Made by a program: the position numbers and the translations under genes
The notes under the pieces: generated by a model
Told to the model about the DNA's origin: nothing
The model's database searches: none
Seen by the model: only the letters and a program-made list of their open reading frames with translations
From: Chitinophagaceae bacterium
GTDB taxonomy: Bacteria; Bacteroidota; Bacteroidia; Chitinophagales; Chitinophagaceae
Length of the DNA: 40,440 nucleotides
Assembly (NCBI GenBank): GCA_025933935.1
Contig: JAICYZ010000007.1
Span: 1 to 40,440, forward strand
Reading direction: 5' to 3'
Part shown: one piece after another, positions 1-40,440 of the stretch
Position numbering within the stretch: the stretch's first letter is position 1
Layout of the letters: each line of letters starts with the position of its first letter

Positions 1-70
1 ATCATAACATAAGGGAATAGGTGATTACCAAATTGTTTCTGATACGCTCCTTTCAAAAAAGAATTTCTTT

Positions 71-1051
71 TTATTTCCGCGTAAATTCATCCATCATCCA
101 CATCACTTTTGCGCCATCTTCTGGTGTGCATGGATTAGGTCCTTCTCCTAAAAAATAATCCACAATTTTCTGTATTAATGGCTGTTGCACATGTTGCAGT
201 GGTTCAAATAAAATTTCTTCAGTAATTCCGTTTTTTATGATCTCAATTTTTTTATGTTCGAAAATTGGGAAGCGCATCTTTCCTTCAGAACCCTGAATTT
301 CACATAGATCTTTTACATTTTCTTCCACAACATTGAAACACCACAAGCCGTTAAAAATTACACCGGATTTAAATAAAATATGACCACTTACTATGTCATC
401 TGCATCATAGAATTTAGATTGATTTGCAGAATAGCCGGAAGCCTTTTCAATGTCTCCAAAAAACCAATACATCAGGTCGAGCTGGTGAGGGGCAATGTCG
501 TGAAATAGGCCACCACCGGATATTGCAGGATTTATGCGCCACGCTACTTTCGGCACGCTAAGCGCTTCAAATGGAAGTTGTTTTTTGTAAAATTGTAAAC
601 GTCCAAAACGAACATCGCCGATAATTTTTTCTTTTAATAATTGTTTTACTTTATTGAAAAGTGGTTGTCCCCGGCGATAATGCGCCACCGAAACTTTGAT
701 GTTTTTTTCTGTCGCAACTTTAGCAATCATGTTTGCAGATTCAAAGTTTAAAGCCATTGGTTTTTCAATATAAACCGGCTTTCCGGCATTGATGGAGGCG
801 ATAGCATATTCTTCATGAAACGCAGGCGGAGTGGCAATATAGACAGCATTTACTTCATTGTCATTTATTAAATCGTTCGCATCATTATACCATTTAGAAA
901 CGCCGTGCCTTGCTGCATAATCTTTTGCTTTTTCTTCATCACGGCGCATCACTGCAACCAATGAAGAGTTATTTACTTTATTAAATGCAGGGCCGCTTTT
1001 CATCTCTGTAACGTCGCCACAGCCAATGATTCCCCAACGGATTGTTTGCAT
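71..1051 (-). CDS. Gfo/Idh/MocA family NAD(P)-dependent oxidoreductase
   Basis: A 326-residue cytosolic dehydrogenase of the Gfo/Idh/MocA family, which oxidises or reduces sugars, inositols and related polyols; the substrate cannot be read from the sequence. The N-terminal Rossmann fold starts with GIIGCGDV (residues 7-14). The family's EKP motif, whose Lys is the usual catalytic or nicotinamide-contacting residue, is at 96-98. A second conserved patch, GGGLFHDIAPHQLDLMYW (about residues 178-195), supplies the active-site His and Asp of the C-terminal domain. Length is normal for the family. The start is the first ATG, directly before MQTIRWGIIG. It is the outermost gene of a run of minus-strand genes but is 338 bases from the next, so it is probably transcribed alone. 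Confidence 0.9.
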   Translation of the reverse strand: MQTIRWGIIGCGDVTEMKSGPAFNKVNNSSLVAVMRRDEEKAKDYAARHGVSKWYNDANDLINDNEVNAVYIATPPAFHEEYAIASINAGKPVYIEKPMALNFESANMIAKVATEKNIKVSVAHYRRGQPLFNKVKQLLKEKIIGDVRFGRLQFYKKQLPFEALSVPKVAWRINPAISGGGLFHDIAPHQLDLMYWFFGDIEKASGYSANQSKFYDADDIVSGHILFKSGVIFNGLWCFNVVEENVKDLCEIQGSEGKMRFPIFEHKKIEIIKNGITEEILFEPLQHVQQPLIQKIVDYFLGEGPNPCTPEDGAKVMWMMDEFTRK

Positions 1052-1389
1052 AATTTATTTTTTTTGGAACGTCTGCCCGACTGATCTGGGTTCAGGAATT
1101 TTACGAATGTACACGAATTATTTTTGCTTTTATTTGTTGAATTATCAAGGATAAAGCAAAAATAAATTTGAGTTGCTATGCTAGAGACTACACGCATTAA
1201 CGCTTGATAAAAACACAAAGAATTATCAGTAAAAGAAGAAATAATGAAGATTTTATTTTCTTTTTTTTGTAAGGATTTCAGCAACATACAGGAAATATTT
1301 ATAACTACTGATTATAGCGATTCATAGAGCTAAAAAAAGTATTTCATTCCTGAATAATTCAATAATTGAATAATTCAACAATTAATCTC
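1052..1389. other. intergenic region, no gene seen
   Basis: This AT-rich gap lies between the oxidoreductase start and the MscS gene stop. It should hold the oxidoreductase promoter; the nearest match to a Bacteroidota -7 box on the minus strand is TACATTCG near 1105, one base off TAnnTTTG. Short minus-strand frames here overlap the oxidoreductase and have no protein-like composition. Two copies of TGAATAATTCAA (1351-1362 and 1367-1378) sit next to the downstream gene. No structural RNA is evident. Confidence 0.5.
1351..1378. repeat. short direct repeat, TGAATAATTCAA x2
   Basis: Two 12-base copies of TGAATAATTCAA begin 16 bases apart just past the MscS stop codon. They are AT-rich and partly palindromic. 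They may be part of a weak 3' structure for the minus-strand transcript; no T-run makes a convincing terminator. Confidence 0.4.
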
Positions 1390-2400
1390 CTACCTCGAAT
1401 TTCCATTTGGAAACAAAACTTTATCGTGCGCCTTATTGAATTCAGCAAGAATTTTGCGAATAATTTCTGTGCGGATTGTAGCTGCTTTTTTTGGAGGAAC
1501 CAGGTAAGTTACCGTTACTTCTACCCAGGTATTATCATTGATTCGGAAACTAACATAAGGATACTCTTTGATCTCCATTTCATCTATCGGTGAGTCTTTT
1601 ACCATTTTTCTTAACTGAGTGACTCGGTCACTCATTTGCGGTCCCAATTCTGTAGATGTCACTTTTTTTATTGTTTTTTCAACAAAATCCAAATCACTTT
1701 CATAAGCGACATGGAAAGGAATCTCGTTCCAGATAAATTTAAAATCCTCCCATGAATAATTAAAAACTGCTGATTGAAGCACGAGGCTGTTTGGAAAGCG
1801 AATCAGCCTTCCACTCGGTAAATCATTCGTAAGGTAATCGCCAGCAAACTCCCAAAGAGTAGTGTCAACATACCCTATCTCTATCACATCGCCTTTAAAA
1901 CCATTAATTTCTATCCGGTCGCTGATGCGGTAAGGCGTTCGGATAATGATATAAATCCACCCAATGAATGATGAAATGGGTGTTTGTAAGGCGAACCCTA
2001 AAATCAGTGAAATCAGTCCTAATGAAAGTGCCGCAGCATACCAGTTTGCAAATAAAAATGAAACGATAAGAATCGCTACGGCTATAATGCTTAATAAGTT
2101 GGTAAGCTGGATTAAGTTGTAGCGATTGTATTTGCCCTTTGATCTTTTTTGAATTTCCAGTTCGATCAGTTTGGTAGCAGATAAAATAAGGACGGCAAAA
2201 AATATCGCAAGAGAAAGCTTTTGAAGTGTCATTCTGTATTTGCCTAAAAGATCAAAAACATGAAGGCGAAATAGAATATAAGCTGTCAGGGAAATTAATG
2301 CAACAGTAATGTAGCTGCCAAGCCAGATAAAAGAAGATTTCTTTTTTATTTTATCTGCCTTTTTGTTTATCTCTTCCTTTTGATTTTGATTAACTTCCAT
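1390..2400 (-). CDS. MscS-type mechanosensitive ion channel
   Basis: A 336-residue inner-membrane protein of the small-conductance mechanosensitive channel family, which opens under membrane tension to release solutes during hypo-osmotic shock. Hydrophobic segments lie near residues 25-45, 58-78 and 96-140. They are followed by the family's pore-helix region GLISLILGFALQTPISSFIG (near 132-151) and the start of the beta domain (RISDRIEINGFKGDVIEIG). The C-terminal soluble domain is about 160 residues. The N-terminus is very lysine-rich and cytosolic. Length is within the range of simple MscS homologues. It is a separate unit 83 bases downstream of the GNAT-nitrilase stop and could still be co-transcribed with it. 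Confidence 0.9.
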   Translation of the reverse strand: MEVNQNQKEEINKKADKIKKKSSFIWLGSYITVALISLTAYILFRLHVFDLLGKYRMTLQKLSLAIFFAVLILSATKLIELEIQKRSKGKYNRYNLIQLTNLLSIIAVAILIVSFLFANWYAAALSLGLISLILGFALQTPISSFIGWIYIIIRTPYRISDRIEINGFKGDVIEIGYVDTTLWEFAGDYLTNDLPSGRLIRFPNSLVLQSAVFNYSWEDFKFIWNEIPFHVAYESDLDFVEKTIKKVTSTELGPQMSDRVTQLRKMVKDSPIDEMEIKEYPYVSFRINDNTWVEVTVTYLVPPKKAATIRTEIIRKILAEFNKAHDKVLFPNGNSR

Positions 2401-2483
2401 AAATTCTGGAATACAGGTGCTTTGAAAAATTACAAGAATAAAGCCAAAGAAGTGAAAGAAGAGAAAGATTGAGAAGTAATAAT

Positions 2484-4013
2484 CTATATCGACGATTGTC
2501 CTTTTAAAACCAATTCGTAAAAATCAGTCCTTCTGTCTTTGAGGTTTCTGACGCTGCCATAAGTATGTAATTCATGCAAAAGAGAAAGATCGACGTCGGC
2601 AATGAGTACCATTTCGGTGTTGGCGGTCGCTTCACTTTTTATTCCGTTTGATGGAAATGCAAAATCGCATGGAGTAAAAACGGCGGATTGTGAATATTGA
2701 ATATCCATGTTTTCCACTTTGGGAAGATTGCCAATACAGCCGGTAATTGCTACAAAGCATTCGTTTTCTATCGCACGGGCCTGCGCACAATAGCGGACAC
2801 GGTTATACGCATTTTGTGTATCCGTCAAAAATGGAACGAATAGAATTTGCATTCCCTGCTCAGCAAGTAATCTTGGCAACTCCGGAAACTCTACATCATA
2901 ACAAATCAGGATGCCTATTTTTCCTGCATCAGTTTCATAAACTTTCAAAGTTTCGCCACCATGTATTCCCCAGAATTTTGCTTCGTCAGGTGTGATGTGA
3001 ATCTTCTCATACTGATCAATATTTCCGTTCCTGTGACACAAATAACCAATATTTTTTAAAACATTTCCTTCAATGCTTGGCACGCTTCCCGTGATGATAT
3101 TTACATTGTATTTGATGGCAAGCTCACGAAAACGTTTTCTGAAATCGGGCGTATATTTTGCCAAAGCACGCATTGCTTCTGCTTCCGACATTTCATTAAA
3201 CTCTGCCAGCAAGGGGCCGTTAAAAAGTTCAGGCAATAAAGCGAAATCACTTTTATAAGCAGAAATAGAATCTATGAAAAATTCTACCTGCGTAAACATT
3301 TCATCCATTGTTTTATATGGACGCATTTGCCATTGAATTAATCCCAAACGCACATACGTTTTTGCGTTGAATAATCCTTTGGCTTCGCTGGTATAATATA
3401 CATTATCCCATTGCAGCAAAGTCGCAAATTCCTTGCTTTGCGCATCTTCAGGCATGTAATTTTTTAATACTTTTTTTACATGAAAATCATTGGCAAGTTG
3501 AAATGAAAGTACCGGGTCATAAATTGCTTTCTGCTTTACTTTTTGAATAAATTCTTTGGGCGAAAGTGTGTCAGCATATTTATGATACTCAGGAATACGG
3601 CCGCCAAAAATGATTGCACGTAAATTCAGATGTTCACACAATTCTTTTCGTGCATCGTACAAACGTCTTCCCAGCCGCAATCCACGGTAATCCGGATGAA
3701 TGAAAATTTCAATCCCATAAAGCACATCTCCGTTTTCAGGATCATGAGTACTGAAGGTATAATTGCCGGTAATTTGTTTGTAAGTATGCGTGTCACCAAA
3801 GCGGTTATAATTTACAATAATAGAAAGCGCACAGCCAACGACTACACCATCTACTTTGATCACAATTTGTCCTTCAGGAAATTTATCAATCAGTTTTTTT
3901 ATTGTTTCCAAACTCCAGTAGTTGCCATTCCAGCGCGGATATGCGGCTTTCATCGCTACCAGCAATTCCTGGAAATTTTCATATTTTAAACTTCCTATCT
4001 CAATTTGTTTCAT
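2484..4013 (-). CDS. GNAT acetyltransferase fused to carbon-nitrogen hydrolase
   Basis: A 509-residue two-domain cytosolic enzyme. Residues about 1-200 form a GNAT N-acetyltransferase domain; the acetyl-CoA loop is YRGLRLGRRLYDARKEL (109-125). Residues about 220-500 form a nitrilase-superfamily amidohydrolase with a full Glu-Lys-Cys triad: E262 (LLPELF), K337 (YEKIHI) and C371 (LICYDVEFPE). The fusion is known in bacteria and the hydrolase half resembles amidases that remove small amide products, but the substrate is not established. Both halves look intact. A terminator-like hairpin just upstream (4033-4063) separates it from the stomatin-like gene, so it likely has its own promoter. Confidence 0.92.
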   Translation of the reverse strand: MKQIEIGSLKYENFQELLVAMKAAYPRWNGNYWSLETIKKLIDKFPEGQIVIKVDGVVVGCALSIIVNYNRFGDTHTYKQITGNYTFSTHDPENGDVLYGIEIFIHPDYRGLRLGRRLYDARKELCEHLNLRAIIFGGRIPEYHKYADTLSPKEFIQKVKQKAIYDPVLSFQLANDFHVKKVLKNYMPEDAQSKEFATLLQWDNVYYTSEAKGLFNAKTYVRLGLIQWQMRPYKTMDEMFTQVEFFIDSISAYKSDFALLPELFNGPLLAEFNEMSEAEAMRALAKYTPDFRKRFRELAIKYNVNIITGSVPSIEGNVLKNIGYLCHRNGNIDQYEKIHITPDEAKFWGIHGGETLKVYETDAGKIGILICYDVEFPELPRLLAEQGMQILFVPFLTDTQNAYNRVRYCAQARAIENECFVAITGCIGNLPKVENMDIQYSQSAVFTPCDFAFPSNGIKSEATANTEMVLIADVDLSLLHELHTYGSVRNLKDRRTDFYELVLKGQSSI

Positions 4014-4032
4014 GCTAAATATTTAAAAAAAT

Positions 4033-4063
4033 AACCTCACAGGTTTCGAAAATCTGTGAGGTT
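4033..4063 (-). terminator. Rho-independent terminator after the stomatin-like gene
   Basis: AACCTCACAG (4033-4042) pairs with CTGTGAGGTT (4054-4063). On the minus strand the hairpin is followed by a T-run, so it ends the transcript of the stomatin-like/NfeD pair before the GNAT-nitrilase gene. Confidence 0.8.
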
Positions 4064-4108
4064 TGATCCATAATTAATGCCAAAAATAAATGCCGATAAA
4101 CAATTACA

Positions 4109-4933
4109 TTACTGATTTTCCGGATTAGTAATCACTACCGGTGATCCGCTTTTATTTTTCTGCGTTTCTGAAAGTGTTTTCATAAATGGTTTTAAGAAAT
4201 CAATCGGAATTGGGAAAATCGTAGTTGAATTATTTTCTGTGGCAATTTCACGAAGTGTTTGCAGATACCGTAAAGTTAATGCGCTAGGTTGCTCGCTCAA
4301 TATCTTAGCTGCATCGCTCAATCGTTGTGACGCCTGGAATTCACCTTCTGCAGAAATCACCTTTGCTCTTCTTTCTCTTTCTGCTTCTGCTTGTTTGGCC
4401 ATAGCGCGCTGCATTTCCTGCGGCAGATCAATTTGTTTTACTTCTACATGCGTCACTTTTACGCCCCACGGTTCTGTTTGCAGATCAATAATTTGTTGAA
4501 GTTTGATATTGATTTTTTCTCTTTGAGAAAGAAGTTCATCAAGCTCTGATTGTCCTAACACACTTCTCAAAGTTGTTTGGGAAAGTTGGGAAGTACCTAC
4601 AAGATAATTTTCAATTTCGATAATTGCTTTTTGAGGATCAATCACCCTGAAATAAATTACCGCATTCACTTTTATAGACACGTTGTCTTGAGTGATCACA
4701 TCCTGGGGCGGAACATCCATTACGACGGTACGTAAACTTACTTTCACCATTTTATCAATTATCGGAATAAGAAGAATAAGTCCCGGACCTTTAACGCCGC
4801 CATCTAAAACCCTACCCAAACGAAAGATAACACCTCTTTCATATTCACGAAGAATTCGAATAGAACTGGCAAGAATATAGAGCACAAATATGATGATAAT
4901 AATGATCGGTAAGCCAATTGGAAATTGTTGCAT
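4109..4933 (-). CDS. slipin / stomatin-like SPFH (band 7) membrane protein
   Basis: A 274-residue membrane-anchored SPFH protein. One N-terminal hydrophobic segment (about residues 5-24) leads into the band 7 domain ([13 protein letters not shown] at about 29-41, then VDPQ-type and [21 protein letters not shown] motifs). A charged helical region rich in Ala, Glu and Arg follows (about 175-215, [22 protein letters not shown] begins it). Slipins form large membrane oligomers and are usually paired with an NfeD-type membrane protease, as here: the nfeD-like gene ends 42 bases upstream on the same strand. The pair is thought to act in membrane quality control. The terminator at 4033-4063 closes the operon. 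Confidence 0.93.
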
Positions 4934-4975
4934 ATTTTAGTTTTTTTTAAATTGAATAATTGGTTGGTTAGAGGT

Positions 4976-6304
4976 TTATAAGTTTTTATCAACAGGCTGA
5001 ACGTATAAAGTAAGTTCATTTATTTCTTTCACAATCACTTTTTCATCAATGCCTATTTTTTCTGAAAGGGAAACAGCGCTCCAGATTTCGCCCATCACGC
5101 TTACTTGTCCGCGAGGATCAAGAGGAGTAAGGGTTACAGCGCTTTGTCCAATCATTGCATTTTCTCCGGATACAGGTTTTGCTCTTTGTGCTCTCAGACC
5201 CATCGTTACAATAAAAAGAAAGAACAAAACGGAAAAAGCAGTTACAGAAAAAATAACTGACCAGGATAAAGAAACAAAATTTTCTACAGGGCTGCTTCGG
5301 AATAAAATCATGGAGCCAAGCAAAACAGAAATGGTTCCGCCTATGGCTAACAAACCATGGCTGATCACTTTTATTTCCAACAGGTAAAGAATAATCCCAA
5401 AAATAATCAGCGCTAATCCCGCATAATTTACCGGCATCGAACTCATGGAATAAAATGCAAGGATCAAACAAATGACGCCAATGATTCCTGGGAAAATAGC
5501 GCCAGGACTAAACAACTCAAACAAAAGACCGTAAAACCCAAGCATCATAATGATGTAAGCAATATTTGGATCGCTGATTCTGCTCAATACTTTTTGAAAG
5601 AACCCCATTTCCAATGTTTCAACAGTTGCATCTTTTGTATGTAAAATCTTCGAGCCGTTTTCCAGTTGAATTTGTTTTCCATCCACCTGTGTCAATAAAT
5701 CTTTTTCATTATTTGCAACGACGTTGATAACATTTTTTTCCAGTGCTTCCTGTTCTGTAATAGCAACGCTGTTTCTGACGGCATCTTCAGCCCACTGAAC
5801 ATTGCGGTTTCTTTTTTCAGCGATCGTTCTTATAAAAGCTGCCGCATCATTTACTATTTTTTCATTTAGTACCGCATCAGATTTCCCCTGCATATCTACA
5901 GGATGAGCTGCGCCAATATTAGTTCCGGGAGCCATGGCGGCGATATTTGCAGAAAGAGTAATGAACACTCCGGCAGAGCCTGCATGAGCGCCGGTAGGAG
6001 AGACAAAAACGATTACTGGTACCGGAGATTGCATGATATGGGTAACAATGTCGCGCGTCGAAGTTAATAAGCCACCGGGGGTATTCAAATTAATAACGAG
6101 GCATTCTGCATTTACTTTACGCGCTTTTTCAATTCCCTGCTGAATAAATTCTGCTGTTGAAGGATTAATGCCTTCATTCACATGTATCGAAATGACTTTC
6201 TGGGAAAATAAAAAAGAAGGAAGTAGAAACAGGATCGCTAGAAAGATCAAAAACCGTTTTATAAACAGTTGATTAGTTAATATGTTTGTAAGCTTTGGCC
6301 GCAT
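4976..6304 (-). CDS. NfeD-family membrane-bound ClpP-class serine protease
   Basis: A 442-residue membrane protein of the long NfeD (NfeD1b) class. A signal or anchor segment occupies about residues 16-34. A ClpP/crotonase-like protease domain follows (about 36-230) with the serine nucleophile at S110 in GAHAGSAGVF and the AHPV segment after it. Four or so hydrophobic helices lie at about 245-375. The C-terminal NfeD OB-fold soluble domain is at about 385-442 (MIGQSAVTLTPLDPRGQVSVMGEIW is its first strand region). In the archaeal homologue the protease cleaves a stomatin C-terminus, and the gene here is directly upstream of a stomatin-like gene, 42 bases apart. First gene of the two-gene operon. 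Confidence 0.92.
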   Translation of the reverse strand: MRPKLTNILTNQLFIKRFLIFLAILFLLPSFLFSQKVISIHVNEGINPSTAEFIQQGIEKARKVNAECLVINLNTPGGLLTSTRDIVTHIMQSPVPVIVFVSPTGAHAGSAGVFITLSANIAAMAPGTNIGAAHPVDMQGKSDAVLNEKIVNDAAAFIRTIAEKRNRNVQWAEDAVRNSVAITEQEALEKNVINVVANNEKDLLTQVDGKQIQLENGSKILHTKDATVETLEMGFFQKVLSRISDPNIAYIIMMLGFYGLLFELFSPGAIFPGIIGVICLILAFYSMSSMPVNYAGLALIIFGIILYLLEIKVISHGLLAIGGTISVLLGSMILFRSSPVENFVSLSWSVIFSVTAFSVLFFLFIVTMGLRAQRAKPVSGENAMIGQSAVTLTPLDPRGQVSVMGEIWSAVSLSEKIGIDEKVIVKEINELTLYVQPVDKNL

Positions 6305-6499
6305 ATGTGTAATATACGCAAACTGAGGTTATAAACAAAAAGAAGTTGCTATTCAATACCGCTGGCAGTAAAGCAACAAATAAGACGAATTGTTTTTATC
6401 GCATCATTTTGATAACCAAATAAAAACGTCGCATCACAGAATCAATGGGAAGATATTTATTGTGTGCCTGCAATTATTTAAAAAGTTTTCTTAACAAAA

Positions 6500-6535
6500 A
6501 ATCCGGTTTAAAATTCTAAATTTTTAAACCGGATT
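6500..6535 (-). terminator. Rho-independent terminator after the sigma54 response regulator
   Basis: AATCCGGTTTAAA (6500-6512) and TTTAAACCGGATT (6523-6535) form a 13-base-pair stem. The minus strand continues into a run of T (bases 6494-6500 are A on the plus strand), so it terminates the transcript that ends at 6581. Confidence 0.85.
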
Positions 6536-6580
6536 CTCTAAAAAATGAGGTGAAAAAAAATCCTTCCCTTTGAACGTTTT

Positions 6581-8005
6581 TTACAACGACTCGTAAATTT
6601 TTATTTTATTATACAAAGTCTTCCGGTCAATTTTTAAAATTTCCGCCGCTTTTGTTTTATTAAAATTTACTTCTTTTAAAACACTCATAATCGTTTCATA
6701 TTCTGCTTTTGCGGCAGCATCTTTCAGATCTACATCTTTATGTTGAGCGTTTGTCGGTATTGATTGTAAACTTTCATTTCCATTTGTATGCACTTCATGC
6801 AAAATAAGCGATTGGGTGATTTCCCACGGCAATACTTTGGAATTGATTTTTCCTTCCTGGGTAAGCAAAACTGCACGGCGCACAACATTTCTGAATTCTC
6901 TTAAATTGCCGGGCCATGAGTAATTCAAAAACATTTCTTCTACATCTTCGTCGTATCCTTCTATATTCTTTTGCAATTCGGCGTTTGTTCTATCCAAGAA
7001 AAACTGTGCAAATAGTGGTATATCGCCTTTTCGATCTCTTAAAGCCGGAAGATTGATAGAAAATTCATTGAACCGGTGATAAAGATCTTCGCGGAATTTT
7101 CCACGCTGATAGGCTTCCTGCAGGTTTTCGTTGGAAGCTACAATGATCCTCACATCTACATCCATTTCTTTGGTGCCACCTACTCTTTTATACTTTCTTT
7201 CCTGGATCACACGGAGTAACGAAGCCTGTACATCTTTTGGTAAATTAGAAACTTCATCGAGGAACAAAGTGCCACCATTTGCCATTTCAAAATGCCCTTC
7301 TTTATCAGTTACTGCTCCGGTAAAAGCCCCTTTTACGTGCCCAAACAATTCGCTTCCTGACAGTTCTTTCGAAAGCGTGCCACAATCCATAGCAACAAAA
7401 GGACGGCCTTTACGGTTACTTGCTTCATGAATCGTTTTTGCAATGACTTCTTTTCCCGTACCGCTTTCACCGTATAAAATAACACTGTAATTGGTAGGCG
7501 CTACAATTTCTATCTGCCGGTATATTTTTGCTGTTTCTCCGTCCTGCCCAATCAGGTATTCGTTATTCAACGATAATTCATAAATTCTTTTTTTCTGAGT
7601 AGCGGGGGCAGGCCTGGCCGCAGGTGCCGGTGTTTCATTACCAGGATTAGCAACTGCTTTTTCGATTACGTTAATTACCTCGTCCGGAATTAATGGTTTG
7701 GTAATATAATCGAAGGCACCCATTTTGATCACGTCTACAGCAGTTTTGATGTCAGAATAGCCGGTAATTATAATGACGATCGTTTTAGGTTTTGCTTCTT
7801 TAATTTTCATCAATACATCTTTCCCATCTTTATCACCCAGGCGGTAATCGCACAATACAATGTCAAAATGAAATTCATTAAATTTTGCAAGTCCTTTTGC
7901 TCCGTTGTGTGCAACTTCCGTCTCATAGCCTTTTTTATTTAAAAACCGGCTAAGCAAAGCGCACATATCGAAGTCATCATCAATAATTAGTATTTTTTTA
8001 TTCAT
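6581..8005 (-). CDS. NtrC-family sigma54-dependent response regulator
   Basis: A 474-residue cytosolic transcription activator with all three NtrC-class modules. The receiver domain (1-120) has the phospho-acceptor D53 (LCDYRLGDKDG) and ITKP at 101-104. A Pro/Ala-rich linker (124-136) follows. The AAA+ domain (about 145-385) has Walker A GESGTGKE at 179-186, an intact GAFTGA loop, Walker B GGTLFLDEVSN and the FREDLYHRF arginine region. The Fis-type helix-turn-helix is at the C-terminus (AAEILKIDRKTLYNKI). GAFTGA is required for contact with sigma54, so it should act on -24/-12 promoters. It follows the BrkB gene by 31 bases. No kinase gene is adjacent; the orphan CHASE3 kinase at 11077-12474 is a candidate partner (inference). 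Confidence 0.95.
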   Translation of the reverse strand: MNKKILIIDDDFDMCALLSRFLNKKGYETEVAHNGAKGLAKFNEFHFDIVLCDYRLGDKDGKDVLMKIKEAKPKTIVIIITGYSDIKTAVDVIKMGAFDYITKPLIPDEVINVIEKAVANPGNETPAPAARPAPATQKKRIYELSLNNEYLIGQDGETAKIYRQIEIVAPTNYSVILYGESGTGKEVIAKTIHEASNRKGRPFVAMDCGTLSKELSGSELFGHVKGAFTGAVTDKEGHFEMANGGTLFLDEVSNLPKDVQASLLRVIQERKYKRVGGTKEMDVDVRIIVASNENLQEAYQRGKFREDLYHRFNEFSINLPALRDRKGDIPLFAQFFLDRTNAELQKNIEGYDEDVEEMFLNYSWPGNLREFRNVVRRAVLLTQEGKINSKVLPWEITQSLILHEVHTNGNESLQSIPTNAQHKDVDLKDAAAKAEYETIMSVLKEVNFNKTKAAEILKIDRKTLYNKIKIYESL

Positions 8006-8036
8006 ATTTATAGAAAGAAATTAAAAGCGTTCAAAG

Positions 8037-8978
8037 TTAATTCAAATCTTTGTTTTTTAATTCGGGTGCAGCAACTGTTTTTTTTTCTGTTCTCACCCAT
8101 TCGGCATATTCATTTGGTAAAATATTTTTCCCATACAATTTAGCATAAACTTTTGTAAATTCGGCACCAAGGTATAAAATAATTGAACTATAATAAACCC
8201 AGACCATTAAAATAATTATGGAGGCCGCTGCTCCATATACCGACATCAGATTACTTTTACGTAAATAAAAGCTGATTGCTAATTTCCCCAAGGTAAAGAA
8301 AACCGCGGTAAAAAAGCCTCCAAATAATACGTCTTTCCACCGGATCCGCGCATCAGGCAATATTTTAAAGATCAGACTGAACAAAAAAGCAGCAACTATA
8401 AATGAAAGAATTGCATCTGAAACCTGGATAAAATACAGGCTGTAACTGGCGATAAACCTTGCAATAAATTTTCCAAAAGCAGCAACCACAGCGTTCAATA
8501 AAAGAGATACAATCATGATAATACCAATGCTTAAAATCAACGAAAATGAAATCAAACGGGTAAGAATTAACTTCCACCATACTTTATGTGGTTTGATACG
8601 CAACCCCCAGATTTTATTGATCGAATCCTGGATTTCTCCAAAAATGCTGGTTGCTCCGATCACCAAAATAATAATGCTTATAACAGTTGCAAAAAAAGTA
8701 TTTCCACTGAGGTGAATATTTTTAATAATATCCTGTATTTGAATGGCAGCGGTGCTTCCAACGAGTTTGTTCAGTTGTTCATATACCCGGCCCTGCATTG
8801 CTTCGCGTCCGAAAAGAAATCCAAATAAGGTGGTGATAACAACCAGTAGCGGAGCGATGGAAAACACAGTATAATAAGCAAGTGAAGCACTGTATTTTAC
8901 AATATTATCTGCGGAAAATTCTTTAAATACGTCTTTAATGACTAAAGAGATTTTTGAAAGATTTTTTTTCGAATGCAT
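8037..8978 (-). CDS. YihY/BrkB family inner-membrane protein
   Basis: A 313-residue polytopic protein of the YihY/virulence-factor BrkB family; its molecular role is not settled, although some members were once called ribonuclease BN. About six hydrophobic segments are seen, beginning with YSASLAYYTVFSIAPLLVVI, which is the family hallmark. The family's GATSIFGEIQDSINKIWG segment is also present. An upstream in-frame ATG at 9026 would add 16 residues; I prefer 8978 because a good -7 box TAACTTTG (plus-strand 8984-8991) lies inside that extension, just before the chosen ATG. It ends 31 bases before the response regulator and may be co-transcribed with it. Confidence 0.88.
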   Translation of the reverse strand: MHSKKNLSKISLVIKDVFKEFSADNIVKYSASLAYYTVFSIAPLLVVITTLFGFLFGREAMQGRVYEQLNKLVGSTAAIQIQDIIKNIHLSGNTFFATVISIIILVIGATSIFGEIQDSINKIWGLRIKPHKVWWKLILTRLISFSLILSIGIIMIVSLLLNAVVAAFGKFIARFIASYSLYFIQVSDAILSFIVAAFLFSLIFKILPDARIRWKDVLFGGFFTAVFFTLGKLAISFYLRKSNLMSVYGAAASIIILMVWVYYSSIILYLGAEFTKVYAKLYGKNILPNEYAEWVRTEKKTVAAPELKNKDLN

Positions 8979-8983
8979 GCAAA

Positions 8984-8991
8984 CAAAGTTA
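8984..8991 (-). promoter_or_regulatory. Bacteroidota -7 promoter box (TAACTTTG) for the BrkB gene
   Basis: On the minus strand TAACTTTG matches the TAnnTTTG consensus exactly and sits 5 bases before the chosen start codon. A clear -33 element at the expected distance was not found. It supports the shorter start and implies a very short leader. Confidence 0.5.
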
Positions 8992-9187
8992 AGGCAAAAG
9001 AATTTTTTGACAGGCTCCTTTCGCAAGCGGTTTAATAAATTATTCTTAAAAGAAATGATGCTAAAATGTTAAATTAATGCTCATTTCGTAGAGGTATTTC
9101 CCCAAGCATATACAGTAATGCTATTTATAAATGGTTCATTATATACTATCTTATAGCATTTATGCACATTTCCCGTAAAAAAATAAT

Positions 9188-9203
9188 TTGGCAAAGTTTT
9201 GAA
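9188..9203 (+). promoter_or_regulatory. TTGGCA-type promoter element upstream of the first small membrane peptide
   Basis: TTGGCA (9188-9193), three bases, then TTTTGAA (9197-9203), ending 48 bases before the start codon at 9252. The same arrangement occurs at similar distances before the ytxH-like gene and both iron-permease-like paralogues. The -24-like half fits sigma54, but the downstream half does not have GC at the right spacing. Confidence 0.4.
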
Positions 9204-9251
9204 TGATACAAATACAGTAATCATATTTTTCAAATTTAAAACCTTTAAAAA

Positions 9252-9401
9252 ATGAGAAGTCTTTTATACATCATCGCGGTAATCTTAATTATTATCTGGG
9301 TGATCTCCTTTCTTGTTTATCATGTGTCCGGTGGTTTAATCCATATTCTCCTGGTAATTGCTGTTATCGCAATCATTTTGGGAGTCATCCGAAGGGCGTG
9401 A
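9252..9401 (+). CDS. lmo0937-type small membrane protein (copy 1)
   Basis: A 49-residue, almost entirely hydrophobic peptide with two transmembrane stretches (about 4-22 and 28-46) around a short VSGGLIH turn, ending in RRA. Size and pattern match the lmo0937 family of small membrane proteins, which is common in stress-inducible clusters but has no defined biochemical role. It is followed 89 bases later by a paralogue of identical length with the same GGLI(H/Y)ILL core. A TTGGCA-type element is 48-64 bases upstream. Confidence in coding is high because two copies conserve the pattern. Confidence 0.8.
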   Translation: MRSLLYIIAVILIIIWVISFLVYHVSGGLIHILLVIAVIAIILGVIRRA

Positions 9402-9438
9402 GATTGCAAACAGGAATCCCCAATATTTGTTGATTTAC

Positions 9439-9459
9439 TGTGGTGAAACATTTCACACA
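9439..9459. promoter_or_regulatory. dyad-symmetric possible operator
   Basis: TGTGGTGAAA-CA-TTTCACACA forms a near-perfect inverted repeat between the two small peptide genes, 31 bases before the second start. There is no T-run, so an operator is more likely than a terminator. The binding protein is unknown. Confidence 0.35.
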
Positions 9460-9490
9460 TCTATTTTTTAATCTTAAATCATAAAACAAA

Positions 9491-9640
9491 ATGGGAAATC
9501 TATTGTATGTTATCGCAGTGATCCTGGTTATAGGTTGGCTGCTCGGACTGTTTGTATGGAATGCAGGCGGTCTCATTTATATTTTATTGGTAGTCGCAGT
9601 AATCCTGGTGTTATTAAGAATCATCAGGGGCGCTGCTTAA
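9491..9640 (+). CDS. lmo0937-type small membrane protein (copy 2)
   Basis: A 49-residue hydrophobic peptide paralogous to the gene at 9252-9401. It begins [19 protein letters not shown], has a WNAGGLIY turn between two membrane helices, and ends IIRGAA. Its stop codon overlaps an in-frame ATG of the next reading frame (TAATG at 9638-9642), although the CsbD start is more likely 24 bases further on. Expression is probably coupled with CsbD. Function is not known beyond the association of this family with stress genes. Confidence 0.8.
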
Positions 9641-9663
9641 TGTTAAAAAAAAAACTTTTTATT

Positions 9664-9855
9664 ATGGAAGACTGGAAATTAAAATTAAACGGAAACTGGA
9701 ATGAAGTCAAAGGAAAAATGAAACAGGCATATGGTGATCTTACCGATGATGACTTAAAACATGAAGAAGGAAAAGATGATGAATTGGTAGGCCGTTTGCA
9801 ACAAAAACTAGGAAAAACAAAAGATCAGGTCATTAGCTGGATTCAAAGCCTTTGA
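9664..9855 (+). CDS. CsbD family stress-response protein
   Basis: A 63-residue hydrophilic protein with the CsbD pattern: [20 protein letters not shown], then [20 protein letters not shown]. CsbD is a sigmaB-controlled general-stress protein in Bacillus and its homologues are abundant stress proteins in many phyla; the mechanism is unknown. An in-frame ATG at 9640 overlapping the previous stop would add MLKKKLFI; I prefer 9664 because family members start directly before the helix with ExxWxxKxxGxWNExKGK. It closes a three-gene unit of small stress proteins and is followed by a strong terminator. Confidence 0.88.
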
Positions 9856-9882
9856 TTTATTTTAATTGATAACTTCAAACTA

Positions 9883-9911
9883 AAACCTCATTCATTTTTT
9901 GCATGAGGTTT
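9883..9911 (+). terminator. Rho-independent terminator after CsbD
   Basis: AAACCTCAT (9883-9891) pairs with ATGAGGTTT (9903-9911), with an 11-base loop and a T-run through 9914. It ends the small-peptide/CsbD transcript 25 bases before the AI-2E family gene. Confidence 0.85.
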
Positions 9912-9935
9912 TTTATGAGTAATTCATAATCGTAA

Positions 9936-11063
9936 ATGAAACTGTATGACCGCTGGCCACTGTATGTCAAATTAGGATTTCAGTTCCTGGTCATTTTTTT
10001 TATTTGCTATTTCATTTACGTTTCACAGAATATTCTGATTCCTTTTGCATTTGCAGTTTTGCTCTCTGTGCTTCTTTTGCCCATCGTTGTTTTTTTGGAA
10101 TCAAAAAACATCGGAAGGGTTTTGTCCATTATCATCGCGTTGTTATGTGCCTCAGGCTTTGTTGCATTTATTATTTATTTGCTTAGCAACCAGATATCGG
10201 TTTTTGTAAACGATGTGCCTTCGATAAAGCAGCATTTGAATGAGCATTTTTTTGCAGCTCAAAATTGGATAAAAAACCGGCTGCACATCTCTGTCAGTGA
10301 ACAAAACCGGTATCTTGCTGAACAGGCAGATAAATTAAAAGCCACCGGTACCGGCTATATCCGCAGCACATTTTTTTCCATTTCAGAAGCGCTGATGCTT
10401 TTGATACTTATGCCGATTTATTGCTTCCTGTTGTTGTATTACCGCCTCCATATCCGGAATTTTTTATTCGCAATTTTCAAAAAAGAATTAAAAGAAGATG
10501 TGCAAAATGTTATCATCAAATCAAGACTGATGATTCGAAATTATATGGTTGGGATCGTAATTGAAATGTCGATAATAGCTTTTGCAAATTCCGTCGGCCT
10601 TTTAATATTAGGAATAAAATACGCGATTTTCTTTGGTGTTTTATCAGCCGTGCTCAATATCATTCCCTACCTGGGAATGTTTACAGCTACTCTTTTTACA
10701 GTCGTAGTTACCTTAACCACTTCCGCACATACAAGCGATGTCATTTGGATCGTGGTAATTTTTTATGGAATTCATATGATAGATGTGAATATCCTCATGC
10801 CCAATATCGTTTCTTCGAGACTTCAGATAAACGTATTAATTTCTGTACTGGGCGTTGTGATTGGAGGAGCGCTTACCGGCATTTCAGGGTTATTTTTATC
10901 GGTGCCCGCTGTGGCATTTATCAAAATACTTTGTGATCAGATAGACAGTTTAAAACCATGGGGAATGCTGATGGGAGCTGATACAGCCGGCATCCCGCAA
11001 GGCCGCATAACAAAAAAGATACGACAACTTTCAAAATTAAGATCGGTCCAAAGAAGAAAGTGA
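9936..11063 (+). CDS. AI-2E family transporter (UPF0118 permease)
   Basis: A 375-residue inner-membrane protein of the AI-2E transporter / UPF0118 family. Hydrophobic helices are predicted near residues 12-30, 32-52, 62-84, 148-172, 205-230, 235-262, 270-290 and 300-330. The family features are the N-terminal pair of helices around PFAFAVLLSVLLLPIV, the long soluble segment (about 85-145), and the C-terminal GVLSAVLNIIPYLGMF and SVLGVVIGGALTGISGLFLS segments. Members export or import small molecules or act as Na+/H+ antiporters; the name does not prove AI-2 transport. The C-terminus is basic. It lies between a terminator and a convergent kinase gene, so it is monocistronic. Confidence 0.88.
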   Translation: MKLYDRWPLYVKLGFQFLVIFFICYFIYVSQNILIPFAFAVLLSVLLLPIVVFLESKNIGRVLSIIIALLCASGFVAFIIYLLSNQISVFVNDVPSIKQHLNEHFFAAQNWIKNRLHISVSEQNRYLAEQADKLKATGTGYIRSTFFSISEALMLLILMPIYCFLLLYYRLHIRNFLFAIFKKELKEDVQNVIIKSRLMIRNYMVGIVIEMSIIAFANSVGLLILGIKYAIFFGVLSAVLNIIPYLGMFTATLFTVVVTLTTSAHTSDVIWIVVIFYGIHMIDVNILMPNIVSSRLQINVLISVLGVVIGGALTGISGLFLSVPAVAFIKILCDQIDSLKPWGMLMGADTAGIPQGRITKKIRQLSKLRSVQRRK

Positions 11064-11076
11064 GTTAAAGCTGATT

Positions 11077-12474
11077 TCAAAAAGTAATTGTAAAAGTGGT
11101 GCCTTTTCCATACTCACTTTCAGCGGAGATATTTCCTTTATGTCCTAAAATAATATTTTGAGAATTTGCAAGTCCAAGTCCATTTCCTTTTTGTTTGGTG
11201 GTGAAATAAGGCTCAAATAAACGGTCGGTTTCTGTCTTCGTCATTCCTTTTCCATTGTCAGAAATGGTTACCATGCAACGGCCATCTTTATTTTCGCTGT
11301 TAATTTTTAAGATCCCGTTTTCATCCATTGCCTCAACGGCGTTAACGATGATATTTAAAAATGCGATTTTAATTTTTTCGATATCCACGGAAATAGGACG
11401 AAGGTTGGTATCATAATTTTTAATGACTTTTATATGGTTGAGTTCAATTCTGTCGCGGGCCAGTTCCATTGTTGCGTCCAGTATATCATTGATAGAAGCA
11501 TCAGCAAAAGTAAGTTCAGCCACACGCGTTGAGTTCAATAAATCGCTTACCAATTGATTGATTCTTTCAGAGTTCCTGCTTATCATGGAAAAAAGCATGT
11601 CGGTGCCTTCATTATTATCGAGCTCAGATTTCAATTGCTCGGTGGCCAGGTTAATATTCGTCAATGGATTTCTCACTTCATGTGCAATGACCCGGGCGAT
11701 TCTTCCGGTTACTACATATTTTTCCAATCGTCTCAGTTCAATTAATTCTGTATTTAGCGTTGAGAGCTGTTTCACCCTTTCCTGCAGCTGGTGTTCATAT
11801 TGCTCGGCTTTTTTGGAAGCAAGGCGCTTCTCCTTATTTTCTTTATTATAAACGACCAATGAATAGATGGTGAGTAAAACGGCAACAATCAGCGAGAGGA
11901 TGTTCAGCGCCTGGATCAGTCCGGAATATTCCGAAACTTTTTGCGATCTTTCGTTCCAGAGGTCACTTTCTTCATTTTTCATTTTAGTGATTTCTTCCTG
12001 AATCACTTTAGTTTTCAGTGCTCCCTGCTTTTCACCTTCTAAAATACCAGGAGTTATTTTACGGGAAGAAAAAAAATCGTGAAGAACATTTTGAATCAAT
12101 AAATACTTTTCATCGATGAAATTATGAAGTGTATCCAGGTTCTTTTGTTGACGTCGGTTGTCTTTTGTTAGTAATTTTAATCTTACGAAAGTGCTGTCGG
12201 TATTGCGGATACTTTGGTCATAATCTGCAAGTAAAGTTTTATCCTGGCTTATAAGATATCCCCTAAATGCAGATTCACCTTTCGCAATAAAAGCAACCAC
12301 ATTATCAAGATTGTGAATTACTTCATTGGTATGACTCATCCAATAATCCTGGCTAACAACTTTTCGGGTAGAAACAAATGTGAGCAGATAAGAAATAAAC
12401 AACAGAAAGAATGCGGCAAGGAAGCCAATCCTCGTACGAGTGGCAATTTTATCAAAAATGTTTTTTACCATCAT
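11077..12474 (-). CDS. CHASE3-domain sensor histidine kinase
   Basis: A 465-residue membrane histidine kinase. Transmembrane helices lie at about 16-36 and 186-208, with a roughly 150-residue extracytoplasmic CHASE3-type helical sensor between them (ESAFRGYLISQDKTLLADYD is typical). A coiled-coil linker (212-250) leads to the HisKA domain with H265 in AHEVRNPLTNINLATEQL, then the HATPase domain with the N box NIIVNAVEAM, G1 DNGKGM and G2 GNGLGLAN. All catalytic motifs are intact. No response regulator is adjacent. It follows the 57-aa lipoprotein by 29 bases and probably shares its transcript. The NtrC-type regulator at 6581-8005 is the only response regulator in the window and a possible partner (inference). 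Confidence 0.93.
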   Translation of the reverse strand: MMVKNIFDKIATRTRIGFLAAFFLLFISYLLTFVSTRKVVSQDYWMSHTNEVIHNLDNVVAFIAKGESAFRGYLISQDKTLLADYDQSIRNTDSTFVRLKLLTKDNRRQQKNLDTLHNFIDEKYLLIQNVLHDFFSSRKITPGILEGEKQGALKTKVIQEEITKMKNEESDLWNERSQKVSEYSGLIQALNILSLIVAVLLTIYSLVVYNKENKEKRLASKKAEQYEHQLQERVKQLSTLNTELIELRRLEKYVVTGRIARVIAHEVRNPLTNINLATEQLKSELDNNEGTDMLFSMISRNSERINQLVSDLLNSTRVAELTFADASINDILDATMELARDRIELNHIKVIKNYDTNLRPISVDIEKIKIAFLNIIVNAVEAMDENGILKINSENKDGRCMVTISDNGKGMTKTETDRLFEPYFTTKQKGNGLGLANSQNIILGHKGNISAESEYGKGTTFTITF

Positions 12475-12503
12475 GGAAGTTAAACAAAATACATCGCTTA
12501 AAA

Positions 12504-12677
12504 TTATTTTTTGGTTGCTTTGCTAACGAGCCAGATAATTATTATCAGTACGATAACAATTCCAATAACGCCAACCCAAACGCCGGCTTTAAAAATACCG
12601 CCCACAACGCTGCAACTGCTTAATATCAAAACGAGGAGGAAAAAAGGAATGAGCTTAACTACTTTGTTTGTGTTCAT
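12504..12677 (-). CDS. small lipoprotein with C-terminal membrane helix
   Basis: A 57-residue protein not reported by simple long-ORF scanning. It has a basic N-terminus, a hydrophobic signal segment and a lipobox (LILSSC, Cys22). SVVGGIFKAG and a second hydrophobic helix (about 32-51) follow, ending SKATKK. Bacteroidota genomes carry many such CxVVGGIFKAG peptides, and databases often label them phosphatidate cytidylyltransferase, which cannot be right for 57 residues. The role is unknown; an envelope-stress link is suggested by its place between the iron-permease-like genes and the CHASE3 kinase, all on one strand. Confidence 0.78.
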   Translation of the reverse strand: MNTNKVVKLIPFFLLVLILSSCSVVGGIFKAGVWVGVIGIVIVLIIIIWLVSKATKK

Positions 12678-12699
12678 AACATGGTTTTATGATTATAAA

Positions 12700-13150
12700 T
12701 TATTTTTTTTCTTCTGAATCATTGATATCCGGATTCGCGGTTTCCTTTTGTTTTTTTTGGTTGTAAAAGTTTTTTATCTCTTCCAATTGTTCGTCAGATA
12801 ACTCCTCCACATTGATCATTTTATCACTCACGTTGCTTTTTTCAATCAACGCATCCAGTTTAAGCTGCAAGGCGGTGATGTCTTTATTTTCCGTATGCTG
12901 TATTACAAAAACCATCAGGAAAGTAATGATACTGCTGGTAGTATTCATTACCAGTTGCCATGTGTCAGAATATTTAAAAATTGGTCCGGTAACTGCCCAT
13001 AAAACTACAATCGTTAATCGCAGCAACAAAAGCAAAAACGCCGCCTGTCACTTTTGTAACTCCTTCAGAAAAACGATTGAAAAATTTGGAAAATTTACTC
13101 TGCTTCTTTTTTCCTGAATTTTCTTTTTGATTTACATTTTCACTTTTCAC
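12700..13150 (-). pseudogene. low-affinity iron permease family paralogue, frameshifted
   Basis: Together the two frames encode a close paralogue of the intact gene at 13355-13885. The upstream frame, from a GTG at 13150, gives FSKFFNRFSEGVTKVTGG and VFAFVAAI. The downstream frame gives TIVVLWAVTGPIFKYSDTW and so on to the stop at 12700. Reading ATTACG instead of ATTAACG at about 13011-13018 restores one open frame, so there is one extra base (T at 13014 or 13015 on the plus strand). Either the gene is broken or this is an assembly error. A distal open segment of 111 codons remains. An in-frame TAA two codons before the GTG limits the N-terminus. The promoter-like element at 13188-13203 is retained. 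Confidence 0.8.
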
Positions 13151-13187
13151 TTTTTAATTTTTAAACAAACTGCTACGAATCCGTTAC

Positions 13188-13203
13188 TAAAATATAATGC
13201 CAG
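13188..13203 (-). promoter_or_regulatory. CTGGCA-N3-TATTTTA promoter element
   Basis: On the minus strand CTGGCA, three bases, then TATTTTA, ending 37 bases before the GTG start of the frameshifted paralogue. Over 18 bases it matches the element before the intact paralogue at 16 positions, while the surrounding DNA differs. Confidence 0.45.
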
Positions 13204-13354
13204 AAAAATAAGCCGTTTCTGAATGAGAAGTTTTTGATGGTTGTTAATAAAGAGATTTGATTTTAAAAAAGTTTTGGGCAAGACGTCAGTAAAAAAACAT
13301 ACTACTAAAAAGTGACAATTGATTTTAATATCTTCTTATATTTTAAAAAAGATT

Positions 13355-13885
13355 TTATTTTTCACGAACTGTTTTCTTTACTTCATTGATGTTTTCCTCG
13401 ATATTCTCTTGTTGTTTCTCTAAGATTTCTTTTTGTTCTTCAAGCGAATGAATTTGGTTCTCTTTTTCCTTTTTTGTGATGCTCGATAAATGTGCATAAA
13501 ACTTTTGCATGACTTCCAGTTCTTCGTCTGTAAGATCCTCAATACTTATTAATTTGTTGCTTGCCTGGCTGGCCGCGATCAATTCATTTAGCTTCAGTTG
13601 CAACGCTATTGTATCTTTATTTTGGGAATGTTGAATCACAAAAACCATCAAAAAAGTAACAATAGTAGTTCCGGTATTAATGACGAGCTGCCAGGTGTCG
13701 GAAAATTTGAATACCGGCCCGGTAACTGCCCAAATCACAACAATAGCAATTGCCACAATAAAGGCATAAACGCCGCCGGTTATTTTAGTAATAACGGCAG
13801 AAAAACGATTGAAGAACTGGGAAAGCTTATTTGGTTTCGCGTTCTTAGCTGCTTTTTCGGCAGTGGTTTGATTCAGATTATTCAC
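13355..13885 (-). CDS. low-affinity iron permease family protein
   Basis: A 176-residue membrane protein with the low-affinity iron permease (PF04120-type) core. Two membrane helices at about 36-56 and 66-86 surround WAVTGPVFKFSDTWQLVINT, and FLMVFVIQHSQNKDTIALQLKLNELI follows. The C-terminal 80 residues are charged and probably coiled-coil (EEQKEILEKQQENIEENI). The yeast founder of the family transports iron, but bacterial members are short and transport has not been shown; it may be a membrane stress protein. A frameshifted paralogue lies 204 bases downstream, a tandem duplication. A TTGGCA-type element lies 49-65 bases upstream. Confidence 0.85.
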   Translation of the reverse strand: MNNLNQTTAEKAAKNAKPNKLSQFFNRFSAVITKITGGVYAFIVAIAIVVIWAVTGPVFKFSDTWQLVINTGTTIVTFLMVFVIQHSQNKDTIALQLKLNELIAASQASNKLISIEDLTDEELEVMQKFYAHLSSITKKEKENQIHSLEEQKEILEKQQENIEENINEVKKTVREK

Positions 13886-13934
13886 GTGAAATTTTTTAAA
13901 AGATAAACAGATAATTTATTAATTGCTTATATAT

Positions 13935-13950
13935 TAAAATATGATGCCAA
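13935..13950 (-). promoter_or_regulatory. TTGGCA-N3-TATTTTA promoter element
   Basis: On the minus strand TTGGCA (13950-13945), three bases, then TATTTTA (13941-13935), 49 bases before the ATG at 13885. It shares layout with the elements at 9188, 13188 and 14158. Confidence 0.45.
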
Positions 13951-14157
13951 AGAATCACCAATTTTTTATGAAAACAAACAAATACTGTTTCTTGTTCTTT
14001 CAACCGGCAGCTTGAAATTAAATCAAAAAATTGTTCCTCACAGTGGGCAATATTTTACTCAAAATGTTATAAAAAAATAGATTCTTTTAAAACAGTAATT
14101 ATTTTGAAATGCGCGTAGCTATTGGATTTCAGGCGTTCCACTTCCTTCAGTTTTTTC

Positions 14158-14173
14158 TTGGCAACGTATTTTG
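14158..14173 (+). promoter_or_regulatory. TTGGCA-N3-TATTTTG promoter element
   Basis: TTGGCA (14158-14163), three bases, TATTTTG (14167-14173), 46 bases before the ytxH-like start. The TTGGCA half resembles a sigma54 -24 box; the second half has TT at the -12 position but not GC. Confidence 0.45.
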
Positions 14174-14219
14174 TCTTAATCTGTTTAAACAACATTTATA
14201 AAACTTAAAATTTAAAATT

Positions 14220-14540
14220 ATGGGCGCAGGAAAAGTTTTCGCAAGCGTATTAGCAGGTGCCGCAGCAGGCGCTGTATTGGGCATTTTATTCGCACCGGAT
14301 AAGGGCACAGAAACCCGTAGGAAAATTGCCGAAAAGGGTTCTGATATTGCCGGAAGTGTAAAGGACACCTATCATGATATTTCAGACACAGTTTCTGAAA
14401 AATATGATGCCGCAAAACAAAAATTATCAAACCTGGTGTCTGAAGGAACAGATATGGGAAAAGACATGGTTAATCAGGCAAAAGAAAAAGCAAATGCTAT
14501 GAAGAATGACGTGAGAAACCCAAATCCCGTTAATTCATAA
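14220..14540 (+). CDS. YtxH domain-containing protein
   Basis: A 106-residue protein with one N-terminal glycine/alanine-rich membrane segment (VFASVLAGAAAGAVLGILFA, about residues 5-24). The YtxH signature PDKGTETRRKIAEKGSDIAG follows, then a long amphipathic helical region with repeated KDTYHDISDTVSEKYDAAKQKL-like spacing. YtxH proteins are general-stress membrane proteins in Bacillus and are common in Bacteroidota; their activity is not known. It is the first gene of a three-gene operon with the holin-like protein (17 bases) and an unknown protein (12 bases further). The promoter-like element is at 14158-14173. Confidence 0.88.
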   Translation: MGAGKVFASVLAGAAAGAVLGILFAPDKGTETRRKIAEKGSDIAGSVKDTYHDISDTVSEKYDAAKQKLSNLVSEGTDMGKDMVNQAKEKANAMKNDVRNPNPVNS

Positions 14541-14557
14541 TTTGTTTAGCTGTTTTA

Positions 14558-14929
14558 ATGGCAATGTCCGGTGATAAAATAAATAACATGGAAAATAACC
14601 CTACCAGTGTGGAAGTATTATTTAATAAGCTGAAGGATTATATAGAAACGACGATTGATTTATATAAATTAAAAGGTATTAATAAAGTTTCAGGGCTTTT
14701 ATCCACTATAATCGTTTCCGTAATATTAATACTGCTGCTGTTTTTGATGCTCGTATGCATCACGATAGGTTTGGCATTATTAATAGGAATGTGGCTTGGG
14801 CATGCATTCTGGGGTTTTTTTATCATGGCAGCAATTTATATTATCATCGGACTTGTTATGTACAAATCAAAGAATAAATTATTAAAAGAGCCGATTAGTA
14901 ATACACTCATCAAAGAATTAGTAGATTAA
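14558..14929 (+). CDS. phage holin family / DUF1469-type membrane protein
   Basis: A 123-residue protein with two membrane helices (about 47-73 and 78-103) preceded by an amphipathic segment, matching the Phage_holin_3_6 (DUF1469) layout. Despite the family name, chromosomal members beside YtxH genes are unlikely to be phage lysis proteins. No phage genes are near. An internal ATG at 14588 (MENNPTSVEVLFNKLKDYIE) is an equally plausible start, removing ten residues. Middle gene of the ytxH operon; probably works with its neighbours at the membrane under stress (inference). Confidence 0.85.
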   Translation: MAMSGDKINNMENNPTSVEVLFNKLKDYIETTIDLYKLKGINKVSGLLSTIIVSVILILLLFLMLVCITIGLALLIGMWLGHAFWGFFIMAAIYIIIGLVMYKSKNKLLKEPISNTLIKELVD

Positions 14930-14941
14930 AATCTTGCGGAT

Positions 14942-15364
14942 ATGAATAATGAAGAAACAGCAGAGGAAAAGCTCGAGATCATTGCAAATACGTCCGATCT
15001 TTCTACAGCCATCAAACGGCTGGAGAGACGAAGAAATTTTTTAGGTGAAGACTTGAAAGATCATTTTCATATCGTGCTTGAAGAATTAAAGCCGACCAAT
15101 ATTTTAAAAAATACCCTCTACGAAGTGCGCGAATCTACTACGCTTAAACACAATCTTTTAAAAGTAGCGATAGGTCTTGGAGCCGGTTATTTTTCACGCA
15201 AGATGGTTGTTGGAAAATCTGCCGGGCTTGTAAAAAAAGCACTTGGAACTGCACTGCAATATGGCATTACGAACTTCATTGCAAAAAAAGATGATTCCAA
15301 TGAAGATCACCTCGATTATCCGCCAAAAAAGAAATCACTTTTAAAAAGGATTCTATCTATTTAG
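14942..15364 (+). CDS. conserved hypothetical protein of the YtxH-holin operon
   Basis: A 140-residue protein that I do not recognise as a named family. It has an acidic helical N-terminus (MNNEETAEEKLEIIANTSD), then a basic helix (AIKRLERRRNFLGEDLKDHFHIVLEELKP). A weak membrane-seeking stretch containing GLGAGYFSRKMVVGKSAG lies near residues 79-96, and the C-terminus is Lys-rich. Position as third gene of the YtxH/holin-like operon, 12 bases after the second stop, suggests it belongs to the same membrane-associated system. No catalytic motif is visible. Confidence 0.75.
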   Translation: MNNEETAEEKLEIIANTSDLSTAIKRLERRRNFLGEDLKDHFHIVLEELKPTNILKNTLYEVRESTTLKHNLLKVAIGLGAGYFSRKMVVGKSAGLVKKALGTALQYGITNFIAKKDDSNEDHLDYPPKKKSLLKRILSI

Positions 15365-15414
15365 CTTTTTTTCAAAACGAAAATCCATTTATTTATTTAC
15401 TTACTGATCTTTTT

Positions 15415-16491
15415 TTAAAAGACAATCCAATGTCCTTTAAAACTACCATTGGAATATTCTAAAGTTGGAGCTGGAAATTTAAAAGAATTGAGAACAAACA
15501 GTAGAACCTTTATGCCTTTTTTATTGGTTCTGATTTTTGTAAAATCGACATCAGGAGCCAGATACCATTGACGGTATCGCTTAATATCCGGGCGATCAAA
15601 AATGACATTTCCCTCATTATCATAACCGATATTTTTTGTGCCGCCAAACATTCCTTCTGCACCATAGCCAACAGAAATGCTAAGCCACCGGGGTAATTTT
15701 GTTTCCGGAAAAAATGAATGAATATTGGCGCTCGCCCAATAGGTTTGCCCGTTATAATCTTTTATAAATCTCTCGATCTCTGTATTTCCATAAAGTTGAT
15801 CAGCTCTTTTATCAAGGTCTGCCTCTCCATAATTCTTTCTGTGAAATGAAAACTTCAATTGAATTTTTTGTTCGTTCCATGAAAGCTCCTGTGAAATGAA
15901 ACTGGCAGAACCGATGATATTTGCGGTAAAATCTCCGGGACTAAAACCATACTGAGAAGAAAATCCATCGAGGATCTCAATGATAGATTGATACGCAACA
16001 CCACTTAATCCTCCAATCCAGATACTTTTTTTTCGCGATAATCCTGCCCATCGCCAGGCTTCCATTGTTGCCCTGCTTTCGGTATAAGCGCTGTAAATGT
16101 GCCCCACCTTATCCATCTGTTGCCATTCAGCATCATCATTGAAAAAATGAAAAGATGAGCGTGGATATTTTGCATACCAGATTGCATTCAAAGCAATAAG
16201 CGTCCCGCCGTAACCAACGATATTAGCGGCTGTTACCAATCGGATTCTTTTCTTATTGTAGGGATAAATTTTAAAAGTATCAATAGCCGGCGCGCTATTT
16301 GAAAAATTAAAAACAGATTTATTAAAAGAAATATCGCCTTTGAAAGTATCTTGTGAAAATGTTTTTGAAGGAACAATAAAACCAAAAAAAACAAGAGAAA
16401 GAAAAACAATTATTCCTGGCCGACTTCCGCCCGGATGACATTTGTGGAGGAAGGCCCACTCAGGCGGGTGTTTATTTGCTGATAAAAACAT
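15415..16491 (-). CDS. DUF2279-domain protein, secreted or membrane-associated
   Basis: A protein of about 358 residues with a DUF2279 (YfiM-type) core: DKVGHIYSAYTESRATMEAWRWAG, then the SGVAYQSIIEILDGFSSQYGFSPGDFTAN segment. Membrane-prone stretches (ISWNEQ-region and C-terminal beta-like end FKGHWIVF) suggest an envelope location. The frame stays open to 16614, which would overlap the divergent phosphohexomutase, so I chose the ATG at 16491. Even then the N-terminus begins with an unusual Pro/His/Cys-rich stretch (NKHPPEWAFLHKCHPGGSRP), and a normal signal sequence (IIVFLSLVFFGFIVPSKTFS) only starts after it. The true start may be an alternative codon there. Confidence 0.75.
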   Translation of the reverse strand: MFLSANKHPPEWAFLHKCHPGGSRPGIIVFLSLVFFGFIVPSKTFSQDTFKGDISFNKSVFNFSNSAPAIDTFKIYPYNKKRIRLVTAANIVGYGGTLIALNAIWYAKYPRSSFHFFNDDAEWQQMDKVGHIYSAYTESRATMEAWRWAGLSRKKSIWIGGLSGVAYQSIIEILDGFSSQYGFSPGDFTANIIGSASFISQELSWNEQKIQLKFSFHRKNYGEADLDKRADQLYGNTEIERFIKDYNGQTYWASANIHSFFPETKLPRWLSISVGYGAEGMFGGTKNIGYDNEGNVIFDRPDIKRYRQWYLAPDVDFTKIRTNKKGIKVLLFVLNSFKFPAPTLEYSNGSFKGHWIVF

Positions 16492-16572
16492 CGCGCAAAA
16501 ATAAGGTGATTGCGTTTTAGAAAATTGAAAATAAATCAAAAAGAATATCTTTAAATTGTAAAAAAAAATGTC

Positions 16573-18294
16573 ATGGATACAAAAACAGAAAATAAGATAA
16601 ATGAATGGCTTCAAGGTAATTATGATGAAGATACCAAAAGTCAGATCCGGGAATTAGAAAAAACTGATGCGGCACAATTAGAAGATGCATTTTATAAAGA
16701 TCTTGAGTTTGGAACCGGCGGTCTTCGTGGAATTATGGGCGTTGGAACAAACAGGATGAATAAATATACCATCGGCATGGCCACCCAAGGATATGCGAAT
16801 TATTTAAAAAAATCTTTCCCGGAAGTGAAGGTTGCAATCGCGCATGATGTAAGAAATAACAGCCGTCAGTTTGCTGAAATTGCCGCTGAAATTTTTGCTG
16901 CCAACGATATAAAAGTTTTTTTGTTTGATGACATAAGACCAACACCGGAATTGAGTTTCACGATTCGCACGTTGCAGTGCCAGGGCGGCGTTGTTATTAC
17001 AGCGTCACATAATCCAAAAGAATATAACGGATATAAAGCTTATTGGAAAGATGGCGGCCAGTTAGTCCCTCCTCATGATAAAAATGTGATCGATGAAGTA
17101 GAAAAGATCAAAAGCCTCGATGATGTAAAATGGAATGGCAAGCCGGAAAATATTACTTTGATTGGAAGGGATATGGACGCGAAGTATATTGAAATGGTAA
17201 AAGGTTTAAGCATCAATCCCGATGCTTGTATCAAGGAGCATGACCTGAAGATTGTTTATACTCCCATTCATGGAACAGGAATTATGCTTGTGCCGAAAGC
17301 CCTTGCTGCTTATGGTTTCGACAATGTTCATATAGTGCAGGAACAAGCTACTCCGAATGGAAATTTTTCAACGGTCATTTATCCCAATCCTGAAGAAAAA
17401 GAAACGATGAGCATCGGTTTAAAAAAAGCAAAAGAACTGGATGCCGATATCTTATTGGGAACCGACCCGGATGCAGACAGGGTAGGAGTTGGAGTAAAAG
17501 ATAATCATAGTGAATGGGTTTTATTGAATGGAAATCAAACGGCGATGATGGTGTTTAATTATATCATCGAAGCACGAAAAAAGAAAGGAATTGCAAAGCC
17601 GAATGACATGGTCATCAAGACAATTGTTACTACCGATATAATTGATAAAATTGCAGCGAAAAATGACATCGCCTGTTATAATACGCTTACAGGTTTTAAA
17701 TGGATTGCAGAATTAATCAGGGAAAAAGAAGGCAAGGAAAATTATGTGGTAGGTGGTGAGGAAAGTTTTGGTTTAATGATTGGCGATAAAGTGCGTGATA
17801 AGGATGCAGTCAGTGCTGTTGCTATGATTTGTGAAATGTCGGCTGTTGAAAAGGAAAAAGGTAAGACACTTTTTGAAAAATTAATGGAACTGTATGTTGA
17901 GTATGGATTTTATTACGAAAAATTAATTTCGCTTACCAAAAAAGGAATGAATGGTTCCAAAGAAATTGCAGATATGATGCAAGGCTATCGGGATAATCCA
18001 CCAAAGGAAATTGCCGGAAGTAAAGTGGTTGAATTTTTGGATTACCAATTACAAACAAATAAAAATTTATCAACAGGAGAAACAAAAAAAATTGATTTAC
18101 CAAAAAGCAATGTGTTGCAATTCATCACCGAAGATGGAAGTAAGATTTCTGCAAGGCCGAGCGGCACAGAGCCCAAAATAAAATTTTATTTCAGCGTGAA
18201 TATGCCTTTGAAAAGTGTCGATGATTTTGATAAAACAAAGAAACTTCTTGATGAAAAAATTGATCATATTATTGCTTCAATGAATCTTAAATGA
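16573..18294 (+). CDS. phospho-sugar mutase (phosphoglucomutase/phosphomannomutase)
   Basis: A 573-residue cytosolic enzyme of the alpha-D-phosphohexomutase family, converting hexose 1- and 6-phosphates for glycogen, cell-wall or nucleotide-sugar synthesis. All four signatures are present: the active-site phosphoserine S145 in TASHNP (143-148), the metal loop GTDPDADRVG (about 295-304), the sugar-binding GGEESFG, and the phosphate-binding RPSGTEPK near the C-terminus. Length fits the long, PGM2-like bacterial group. The start codon is 82 bases from the divergent DUF2279 start. Shared terminator at 18332-18362. Confidence 0.95.
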   Translation: MDTKTENKINEWLQGNYDEDTKSQIRELEKTDAAQLEDAFYKDLEFGTGGLRGIMGVGTNRMNKYTIGMATQGYANYLKKSFPEVKVAIAHDVRNNSRQFAEIAAEIFAANDIKVFLFDDIRPTPELSFTIRTLQCQGGVVITASHNPKEYNGYKAYWKDGGQLVPPHDKNVIDEVEKIKSLDDVKWNGKPENITLIGRDMDAKYIEMVKGLSINPDACIKEHDLKIVYTPIHGTGIMLVPKALAAYGFDNVHIVQEQATPNGNFSTVIYPNPEEKETMSIGLKKAKELDADILLGTDPDADRVGVGVKDNHSEWVLLNGNQTAMMVFNYIIEARKKKGIAKPNDMVIKTIVTTDIIDKIAAKNDIACYNTLTGFKWIAELIREKEGKENYVVGGEESFGLMIGDKVRDKDAVSAVAMICEMSAVEKEKGKTLFEKLMELYVEYGFYYEKLISLTKKGMNGSKEIADMMQGYRDNPPKEIAGSKVVEFLDYQLQTNKNLSTGETKKIDLPKSNVLQFITEDGSKISARPSGTEPKIKFYFSVNMPLKSVDDFDKTKKLLDEKIDHIIASMNLK

Positions 18295-18331
18295 TCTCGA
18301 AAAGTTTTTGCTGAAAAAAATTTAAAAGAAA

Positions 18332-18362
18332 AAAATGACCCCAATCAATTCGGGATCATTTT
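18332..18362. terminator. bidirectional terminator between phosphohexomutase and ferritin-like operon
   Basis: AAAATGA-CCC (18332-18341) pairs with GGG-A-TCATTTT (18352-18362), with one bulged A. A T-run follows on the plus strand and an A-run precedes it, so it can serve both convergent transcripts. Confidence 0.75.
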
Positions 18363-18375
18363 TTTCTTTATTACA

Positions 18376-19227
18376 TTACGCAAAAAAGGGCGTTACAATT
18401 GCGGTAACCTGTTCTTTGCTCAGCGGTTCATCAAATGCTTCTGATGCAGCTGCAGCTGAAATGTTCTGGCCACCGATATTCGTAATCAGGACTCCTGCCT
18501 GGGTTACATTTTCTTCACCGTTATAACTCGCCTGCACAGCTGAAGTGCCTATACCACTTTGATTTAAAGTGATCCATGGTTTTACATCCACCCCTGATGG
18601 AACCAATAAATTTGCCATCTTTCTCATTTCCCTGAGATGCGCTGCATGCCTTGCTTCTACAGAATGGATCTGTAAAGCTGCAGTCAGATAATCGTTATTT
18701 GAAATAAGATTGGGGGCTTGCCCTTTGTAAGCTCTTACACCGGTGTCTTCAAAAGTTTGAGCAACGGCAAGTAAGGTTCCGTAATCAGAAAAAACATTTG
18801 GAAATGTTCCTTTGGCAGTAAAATCGAAACTGCTTGCTGTAAAAGATACAGGTGTACCTCCCGCAGCTGTAATAGCGGTTTTTAGAAAATTGACATGCTC
18901 ATTTTCATGATCTCTGATCACTGTAAGTGAGTTTAAAGAATCACCTGAAGGAATAATTCCTGAAGCAACGGCTTTGATATAAAAGTTTGCTTCCAGATAT
19001 TCAAGTGTTAGTGCAAAATTCAATGTATCGAGAATCAGGTCTTTGGGCGCTGTAGGTGAAGCGTATGCTTTTTGAAACATCGAGCCTAATGCAAATGGTA
19101 TGGCAGCCAGAGCAATTTTGCCGGATGTTTTTGCAAAACTTTTCATTGCGTTTCTGCGCGTATCGAGCCTGTCGTAAACTTCAGGATCGGTATTTTCTAT
19201 TTCTGTAAGAATATTTTGTAAGTTCAT
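18376..19227 (-). CDS. ferritin-like domain protein (PF13668 type)
   Basis: A 283-residue protein with a ferritin-like four-helix domain carrying the expected carboxylate/His pattern: TLEYLEANFY, DHENEHVNFL, a FEDTGVRAYKG helix and VEARHAAHLREM. The N-terminal part has TRRNAMKSFAKTSG followed by a hydrophobic stretch (about 36-56), which looks like a Tat-type signal. So it is probably exported and may bind a di-metal site. Family members are linked to desiccation and oxidative stress, without a proven enzyme activity. It starts 12 bases after the stop of a second ferritin-like gene, forming an operon. The C-terminal third is extra to the domain. Confidence 0.88.
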   Translation of the reverse strand: MNLQNILTEIENTDPEVYDRLDTRRNAMKSFAKTSGKIALAAIPFALGSMFQKAYASPTAPKDLILDTLNFALTLEYLEANFYIKAVASGIIPSGDSLNSLTVIRDHENEHVNFLKTAITAAGGTPVSFTASSFDFTAKGTFPNVFSDYGTLLAVAQTFEDTGVRAYKGQAPNLISNNDYLTAALQIHSVEARHAAHLREMRKMANLLVPSGVDVKPWITLNQSGIGTSAVQASYNGEENVTQAGVLITNIGGQNISAAAASEAFDEPLSKEQVTAIVTPFFA

Positions 19228-19239
19228 GATAATAAAGTT

Positions 19240-19941
19240 TTAACTGGTTGGTAAATTACTTGCATTGATTTTTGTTTTTAGAAATGCACCGGCAATTGCC
19301 AATACATCATCGGGCTTGCGTTCCATATCTAGTCCCATTGCATTTACTGCTGACATATCTGCAAATGAACCTGGCGTTATTGCATCCCGTACCCATGCAG
19401 CATGCCGTGCTTCTACTGAAACGATCTTGCCGGCAATGGTTAAATAATCTGGATTCACCAGAAGCTTGCCTGCACCGTTATAAGCGGATACACCAAGGTC
19501 TTCAAAGGCTTTGGCAGTGCCCAGTACACTGGTTCTGCTTGTAAAATCAATAGCACTAAAATTCACCTCTAATGCCTGAATCGCTTTTGAACCGAGTGCT
19601 GCTTTGAAAAATTCACGGTGCGCGATTTCATGATCCCTGATGTCGGTGAGATATGCTTTTTCCATGTCGCTAATCTGGCTGTATGGCGTGGAAATTACCT
19701 GCATGTAAAAAGCTGCTTCCAATTGTTCCAGCGCATAAGCGTAGTTCAAAACGCCAATGTCACCACTTCCAAGATCTACACCCCCGTTGTTATTTCCAAT
19801 ATGTGTTTTTTTGCAGGATGCGGCTACTACTACAAGAGCCGAACCTGCTCCCATCACTCCCAGGAACTTTCTCCGGGAAAATGATTTTGCCATGCCTGTT
19901 TCCAGGTCTGGTTGATTTTCTTTTGATTCAATGTTTAACAT
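19240..19941 (-). CDS. ferritin-like domain lipoprotein with Tat signal
   Basis: A 233-residue paralogue of the neighbouring ferritin-like protein. The N-terminus has a twin-arginine motif SRRKFLGVMG at 22-31, a hydrophobic stretch and a lipobox ending in Cys (VVAASC, Cys43), so it should be exported folded and lipid-anchored. The four-helix domain has YALEQLEAAFY, RDHEIAHREFF, FEDLGVSAYNG and VEARHAAWVRD with the metal-ligand Glu/His positions. Export in folded form suits a metal-loaded protein. First gene of the two-gene operon. AACC-N16-CGTA lies at 19999-20022. Confidence 0.9.
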   Translation of the reverse strand: MLNIESKENQPDLETGMAKSFSRRKFLGVMGAGSALVVVAASCKKTHIGNNNGGVDLGSGDIGVLNYAYALEQLEAAFYMQVISTPYSQISDMEKAYLTDIRDHEIAHREFFKAALGSKAIQALEVNFSAIDFTSRTSVLGTAKAFEDLGVSAYNGAGKLLVNPDYLTIAGKIVSVEARHAAWVRDAITPGSFADMSAVNAMGLDMERKPDDVLAIAGAFLKTKINASNLPTS

Positions 19942-19998
19942 GATGAAGAATTTAAAATGATAAAAATAATTTTAGAGTTTTAGCAACTCTTTTACATT

Positions 19999-20022
19999 TA
20001 CGAGGAAATTTTATTTATGGTT
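19999..20022 (-). promoter_or_regulatory. predicted ECF sigma promoter (AACC-N16-CGTA) of the ferritin-like operon
   Basis: On the minus strand AACC (20022-20019), 16 bases, CGTA (20002-19999), 58 bases before the lipoprotein start. It has the AAC/CGT form typical of ECF promoters and matches the element before the fasciclin gene in both halves and spacing. The ECF sigma factor at 21747-22346 is the obvious candidate. Confidence 0.55.
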
Positions 20023-20051
20023 TTGCAGAAGTGTAAAAAATTATTATTTAC

Positions 20052-20079
20052 AAAAAAAGCCGGCATTTACGCCAGCTTT
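20052..20079 (-). terminator. Rho-independent terminator after the fasciclin gene
   Basis: On the minus strand AAAGCTGGC, loop GTAAAT, GCCGGCTTTTTTTG, with one T-G pair in the stem. It starts 32 bases past the fasciclin stop. Confidence 0.8.
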
Positions 20080-20111
20080 GAAGAACCACCTAACAAACCT
20101 TTTTTGCTTTT

Positions 20112-20660
20112 TTATTTTGGCATCAATACTTTATTAATGACATGAATTACACCATTGCTTTGATTAACATCGTCAATTGTTATTTCAGCGGTGTTTCCAT
20201 TTTCATCTGTTACCATCAGTTTTTTTCCTTTCATCGTAATAAATAAGTTTTCTCCTTCCACTGTTTTTAGTGTCGCCTTTCCATTGTTTGATTTTACCAT
20301 CTTCATCAGATCGTGAGAAGATAATTTTCCAGGAACTACATGATAAGTAAGAATAGAGGTAAGCTTTGCCTTATTTTCAGGTTTCAACAAAGTTTCAACT
20401 GTTCCCTTTGGCAATGCATTGAATGCTTCGTTGGTGGGTGCGAATACGGTAAATGGACCTTTGCTTTCTAATGTAGATACAAGCCCTGCGGCTTTTACAG
20501 CAGCTACTAGCGTTGTGTGATCTTTTGAATTCATTGCATTTTCAACAATATTTTTTGTTGGATACATTTCTGCGCCGCCTACCATTTTTGTTTGTGCAAA
20601 TGTGTTTGCTGATAGCATGGCGGATAGGATAAATAATCCTAAAAATTTAATTTTTTTCAT
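20112..20660 (-). CDS. secreted fasciclin (FAS1) domain protein
   Basis: A 182-residue secreted protein with a signal peptide (about 1-22, ending SANTFA) and one FAS1 domain. The H1 region TVFAPTNEAFNALPKGTVETLL (about 70-91) and H2 region ILTYHVVPGKL, plus the closing GVIHVINKVLMPK, are all clear. FAS1 domains mediate adhesion or protein binding. In mycobacteria the fasciclin proteins MPT70/MPT83 are controlled by SigK and its anti-sigma RskA; here a fasciclin gene lies next to a SigK/RskA-like pair. A matching AACC-N16-CGTA element is upstream. Confidence 0.93.
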   Translation of the reverse strand: MKKIKFLGLFILSAMLSANTFAQTKMVGGAEMYPTKNIVENAMNSKDHTTLVAAVKAAGLVSTLESKGPFTVFAPTNEAFNALPKGTVETLLKPENKAKLTSILTYHVVPGKLSSHDLMKMVKSNNGKATLKTVEGENLFITMKGKKLMVTDENGNTAEITIDDVNQSNGVIHVINKVLMPK

Positions 20661-20696
20661 CGTTTAATTTTTGATTAATAATTTATTTCTGTCAAA

Positions 20697-20720
20697 TACG
20701 CATTTATGAAATGAATGGTT
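20697..20720 (-). promoter_or_regulatory. predicted ECF sigma promoter (AACC-N16-CGTA) of the fasciclin gene
   Basis: On the minus strand AACC (20720-20717), 16 bases, CGTA (20700-20697), 37 bases before the ATG at 20660. Same hexamer halves and spacing as the element at 19999-20022. Confidence 0.55.
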
Positions 20721-20955
20721 TTATTTTTCAAAAATAAAAATGAAGTATAACGGTTATCTGTATACGAAAAAGAAATGTAAAGGAAAAATCCCGTTATTTC
20801 TTGTTTGTTGTGGAAGTAAAAGCCATTTTTAGTGATGCTGTAAAGCTTAAAAGTTTTCAGCTTTTTCGAAAATAAAAATTATCATTATTTGTGCTTTTGC
20901 TGAAAAAGAACTGTATTGAAAAGAAAATAAAAAAAATATTTTTTGCAGAAAAAAA

Positions 20956-21744
20956 TTACATTTTTGCAATCACAACCATCTCACTCATCGTAGGAGTAGG
21001 GCTGCCGCCTTCCTTTTCAAGTGTAATAGCGAACGCCTGTGCTTTGCCAAAAGATTTCATCTTTTGAATATGGTAAGTTCCTTTCTCGGTTACGATCATT
21101 CCGCCATCAACCGGCTTTCCATCTACTATTGCCCAAAGTTGGTATTGCTTGCCCACAGGCGCTTGTGGCAGATTGGTAGGATTGATATACACATCGCCGG
21201 TATTCTTCATCCAGAAAATTTTTGCCACTGCGTCCGGAGCTTTCGGCGTACCTTTTAGAAGAACAGGCTGTGCATATTTATTTGTTACGATATCCATATC
21301 CTGGCTCATCGCAAGATTTGATCTTTGCTGTTGTTCGATTTTTTGTTGAGCAACCTGCAACTCCTGCTGTGTGTTGTGATATTTTTCGTAATAGTTATAA
21401 TTCACAATTATACTTCCGATTAATAATATAATAGATGCCGCCGCAATCCATTTATAAAACATCGGTGTTTTTTTATTTATAGGAATTACCGGTGCGTTCT
21501 TATTTTCTTCTTTTGCGCCGTTAGCAAAAATGCGCGTCATTATTTTTTCTTTTGCTCCAGAAGGTGGCTCGATTGCGTTTGCCTGTGCATATTCTTCAAG
21601 AGACAATTCAATATCTTCCAGTTCCTGTTTCAATTCAGAAAATTGTTTCAGAGCTTCTTCTACTATTTGAGTTTCTTCCGGCGAAGAAATTCGCATAGCG
21701 TAAAGCTCAAGTAAACCGGATGATATGAATTCTTCTTTGTTCAA
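20956..21744 (-). CDS. anti-sigma factor, RskA family
   Basis: A 262-residue single-pass membrane protein. The cytosolic N-terminal part (1-95) begins MNKEEFISSGLLELYAMR, typical of anti-sigma-K N-domains; there is no zinc-binding HxxxCxxC. A membrane helix is at about 97-115. A coiled-coil stretch (120-145) follows, then a C-terminal RskA domain (about 155-262) with YQLWAIVDGKPVDGG and the terminal EMVVIAKM. It should hold the adjacent ECF sigma factor until a signal leads to its cleavage. Its start is 2 bases after the sigma stop, so the two are translated together. Confidence 0.9.
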   Translation of the reverse strand: MNKEEFISSGLLELYAMRISSPEETQIVEEALKQFSELKQELEDIELSLEEYAQANAIEPPSGAKEKIMTRIFANGAKEENKNAPVIPINKKTPMFYKWIAAASIILLIGSIIVNYNYYEKYHNTQQELQVAQQKIEQQQRSNLAMSQDMDIVTNKYAQPVLLKGTPKAPDAVAKIFWMKNTGDVYINPTNLPQAPVGKQYQLWAIVDGKPVDGGMIVTEKGTYHIQKMKSFGKAQAFAITLEKEGGSPTPTMSEMVVIAKM

Positions 21745-21746
21745 TT

Positions 21747-22346
21747 CTAAGGTTGTAATATTTTTTTTAATTCTAAAATAGCGGTTCTCATTCTCGTTTT
21801 CACAGTGCCCAGCGGGATGCCTAATTTTTGGGAAATCTCGTTTTGGGTAAAGCCTTCAAAGTAAGCGAGATCAATGATCTGTTTCTGATCTTCCTTGAGT
21901 GCCGTAAGTTGTTTTCTGACTCCCAGCGAATCAAAGCGGTCATTTTCATTGATGCGGTTACTCGCATTAGTTACGGCATTTTCATTGCTTTGGATTTTCA
22001 TTTGCTGCTTATAACTTTTTCCCCTTGTTGTATCAATCGAAAGATTCCTCGCAATATTCACCATCCATGTAAAAAGCCTTCCTTTCGATGCATCATAACT
22101 TGAAAAATTATTCCAGATTTTTACAAATGCTTCCTGTAAAACATCTTCAGCAAGTTGGTTGTTATTTATTATTCTGTAAATAATACCGTACAATGCTGCT
22201 GAGTAATTATCATACAAATAGGCAAATGCAGATTCATCACCGCCCTTGAGTAAGGCAATCAATTCTTCTTCATGGTATTTAATGGTATCTGGCAAAAAAA
22301 TTATTGTAGGAATGTGATCATTCAGAAATAAAGATAGAATTATCAT
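21747..22346 (-). CDS. ECF RNA polymerase sigma factor, SigK-like
   Basis: An ECF sigma-70 factor of about 199 residues. Region 2 carries AFAYLYDNYSAALYGIIYRI, then LAEDVLQEAFVKIW (-10 recognition) and GRLFTWMVNIARNLSID. Region 4 has QIIDLAYFEGFTQNEISQKL and GIPLGTVKTRMR (-35 recognition helix). The pair with an RskA-like anti-sigma and the YDNYSAALYG pattern point to the SigK group. The longest frame starts at 22358; I chose the second ATG, 22346, and a still later non-ATG start is possible because the first 25 residues are not part of the fold. Likely targets are the adjacent fasciclin and ferritin-like genes (inference). Confidence 0.92.
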   Translation of the reverse strand: MIILSLFLNDHIPTIIFLPDTIKYHEEELIALLKGGDESAFAYLYDNYSAALYGIIYRIINNNQLAEDVLQEAFVKIWNNFSSYDASKGRLFTWMVNIARNLSIDTTRGKSYKQQMKIQSNENAVTNASNRINENDRFDSLGVRKQLTALKEDQKQIIDLAYFEGFTQNEISQKLGIPLGTVKTRMRTAILELKKILQP

Positions 22347-22512
22347 AATTCCTGCCAAAATAATTTTTGAAGATATTTTATGATAAACACGTTACAGGCT
22401 GATAATTATTTTACATTTGAAGCGAAAGGAAATTATAAAACGGATCAATCAAATATTTTTTTAGTAAAGAATTTTTGTAAGAAAACAAGAAATGATGAAA
22501 GGAGAAAAATCG

Positions 22513-23052
22513 ATGAAGTGGAAAATATTATCATCCGACTATTTGTGCAGGCATCCCTATTTTACTGCCCGGAAAGATACATGTGAAACGCCTGATGGAA
22601 AAATTATCGATGCATATTTTGTGGTAGAGCTGCCTACAACTGTTTGTGCATTGCCGCTCACCGCCGAAGGCAAAGTCTTAATGGTACGGCAATACAGGCA
22701 TCCGATCCGTGAAACAATTCTTGAAATTCCGGGTGGTTTTATTGATAAAGATGAAACGCCTGAGCACGCAGTAAAAAGAGAATTAAAAGAAGAAACAGGT
22801 TATGAATTTACTTCTGTTACTCGTGTTGGAAAGATCGCTGCCAATCCTGGCGTGCTTGATAATTTTACTTACTTGTTTTTGGCACAGGGCGGCGTTAAAA
22901 CGAGCGTTCAGAAGCTTGATAAAAACGAAGAACTGGAAGTAGAAGAGATTTCGCTTGAAGAATTAAAAACACTTTTTTTAGAAAATAAAATTGAACAATC
23001 GCTGCATAACAACTGTATTTTTTATGCGTTGAGGGAAATGGGAATGTTATAA
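22513..23052 (+). CDS. NUDIX hydrolase, ADP-ribose pyrophosphatase-like
   Basis: A 179-residue cytosolic NUDIX enzyme with a complete Nudix box: G, five residues, E, seven residues, REL, KEETG (within GFIDKDETPEHAV and KRELKEETGYEF). The following AANPGVLDNFTYLFLA is typical of the ADP-ribose/nucleotide-sugar pyrophosphatase group, which hydrolyses nucleoside diphosphate-X compounds. Start 22513 is preferred over in-frame ATGs at 22492 and 22495 because AAAGGAG lies 7 bases upstream, a clear ribosome-binding site. It is convergent with folC, 28 bases apart. Confidence 0.9.
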   Translation: MKWKILSSDYLCRHPYFTARKDTCETPDGKIIDAYFVVELPTTVCALPLTAEGKVLMVRQYRHPIRETILEIPGGFIDKDETPEHAVKRELKEETGYEFTSVTRVGKIAANPGVLDNFTYLFLAQGGVKTSVQKLDKNEELEVEEISLEELKTLFLENKIEQSLHNNCIFYALREMGML

Positions 23053-23080
23053 TTTAATTGCAGGAACATATTTCGATTTT

Positions 23081-24367
23081 TCAGCTTCGTACTTCTGCAA
23101 TCACAAAAACACTTCCGCAAACAACAATTAAATCTTCGCTGGAAGCTTTTTTCAACGCAGCGTGCAACGCATTGTTCACGTCAGGGTAAGAATCACCAGT
23201 TAAGTGATATTGCTTCGCTCTTTCTTTAAGTGCTTCTTGTTCTAAAGCTCTTGGATTATGAGCCTTTGTAAAATAATAACTTGCATTTGTAGGAAACTGA
23301 GCCAGTACTTTTTGAAGATCTTTATCTTTTACCATCCCGAAAATCATATGAAGATGTTTGAATGTGCTTTTATTGATTTGATTCAGCAGTTGTTTTATTC
23401 CATCTTCATTATGCGCTACATCCAGCGCTATTGTTGGATTTAGACCGATCACATCCCACCTTCCAAAAAGACCGGTACTTTTTTTTACATTGGATAAAGC
23501 GCTTTTTATTTTTTCTTCTTTTAAAGAAAAATGATTTTTTAAAATCTCAATTGCGGCGAGAACCGTTAGAACATTTTTTTCCTGGTAAATGCCGTTCAGA
23601 TCTAGTTGATAATTTAATTTCTCACTCGTGGTTTTATTTAAGATTTCCAGATGCAGAAATTTTACATCATATGCTGAAGAAAGAATTTCAAATTGATCTT
23701 TTGCAAAAAATATTTCTGAATTCGTTTCTTTTGCTTTTTTCTCAAAAACACTTTTCGTTTCTTCAACCGTTTCGCCGATTACAACCGGAATCGTTGGTTT
23801 AATAATCCCCGCTTTTTCGAAAGCAATTTTTCCCAAAGTATCGCCTAAAATATCTGTATGATCATAACTGATATTGGTGATGATCGATAGTATGGGTGTA
23901 ATTACATTCGTGCTGTCTAACCTCCCGCCCAGGCCGGTTTCAATGACAGCCACATCAACTTTTTCTTCGGCAAAATAGTCAAGGGCCATGGCAAAAGTGA
24001 GTTCAAAAAAAGAAGGTTTTATTTCTTCAGAAATCTCTTTTGTTTTTTCTACAAAATCAATTACAAACGATTCTGAAATCATCTGCCCGTTTATTTTTAT
24101 TCTTTCCCTGAAATCTTTCAAATGCGGCGATGTGTATAACCCGGTTTTAAAATCATTCTCTTGTAAAACCGATGCTAACATGTGGCTCACTGAGCCTTTT
24201 CCATTTGTTCCGGCTACGTGAATTGTTTTTATCTTATTCTGCGGATTTCCTAAAAAATTAGTTAATAACAAAGTGTTTTTCAAATCAGCCTTATAAGCCT
24301 TCACACCACTATGGCTAAACATCGGCAGTTTTGTGTAGAGGTAATCTATGGAATCTTTGTAGGTCAA
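23081..24367 (-). CDS. folC: bifunctional folylpolyglutamate synthase / dihydrofolate synthase
   Basis: A 428-residue cytosolic Mur-ligase-family enzyme that adds glutamate to folates and, in the bifunctional form, to dihydropteroate. The P-loop VAGTNGKGSVSHML (51-64), the GLYTSPHL segment and ETGLGGRLDSTN are diagnostic, as is SYDHTDILGDTLGKIAFEKAGI. The C-terminal ligase domain has GRWDVI, ALDVAHNEDG and the terminal VCGSVFVIAEV. Length is normal. It is divergent from tyrS, across a region containing a heptamer repeat array. Confidence 0.95.
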   Translation of the reverse strand: MTYKDSIDYLYTKLPMFSHSGVKAYKADLKNTLLLTNFLGNPQNKIKTIHVAGTNGKGSVSHMLASVLQENDFKTGLYTSPHLKDFRERIKINGQMISESFVIDFVEKTKEISEEIKPSFFELTFAMALDYFAEEKVDVAVIETGLGGRLDSTNVITPILSIITNISYDHTDILGDTLGKIAFEKAGIIKPTIPVVIGETVEETKSVFEKKAKETNSEIFFAKDQFEILSSAYDVKFLHLEILNKTTSEKLNYQLDLNGIYQEKNVLTVLAAIEILKNHFSLKEEKIKSALSNVKKSTGLFGRWDVIGLNPTIALDVAHNEDGIKQLLNQINKSTFKHLHMIFGMVKDKDLQKVLAQFPTNASYYFTKAHNPRALEQEALKERAKQYHLTGDSYPDVNNALHAALKKASSEDLIVVCGSVFVIAEVRS

Positions 24368-24440
24368 GTTGATGAATTGTTGGATTGTGAATAGTGAATT
24401 GGTGAATAGTTGGTTATTTAATTATTGCATTATTGCATTA

Positions 24441-24489
24441 TTGAACATTGAACATTGAACATTGAACATTGAACATTGAACATTGAACA
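24441..24489. repeat. tandem heptamer array, (TTGAACA)x7
   Basis: Seven perfect copies of TTGAACA fill 24441-24489, preceded by two copies of a GCATTATT-type unit and followed by a partial TTCAATG. The array sits between divergent folC and tyrS, 54 bases before the tyrS -7 box. Seven-base units shift by non-codon lengths, but the array is not inside a gene. Such arrays are prone to slipped-strand copy change. Confidence 0.9.
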
Positions 24490-24542
24490 TTCAATGGACG
24501 CCGCAATTTACTCCAACGCTCCTTAATTCGCTTATGGTTGTT

Positions 24543-24550
24543 TATTTTTG
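24543..24550 (+). promoter_or_regulatory. Bacteroidota -7 promoter box (TATTTTTG) for tyrS
   Basis: TATTTTTG matches TAnnTTTG and lies 21 bases before the chosen tyrS start. It would fall inside the longer frame starting at 24548 upstream, so it supports the downstream start. A -33 box is not clear. Confidence 0.5.
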
Positions 24551-24571
24551 CAGCCTATTTTTAAAATCGAT

Positions 24572-25855
24572 ATGAAAAATTTAATTGAAGAATTAAAGTG
24601 GCGCGGTCTTATTCATGATATAGTTCCCGGAACCGAAGAGCAGCTTTTGAAAGAACCAACTGCCGGCTACGTTGGTTTTGATCCAACAGCAGACAGCCTG
24701 CATATTGGAAGTTTGATCCCGATTATTGTGTTGGTCCACATGCAAAATTATGGTCACAAGCCAGTGGCATTGGTTGGAGGCGCTACAGGAATGGTTGGCG
24801 ATCCGTCAGGAAAAAGCGCTGAGAGAAATTTATTGAGTAAAGAAGTGCTGGATAAAAACGTAACGGCAGTAAAGCAACAATTATCGCGGTTTCTTGATTT
24901 CAATTCTGATAAAGCGAACGCGGCTGAAATGGTGAATAATTACGACTGGTTTCAGACCATTTCTTTTTTAGATTTTATCCGTGATACCGGCAAACACATT
25001 TCTGTAAACTATATGATGTCAAAAGACAGTGTGAAAAAACGCCTGGAAGGTGATAATGGAATGAGCTTTACAGAATTTACCTATCAACTCGTTCAGGGTT
25101 ATGATTTTTACTGGCTGTATCAAAATAAGAATTGCAAATTTCAATTTGGTGGCAGCGATCAGTGGGGAAATATCGTGACAGGAACAGAACTCATTCGCAG
25201 AAAAACCGGTGGTGAAGCGTTCGCTTTTACCTGCCCTTTACTAACCAAATCTGACGGAAGTAAATTTGGCAAAAGCGAGAAAGGAAATATCTGGTTAGAC
25301 GCTACAAAAACTTCACCTTATACTTTTTATCAATTTTGGTTAAATACAGCAGATGCGGATGCAGAAAGATTTTTGAAAGTATTTACTTTTTTATCCGAAA
25401 AAGAAATCACTGAGTTGGTGGAGCAGCACAAGGGAAATGAGCACCAGCGCTTACTTCAAAAGAAGCTTGCGGAAGAGGTGACTACATTTGTGCATTCAAA
25501 ACAAGACTATGAATTTGCGGTAAAAGCTTCTTCTATTCTGTTTAATAACGATACTGCTGAAATATTAAAAGAACTCAATGAAGAACAATTATTGCAGGTG
25601 ATGGAAGGTGTGCCAACCGTAGAAATTGAAAAGGAAAAATTAAAGGATTTGGATCTGATAAGCTTATTAGCCGAAACAAAAATTCTGCCCAGTAAAAGCG
25701 AGGCGAAAAAAATGCTCGTTGGCGGAGGCATTTTTATCAATAAAGAAAAAGTAACTTCTCCGGATGAAAAAATAGATCAAGGGCAGCTTTTGAATGATAA
25801 ATATTTATTAATACAAAAAGGGAAGAAGAATTATTATTTGTTGATAATGATTTAA
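24572..25855 (+). CDS. tyrS: tyrosyl-tRNA synthetase
   Basis: A 427-residue class Ic aminoacyl-tRNA synthetase. It has the HIGH-type motif HIGS at 44-47, the tyrosine pocket signature YQLVQGYDFYWLY and FQFGGSDQWGNIVTG, and the KMSKS-equivalent KFGKS. A C-terminal S4-type RNA-binding domain (about 365-427) includes LLAETKILPSKSEAKKMLVGGGIFIN. The start at 24572 (MKNLIEELKWRGLIHD) is preferred to the frame's first ATG at 24548 because the family begins here and the promoter box overlaps the longer start. Essential; charges tRNA-Tyr. Confidence 0.96.
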   Translation: MKNLIEELKWRGLIHDIVPGTEEQLLKEPTAGYVGFDPTADSLHIGSLIPIIVLVHMQNYGHKPVALVGGATGMVGDPSGKSAERNLLSKEVLDKNVTAVKQQLSRFLDFNSDKANAAEMVNNYDWFQTISFLDFIRDTGKHISVNYMMSKDSVKKRLEGDNGMSFTEFTYQLVQGYDFYWLYQNKNCKFQFGGSDQWGNIVTGTELIRRKTGGEAFAFTCPLLTKSDGSKFGKSEKGNIWLDATKTSPYTFYQFWLNTADADAERFLKVFTFLSEKEITELVEQHKGNEHQRLLQKKLAEEVTTFVHSKQDYEFAVKASSILFNNDTAEILKELNEEQLLQVMEGVPTVEIEKEKLKDLDLISLLAETKILPSKSEAKKMLVGGGIFINKEKVTSPDEKIDQGQLLNDKYLLIQKGKKNYYLLIMI

Positions 25856-25912
25856 ATGGGGCCGGTATTGATTCCCGGGTTGCGCTTTATTCAACTTCAA
25901 AAAACCTAAGTA

Positions 25913-26248
25913 ATGAATGAACTCAATGAATTTGGTTTAAGTGAGGAGGCCATGAAGTGGATTCTTCGTGTTATTGGTGTTTTTCCGGAAATAGAAGAAG
26001 TGATCATTTTTGGATCACGGGCGAAAGGTACCTATAAACCCGGTTCTGATATTGATTTTGCTATAAAAGGAAATTTGCCTGATTTTTCCTACCCGGAAAA
26101 ATTAAGGTCAATGTTGGAGGAAGGATTATATCTTCCTTATTTCTTCGATGTCCTCGATTATTCTAAAATTAAAAATCCTGAATTAAAGGATCATATCGAT
26201 CGCGTCGGTAAAATATTTTATACAAAAAATGAAACCGTGATTCGCTAA
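25913..26248 (+). CDS. solitary minimal nucleotidyltransferase (MNT-like)
   Basis: A 111-residue nucleotidyltransferase-fold protein. The active-site pattern GSRAKGTYKPGSDIDFAI (about residues 33-50) has GS and the paired Asp of the pol-beta superfamily. Such small proteins are usually antitoxins that AMPylate a HEPN toxin encoded next to them. No HEPN gene is adjacent here: tyrS ends 57 bases upstream, and downstream is only a short remnant and the isochorismatase. So it may be an orphan antitoxin, a broken pair or a different nucleotidyltransferase. A transcript shared with tyrS is possible. Confidence 0.85.
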   Translation: MNELNEFGLSEEAMKWILRVIGVFPEIEEVIIFGSRAKGTYKPGSDIDFAIKGNLPDFSYPEKLRSMLEEGLYLPYFFDVLDYSKIKNPELKDHIDRVGKIFYTKNETVIR

Positions 26249-26287
26249 TTTGCCACCGCTGACCGGTTGTCTTGATTTCAAATTTTG

Positions 26288-26435
26288 TTAAATAAACAAT
26301 CCCCACTCATCTTCAAAATTATCTTTTTCGAAAGTCGCTACCCAGTTTTTAAATAATTTACGGAACTGGTCCACCTTATTTGTTGTTTTGCTGAAAAGAA
26401 AAATAAATTGCTCAGGATAATTGCGCAATAATCTC
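26288..26435 (-). pseudogene. possible remnant of a degraded ORF
   Basis: A minus-strand frame ending in TAA at 26288-26290 reads NYPEQFIFLFSKTTNKVD, then QFRKLFKNWVATFEKDNF and EDEWGLFI. The composition is protein-like, but there is no ATG start, and the frame runs into the 3' end of the isochorismatase gene, overlapping it out of frame. I do not recognise the family. It may be the tail of a deleted gene, or chance. Confidence 0.3.
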
Positions 26436-26975
26436 ATTCGTATTTCCGACTTCTCCGAGGCGTGGGAAAATATATTTGAGGCTACGTTCCTCTGCTTCAG
26501 GCGCTGAGTCGGTCATCGCATCTTTGGCAAAAGTAATGTTGTAACCAAGCTCGCTCGCCTGCCTCGCAGTGCCTTCCACGCCTATGCTCGTAGAAATGCC
26601 GGCAAGTACAATTCCGGTGATGTTTCTTTTCTTCAGTTCCTCATCAAGAGGCGTTTCATAAAATGCGCCCCACGTATGTTTCGTGATAAAAATATCGCCG
26701 GGCTCTGTTTTTATTTCCGGAATAATATCCAGCGAATCTCCTTCAAAAAACGCCTTGTTTGTGGGTGGTGCATCCTTCCTGGATGTTGAAAATTTGGAGT
26801 ATGCCGGATTTACATTTACCACGATAACGGGCAAACCAGCTATATGAAAAGCATCCACCAGTTTTACTACATTTTGTAGAATATCATTTACAACGTCGGC
26901 GGGAGGAAGTTTTACGACTCCATTTTGAAGATCGATGAGAACCAATGCCGTGTTTTCATCAAGAGCGGTGATCAT
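26412..26975 (-). CDS. isochorismatase-family hydrolase lacking the catalytic cysteine
   Basis: A 187-residue cytosolic isochorismatase-fold protein. The conserved Asp (LIDLQNGV, D16) and Lys (FITKHTWGAFYETPLDEEL) are present. The usual Cys position is Gly in GISTSIGVEGTARQASELGYN, where amidase members have a Cys before V-E-x-T-A-R. True isochorismatases (EntB, PhzD) also lack the Cys and use Asp/Lys chemistry, so it could hydrolyse a vinyl ether rather than an amide; no siderophore genes are near to support that. Monocistronic on the minus strand. Confidence 0.88.
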   Translation of the reverse strand: MITALDENTALVLIDLQNGVVKLPPADVVNDILQNVVKLVDAFHIAGLPVIVVNVNPAYSKFSTSRKDAPPTNKAFFEGDSLDIIPEIKTEPGDIFITKHTWGAFYETPLDEELKKRNITGIVLAGISTSIGVEGTARQASELGYNITFAKDAMTDSAPEAEERSLKYIFPRLGEVGNTNEIIAQLS

Positions 26976-27166
26976 TTTTTAAAATTAAATTAAAGGATGT
27001 TTAGAATAGATGAATTATCAGGAATGGCAAAAACGAATTTAATAAAAATACCCTTTGGTTCTTTAGAAGAACCAGAAAGTTTTTAATAAAAAAACTATCT
27101 TACATAAGATTTTAAGAAAAGACTAAAATTCAGAAACTTTATTGCTAAACAATAACCCGGTTTTAA

Positions 27167-27544
27167 ATGAATCTTACCATCACAGGTCAAAAAAGAGATG
27201 GATATCTCTTTATAGAATCAAAAGGCATTGTTGAAAATGTTGATGAATTAATGGCTCATTCCCGAATGATTTATGAAGAGATCGCCAAACATGATTTTAA
27301 AAAAATATTGGTTTATGAACCGGAAACCAGCCTTCCGCTCGATTTGATCCCTCATTTTGATCTCGTTAAAAGTTATATAGAGCAGTATCCCGCCCATATT
27401 CGTGAACTTACGATCGCCGTCGTCGTTGCTGATCCTTATAAGGAAGTCGTTGCTTCGTGGGAAGCAGTATGCCAAAGCAGGGGGCTTCAATATTATGTCT
27501 TTACTTCTTTAGAAGAAGCGGTTAACTGTTTGATTGAAGAATAA
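27167..27544 (+). CDS. SpoIIAA-like (STAS-type) protein
   Basis: A 125-residue protein with an alternating strand/helix pattern typical of SpoIIAA-like proteins of the STAS superfamily: GYLFIESKGIVENVDELMAH, then KILVYEPETSLPLDLIPHFD, and a third repeat LTIAVVVADPYKEVVASWEA. Members bind other proteins or lipid-like ligands; the partner is not known here. It ends 22 bases before the secreted esterase gene on the same strand, so they probably form an operon. Function is inferred from fold only. Confidence 0.65.
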   Translation: MNLTITGQKRDGYLFIESKGIVENVDELMAHSRMIYEEIAKHDFKKILVYEPETSLPLDLIPHFDLVKSYIEQYPAHIRELTIAVVVADPYKEVVASWEAVCQSRGLQYYVFTSLEEAVNCLIEE

Positions 27545-27566
27545 CAATAAAATTTCAAACAACATC

Positions 27567-28415
27567 ATGCGAAACAACCATTCATTCCAGGCTGCTATCC
27601 TGGCCTTTTTCTGTTTTACCGCCGGTCATGCTTTTTCACAAGCTACCTTCAACATTTGGCCTGGCATCGCTCCGGGATCAGAAAACTGGAAACAAAAAGA
27701 ACAAACGATTAAAAATACGCCGGTCGGCACGGTAATTCTAAATGTGGTAACTCCGACGCTAACTGCGTATCTTCCCGACAAAGGCAAAGCTACCGGAACC
27801 GCAGTTATCATCGCTCCAGGAGGTGCTTGTATTGCTCTTGCCATGAAATCGACTGATGAATTAGCAGCTATGCTTCGCGAAAGAGGCATCGCCACTTTTG
27901 TACTTAAATACCGGTTGCAGGAGAAGAAAGGAGATGGCATGCCGAAAGACCTCAATGAAGATACTGCCTGTCAATATGGAATTGCAGATGCGATTCAGTC
28001 CATCAAATTTATCCGCCAGCATGCTTCAAAATGGGGCATCTCTGTTGACAAAATTGGCATAGTCGGTTTTTCGGCCGGTGGCATGATTGCAAGTGAAGCG
28101 ATGATTCAAAAGGATACTACCGACAGGCCAAGTTTTGCGGCACTCATTTACGGAGCTCCGTTTGCTTCCATGCCGGTAATTCCGTCAAGTCTGCCACCGG
28201 TTTTTATGTCCTGGGCGCAGGATGACATGGAAGCCGGCTATGCAATGGACCGCTTTTATAAAGCTTTGATCTCAGCCGGATCTAAACCGGAAGCACATAT
28301 TTTCAGCGCAGGCGGCCACGCCTTCGCAGCAAAAAAGCAAGGTACCAGCAGCGATTACTGGGCAGATGATTTTTACCACTGGATGCAGGCAGAAGGATTT
28401 GCCGGTAACAAATGA
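27567..28415 (+). CDS. secreted alpha/beta hydrolase (xylan esterase / BD-FAE-like)
   Basis: A 282-residue secreted serine hydrolase. The signal peptide spans about residues 1-25 (AILAFFCFTAGHAFS). The oxyanion segment is APGGACIALAMKS, and the nucleophile elbow is GFSAGG. The catalytic Asp is likely in WAQDDMEAGY, and the His in FSAGGHAFA. The fold resembles acetyl-xylan or feruloyl esterases found in polysaccharide-degrading Bacteroidota. The frame's first ATG (27534) overlaps the previous gene; the start at 27567 places the signal sequence correctly. Co-transcribed with the SpoIIAA-like gene. No carbohydrate-utilisation genes (SusC/D) are adjacent. Confidence 0.88.
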   Translation: MRNNHSFQAAILAFFCFTAGHAFSQATFNIWPGIAPGSENWKQKEQTIKNTPVGTVILNVVTPTLTAYLPDKGKATGTAVIIAPGGACIALAMKSTDELAAMLRERGIATFVLKYRLQEKKGDGMPKDLNEDTACQYGIADAIQSIKFIRQHASKWGISVDKIGIVGFSAGGMIASEAMIQKDTTDRPSFAALIYGAPFASMPVIPSSLPPVFMSWAQDDMEAGYAMDRFYKALISAGSKPEAHIFSAGGHAFAAKKQGTSSDYWADDFYHWMQAEGFAGNK

Positions 28416-28473
28416 AATCCCACAGCCGCCATTGAAACGCCGTAGGCATTCGCACCGATCGTGCAACAGAAAA

Positions 28474-28494
28474 TTTGTCTCACAGAGTGACAAA
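28474..28494. promoter_or_regulatory. dyad TTTGTC-N9-GACAAA upstream of hsp20, possible activator site
   Basis: TTTGTC (28474-28479), nine bases, GACAAA (28489-28494). Its centre is about 62 bases before the -24 box and about 87 before the predicted transcription start, the usual distance for a sigma54 activator site. A further GACAAAA half-site lies at 28509-28515. It is not a CIRCE element, which has TTAGCACTC arms. Confidence 0.45.
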
Positions 28495-28543
28495 TTTTTT
28501 TAAAAAAAGACAAAATTTCTCACAAGATAAATTTCAATTAGCG

Positions 28544-28560
28544 ATGGCATTTAAGTTGCA
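28544..28560 (+). promoter_or_regulatory. sigma54 -24/-12 promoter of hsp20
   Basis: ATGGCATTTAAGTTGCA: GG (28546-28547) and GC (28558-28559) are separated by exactly 10 bases, and both TGGCA and TTGCA are present as in the TGGCACG-N4-TTGCA consensus. The start codon is 49 bases past it. This is the best sigma54 site I found in the window. Confidence 0.7.
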
Positions 28561-28593
28561 CATTTCTTTTCAAAATTATTTATTAACCAAATT

Positions 28594-28602
28594 AAAAGGA
28601 GG
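28594..28602 (+). promoter_or_regulatory. strong Shine-Dalgarno site before hsp20
   Basis: AAAAGGAGG, six bases before the ATG at 28609. A site this complementary to 16S rRNA is unusual beside the other genes here and suggests high translation once transcribed. Confidence 0.85.
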
Positions 28603-28608
28603 TACATT

Positions 28609-29061
28609 ATGAAACTTTTAAAAGGAAATGGAAACTTAATGAATCAGATGCCCCTGCTTTTTGATGACATTTTTAACAGAGATGTTTTCAATTGGGGACA
28701 ATCTAATTTTTCAAACACAAACACTACCATTCCGGCAGTAAATATTAAAGAAACGCCGGAAAATTTCCAGGTGGAAGTTGCTGCCCCGGGAATGAGTAAA
28801 AAAGATTTTAAAATAGAACTGGATGGCAATATGTTGACCATCAGTTCCGAAAAAACCAACGAGCGGGAAGATAGCGAAAATGAGAAATACTCCCGCAAAG
28901 AGTTCAGTTATCAGTCATTTTACCGGACTTTTAATCTTGCAAAAGACGTAGTTGATGTTGAAAAGATCCAGGCTAAATATGAAAACGGCTTATTGCAGCT
29001 AATGATCCCTAAAAAAGAAGAAGCAAAGCAAAAGCCACCGAGGCTCATTCAAATTTCTTAA
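28609..29061 (+). CDS. small heat-shock protein, Hsp20/alpha-crystallin family
   Basis: A 150-residue chaperone that binds unfolding proteins. The alpha-crystallin domain (about 45-138) starts PAVNIKETPENFQVEVAAPG, includes FKIELDGNMLTISSEK and the SYQSFYRTFNLA strand, and ends with KYENGLLQLMIPKKEE, which holds the I/V-x-I/V-type motif region (MIP). The N-terminal arm is short and the C-terminal tail basic. It forms oligomers in the cytosol. It has the clearest sigma54 promoter in the window, an upstream dyad and a strong ribosome-binding site, and is followed by its own terminator, so it is a single-gene stress unit. Confidence 0.96.
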   Translation: MKLLKGNGNLMNQMPLLFDDIFNRDVFNWGQSNFSNTNTTIPAVNIKETPENFQVEVAAPGMSKKDFKIELDGNMLTISSEKTNEREDSENEKYSRKEFSYQSFYRTFNLAKDVVDVEKIQAKYENGLLQLMIPKKEEAKQKPPRLIQIS

Positions 29062-29080
29062 CCATGAAGTTTTTTTGTAC

Positions 29081-29108
29081 AAAAGAGTTGCAATACGCAG
29101 CTCTTTTT
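29081..29108 (+). terminator. Rho-independent terminator after hsp20
   Basis: AAGAGTTGC pairs with GCAGCTCTT around the loop AATAC, with one T-G pair, followed by a run of eight T. It lies 20 bases past the hsp20 stop. Confidence 0.85.
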
Positions 29109-29350
29109 TTTATCCAATGTTTAAGAAGCTCGAAACGTCAGCGTGCTACCGTTTTTGAACTGAGGATATATTTGCTCTTTGTAATTCCTTTCTTCATTGT
29201 CAGCAATGCTTACACCGCTTTCATTTGTGCTAAAACAACTGTTACGCAGCTTATTTAAAGTGAGGCTCCAAAAAGTAGTATGGTTATTGAGGATAGCTGC
29301 GTCAGGCAAAAACATTATTTTTTAACTCAGCAATAAAAAGAATTTTAAAT

Positions 29351-30445
29351 ATGGAAACATTAAGAGCAACAGCCGAAGGAGCAATTCCCGTTCAGACAAA
29401 AGAAGTGAAAGCCTTTGGAAGCGAGGCAGCAGATGCACTTCTACAACAATTAAACATCACGCGAAGAAATCTTACAGCGCAGGATGTAGAAATCGAAATA
29501 TTATTTTGTGGCGTTTGCCATTCCGACCTTCATACGGTTAAAAATGAATGGCATAGCACTGTTTATCCTTGCGTGCCGGGTCATGAGATCGTTGGCCGGG
29601 TTATAAATATTGGTGACGAGGTTACCAAATTCAAAGTGGGAGATTTGGCTGCAGTAGGTTGCATGGTGGATAGCTGCCGGCATTGCGACTATTGTAAAGA
29701 AGGTCTGGAACAATATTGCGAAGAAGGAAATACCGGAACCTATAATTCGCCGGATAAACACCTCGGTACACGTACTTATGGCGGCTATTCAGAACGTATT
29801 GTGGTGGATGAAGATTTTGTTTTGCGCGTACCTGAAAACCTGGACCTGGCAGCAACGGCGCCGCTACTGTGTGCAGGTATCACGACCTATTCGCCGCTCA
29901 GGCATTGGAATGTAGGTCCCGGGCAAAAAGTAGGAGTTGTTGGTATTGGAGGCTTGGGCCACATGGCGGTGAAACTGGCGAAGGCAATGGGAGCAGAAGT
30001 AATCGTTTTTACCACCTCACCTTCTAAAGTTGAAGATGCAAAGCGCCTCGGCGCCGATGATGTAGTATTGTCAAAAGAGCAAGGGCAAATGAGCCGCTAT
30101 GCCGGTAAACTTCATTTTATCCTGGACGCTGTTTCAGCGAAGCACGATATCAATGCTTATCTGAGCCAGTTAAGGGTAGATGGCTCCCTGGTTTTGGTAG
30201 GAGCGCCTGAACAACCACTCCCCGTTGCGGCATTTAGCCTGATACCTTACCGCAGAAGTTTTGCAGGTTCAATGATAGGTGGCATCGCTGAAACGCAGGA
30301 GATGCTTGACTTTTGTGGAAAGCACAATATTGTTGCAGACATTGAGATGATTAACATTCAACAGATCAATGAGGCATACGAGCGTTTATTGAAAGGCGAT
30401 GTGAAATACCGGTTTGTTATTGACATGGCATCTTTGAAGAAATGA
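29351..30445 (+). CDS. zinc-dependent NAD(P) alcohol dehydrogenase (CAD-like)
   Basis: A 364-residue medium-chain alcohol dehydrogenase, reducing aldehydes or oxidising alcohols. Catalytic zinc ligands are C53 (GVCHSDLH) and H78 (GHEIVG), plus a Cys in PLLCAGITTY. The structural zinc Cys are C109, C112, C115 and C123. The Rossmann dinucleotide motif is GIGGLGHMAVKLAKAMGAEV. The overall pattern fits the cinnamyl-alcohol/YahK-type broad-specificity aldehyde reductases, which detoxify aldehydes. The N-terminal 45 residues are longer and more divergent than usual. It is monocistronic between hsp20 and a small secreted-protein gene. Confidence 0.93.
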   Translation: METLRATAEGAIPVQTKEVKAFGSEAADALLQQLNITRRNLTAQDVEIEILFCGVCHSDLHTVKNEWHSTVYPCVPGHEIVGRVINIGDEVTKFKVGDLAAVGCMVDSCRHCDYCKEGLEQYCEEGNTGTYNSPDKHLGTRTYGGYSERIVVDEDFVLRVPENLDLAATAPLLCAGITTYSPLRHWNVGPGQKVGVVGIGGLGHMAVKLAKAMGAEVIVFTTSPSKVEDAKRLGADDVVLSKEQGQMSRYAGKLHFILDAVSAKHDINAYLSQLRVDGSLVLVGAPEQPLPVAAFSLIPYRRSFAGSMIGGIAETQEMLDFCGKHNIVADIEMINIQQINEAYERLLKGDVKYRFVIDMASLKK

Positions 30446-30572
30446 TCGAACAAGGCGTCGGAAAAGATAAAATGAGGGTGAAGTTGATCCATCCAGTAAA
30501 CAAACAAATTTGTTCATTTTATAATTCGGAAAGAATTTAAAATGACTGTTTTCTTACTCAATAAGACCATTA

Positions 30573-30588
30573 TTGGCATAATTCTTCC
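30573..30588 (+). promoter_or_regulatory. weak TTGGCA-type element before the small secreted protein
   Basis: TTGGCA, three bases, TTCTTCC, ending 53 bases before the start at 30642. It has TT at the -12 place with TTCC instead of TTGC, one base off sigma54. It is the weakest member of the group. Confidence 0.3.
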
Positions 30589-30641
30589 GCGATATGGCAT
30601 AGGCAATAAAACGTTTTTCCCCTTAATAAAATCAGCATTTT

Positions 30642-30920
30642 ATGAAAAAGATAATCGCAGCACTCCTTTTATCTTTCGCAGTTTATGCAACAACTACTGC
30701 ACAAACTACTTCTGCGCAACCAAGCGCTTCGGTTTCAAAACAAAAGAACAAGGCGAACAAAGAAGCGATTGCTGCGCAAAAGAAAACCGATAAACACGCT
30801 AAAGTTTTGGAAGAAAAGCAGGCAGAACAAGCCGGTTCAACTTCTGTAAATCAAACAACAGCAACTGAAAAATCAACGGTACCGGCGCACAAAAAGCACC
30901 CACGTAAGCAAAAGCCTTAG
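30642..30920 (+). CDS. small secreted Lys/Ala/Gln-rich protein
   Basis: A 92-residue protein with a signal peptide (MKKIIAALLLSFAVYATTTA) and a mature part that is highly charged, low in complexity and likely disordered (KQKNKANKEAIAAQKKTDK, and a basic tail HKKHPRKQKP). I do not recognise a domain. It resembles small secreted stress or ion-binding peptides common in Bacteroidota. An out-of-frame ORF overlaps the start region and is less convincing. Terminated at 31027-31057. Confidence 0.7.
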   Translation: MKKIIAALLLSFAVYATTTAQTTSAQPSASVSKQKNKANKEAIAAQKKTDKHAKVLEEKQAEQAGSTSVNQTTATEKSTVPAHKKHPRKQKP

Positions 30921-31026
30921 GTTAAAAAAAGAAGCAAAAGCAAATTAACAAGTAGCAACTCAATGGCTTCACAGCTTCATGAATATGTAAAATAGGATTG
31001 ATTCCTTAAAATTTATTTCTTCAATT

Positions 31027-31057
31027 AAACCACCTGCACAATTTCGGGTGGTTTTTT
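31027..31057 (+). terminator. Rho-independent terminator
   Basis: AAACCACC (31027-31034) pairs with GGTGGTTT (31047-31054), followed by T. It lies 107 bases past the stop of the small secreted protein and separates it from the VOC gene. Confidence 0.8.
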
Positions 31058-31211
31058 TCTTCTTTTTAAATTTGCATTCAACAACCTTCAACCTTGAAAA
31101 GTTAGACTTTTCCCCGTGAACCTGTCGCACTCGTGCCTTAAATTGTCGTATCCACCCCCTCATTTAATTTGCAAACCTGGTTACGTTTGTAAAATAAAAT
31201 AAACACATTTT

Positions 31212-31586
31212 ATGTTGACAAAATCAAAAGCCTTCAGTGGTTTTTCCGTAGATGATTTGCAAAAAGCAAAAGCCTTTTATCAGGAAATACTCGGGTTACA
31301 TGTTGCCGATACTCCCATGGGGGTAATGGAAATTCACCCGGAAGGAGGAAATAAAATAATCGTCTATCCAAAGCCAGATCATGTACCCGCGACATTTACC
31401 GTTCTTAATTTTCCGGTAACAAACATCGAAGAAACAGTAGACGAACTGAGCGGCAAAGGAGTGTCTTTTGAGCAATATGGCGGCCAGATACAAACAGATG
31501 AAAAGGGAATCTGCCGGAACGGTGGCATCTCAATTGCATGGTTCAAAGATCCTGCAGGAAACATCCTTTCGCTGATTGAAGATTAA
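31212..31586 (+). CDS. VOC family protein (glyoxalase/bleomycin resistance-like)
   Basis: A 124-residue vicinal-oxygen-chelate protein with two beta-alpha-beta-beta-beta repeats: FSGFSVDDLQKAKAFYQEIL opens the first and TVLNFPVTNIEETVDELSGK the second. It ends AWFKDPAGNILSLIED, the usual VOC end with its acidic metal ligand. The first half lacks a clear His ligand, so an enzymatic role such as glyoxalase is uncertain. Substrate is not predictable. A -7-like TACGTTTG lies 20 bases before the start, within a short gap after the terminator. Confidence 0.85.
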   Translation: MLTKSKAFSGFSVDDLQKAKAFYQEILGLHVADTPMGVMEIHPEGGNKIIVYPKPDHVPATFTVLNFPVTNIEETVDELSGKGVSFEQYGGQIQTDEKGICRNGGISIAWFKDPAGNILSLIED

Positions 31587-31675
31587 GTCCGACTTTTCAT
31601 GAACGGGGATTTTAAACAGGCTTAAATAGAAGCTCCAACCTTCAATAATTTCTTCCGCTTTCCTATCTTTACTTC

Positions 31676-33892
31676 ATGCATCGCAAAACAATCTTGCTTA
31701 TTTTATTTATTTTCACTTCCTTAAATTCTTTTTCTCAGAATGCCGATGTGTTTCAACCTGATTCAATAAAAAGAACAATTGATGCGGTGCAGATTCATTC
31801 TTCCTTGCAAATTGACGGGTTGCTCAATGAGCCCGAATGGAAGCTGGCAAAGCCTTCGCCGCGCTTTGTGGAGATAGAGCCTGTCCAGGGAAATCCTCCG
31901 GGCGAGGAGACAGACGTGAAAGTTTTGTACAATCGCCAGTATTTATACTTTGGCATTTTTGCCCACGATTCTTTAGGAAAAAAGGCGATCCGTTCTAATG
32001 ATTTCATGAGAGATTTTGATGATAAAAGCCGGGACCTCGTAGGCATCGCATTTGATTGCTTTAACGATCAGAGAAACGCCATGGCTTTTGTAACCGATCC
32101 TTATGGAGTGCAGCGTGATCTTTTGTCTTTTGACGACCTGTATTATGATGTCGATTGGAACGGGCTTTGGAAGGTGAGGACCAACCGCACGGATTCGGGT
32201 TGGACTGCCGAAATCGCCATTCCGTGGCAAACGTTGCGCTATCCCAATAAAGGAGATTCTGTGCAGCAATGGGGACTCAGCATTTATCGCAACCGACGCC
32301 TCACCAATGAGATCACTTCTTTTTCTCCTTATCCACGGGCGTTTACATCGTTAAGAATGAATTATGCAGGCATTCTCAAAAACCTGAAACCGCCGCCCGC
32401 AAAAACCAACATCCGTTTTGAACCATATGTGCTTTCGTCTTATGATCATTATAAAGGTTTTGATTCTTCTGTAAAGATTTCAGAAACGAATTTTAAAGCC
32501 GGTGGCGATTTGAAATGGGCCATTGATCCCAACTCTGTTTTAGACCTTACTGTCAATACTGATTTTGCACAGGCAGATGTAGATCAGCAGGTAAATAACG
32601 TGACCAGGTTTTCTGTTTTTTTTCCTGAAAAAAGACAATTCTTTTTAGAGAACGCTTCGCTGTTTGGCGTCGGCGTTTCGCAAAGCGCTGATGGCTCGGG
32701 CGGACAAATGCATATTCAGCCTTTTTTCAGCAGGAGCATCGGATTGGATAGTTCGGGAAATCCGATTCCGATTGATGGAGGAGCACGGTTTGTGCACCGG
32801 TCCACAAAAACAAATTATGGCGCAATCGTCATGCGGCAACGCGCTTCTGATAACAGTCCGGCAACCGATTTTTTTGTTGGCCGCTATTCTGAAAACATCG
32901 GCGAAAACAACCGCCTTGGTGGGTTGGTAACGGTAAAGAATCAACCGGGCAACACGAATATTGTCAGCACCATTGATGGCTTTTTTCGTTTGGGAGAAAC
33001 CAATTCGCTCAATGCGTTGCTGATGCACTCAGACAATACCCAAAAAGGCAAAAGTGGTGCTGCTGCCATCGCCCAGTTTTTTCATTCTACGAATCACATG
33101 AAGATCTGGCTCACTCAATCGTATGTAAGCAAAGATTTCGATCCGGAAATGGGTTTTGTTTCCCGCAATGATGTGGTAGGAACTACGCCGGGAATGAACT
33201 GGTATTATCGTGGTAAACGGTTGCCTTTTAAAAAGATCCTGCGCGCTTTTGAACCCGGTTTTCTGCCGGAGTTTTATTGGCAGGCTTCTACCGGTAAATC
33301 AATAGAACGCACGTTTACGCTGTTTCCTGTCTGGCTTAATTTTCAGAGCGGCGCTTATTTTGGCTATGCCATCGCGCCTGCTTATCAGCGGCTGACAGAA
33401 CCGTTTGAGCCATTGGGCGTGACCATCGCGCCCGGCTCTTATTATTTCACGAATCAGCAAATTTACCTGACTTCCGATCCCTCAAGGATCATCAGCCTCG
33501 CCGGAGTTTATACATGGGGGCCATATTTCAACGGAAAGTTGAACAGCGGAAACTGGACTTTACAATTTGCACCGATTCCACAAATGTCTTTTTCAGGGAT
33601 ATTCAACCGGAATCGATTTATGAAAGTGGGAGAGCAGTCCACTTCTGAAACCATTGACCTGTACGGAATACAGGCCCGTTTGGCATTGAATCCAAGGCTC
33701 CAACTGACTGGCTTTTATCAAAAAAATACGGCAAACAAAGCGGACAATTACAACCTGCGGCTTTCCTGGGAATACCATCCCCTTTCCTACATTTACCTGG
33801 TCCTGAATCATTATGGCTTTACCCATGTTCAATCAAAAACACAGGCAGAAGATCATGCCATTGCTAAGATTAGTTTTTTGAAACAGCTTTAA
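31676..33892 (+). CDS. DUF5916 outer-membrane-associated protein with CBM9-like domain
   Basis: A 738-residue exported protein. A signal peptide (about 1-20) is followed by a carbohydrate-binding-like domain (about 38-220: IDGLLNEPEWKLAKPSPRF, then VGIAFDCFNDQRNAMAFVTD). The large DUF5916 beta-rich domain follows (from about 240, with FFPEKRQFFLENASLFGVG as its hallmark). The C-terminus ends in aromatic beta-strands like an outer-membrane beta-barrel (YLVLNHYGF). Function is unknown; homologues are widespread in Bacteroidota and are thought to act at the cell surface. A TATCTTTA -7-like box lies just before the start. Confidence 0.9.
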   Translation: MHRKTILLILFIFTSLNSFSQNADVFQPDSIKRTIDAVQIHSSLQIDGLLNEPEWKLAKPSPRFVEIEPVQGNPPGEETDVKVLYNRQYLYFGIFAHDSLGKKAIRSNDFMRDFDDKSRDLVGIAFDCFNDQRNAMAFVTDPYGVQRDLLSFDDLYYDVDWNGLWKVRTNRTDSGWTAEIAIPWQTLRYPNKGDSVQQWGLSIYRNRRLTNEITSFSPYPRAFTSLRMNYAGILKNLKPPPAKTNIRFEPYVLSSYDHYKGFDSSVKISETNFKAGGDLKWAIDPNSVLDLTVNTDFAQADVDQQVNNVTRFSVFFPEKRQFFLENASLFGVGVSQSADGSGGQMHIQPFFSRSIGLDSSGNPIPIDGGARFVHRSTKTNYGAIVMRQRASDNSPATDFFVGRYSENIGENNRLGGLVTVKNQPGNTNIVSTIDGFFRLGETNSLNALLMHSDNTQKGKSGAAAIAQFFHSTNHMKIWLTQSYVSKDFDPEMGFVSRNDVVGTTPGMNWYYRGKRLPFKKILRAFEPGFLPEFYWQASTGKSIERTFTLFPVWLNFQSGAYFGYAIAPAYQRLTEPFEPLGVTIAPGSYYFTNQQIYLTSDPSRIISLAGVYTWGPYFNGKLNSGNWTLQFAPIPQMSFSGIFNRNRFMKVGEQSTSETIDLYGIQARLALNPRLQLTGFYQKNTANKADNYNLRLSWEYHPLSYIYLVLNHYGFTHVQSKTQAEDHAIAKISFLKQL

Positions 33893-33975
33893 AGGAAACG
33901 GTAATATTTTTCAGCAAACAAAGAAATAATCGTTTTTGTAAAACGTGTTCGGTGATAGTTTATAGAAAAATAACT

Positions 33976-34347
33976 TCACAACTCCTCTTCCCTTTCCAGC
34001 ATCAGAACCGCGCTTTGCGGTACAATAAAATATTTATCTCCTTCATACATCACTTCTGTTGCAGCGCCCATCAGAAAAATAGCCAGATCTCCTTCTTTCG
34101 CCTGCAAGGGAATGTATTTTATCTTTTCTTCTTCACCTTTCCAAGGTTCATCTTCAACCGGCATAGGAATGGCATAACCCGGGCCCGCCTTGATCACATA
34201 TCCCTGTTGCACTTTTTCTTTTTCCTGTACTCCCGGAGGCAGGTAAAGCCCGCTTGCAGTTCTATCGTCCGGTCGCGCAGGTTTTATCAACAACCTGTCG
34301 CCGATTACGATCAGTTTCTTAAGTTTATTATCGATGGTGATGTGCAT
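33976..34347 (-). CDS. orphan GroES-like co-chaperonin
   Basis: A 123-residue Cpn10-fold protein: IGDRLLIKPARPDDRTASGLYLPPG, where the mobile loop is SGLYLPPG, then VQQGYVIKAGPG, AKEGDLAIFLMGAATEVMYEGDKYFIV and a closing LML. It is longer than standard GroES (about 95 residues), through a charged insert (residues about 64-75, PVEDEPWKGEEE) and a 12-residue N-terminal extension. No groEL gene is near, whereas the housekeeping groES is normally followed by groEL, so this is probably a second, divergent copy. The -7 box is at 34362-34369. Confidence 0.85.
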   Translation of the reverse strand: MHITIDNKLKKLIVIGDRLLIKPARPDDRTASGLYLPPGVQEKEKVQQGYVIKAGPGYAIPMPVEDEPWKGEEEKIKYIPLQAKEGDLAIFLMGAATEVMYEGDKYFIVPQSAVLMLEREEEL

Positions 34348-34361
34348 ACATATTCTTTATG

Positions 34362-34369
34362 CAAAAATA
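34362..34369 (-). promoter_or_regulatory. Bacteroidota -7 promoter box (TATTTTTG) for the GroES-like gene
   Basis: TATTTTTG on the minus strand, 14 bases before the ATG at 34347. The -33 region shows no clear TTTG. Confidence 0.5.
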
Positions 34370-34616
34370 ATGCGTTAATCATGGAAGCTGCTTATCCTGC
34401 TTAAAAAAGCGTTAGAAATAATGCCGTCAATAGCAATGTTTTTCTGTTTCCATTATTACATCACCGCGGTTAAAAGAAATTAAAGGGATCCAGCAAAAAA
34501 CACCTTTTTTCAGATTGATGAGAAATGTTGCTTTGCAGTAAATGAACAAATAATTGCCTATTGTTATTATCTTCATCGTCAGTTTTTCAACACATTGAAA
34601 ATCAAAATCCAATTGT

Positions 34617-35867
34617 ATGATCAAAAAATTATGCTTTATATTTTTCCAGCTTTGTTTGATAAGCAGTATCGCCCGGAGCCAAAGTACCATTGATAACAGC
34701 AAGTCCAAACTGATTCCTGAAATTGATCGCGTTCTAAACAGTGAAGTAGCAAATAACAAGATTCCGGGAGCCGTAATTCAAATAAAAAAGGACGGCAAAG
34801 TTCTTTATAAAAACGCGTATGGATATTCACAAAAGTATGTTATCAACCACCAGCTGCTCAATCCTCCGGTGCCCATGAATACTGCTACGCTTTTCGACAT
34901 GGCTTCGCTTACCAAGGTGATCGGCACTACAACTTCCATTATGTTGCTCGTCGACAGGGGGCTCGTCAAAGTAGATGATCCTGTTGGAAAGTACATTGCG
35001 GCTTTTGACACCGGCGCCAAAAAACACATCACCCTCCGCAACCTGCTCACTCATACTGCCGGGCTGATCGAATGGTACCCGCTTTTTTATTTTTCTCATG
35101 ATAAACAAACGACTTATAAAGTGATCGGAGAATTGCCGCTTAAATATCCTGTTGGAAAGCAGCGCCGTTACAGTGATCTGGGATTTATTCTTTTGCAGGA
35201 GATCATCGAAAAGGTTTCCGGAATGCCTTTAGACAAATTTGAAAAGCAAAATATTTTTATCCCCTTGGGAATGACACACACCATGTACAATCCGTTGCAA
35301 CATGGAAGAACCACCAATATTGCCGCTACCTCTCTCGGTAATCCTTACGAAACACGGATGGTGTATGATTCCTCTCTTGGCTATTCTGTAAAAGGTCTCG
35401 ATCCACAGAGTTGGAACGGATGGAGAAAGTATGTGCTGAAAGGAGAAGTGAATGACGGCAACGCCTGGTATGCCAATGGCGGCATTGCCGGATCGGCAGG
35501 ACTATTTTCTACCGTTGACGACATCCAGAAATTGGTAGATATGCTCATGAATAAAGGAAAAGTGGGCAACAGGCAATTTATCCGCAGCAGCGTGATCGAT
35601 TCCTTTTTTGTGAAAGATCAGTTTAATAACGGCCTCGGCTGGATGATGGACACGACCGATTCTTTTATCAAAGACGGCCCTGAAGGTACTTTTGGGCATA
35701 CCGGCTTTACAGGTACCGGCATTATGGTCGTTCCGAAATATAATTTGTCAATAATTCTGTTGATAAACCGGCAGAATATGGGAGTGTTGGAAAGTGGCTA
35801 TTATTATAATGTAACTCCGGTAAGGAAAGCAGTTTTTGAAGCCACATTAAAGTATTGTCAACAATAA
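34617..35867 (+). CDS. secreted beta-lactamase-family serine hydrolase
   Basis: A 416-residue exported hydrolase of the beta-lactamase/AmpC/EstB fold. The signal peptide spans about residues 1-21. The nucleophile motif SxxK is SLTK at 97-100 (FDMASLTKVIG). The second motif is YSD in RRYSDLGFILLQ. The third is GHTGFTG near 355-361, in place of KTG. These features fit esterases, peptidases and D-Ala-D-Ala-type hydrolases; antibiotic resistance is not implied. It is a single-gene unit divergent from the GroES-like gene and lies at the edge of the cassette-like region. Confidence 0.92.
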   Translation: MIKKLCFIFFQLCLISSIARSQSTIDNSKSKLIPEIDRVLNSEVANNKIPGAVIQIKKDGKVLYKNAYGYSQKYVINHQLLNPPVPMNTATLFDMASLTKVIGTTTSIMLLVDRGLVKVDDPVGKYIAAFDTGAKKHITLRNLLTHTAGLIEWYPLFYFSHDKQTTYKVIGELPLKYPVGKQRRYSDLGFILLQEIIEKVSGMPLDKFEKQNIFIPLGMTHTMYNPLQHGRTTNIAATSLGNPYETRMVYDSSLGYSVKGLDPQSWNGWRKYVLKGEVNDGNAWYANGGIAGSAGLFSTVDDIQKLVDMLMNKGKVGNRQFIRSSVIDSFFVKDQFNNGLGWMMDTTDSFIKDGPEGTFGHTGFTGTGIMVVPKYNLSIILLINRQNMGVLESGYYYNVTPVRKAVFEATLKYCQQ

Positions 35868-36304
35868 AGTGATTTAGTTTGATCAGAGGTGATAATGGCG
35901 CTGATATTTATTGAACTTTCCGCCCGGGCGTCAGCCAATTGAAAAACCAAAGTTGAAGGTAAAATAAAAAAGCCGGTTTTTGTTCGTTTGCTGCAACTGT
36001 TACTGATAGCGCACTGCAGCCGATTGTTATTTTTTCAACCAGCGTGTTGCCAAACCTAATATTCGGCTCGTGTTATTTATAAATTATAGTAAGAAGACAA
36101 TCCAGCTGGTTAAAAATGAACAAAAATATCCTCAATATTTAAATGCCTTTACTCCTTCAAGAGTAAATTCTTTCATCGTCATGTCCTGCACGGCATAAAA
36201 ATGTAAAGCAACTTTTACTTTTTGATCAGGCGTAATCTCAAATTTTGCTGTTGTGGTGTTGTGCCTATGCCAACTGATGTAAGCGTTAGTTGGTTTGATT
36301 TCCT
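35868..36304. other. intergenic region at the edge of the cassette-like block
   Basis: From 35868 to about 36131 no gene is seen; there is a TTCGTTTGCTGCAACTGTTACTG-type GC-mixed stretch similar in style to the spacers further right. From 36132 to 36321 a minus-strand protein-like 3' remnant is present (see that entry). A GTTAG-type boundary is at 36284/36285. Confidence 0.5.
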
Positions 36305-36321
36305 TTACTTTAACGATTCTA
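36132..36321 (-). pseudogene. 3' remnant of an unidentified gene
   Basis: A minus-strand frame ending in TGA at 36132-36134 reads KPTNAYISWHRHNTTTAKFE, ITPDQKVKVALHFYAVQDM and TMKEFTLEGVKAFKY. It is strongly protein-like but has no start: an in-frame stop (TAG) lies just upstream and the frame runs into the end of the alpha/beta hydrolase gene. The first residues coincide with a boundary like those before the other cassette genes. The likely reading is that a gene lost its 5' part when the block at 36.3-39.6 kb was joined here. I do not recognise the family. Confidence 0.6.
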
Positions 36322-36853
36322 TGTCGCTAACGAGTAAACCTAAATCGTTGTTGAACTGATGGCCTCCACTTTTTATAACACGAAAAGTCGCTTGAGTAAA
36401 TTTTTGCTTGTAATAGTCAAGGTGAGAAAATGGTATCTCTTCATCATCTTCGCAATGATATAAGAAAATCGGGATCTCGTCAGTTAACTTGTCTGCAAAG
36501 TTTTCTTGAAGTTTCAAACCTTGTTTCCAATCTTCGTTCCAGCTCCAAAATGGTGTAGCAAGAAGAAAAATTCCTCTAATCTTTTTATTTGAAGAATTTT
36601 CGGAAAGATATTTTAATATCATTGATGCTCCAAAAGAATGTCCTACCAAAATAAAACTGTCTTTGGCTTCAGATATTTTTTCATCAATTTGTTTTATCCA
36701 TCCAAAATCAGATGCAGAGTCGTCATTTTGTATTTCCGGATAGTCTAAATCATATTCATTTCCCAACTTCTCTTGAAGGGATTTAACCAATGTTTTATCA
36801 GCTTCATAACCTCCTTCTCCACCTCCCTGGATAAATAATACCGGATATTTCAT
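36305..36853 (-). CDS. small alpha/beta hydrolase (RBBP9/YdeN-like)
   Basis: A 182-residue cytosolic serine hydrolase. The nucleophile elbow is GHSFGAS with S73; the catalytic Asp is likely in HCEDDEEIPF, and His in SGGHQF near the C-terminus. The short length and N-terminal VLFIQGGGEGG fit the RBBP9/YdeN group of small alpha/beta hydrolases, whose substrates are unknown. It is the last of four or five minus-strand genes separated by related spacers. Its 3' end abuts the remnant at 36132-36321. An AAC/GT boundary lies 63 bases before its start. Confidence 0.88.
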   Translation of the reverse strand: MKYPVLFIQGGGEGGYEADKTLVKSLQEKLGNEYDLDYPEIQNDDSASDFGWIKQIDEKISEAKDSFILVGHSFGASMILKYLSENSSNKKIRGIFLLATPFWSWNEDWKQGLKLQENFADKLTDEIPIFLYHCEDDEEIPFSHLDYYKQKFTQATFRVIKSGGHQFNNDLGLLVSDIESLK

Positions 36854-36916
36854 TTGAACATTTCTTATTTTTTAAATGCTTATCTTTTCATTTCTGATTT
36901 TGCAATTGACGCTTAC

Positions 36917-37034
36917 GTTAGGGCTTGCTGCTGCATAAGTAAATGTTGAGCAGAATTCAGTCCAGTCCACATGCAGCACAGTAGCGATTTTAAGCTGCTA
37001 TCTTCCGTCTGCCCAACTTGCAGTAATTCTTTTG
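36917..37034 (-). repeat. cassette-type spacer A
   Basis: Spacer between the acetyltransferase stop and the alpha/beta hydrolase start. On the minus strand it begins GGCTAAC and ends CCCTAAC, followed by GTAAGCG, with ATGCAGC/GCAGC-rich inner parts. It shares the TTCCGTCTGCCC stretch (37003-37014 on the plus strand) with spacer C. Confidence 0.45.
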
Positions 37035-37050
37035 TTAGCCTTTGTTTTTT

Positions 37051-37644
37051 TCACTTAAACCTCTTGTAGTAATAAGATTTGTCGTCCTCTGTAATTGAGC
37101 GTAAAACCTTACAAGGATTTCCGACCGCCACAACATTGGGTGGAATGTTTTTTGTCACAACGCTTCCGGATCCAATAACCGTATTATCACCGATCTTAAT
37201 TCCTGGATTAATAACTACATTACCTCCGATCCAAACGCTGTTTCCGATTTCGATGGGCAAAGCAAATTCCAGTTCCTGGTTTCTCAACTCGGAATGTATA
37301 GGATGGCCAGCTGTGTAAATTCCAACATTGGGTGCGATAAAAACATTGTCTCCGATTTTGACTCTTGCGCAATCCAAAATTACCAGGTTATAGTTTGAAT
37401 AAAAGTTGTCTCCTATTTCAATATTGTATCCGTAGTCGCATCGAAACGGAGGCTCCACGTAGAAATTGCGACCAGTCTTCCCAAAAAGCTTTTGAAGTAT
37501 CGCATTTCTTGCTTCCACTTGAGCTGGTCTTAAGTTATTAAACTCAAAAAGCAATTCTTTTGCGAAAAGTCTTTCGCCAACTAATTCTGAACCGTTTGCT
37601 AAATACGGATGTCCGGCTAACATTTTTTCCTTGTCACTTTTCAT
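37051..37644 (-). CDS. maltose/galactoside-type O-acetyltransferase (left-handed beta-helix)
   Basis: A 197-residue trimeric sugar O-acetyltransferase. An N-terminal MAC-type domain (KEKMLAGHPYLANGSELVGE, then LLFEFNNLRPAQVEARNAIL) precedes a hexapeptide-repeat beta-helix, with GYNIEIGDNFYSNYNL and the acetyl-transfer His in GIYTAGHPIH. The C-terminal NPGIKIGDNTVIGSGSVV and VVAVGNPCKVLR close the fold. It transfers acetyl from acetyl-CoA to a sugar or related small molecule; the exact acceptor is not readable. The start follows spacer B, 38 bases after its boundary. Confidence 0.93.
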   Translation of the reverse strand: MKSDKEKMLAGHPYLANGSELVGERLFAKELLFEFNNLRPAQVEARNAILQKLFGKTGRNFYVEPPFRCDYGYNIEIGDNFYSNYNLVILDCARVKIGDNVFIAPNVGIYTAGHPIHSELRNQELEFALPIEIGNSVWIGGNVVINPGIKIGDNTVIGSGSVVTKNIPPNVVAVGNPCKVLRSITEDDKSYYYKRFK

Positions 37645-37682
37645 ATTTTAGTTAATGGTGATTTTTAAAATAACGGCTTAAC

Positions 37683-37895
37683 GTTTGCGCATAGGCGATT
37701 GGCAGGCATTCAATAAATTTTCAACCCGCACAAATCTACCGTAAACGAACAAAAAGTTGAGATTTAGATTCTTAGCTAATAGAGAACTTTCAGCGCGGAA
37801 CTACAACCGGATAACGAACGAAATGTTGATGACTTGCACTTCTGCCCGGCTTGGCCATTGCATTTGATACCAATTGCCCTTTTGTACTTAAGCCT
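37683..37895 (-). repeat. cassette-type spacer B
   Basis: Spacer between the 211-residue unknown gene and the acetyltransferase. On the minus strand it begins GGCTTAAG and ends AAC then GTTAAGCC. The ends are mutually inverted, and inner arms also match (GGCAATTGG against CCAATCGCC). The form AAC/GTTAAGC fits the integron attC core GTTRRRY. It holds a TAGTTCC-N3-CTGAA stretch (plus-strand 37784-37806) shared with the DNA at 39371-39394. Confidence 0.5.
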
Positions 37896-38530
37896 TAGTT
37901 TTCAACCAAGTCAATGTTAAAAACATTATCGAAAACCTGAAGCCGCTTAATCTTTCGTGATACGACTTCATAGATTTCCCTGGTTTCGATAACAATGCAA
38001 TTGTTGTCCCGCCAGTGTACATTAATATCTAAGTTTATTCCTTTGGCAGTGTATAAACTCGCTCCTCCTTTTTCTGAATGTAAGAAGATCTGTGTCATTA
38101 CACTATTCACACTGATTCCACTCTCAGAAACTGTCAATCTATGTTTAAGGTCGGGCGAATAGATTTCGTAACATTGTCTTCTATAGTAATTATCATTATT
38201 GATAGGAATAGATTGTTTTGCTTCCTTATTTAAATTTTCAAACACCTCAATTTCATAGCCTGTCTTTTCTCTCATATAACTTCCAAAAGTTAAATCACCT
38301 ATTAGTTGCCGCTCCCTTGTAATATCACGAAGAAGCCTCTCAAGTCCTTTTAAGTTTTTTGCTAAGTATAATTTTTCAGTCTTTAATTTCAATTTCTCAC
38401 AACGCCGAATTGCCGGGTCAAAGTCGTCCCATTTAAAATGCCCTACGGTTTTTTGAAAGAGATAGTCGATAGCAACAAGGTTAATATCCTTATATCGCTT
38501 TATTTCTGTATGATTTGTTGCTATTGGCAA
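37895..38530 (-). CDS. conserved hypothetical cassette protein (211 aa)
   Basis: I do not recognise this 211-residue protein. It is soluble, with no signal peptide. The first half is mixed helical and basic (CEKLKLKTEKLYLAKNLKG), the second half is beta-rich (HRLTVSESGISVNSVMTQ, INLDINVHWRDNNCIVIETR). No catalytic motif is evident. It is preceded by an AAC-type boundary only 24 bases before its start and is unrelated to its neighbours, as expected of a mobile cassette. Codon and base composition is more AT-rich and irregular than in the core genes. Confidence 0.7.
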   Translation of the reverse strand: MPIATNHTEIKRYKDINLVAIDYLFQKTVGHFKWDDFDPAIRRCEKLKLKTEKLYLAKNLKGLERLLRDITRERQLIGDLTFGSYMREKTGYEIEVFENLNKEAKQSIPINNDNYYRRQCYEIYSPDLKHRLTVSESGISVNSVMTQIFLHSEKGGASLYTAKGINLDINVHWRDNNCIVIETREIYEVVSRKIKRLQVFDNVFNIDLVEN

Positions 38531-38554
38531 ATCTGAAACTTTTTGAATTTAAAT

Positions 38555-38636
38555 GTTAGGCGACTCGGTAGCAGGTAACGTTCCAGGCTGATAATCAATG
38601 TTCCGTCTGCCCGCCAGCTATTGCCATTCGACTGTT
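38555..38636 (-). repeat. cassette-type spacer C
   Basis: Spacer between the small 47-residue ORF and the 211-residue gene. On the minus strand it begins CGATAAC and ends GCCTAAC followed by ATTTAAA. It shares TTCCGTCTGCCC (38601-38612 on the plus strand) with spacer A. Confidence 0.45.
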
Positions 38637-38643
38637 ATCGTAG

Positions 38644-38787
38644 TTATTTATATTCGTTTTTAAGTATTTCTAACAGTTCTAACGTATCAGTTACTGTATC
38701 GTCAAGGGTAATCAACGGATGTCTTACTTTTGGATATTCGTCTATAAATTCTAAATCTTCAATGTTTGTTAACTCAAAGTTATGCAT
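38644..38787 (-). CDS. small hypothetical ORF (47 aa) after the 164-aa gene
   Basis: An ATG-initiated frame MHNFELTNIEDLEFIDEYPK, then VRHPLITLDDTVTDTLELLE and ILKNEYK. It is acidic and protein-like. It is in the same frame as the preceding gene, separated by its TAG stop and 10 codons, so it may be a short second gene or the tail of a longer ancestral protein interrupted by a stop. No function can be given. Confidence 0.45.
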   Translation of the reverse strand: MHNFELTNIEDLEFIDEYPKVRHPLITLDDTVTDTLELLEILKNEYK

Positions 38788-38817
38788 AAGCGTTTCAAAT
38801 TTATTTCTGTTTGAACC

Positions 38818-39312
38818 CTAAAACTTGATATACTTTGTTTCATCAACAAACACCTCTGTAAGTTGATCATCTGAATGGAATAACAAACCGAACTTTAGGA
38901 AAGTATCACTTTTTAACTCTTTTTCATAATTGATTAAAAAATTGACAACTTCAGTCTTGTTTGAGTAGTTTCCATAATTCATTTCTTCATCATCTATATG
39001 TCCTGAAAGTAATGTGACTTTATTCGGTAAAAAATTTGTCAGCTCAATGAATAGTTTCCATAATCTTGAATTGTCAATATTTATTTCTGAATAAAATTCA
39101 AACTCCAAATCTAAGTGTTCTGGATTTGTGTCTTTAAGTTTGAGCGTATAACCTTCAACAATTTTCGCAGTTTGACTTTTTTTAATGTTAGCCAAAACAC
39201 TTTCCTCCATTGGGACTTCATTTGGCAACGGCACTCGTAAAGTGATGGGCAATTCTAATGTCCTATAATTAGGTGTCTTACCAAAAATTTGCTCTATGAA
39301 TTTTTTAAACAC
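38818..39312 (-). CDS. conserved hypothetical cassette protein (164 aa)
   Basis: An acidic soluble protein of 164 residues that I do not recognise. It begins MFKKFIEQIFGK, has a beta-rich middle (LPITLRVPLPNEVPMEESVL, HLDLEFEFYSEINIDNSRLW) and a C-terminal half with FLINYEKELKSDTFLKFGLL. The size, acidity and lack of signal are compatible with an immunity- or effector-binding-type protein, but nothing confirms this. First gene of the minus-strand block. It is followed in frame by a short ORF (38644-38787). Confidence 0.65.
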   Translation of the reverse strand: MFKKFIEQIFGKTPNYRTLELPITLRVPLPNEVPMEESVLANIKKSQTAKIVEGYTLKLKDTNPEHLDLEFEFYSEINIDNSRLWKLFIELTNFLPNKVTLLSGHIDDEEMNYGNYSNKTEVVNFLINYEKELKSDTFLKFGLLFHSDDQLTEVFVDETKYIKF

Positions 39313-39594
39313 TTGTCTTGATTGCCAAATTTATAATTAAAAGTTCATGGTTATTTACTATCGTTCAGCAAAGTACTTCAGTTGGGAACTATAGCTGAAA
39401 CATGCAGCACCGGATCGTCAGCAAATGTATGCCGCTTGCGCAAAAGTGAATCTTCGGCCCACGCATCGAATTAATTGAAACATTCTAATGATAGCATTGG
39501 GATTTGTGAAGTAGTGGTATTTGAAAAACCAGCATGCACAGTAAACACACATTTATCCGCATTTCGACTTACGTTGTTTCTATAAATTTTTTAT
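39313..39594. other. spacer at the right edge of the cassette-like block
   Basis: No gene is seen. On the minus strand there is a TAGTTCC-N3-CTGAA stretch (plus-strand 39371-39394) shared with spacer B, and irregular mixed-GC sequence unlike the AT-rich core intergenic DNA. It is the likely right end of the block, next to the SDR gene. Confidence 0.4.
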
Positions 39595-40356
39595 TCAAAA
39601 AGGCGAAGGGCTAATGCATGTCCATCCGCCATCTACAATTAAACTTTGTCCTGTAATGTGTTTTGCGTCCTCCGAAACGAAGAAAAGCGCCGCATTTGCT
39701 ATATCAGCTACTGTAGCCGGGCGGCCCATGGGTGTGAGTCGAGACCATATTTTTACATAATCCGGATCGTTCAAAGTTCGTTCAGTTACAGTAGCTCCCG
39801 GGGCTATTGTGTTTACATTTATTTTGTATTTTGAAACTTCGATCACCAGGTTTTTAGCCAGCATTTCCAGCGCGGCTTTCGTCATTCCATACGCTGCAAG
39901 GTCTTTATGGGCCTGGTGGCCGGTGACGGAAGATGTAAACAACAAAGAGCCACCTGTTAACTGTTTTCTCATTTGGTTAGCTGCGGCCTGGGCGAGGAAA
40001 AAAGTGCCCCCAAGATTCACTTGTAAAACTCTTGAAAAAGATTCAGGAGAATAGGTGAAAAAATCTCCGAAAAGAGTGATGCCGGCATTGGCAATTACCA
40101 TGTCAATTTTCCCAAATCTTTCTACTGTTTCATCTACCATATTTTGAATAAAAATGGCATCGCCGGCATCGCCGGCCAAAGGAATGCATTTATTTATTCC
40201 ATCTTTGTTGATAGTGTTCGCTGCTGTCTGCGTAAGGTTTTCATCTATATCATTTAAAACAACCAGCGCTCCTTCCAATGCAAGCCTCCGGCAAATCTCA
40301 AAACCAATTCCCTGGCCAGCGCCGGTTACTATCGCTACTTTCTCTTTAAATTTCAT
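39595..40356 (-). CDS. SDR family oxidoreductase
   Basis: A 253-residue classical short-chain dehydrogenase/reductase. The cofactor motif TGAGQGIG is at 11-18, the NAG motif at 90-92, catalytic Ser143 in SSVTGHQ, and Tyr156/Lys160 in YGMTK. The C-terminal FFVSEDAKHITGQSLIVDGG is typical. A D-rather-than-basic pattern after the first strand (VLNDIDEN) favours NAD(H). The fold is like 3-oxoacyl-ACP reductase or glucose 1-dehydrogenase; there are no neighbouring fatty-acid genes to decide. It is on the core side of the cassette-like block. Confidence 0.93.
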   Translation of the reverse strand: MKFKEKVAIVTGAGQGIGFEICRRLALEGALVVLNDIDENLTQTAANTINKDGINKCIPLAGDAGDAIFIQNMVDETVERFGKIDMVIANAGITLFGDFFTYSPESFSRVLQVNLGGTFFLAQAAANQMRKQLTGGSLLFTSSVTGHQAHKDLAAYGMTKAALEMLAKNLVIEVSKYKINVNTIAPGATVTERTLNDPDYVKIWSRLTPMGRPATVADIANAALFFVSEDAKHITGQSLIVDGGWTCISPSPF

Positions 40357-40440
40357 ATTCTTTTTTTGAATTAATAGTCTATTTGATTGATGCCCACAAC
40401 CGCGAACTGCAGAGAGAGATTTCTTGCCAAATATTGGCTG

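Follow-up and report, generated by a model that had tools for sequence, protein, structure and literature searches.

The hsp20 gene of a Chitinophagaceae bacterium is probably transcribed from a sigma54 promoter whose putative enhancer consists of three phased boxes, read by an AAA+ activator that lacks a receiver domain (the L003 type), as part of a chaperone regulon extending across the class Bacteroidia, with a strong Shine-Dalgarno (SD) site as an extra feature of its mRNA. The window, meaning the whole 40,440-nt stretch of DNA that was analysed, corresponds to contig C399 in a draft genome of 4.1 Mb and 87.7% completeness. To our knowledge, no master regulator of chaperones is established in Bacteroidia, and the boxes shared between chaperone genes point to one stress switch common to them, so far uncharacterised.

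The gene (28609-29061, forward strand) encodes a small heat-shock protein of 150 amino acids that belongs to the Hsp20/alpha-crystallin family (PF00011, E 2.3e-24, 85.9 bits against a cut-off of 20.8). It is preceded by an esterase-like gene (27534-28415) and followed by a terminator-like hairpin with a T run, found in the terminator scan (29081-29107, forward strand). The sigma54 core promoter TGGCATTTAAGTTGCA (-24/-12; 28545-28560, forward strand) matches TGGCAY-N5-TTGCW exactly and carries the GG-N10-GC spacing. This strict pattern occurs five times in the bacterium's own genome and its reversed control also five times, so by itself the string does not rise above chance, and a comparison across genomes was needed. 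In that comparison, a sigma54-like site (score of at least 8.7, no more than 170 nt upstream) precedes 67 of the best 80 named hsp20 orthologs, against 37 of 1580 dinucleotide shuffles, and this conservation makes the site credible. The named orthologs are the best 80 of at least 575 relatives (at least 594 stretches) and come from Ginsengibacter, Ferruginibacter, Segetibacter, Dyadobacter, Flavobacterium, Chryseobacterium, Chitinophaga, Sphingobacterium and others; 17 hsp20 orthologs were also drawn from 59 relatives, with paralogs and one cut-off sequence (L046) left out of the counts. RpoN itself is encoded in the genome (G000:C299, PF04552, E 1.5e-52) and was found in all 18 genomes tested, this one included. 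Transcription from sigma54 promoters begins about 12 nt past the GC, here at 28558-28559, which would place the start near 28571 on the forward strand. At the level of sequence, the comparison bears out what a preliminary description of the locus had proposed, a promoter of the sigma54 type preceded by an activator-like region. The absence of CIRCE noted there holds as well: a forward-strand scan of the window with the familiar, self-complementary consensus (TTAGCACTC-N9-GAGTGCTAA) found no element with four or fewer mismatches, and control by HrcA and CIRCE was rejected.

The nature of the upstream element differs from what had been described. The proposed operator, a dyad TTTGTC-N9-GACAAA at 28474-28494, is present to the letter and recurs nowhere else in the draft genome without a mismatch; once one mismatch is tolerated, it matches at 23 places and the reversed control pattern at 41, and looser copies therefore reflect chance. 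Conservation among relatives had been set beforehand as a check, and the literal dyad occurs in none of the 17 relatives' hsp20 promoters and in none of the best 80 named orthologs. As a conserved unit it was rejected, and conservation lies instead in the underlying boxes: the dyad is best read as the right half of one box and the left half of the next in a row of three 15-bp palindromes (nTGAMAAWTTKTCAn) that begin at 28467, 28487 and 28507, exactly 20 bp apart and therefore on one face of the helix. Box 1, CAGAAAATTTGTCTC (28467-28481), is centred at about -97 from the predicted start and scores 11.87 (10.41 with a model built from Flavobacteriia). Box 2, GTGACAAATTTTTTT (28487-28501, centre about -77), is the lowest-scoring of the three (8.13 and 8.86), and box 3, AAGACAAAATTTCTC (28507-28521, centre about -57; 9.75 and 9.23), had been missed.

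To obtain the box model, the 120 nt that precede -24 in 67 hsp20 promoters were submitted to palindromic EM with 60 random seeds, of which the four best, once refined, gave one motif of about 11 bits. Thirteen of the best 80 orthologs were kept out of training for a sigma54-like score below 8.7 or for N (L207, L210, L213, L221, L230, L232, L237, L238, L239, L242, L245, L255 and L256), and the window's own promoter is absent from the training set, which holds other genomes only. Besides the triple with 20 + 20 bp spacing, no other phased triple occurs in the 40-kb window, and one of 100 shuffled windows contains one. With the model trained on Flavobacteriia only (19 promoters), the boxes at 28467, 28487 and 28507 rank 4th, 12th and 11th in the window. 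At least two boxes occur in 63 and at least three in 41 of the 67 training promoters taken from the best 80 orthologs, and of the 129 gaps between adjacent boxes 64 (0.50) measure 18-23 bp, compared with 0.15 for random placement. A point against this reading is that the boxes are AT-rich and weakly specific, with 43 matches that score at least 7 within the 40 kb of the window. What marks an upstream activating sequence is a phased set of palindromes ahead of -24, here with conserved spacing, and the three boxes form a putative enhancer of the sigma54 promoter to which an activator would bind.

The same arrangement recurs at other chaperone genes that were not used in training. At htpG, a box scoring at least 7 was present in 18 of 20 genes (shuffles: mean 3.4, maximum 7), and a -24/-12 match by regular expression in 16 of 20, one of which (L164) belongs to a divergent HtpG and may be chance; the htpG genes of G141 and G095 had no box by the hsp20-trained model. 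At dnaK, all 28 genes carry a sigma54 site and 27 a box, compared with shuffles that hold both at a mean of 0.28 and a maximum of 3. The groES genes have a box in 13 of 13 cases and a sigma54 score of at least 8.7 in 11. Among 69 other genes, 12 have a box within 220 nt, three a sigma54-like site and one both. In the bacterium itself, htpG is preceded by a box ATGTCATGATGACAG and then a sigma54 site TGGCATTTCTTTTGTA, and dnaK likewise has both elements; the box model also held at htpG in five of five genomes of the genus, and at dnaK. A box of 8.0 was found at lon of G013, and none of 6.5 or more at the second hsp20 and pgi of that genome or at a small gene of G014. The searches for htpG and hsp20 covered 29 of the 32 genomes with only two activator homologs, together with G144 (30 genomes; the congeners G102, G131 and G134 were left out), and weak non-HtpG matches (L165-L167) and long G085 proteins (L183, L190 and L191) were dropped. 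Two results from these genes count against the preferred reading: of the 21 hsp20 genes from two-activator genomes only 13 have a box that scores at least 7 (shuffles: mean 2.9, maximum 6), and the box at htpG, as at some dnaK genes, is centred only about 20 nt from -24, which is near for a classical enhancer. Such enhancers typically sit about 90 nt upstream of -24, and many dnaK promoters have a second box at that distance (e.g. L313, L317, L323, L328 and L329). A simpler scan of eight genomes for a half-site ahead of a sigma54 string, (TGTC or GACA)-N12-42-TGGCAY-N5-TTG, gave 26 + 38 matches and its reversed controls 37 + 35 (64 vs 72), hence no excess; its intergenic matches provided leads for the box model. 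Taken at the level of sequence, the boxes at htpG, dnaK, groES and hsp20 point to one class-wide chaperone regulon in Bacteroidia. Of the combination that had been called unusual for Bacteroidota, the pairing of sigma54 site and upstream box is frequent at these four genes of Bacteroidia.

Eight PF00158 matches in the bacterium's genome include four clear sigma54 activators: L001 (REC-AAA+, no HTH), L002 (REC-AAA+-HTH), L003 (AAA+-linker-HTH, no REC) and the NtrC-type regulator of the window (6581-8005; REC-AAA+-HTH, with a Fis-type HTH and a sigma54-contact domain). The last of these had been suggested as the activator of hsp20 and finds no support, as boxed genomes exist that have no such protein; the orphan, PspF-like L003 type is a better candidate. 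A survey of 89 evenly drawn Bacteroidia genomes, with counts made among the best matches listed, found L003-type orthologs (51-72% identity, some partial) in 87, and a 95%-identical fragment adjoining a run of N in G144 brings the total to 88; G109, 95% complete, was the sole genome of the 89 in which the protein was not found. Among the matches listed, 32 of the 89 genomes have only two activator homologs, and in seven of these (G061, G064, G083, G096, G118, G137 and G141) the second activator has no HTH by Pfam. Boxed chaperone promoters are present in G061, G064, G083, G118 and G137, which leaves the L003-type protein as the only DNA-reading sigma54 activator found there. The second activator of G095 does have an HTH and that of G097 did not resolve, both of which weigh against this assignment. 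G109 encodes one HTH-less activator of the L001 type and one of 462 aa, and its dnaK is the one of 28 that has no box, whereas G141, a congener that possesses the L003-type protein, has boxes at dnaK. G109 also gave no htpG or hsp20 match, a lack that is not special since 9 of the 30 genomes had no htpG match and 12 no hsp20 match. That G109 is a single case, is 95% complete and still has the 462-aa activator counts against the preferred reading.

Further context comes from the gene and the protein. Downstream of the L003-type gene lie LptE-, TPR-, SecG-, GroES- and GroEL-like genes (named by eye), with groEL no more than 5 kb away in 13 of 20 genomes; the bacterium's own genome and six others are those in which it is not. 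In an alignment of 23 orthologs, the HTH segment GISERTLYRK shows no variation. By elimination and by context, the L003-type protein is therefore the best candidate activator. Upstream of the bacterium's own L003-type gene, no box or sigma54 site was seen by eye, a point against the preferred reading. PspF is the phage-shock activator of enterobacteria, and the L003 type shares its architecture, an AAA+ sigma54 activator domain with no receiver domain and a C-terminal Fis-type HTH; it differs in its linker, which is about 100 residues long and contains a conserved stretch, and in the placement of its gene, which stands beside LptE-, SecG- and GroESL-type genes (by eye) in most genomes examined. 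Against the PspF equivalog TIGR02974 it scores 270.9 bits, below the cut-off of 443.55, and for this reason it is not filed as PspF; it reached no other NCBIfam equivalog cut-off either. The conserved linker stretch, SERELLYKVLFDMKKDxxDLKK at about residues 283-303 of L003, has a hydrophobic core with basic flanks and is possibly a partner-binding site. The GAFTSA loop letters were tried as a marker of the L001 type and rejected, because the L003-type protein of G114 has GSFTSA and the letters are thus not diagnostic.

Based on these comparisons, hsp20 would be transcribed from the sigma54 promoter at 28545-28560, and the boxes at 28467, 28487 and 28507 would act on it as an enhancer. They are likely bound by the L003-type protein, whose linker carries a presumably helix-like conserved stretch between the AAA+ sigma54-contact domain and the HTH. 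Three dimers bound side by side could help to assemble the hexameric ATPase and thereby open the promoter, and the same boxes at htpG, dnaK and groES would extend this control to a class-wide regulon. Protein-folding stress may free the activator, perhaps through the linker, and the strong SD of the hsp20 mRNA may favour ribosomes with a free anti-SD tail. A heat-shock sigma factor, RpoH, is the familiar case of one regulator governing many chaperone genes. The switch proposed here would resemble it in this respect and differ from it in that the sigma factor is RpoN and specificity would come from the activator and its boxes. Perhaps the cytosolic heat-shock response of Bacteroidia as a whole runs through sigma54, with the orphan PspF-like activator (beside groESL in 13 of 20 genomes) as the counterpart of RpoH, gated by chaperones or misfolded proteins, possibly at the linker stretch, and switching on hsp20, htpG, dnaK and groESL via phased TGNMA-N3-TKNCA boxes, while the hsp20 SD adds a second layer for ribosomes with an unmasked anti-SD; we offer this wider picture tentatively and rate its chances at slightly below even.

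With promoter and boxes both taken as real, the boxes might instead be recognised by some other protein that binds DNA, as a repressor or in an architectural role, and sigma54 would be driven by an HTH-less L001-type activator with no enhancer. Activators of this kind are common in these genomes, many RpoN activators of Bacteroidetes have no enhancer-binding domain and are presumably enhancer-independent (PMC3372290), and boxes about 20 nt from -24, as at htpG and dnaK, would suit a repressor. Yet the phasing by two helical turns at 30-100 bp upstream resembles an activator array, the L003-type HTH is nearly invariant just as the box is widely conserved, the L003-type gene adjoins groESL in 13 of 20 genomes, and G109 has the L001 type while its dnaK box is absent, so that we regard this alternative as unlikely. 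Still less probable is the idea that in the bacterium's own genome the hsp20 boxes are bound by a REC-type activator, be it L002 or the regulator at 6581-8005. Both have the requisite Fis-type HTH and sigma54-contact domain, and the latter lies on the same contig, 20 kb from hsp20, but boxes are kept in genomes with no REC-HTH activator (the five boxed two-activator genomes named above, G061 to G137), and no half-site pair was seen by eye upstream of either gene.

On another view, the dyad would terminate transcription of the esterase-like gene that precedes it and play no role in the control of hsp20. As RNA, the dyad can fold into a stem of 12 bp with a T run behind it, and the 130-nt stretch folds better than its shuffles (z -2.70, 2 of 200). 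The stem is poor in G+C, however, and missing from the output of the terminator scan, and the literal dyad is not conserved although the boxes are, also in the company of other upstream sequences; we consider this reading very improbable, though the dyad may perhaps combine a terminator role with one in hsp20 control. The idea that a sigma54-like string and AT-rich palindromes came together by chance, with no function at all, could appeal to the strict string being no commoner in the genome than its reversed control and to the abundance of single boxes in AT-rich DNA. It is hardly credible in view of the conservation in 67 of the best 80 promoters, the phased triple and the recurrence at the untrained htpG, dnaK and groES genes. 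An enhancer read by the L003-type protein is retained as the preferred reading.

The SD site of hsp20, AAAAGGAGGT (28594-28603, forward strand, exact letters), ends 5 nt before the ATG at 28609, and the AAAAGGAGG reported ahead of the start is confirmed. Among the best 80 orthologs, GGAGG precedes hsp20 in 43 of 59 outside Flavobacteriia and in 0 of 21 inside, counts in which start codons preceded by an SD were favoured; a recount with starts set by alignment alone gave 33 of 47 and 0 of 15. The window's hsp20 and its relatives have GGAGG in 15 of 18 cases, compared with a background of 1 of 125 among other ORFs of hsp20 loci and 1 of 31 among other ORFs of the window. The strong SD described for this gene is thus real and unusual against the background of these genomes. 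GGAGG was found at 0 of 20 htpG genes and at 1 of 21 hsp20 genes of two-activator genomes. The anti-SD of Bacteroidia ribosomes is reported to be buried in a pocket made up of bS21, bS18 and bS6, and reporters with a strong SD to rise upon loss of bS21 (PMC9976891). Chitinophagia have an intact CCUCC but 1-2% SD genes (PMC10783764). Genes translated by bS21-free ribosomes would combine a strong SD with a response to loss of bS21; hsp20 has the SD, which may serve ribosomes with a free anti-SD tail. Some Weeksellaceae, e.g. a Chryseobacterium, have no conserved CCUCC (PMC10783764), which may explain the Chryseobacterium entries in the count. The rpsU gene of Flavobacterium johnsoniae resembles hsp20 in having a strong SD where most mRNAs have none; it is read by ribosomes lacking bS21, and its SD, described as nearly unique in Flavobacteriales, serves bS21 autoregulation (PMC9976891). 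The SD of hsp20, in contrast, marks the gene outside Flavobacteriia, and its use is putative. Alongside rpsU, it may offer a second naturally occurring case in which to test specialised translation among mostly SD-free bacteria.

An RNA thermometer (ROSE, fourU) was rejected for hsp20, as the 5' UTR is unstructured (fold z 0.42) and matches no Rfam family, its six matches with E up to 5 all lying far under the gathering scores. The only T-rich stretch able to pair with the SD, judged by eye, is at 28563-28570 and precedes the predicted start. The UTR also contains a motif TTATTAACCA (28580-28589, forward strand) identified in a comparison of T[AT]AAC, which occurs at -40 to -12 in 52 of the best 80 hsp20 orthologs and in 13 of 114 other ORFs. 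This motif (TTATTAACC / TTGTTTAAC) stands at a nearly constant distance ahead of hsp20, and Flavobacteriia devoid of the SD have it too.

Sigma54 control of Bacteroidota chaperones has been predicted before. GroEL, GroES, IbpA (COG0071), GrpE, DnaK, DnaJ, HSP90 (COG0326) and the proteases COG0542, COG0466 and COG1066 are reported to be enriched among the sigma54 targets predicted for classes of Bacteroidota (PMC12316311, PLoS One 2025), and the same article cites work on Blattabacterium (its ref. 80) for sigma54-dependent grpE and groES. The regulon described there overlaps in its chaperone targets with the one proposed here; the article states that activator specificity was not available for all organisms studied, and its relevant sections assign neither an enhancer sequence nor an activator to these genes. 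The box, its phasing, the candidate activator and the SD are what the present comparison adds to the prediction in PMC12316311. Among the licensed PMC papers listed, judged by title and the beginning of the abstract, none besides that article dealt with a chaperone enhancer or activator of Bacteroidota and none with an SD at a Bacteroidota hsp20, and the sections consulted of PMC4641369 and PMC9723584 hold nothing on a chaperone enhancer, its activator or an hsp20 SD. What is proposed is ordinary sigma54 logic put to use as a chaperone switch with a box of its own and an activator family that is unnamed in the libraries searched. With the boxes and one conserved candidate activator, the published prediction becomes a directly testable model of one protein, one site and at least four target genes, in species open to laboratory manipulation.

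Several other loci drew attention. A conserved sigma54 site lies about 240 nt upstream of a protein beginning MSDNNTPQIFQTDRPTRWKRFKW in L084 (G000:C386:1824-1874), L062 and L068, and the two of these that were scored, L084 and L062, have a box of 9-10 about 75 nt further upstream; this protein is possibly a further member of the regulon. The window also encodes, at 33976-34347 on the reverse strand, a stand-alone protein of 123 aa that was judged by eye to be GroES-like; the 220 nt upstream of it hold no box of 5 or more. The window holds a second exact sigma54 string, TGGCATCTCAATTGCA at 31523-31538, which falls within a glyoxalase-like ORF and is probably chance. An intergenic string, TGGCATCAAAATTGCA, precedes a secreted-protein-like ORF elsewhere in the genome (L010, G000:C142:50771-50786); no TGTC or GACA half-sites were seen upstream of it by eye, and it is perhaps the target of another activator. 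Finally, the region at 1390-12474 of the window combines mechanosensitive-channel-, stomatin/SPFH-, NfeD-, YihY- and AI-2E-permease-like genes (named by eye) with the REC-AAA+-HTH regulator at 6581-8005 and a CHASE3 histidine kinase at 11077-12474 (both Pfam-scanned), and this cluster looks like an envelope-stress module.
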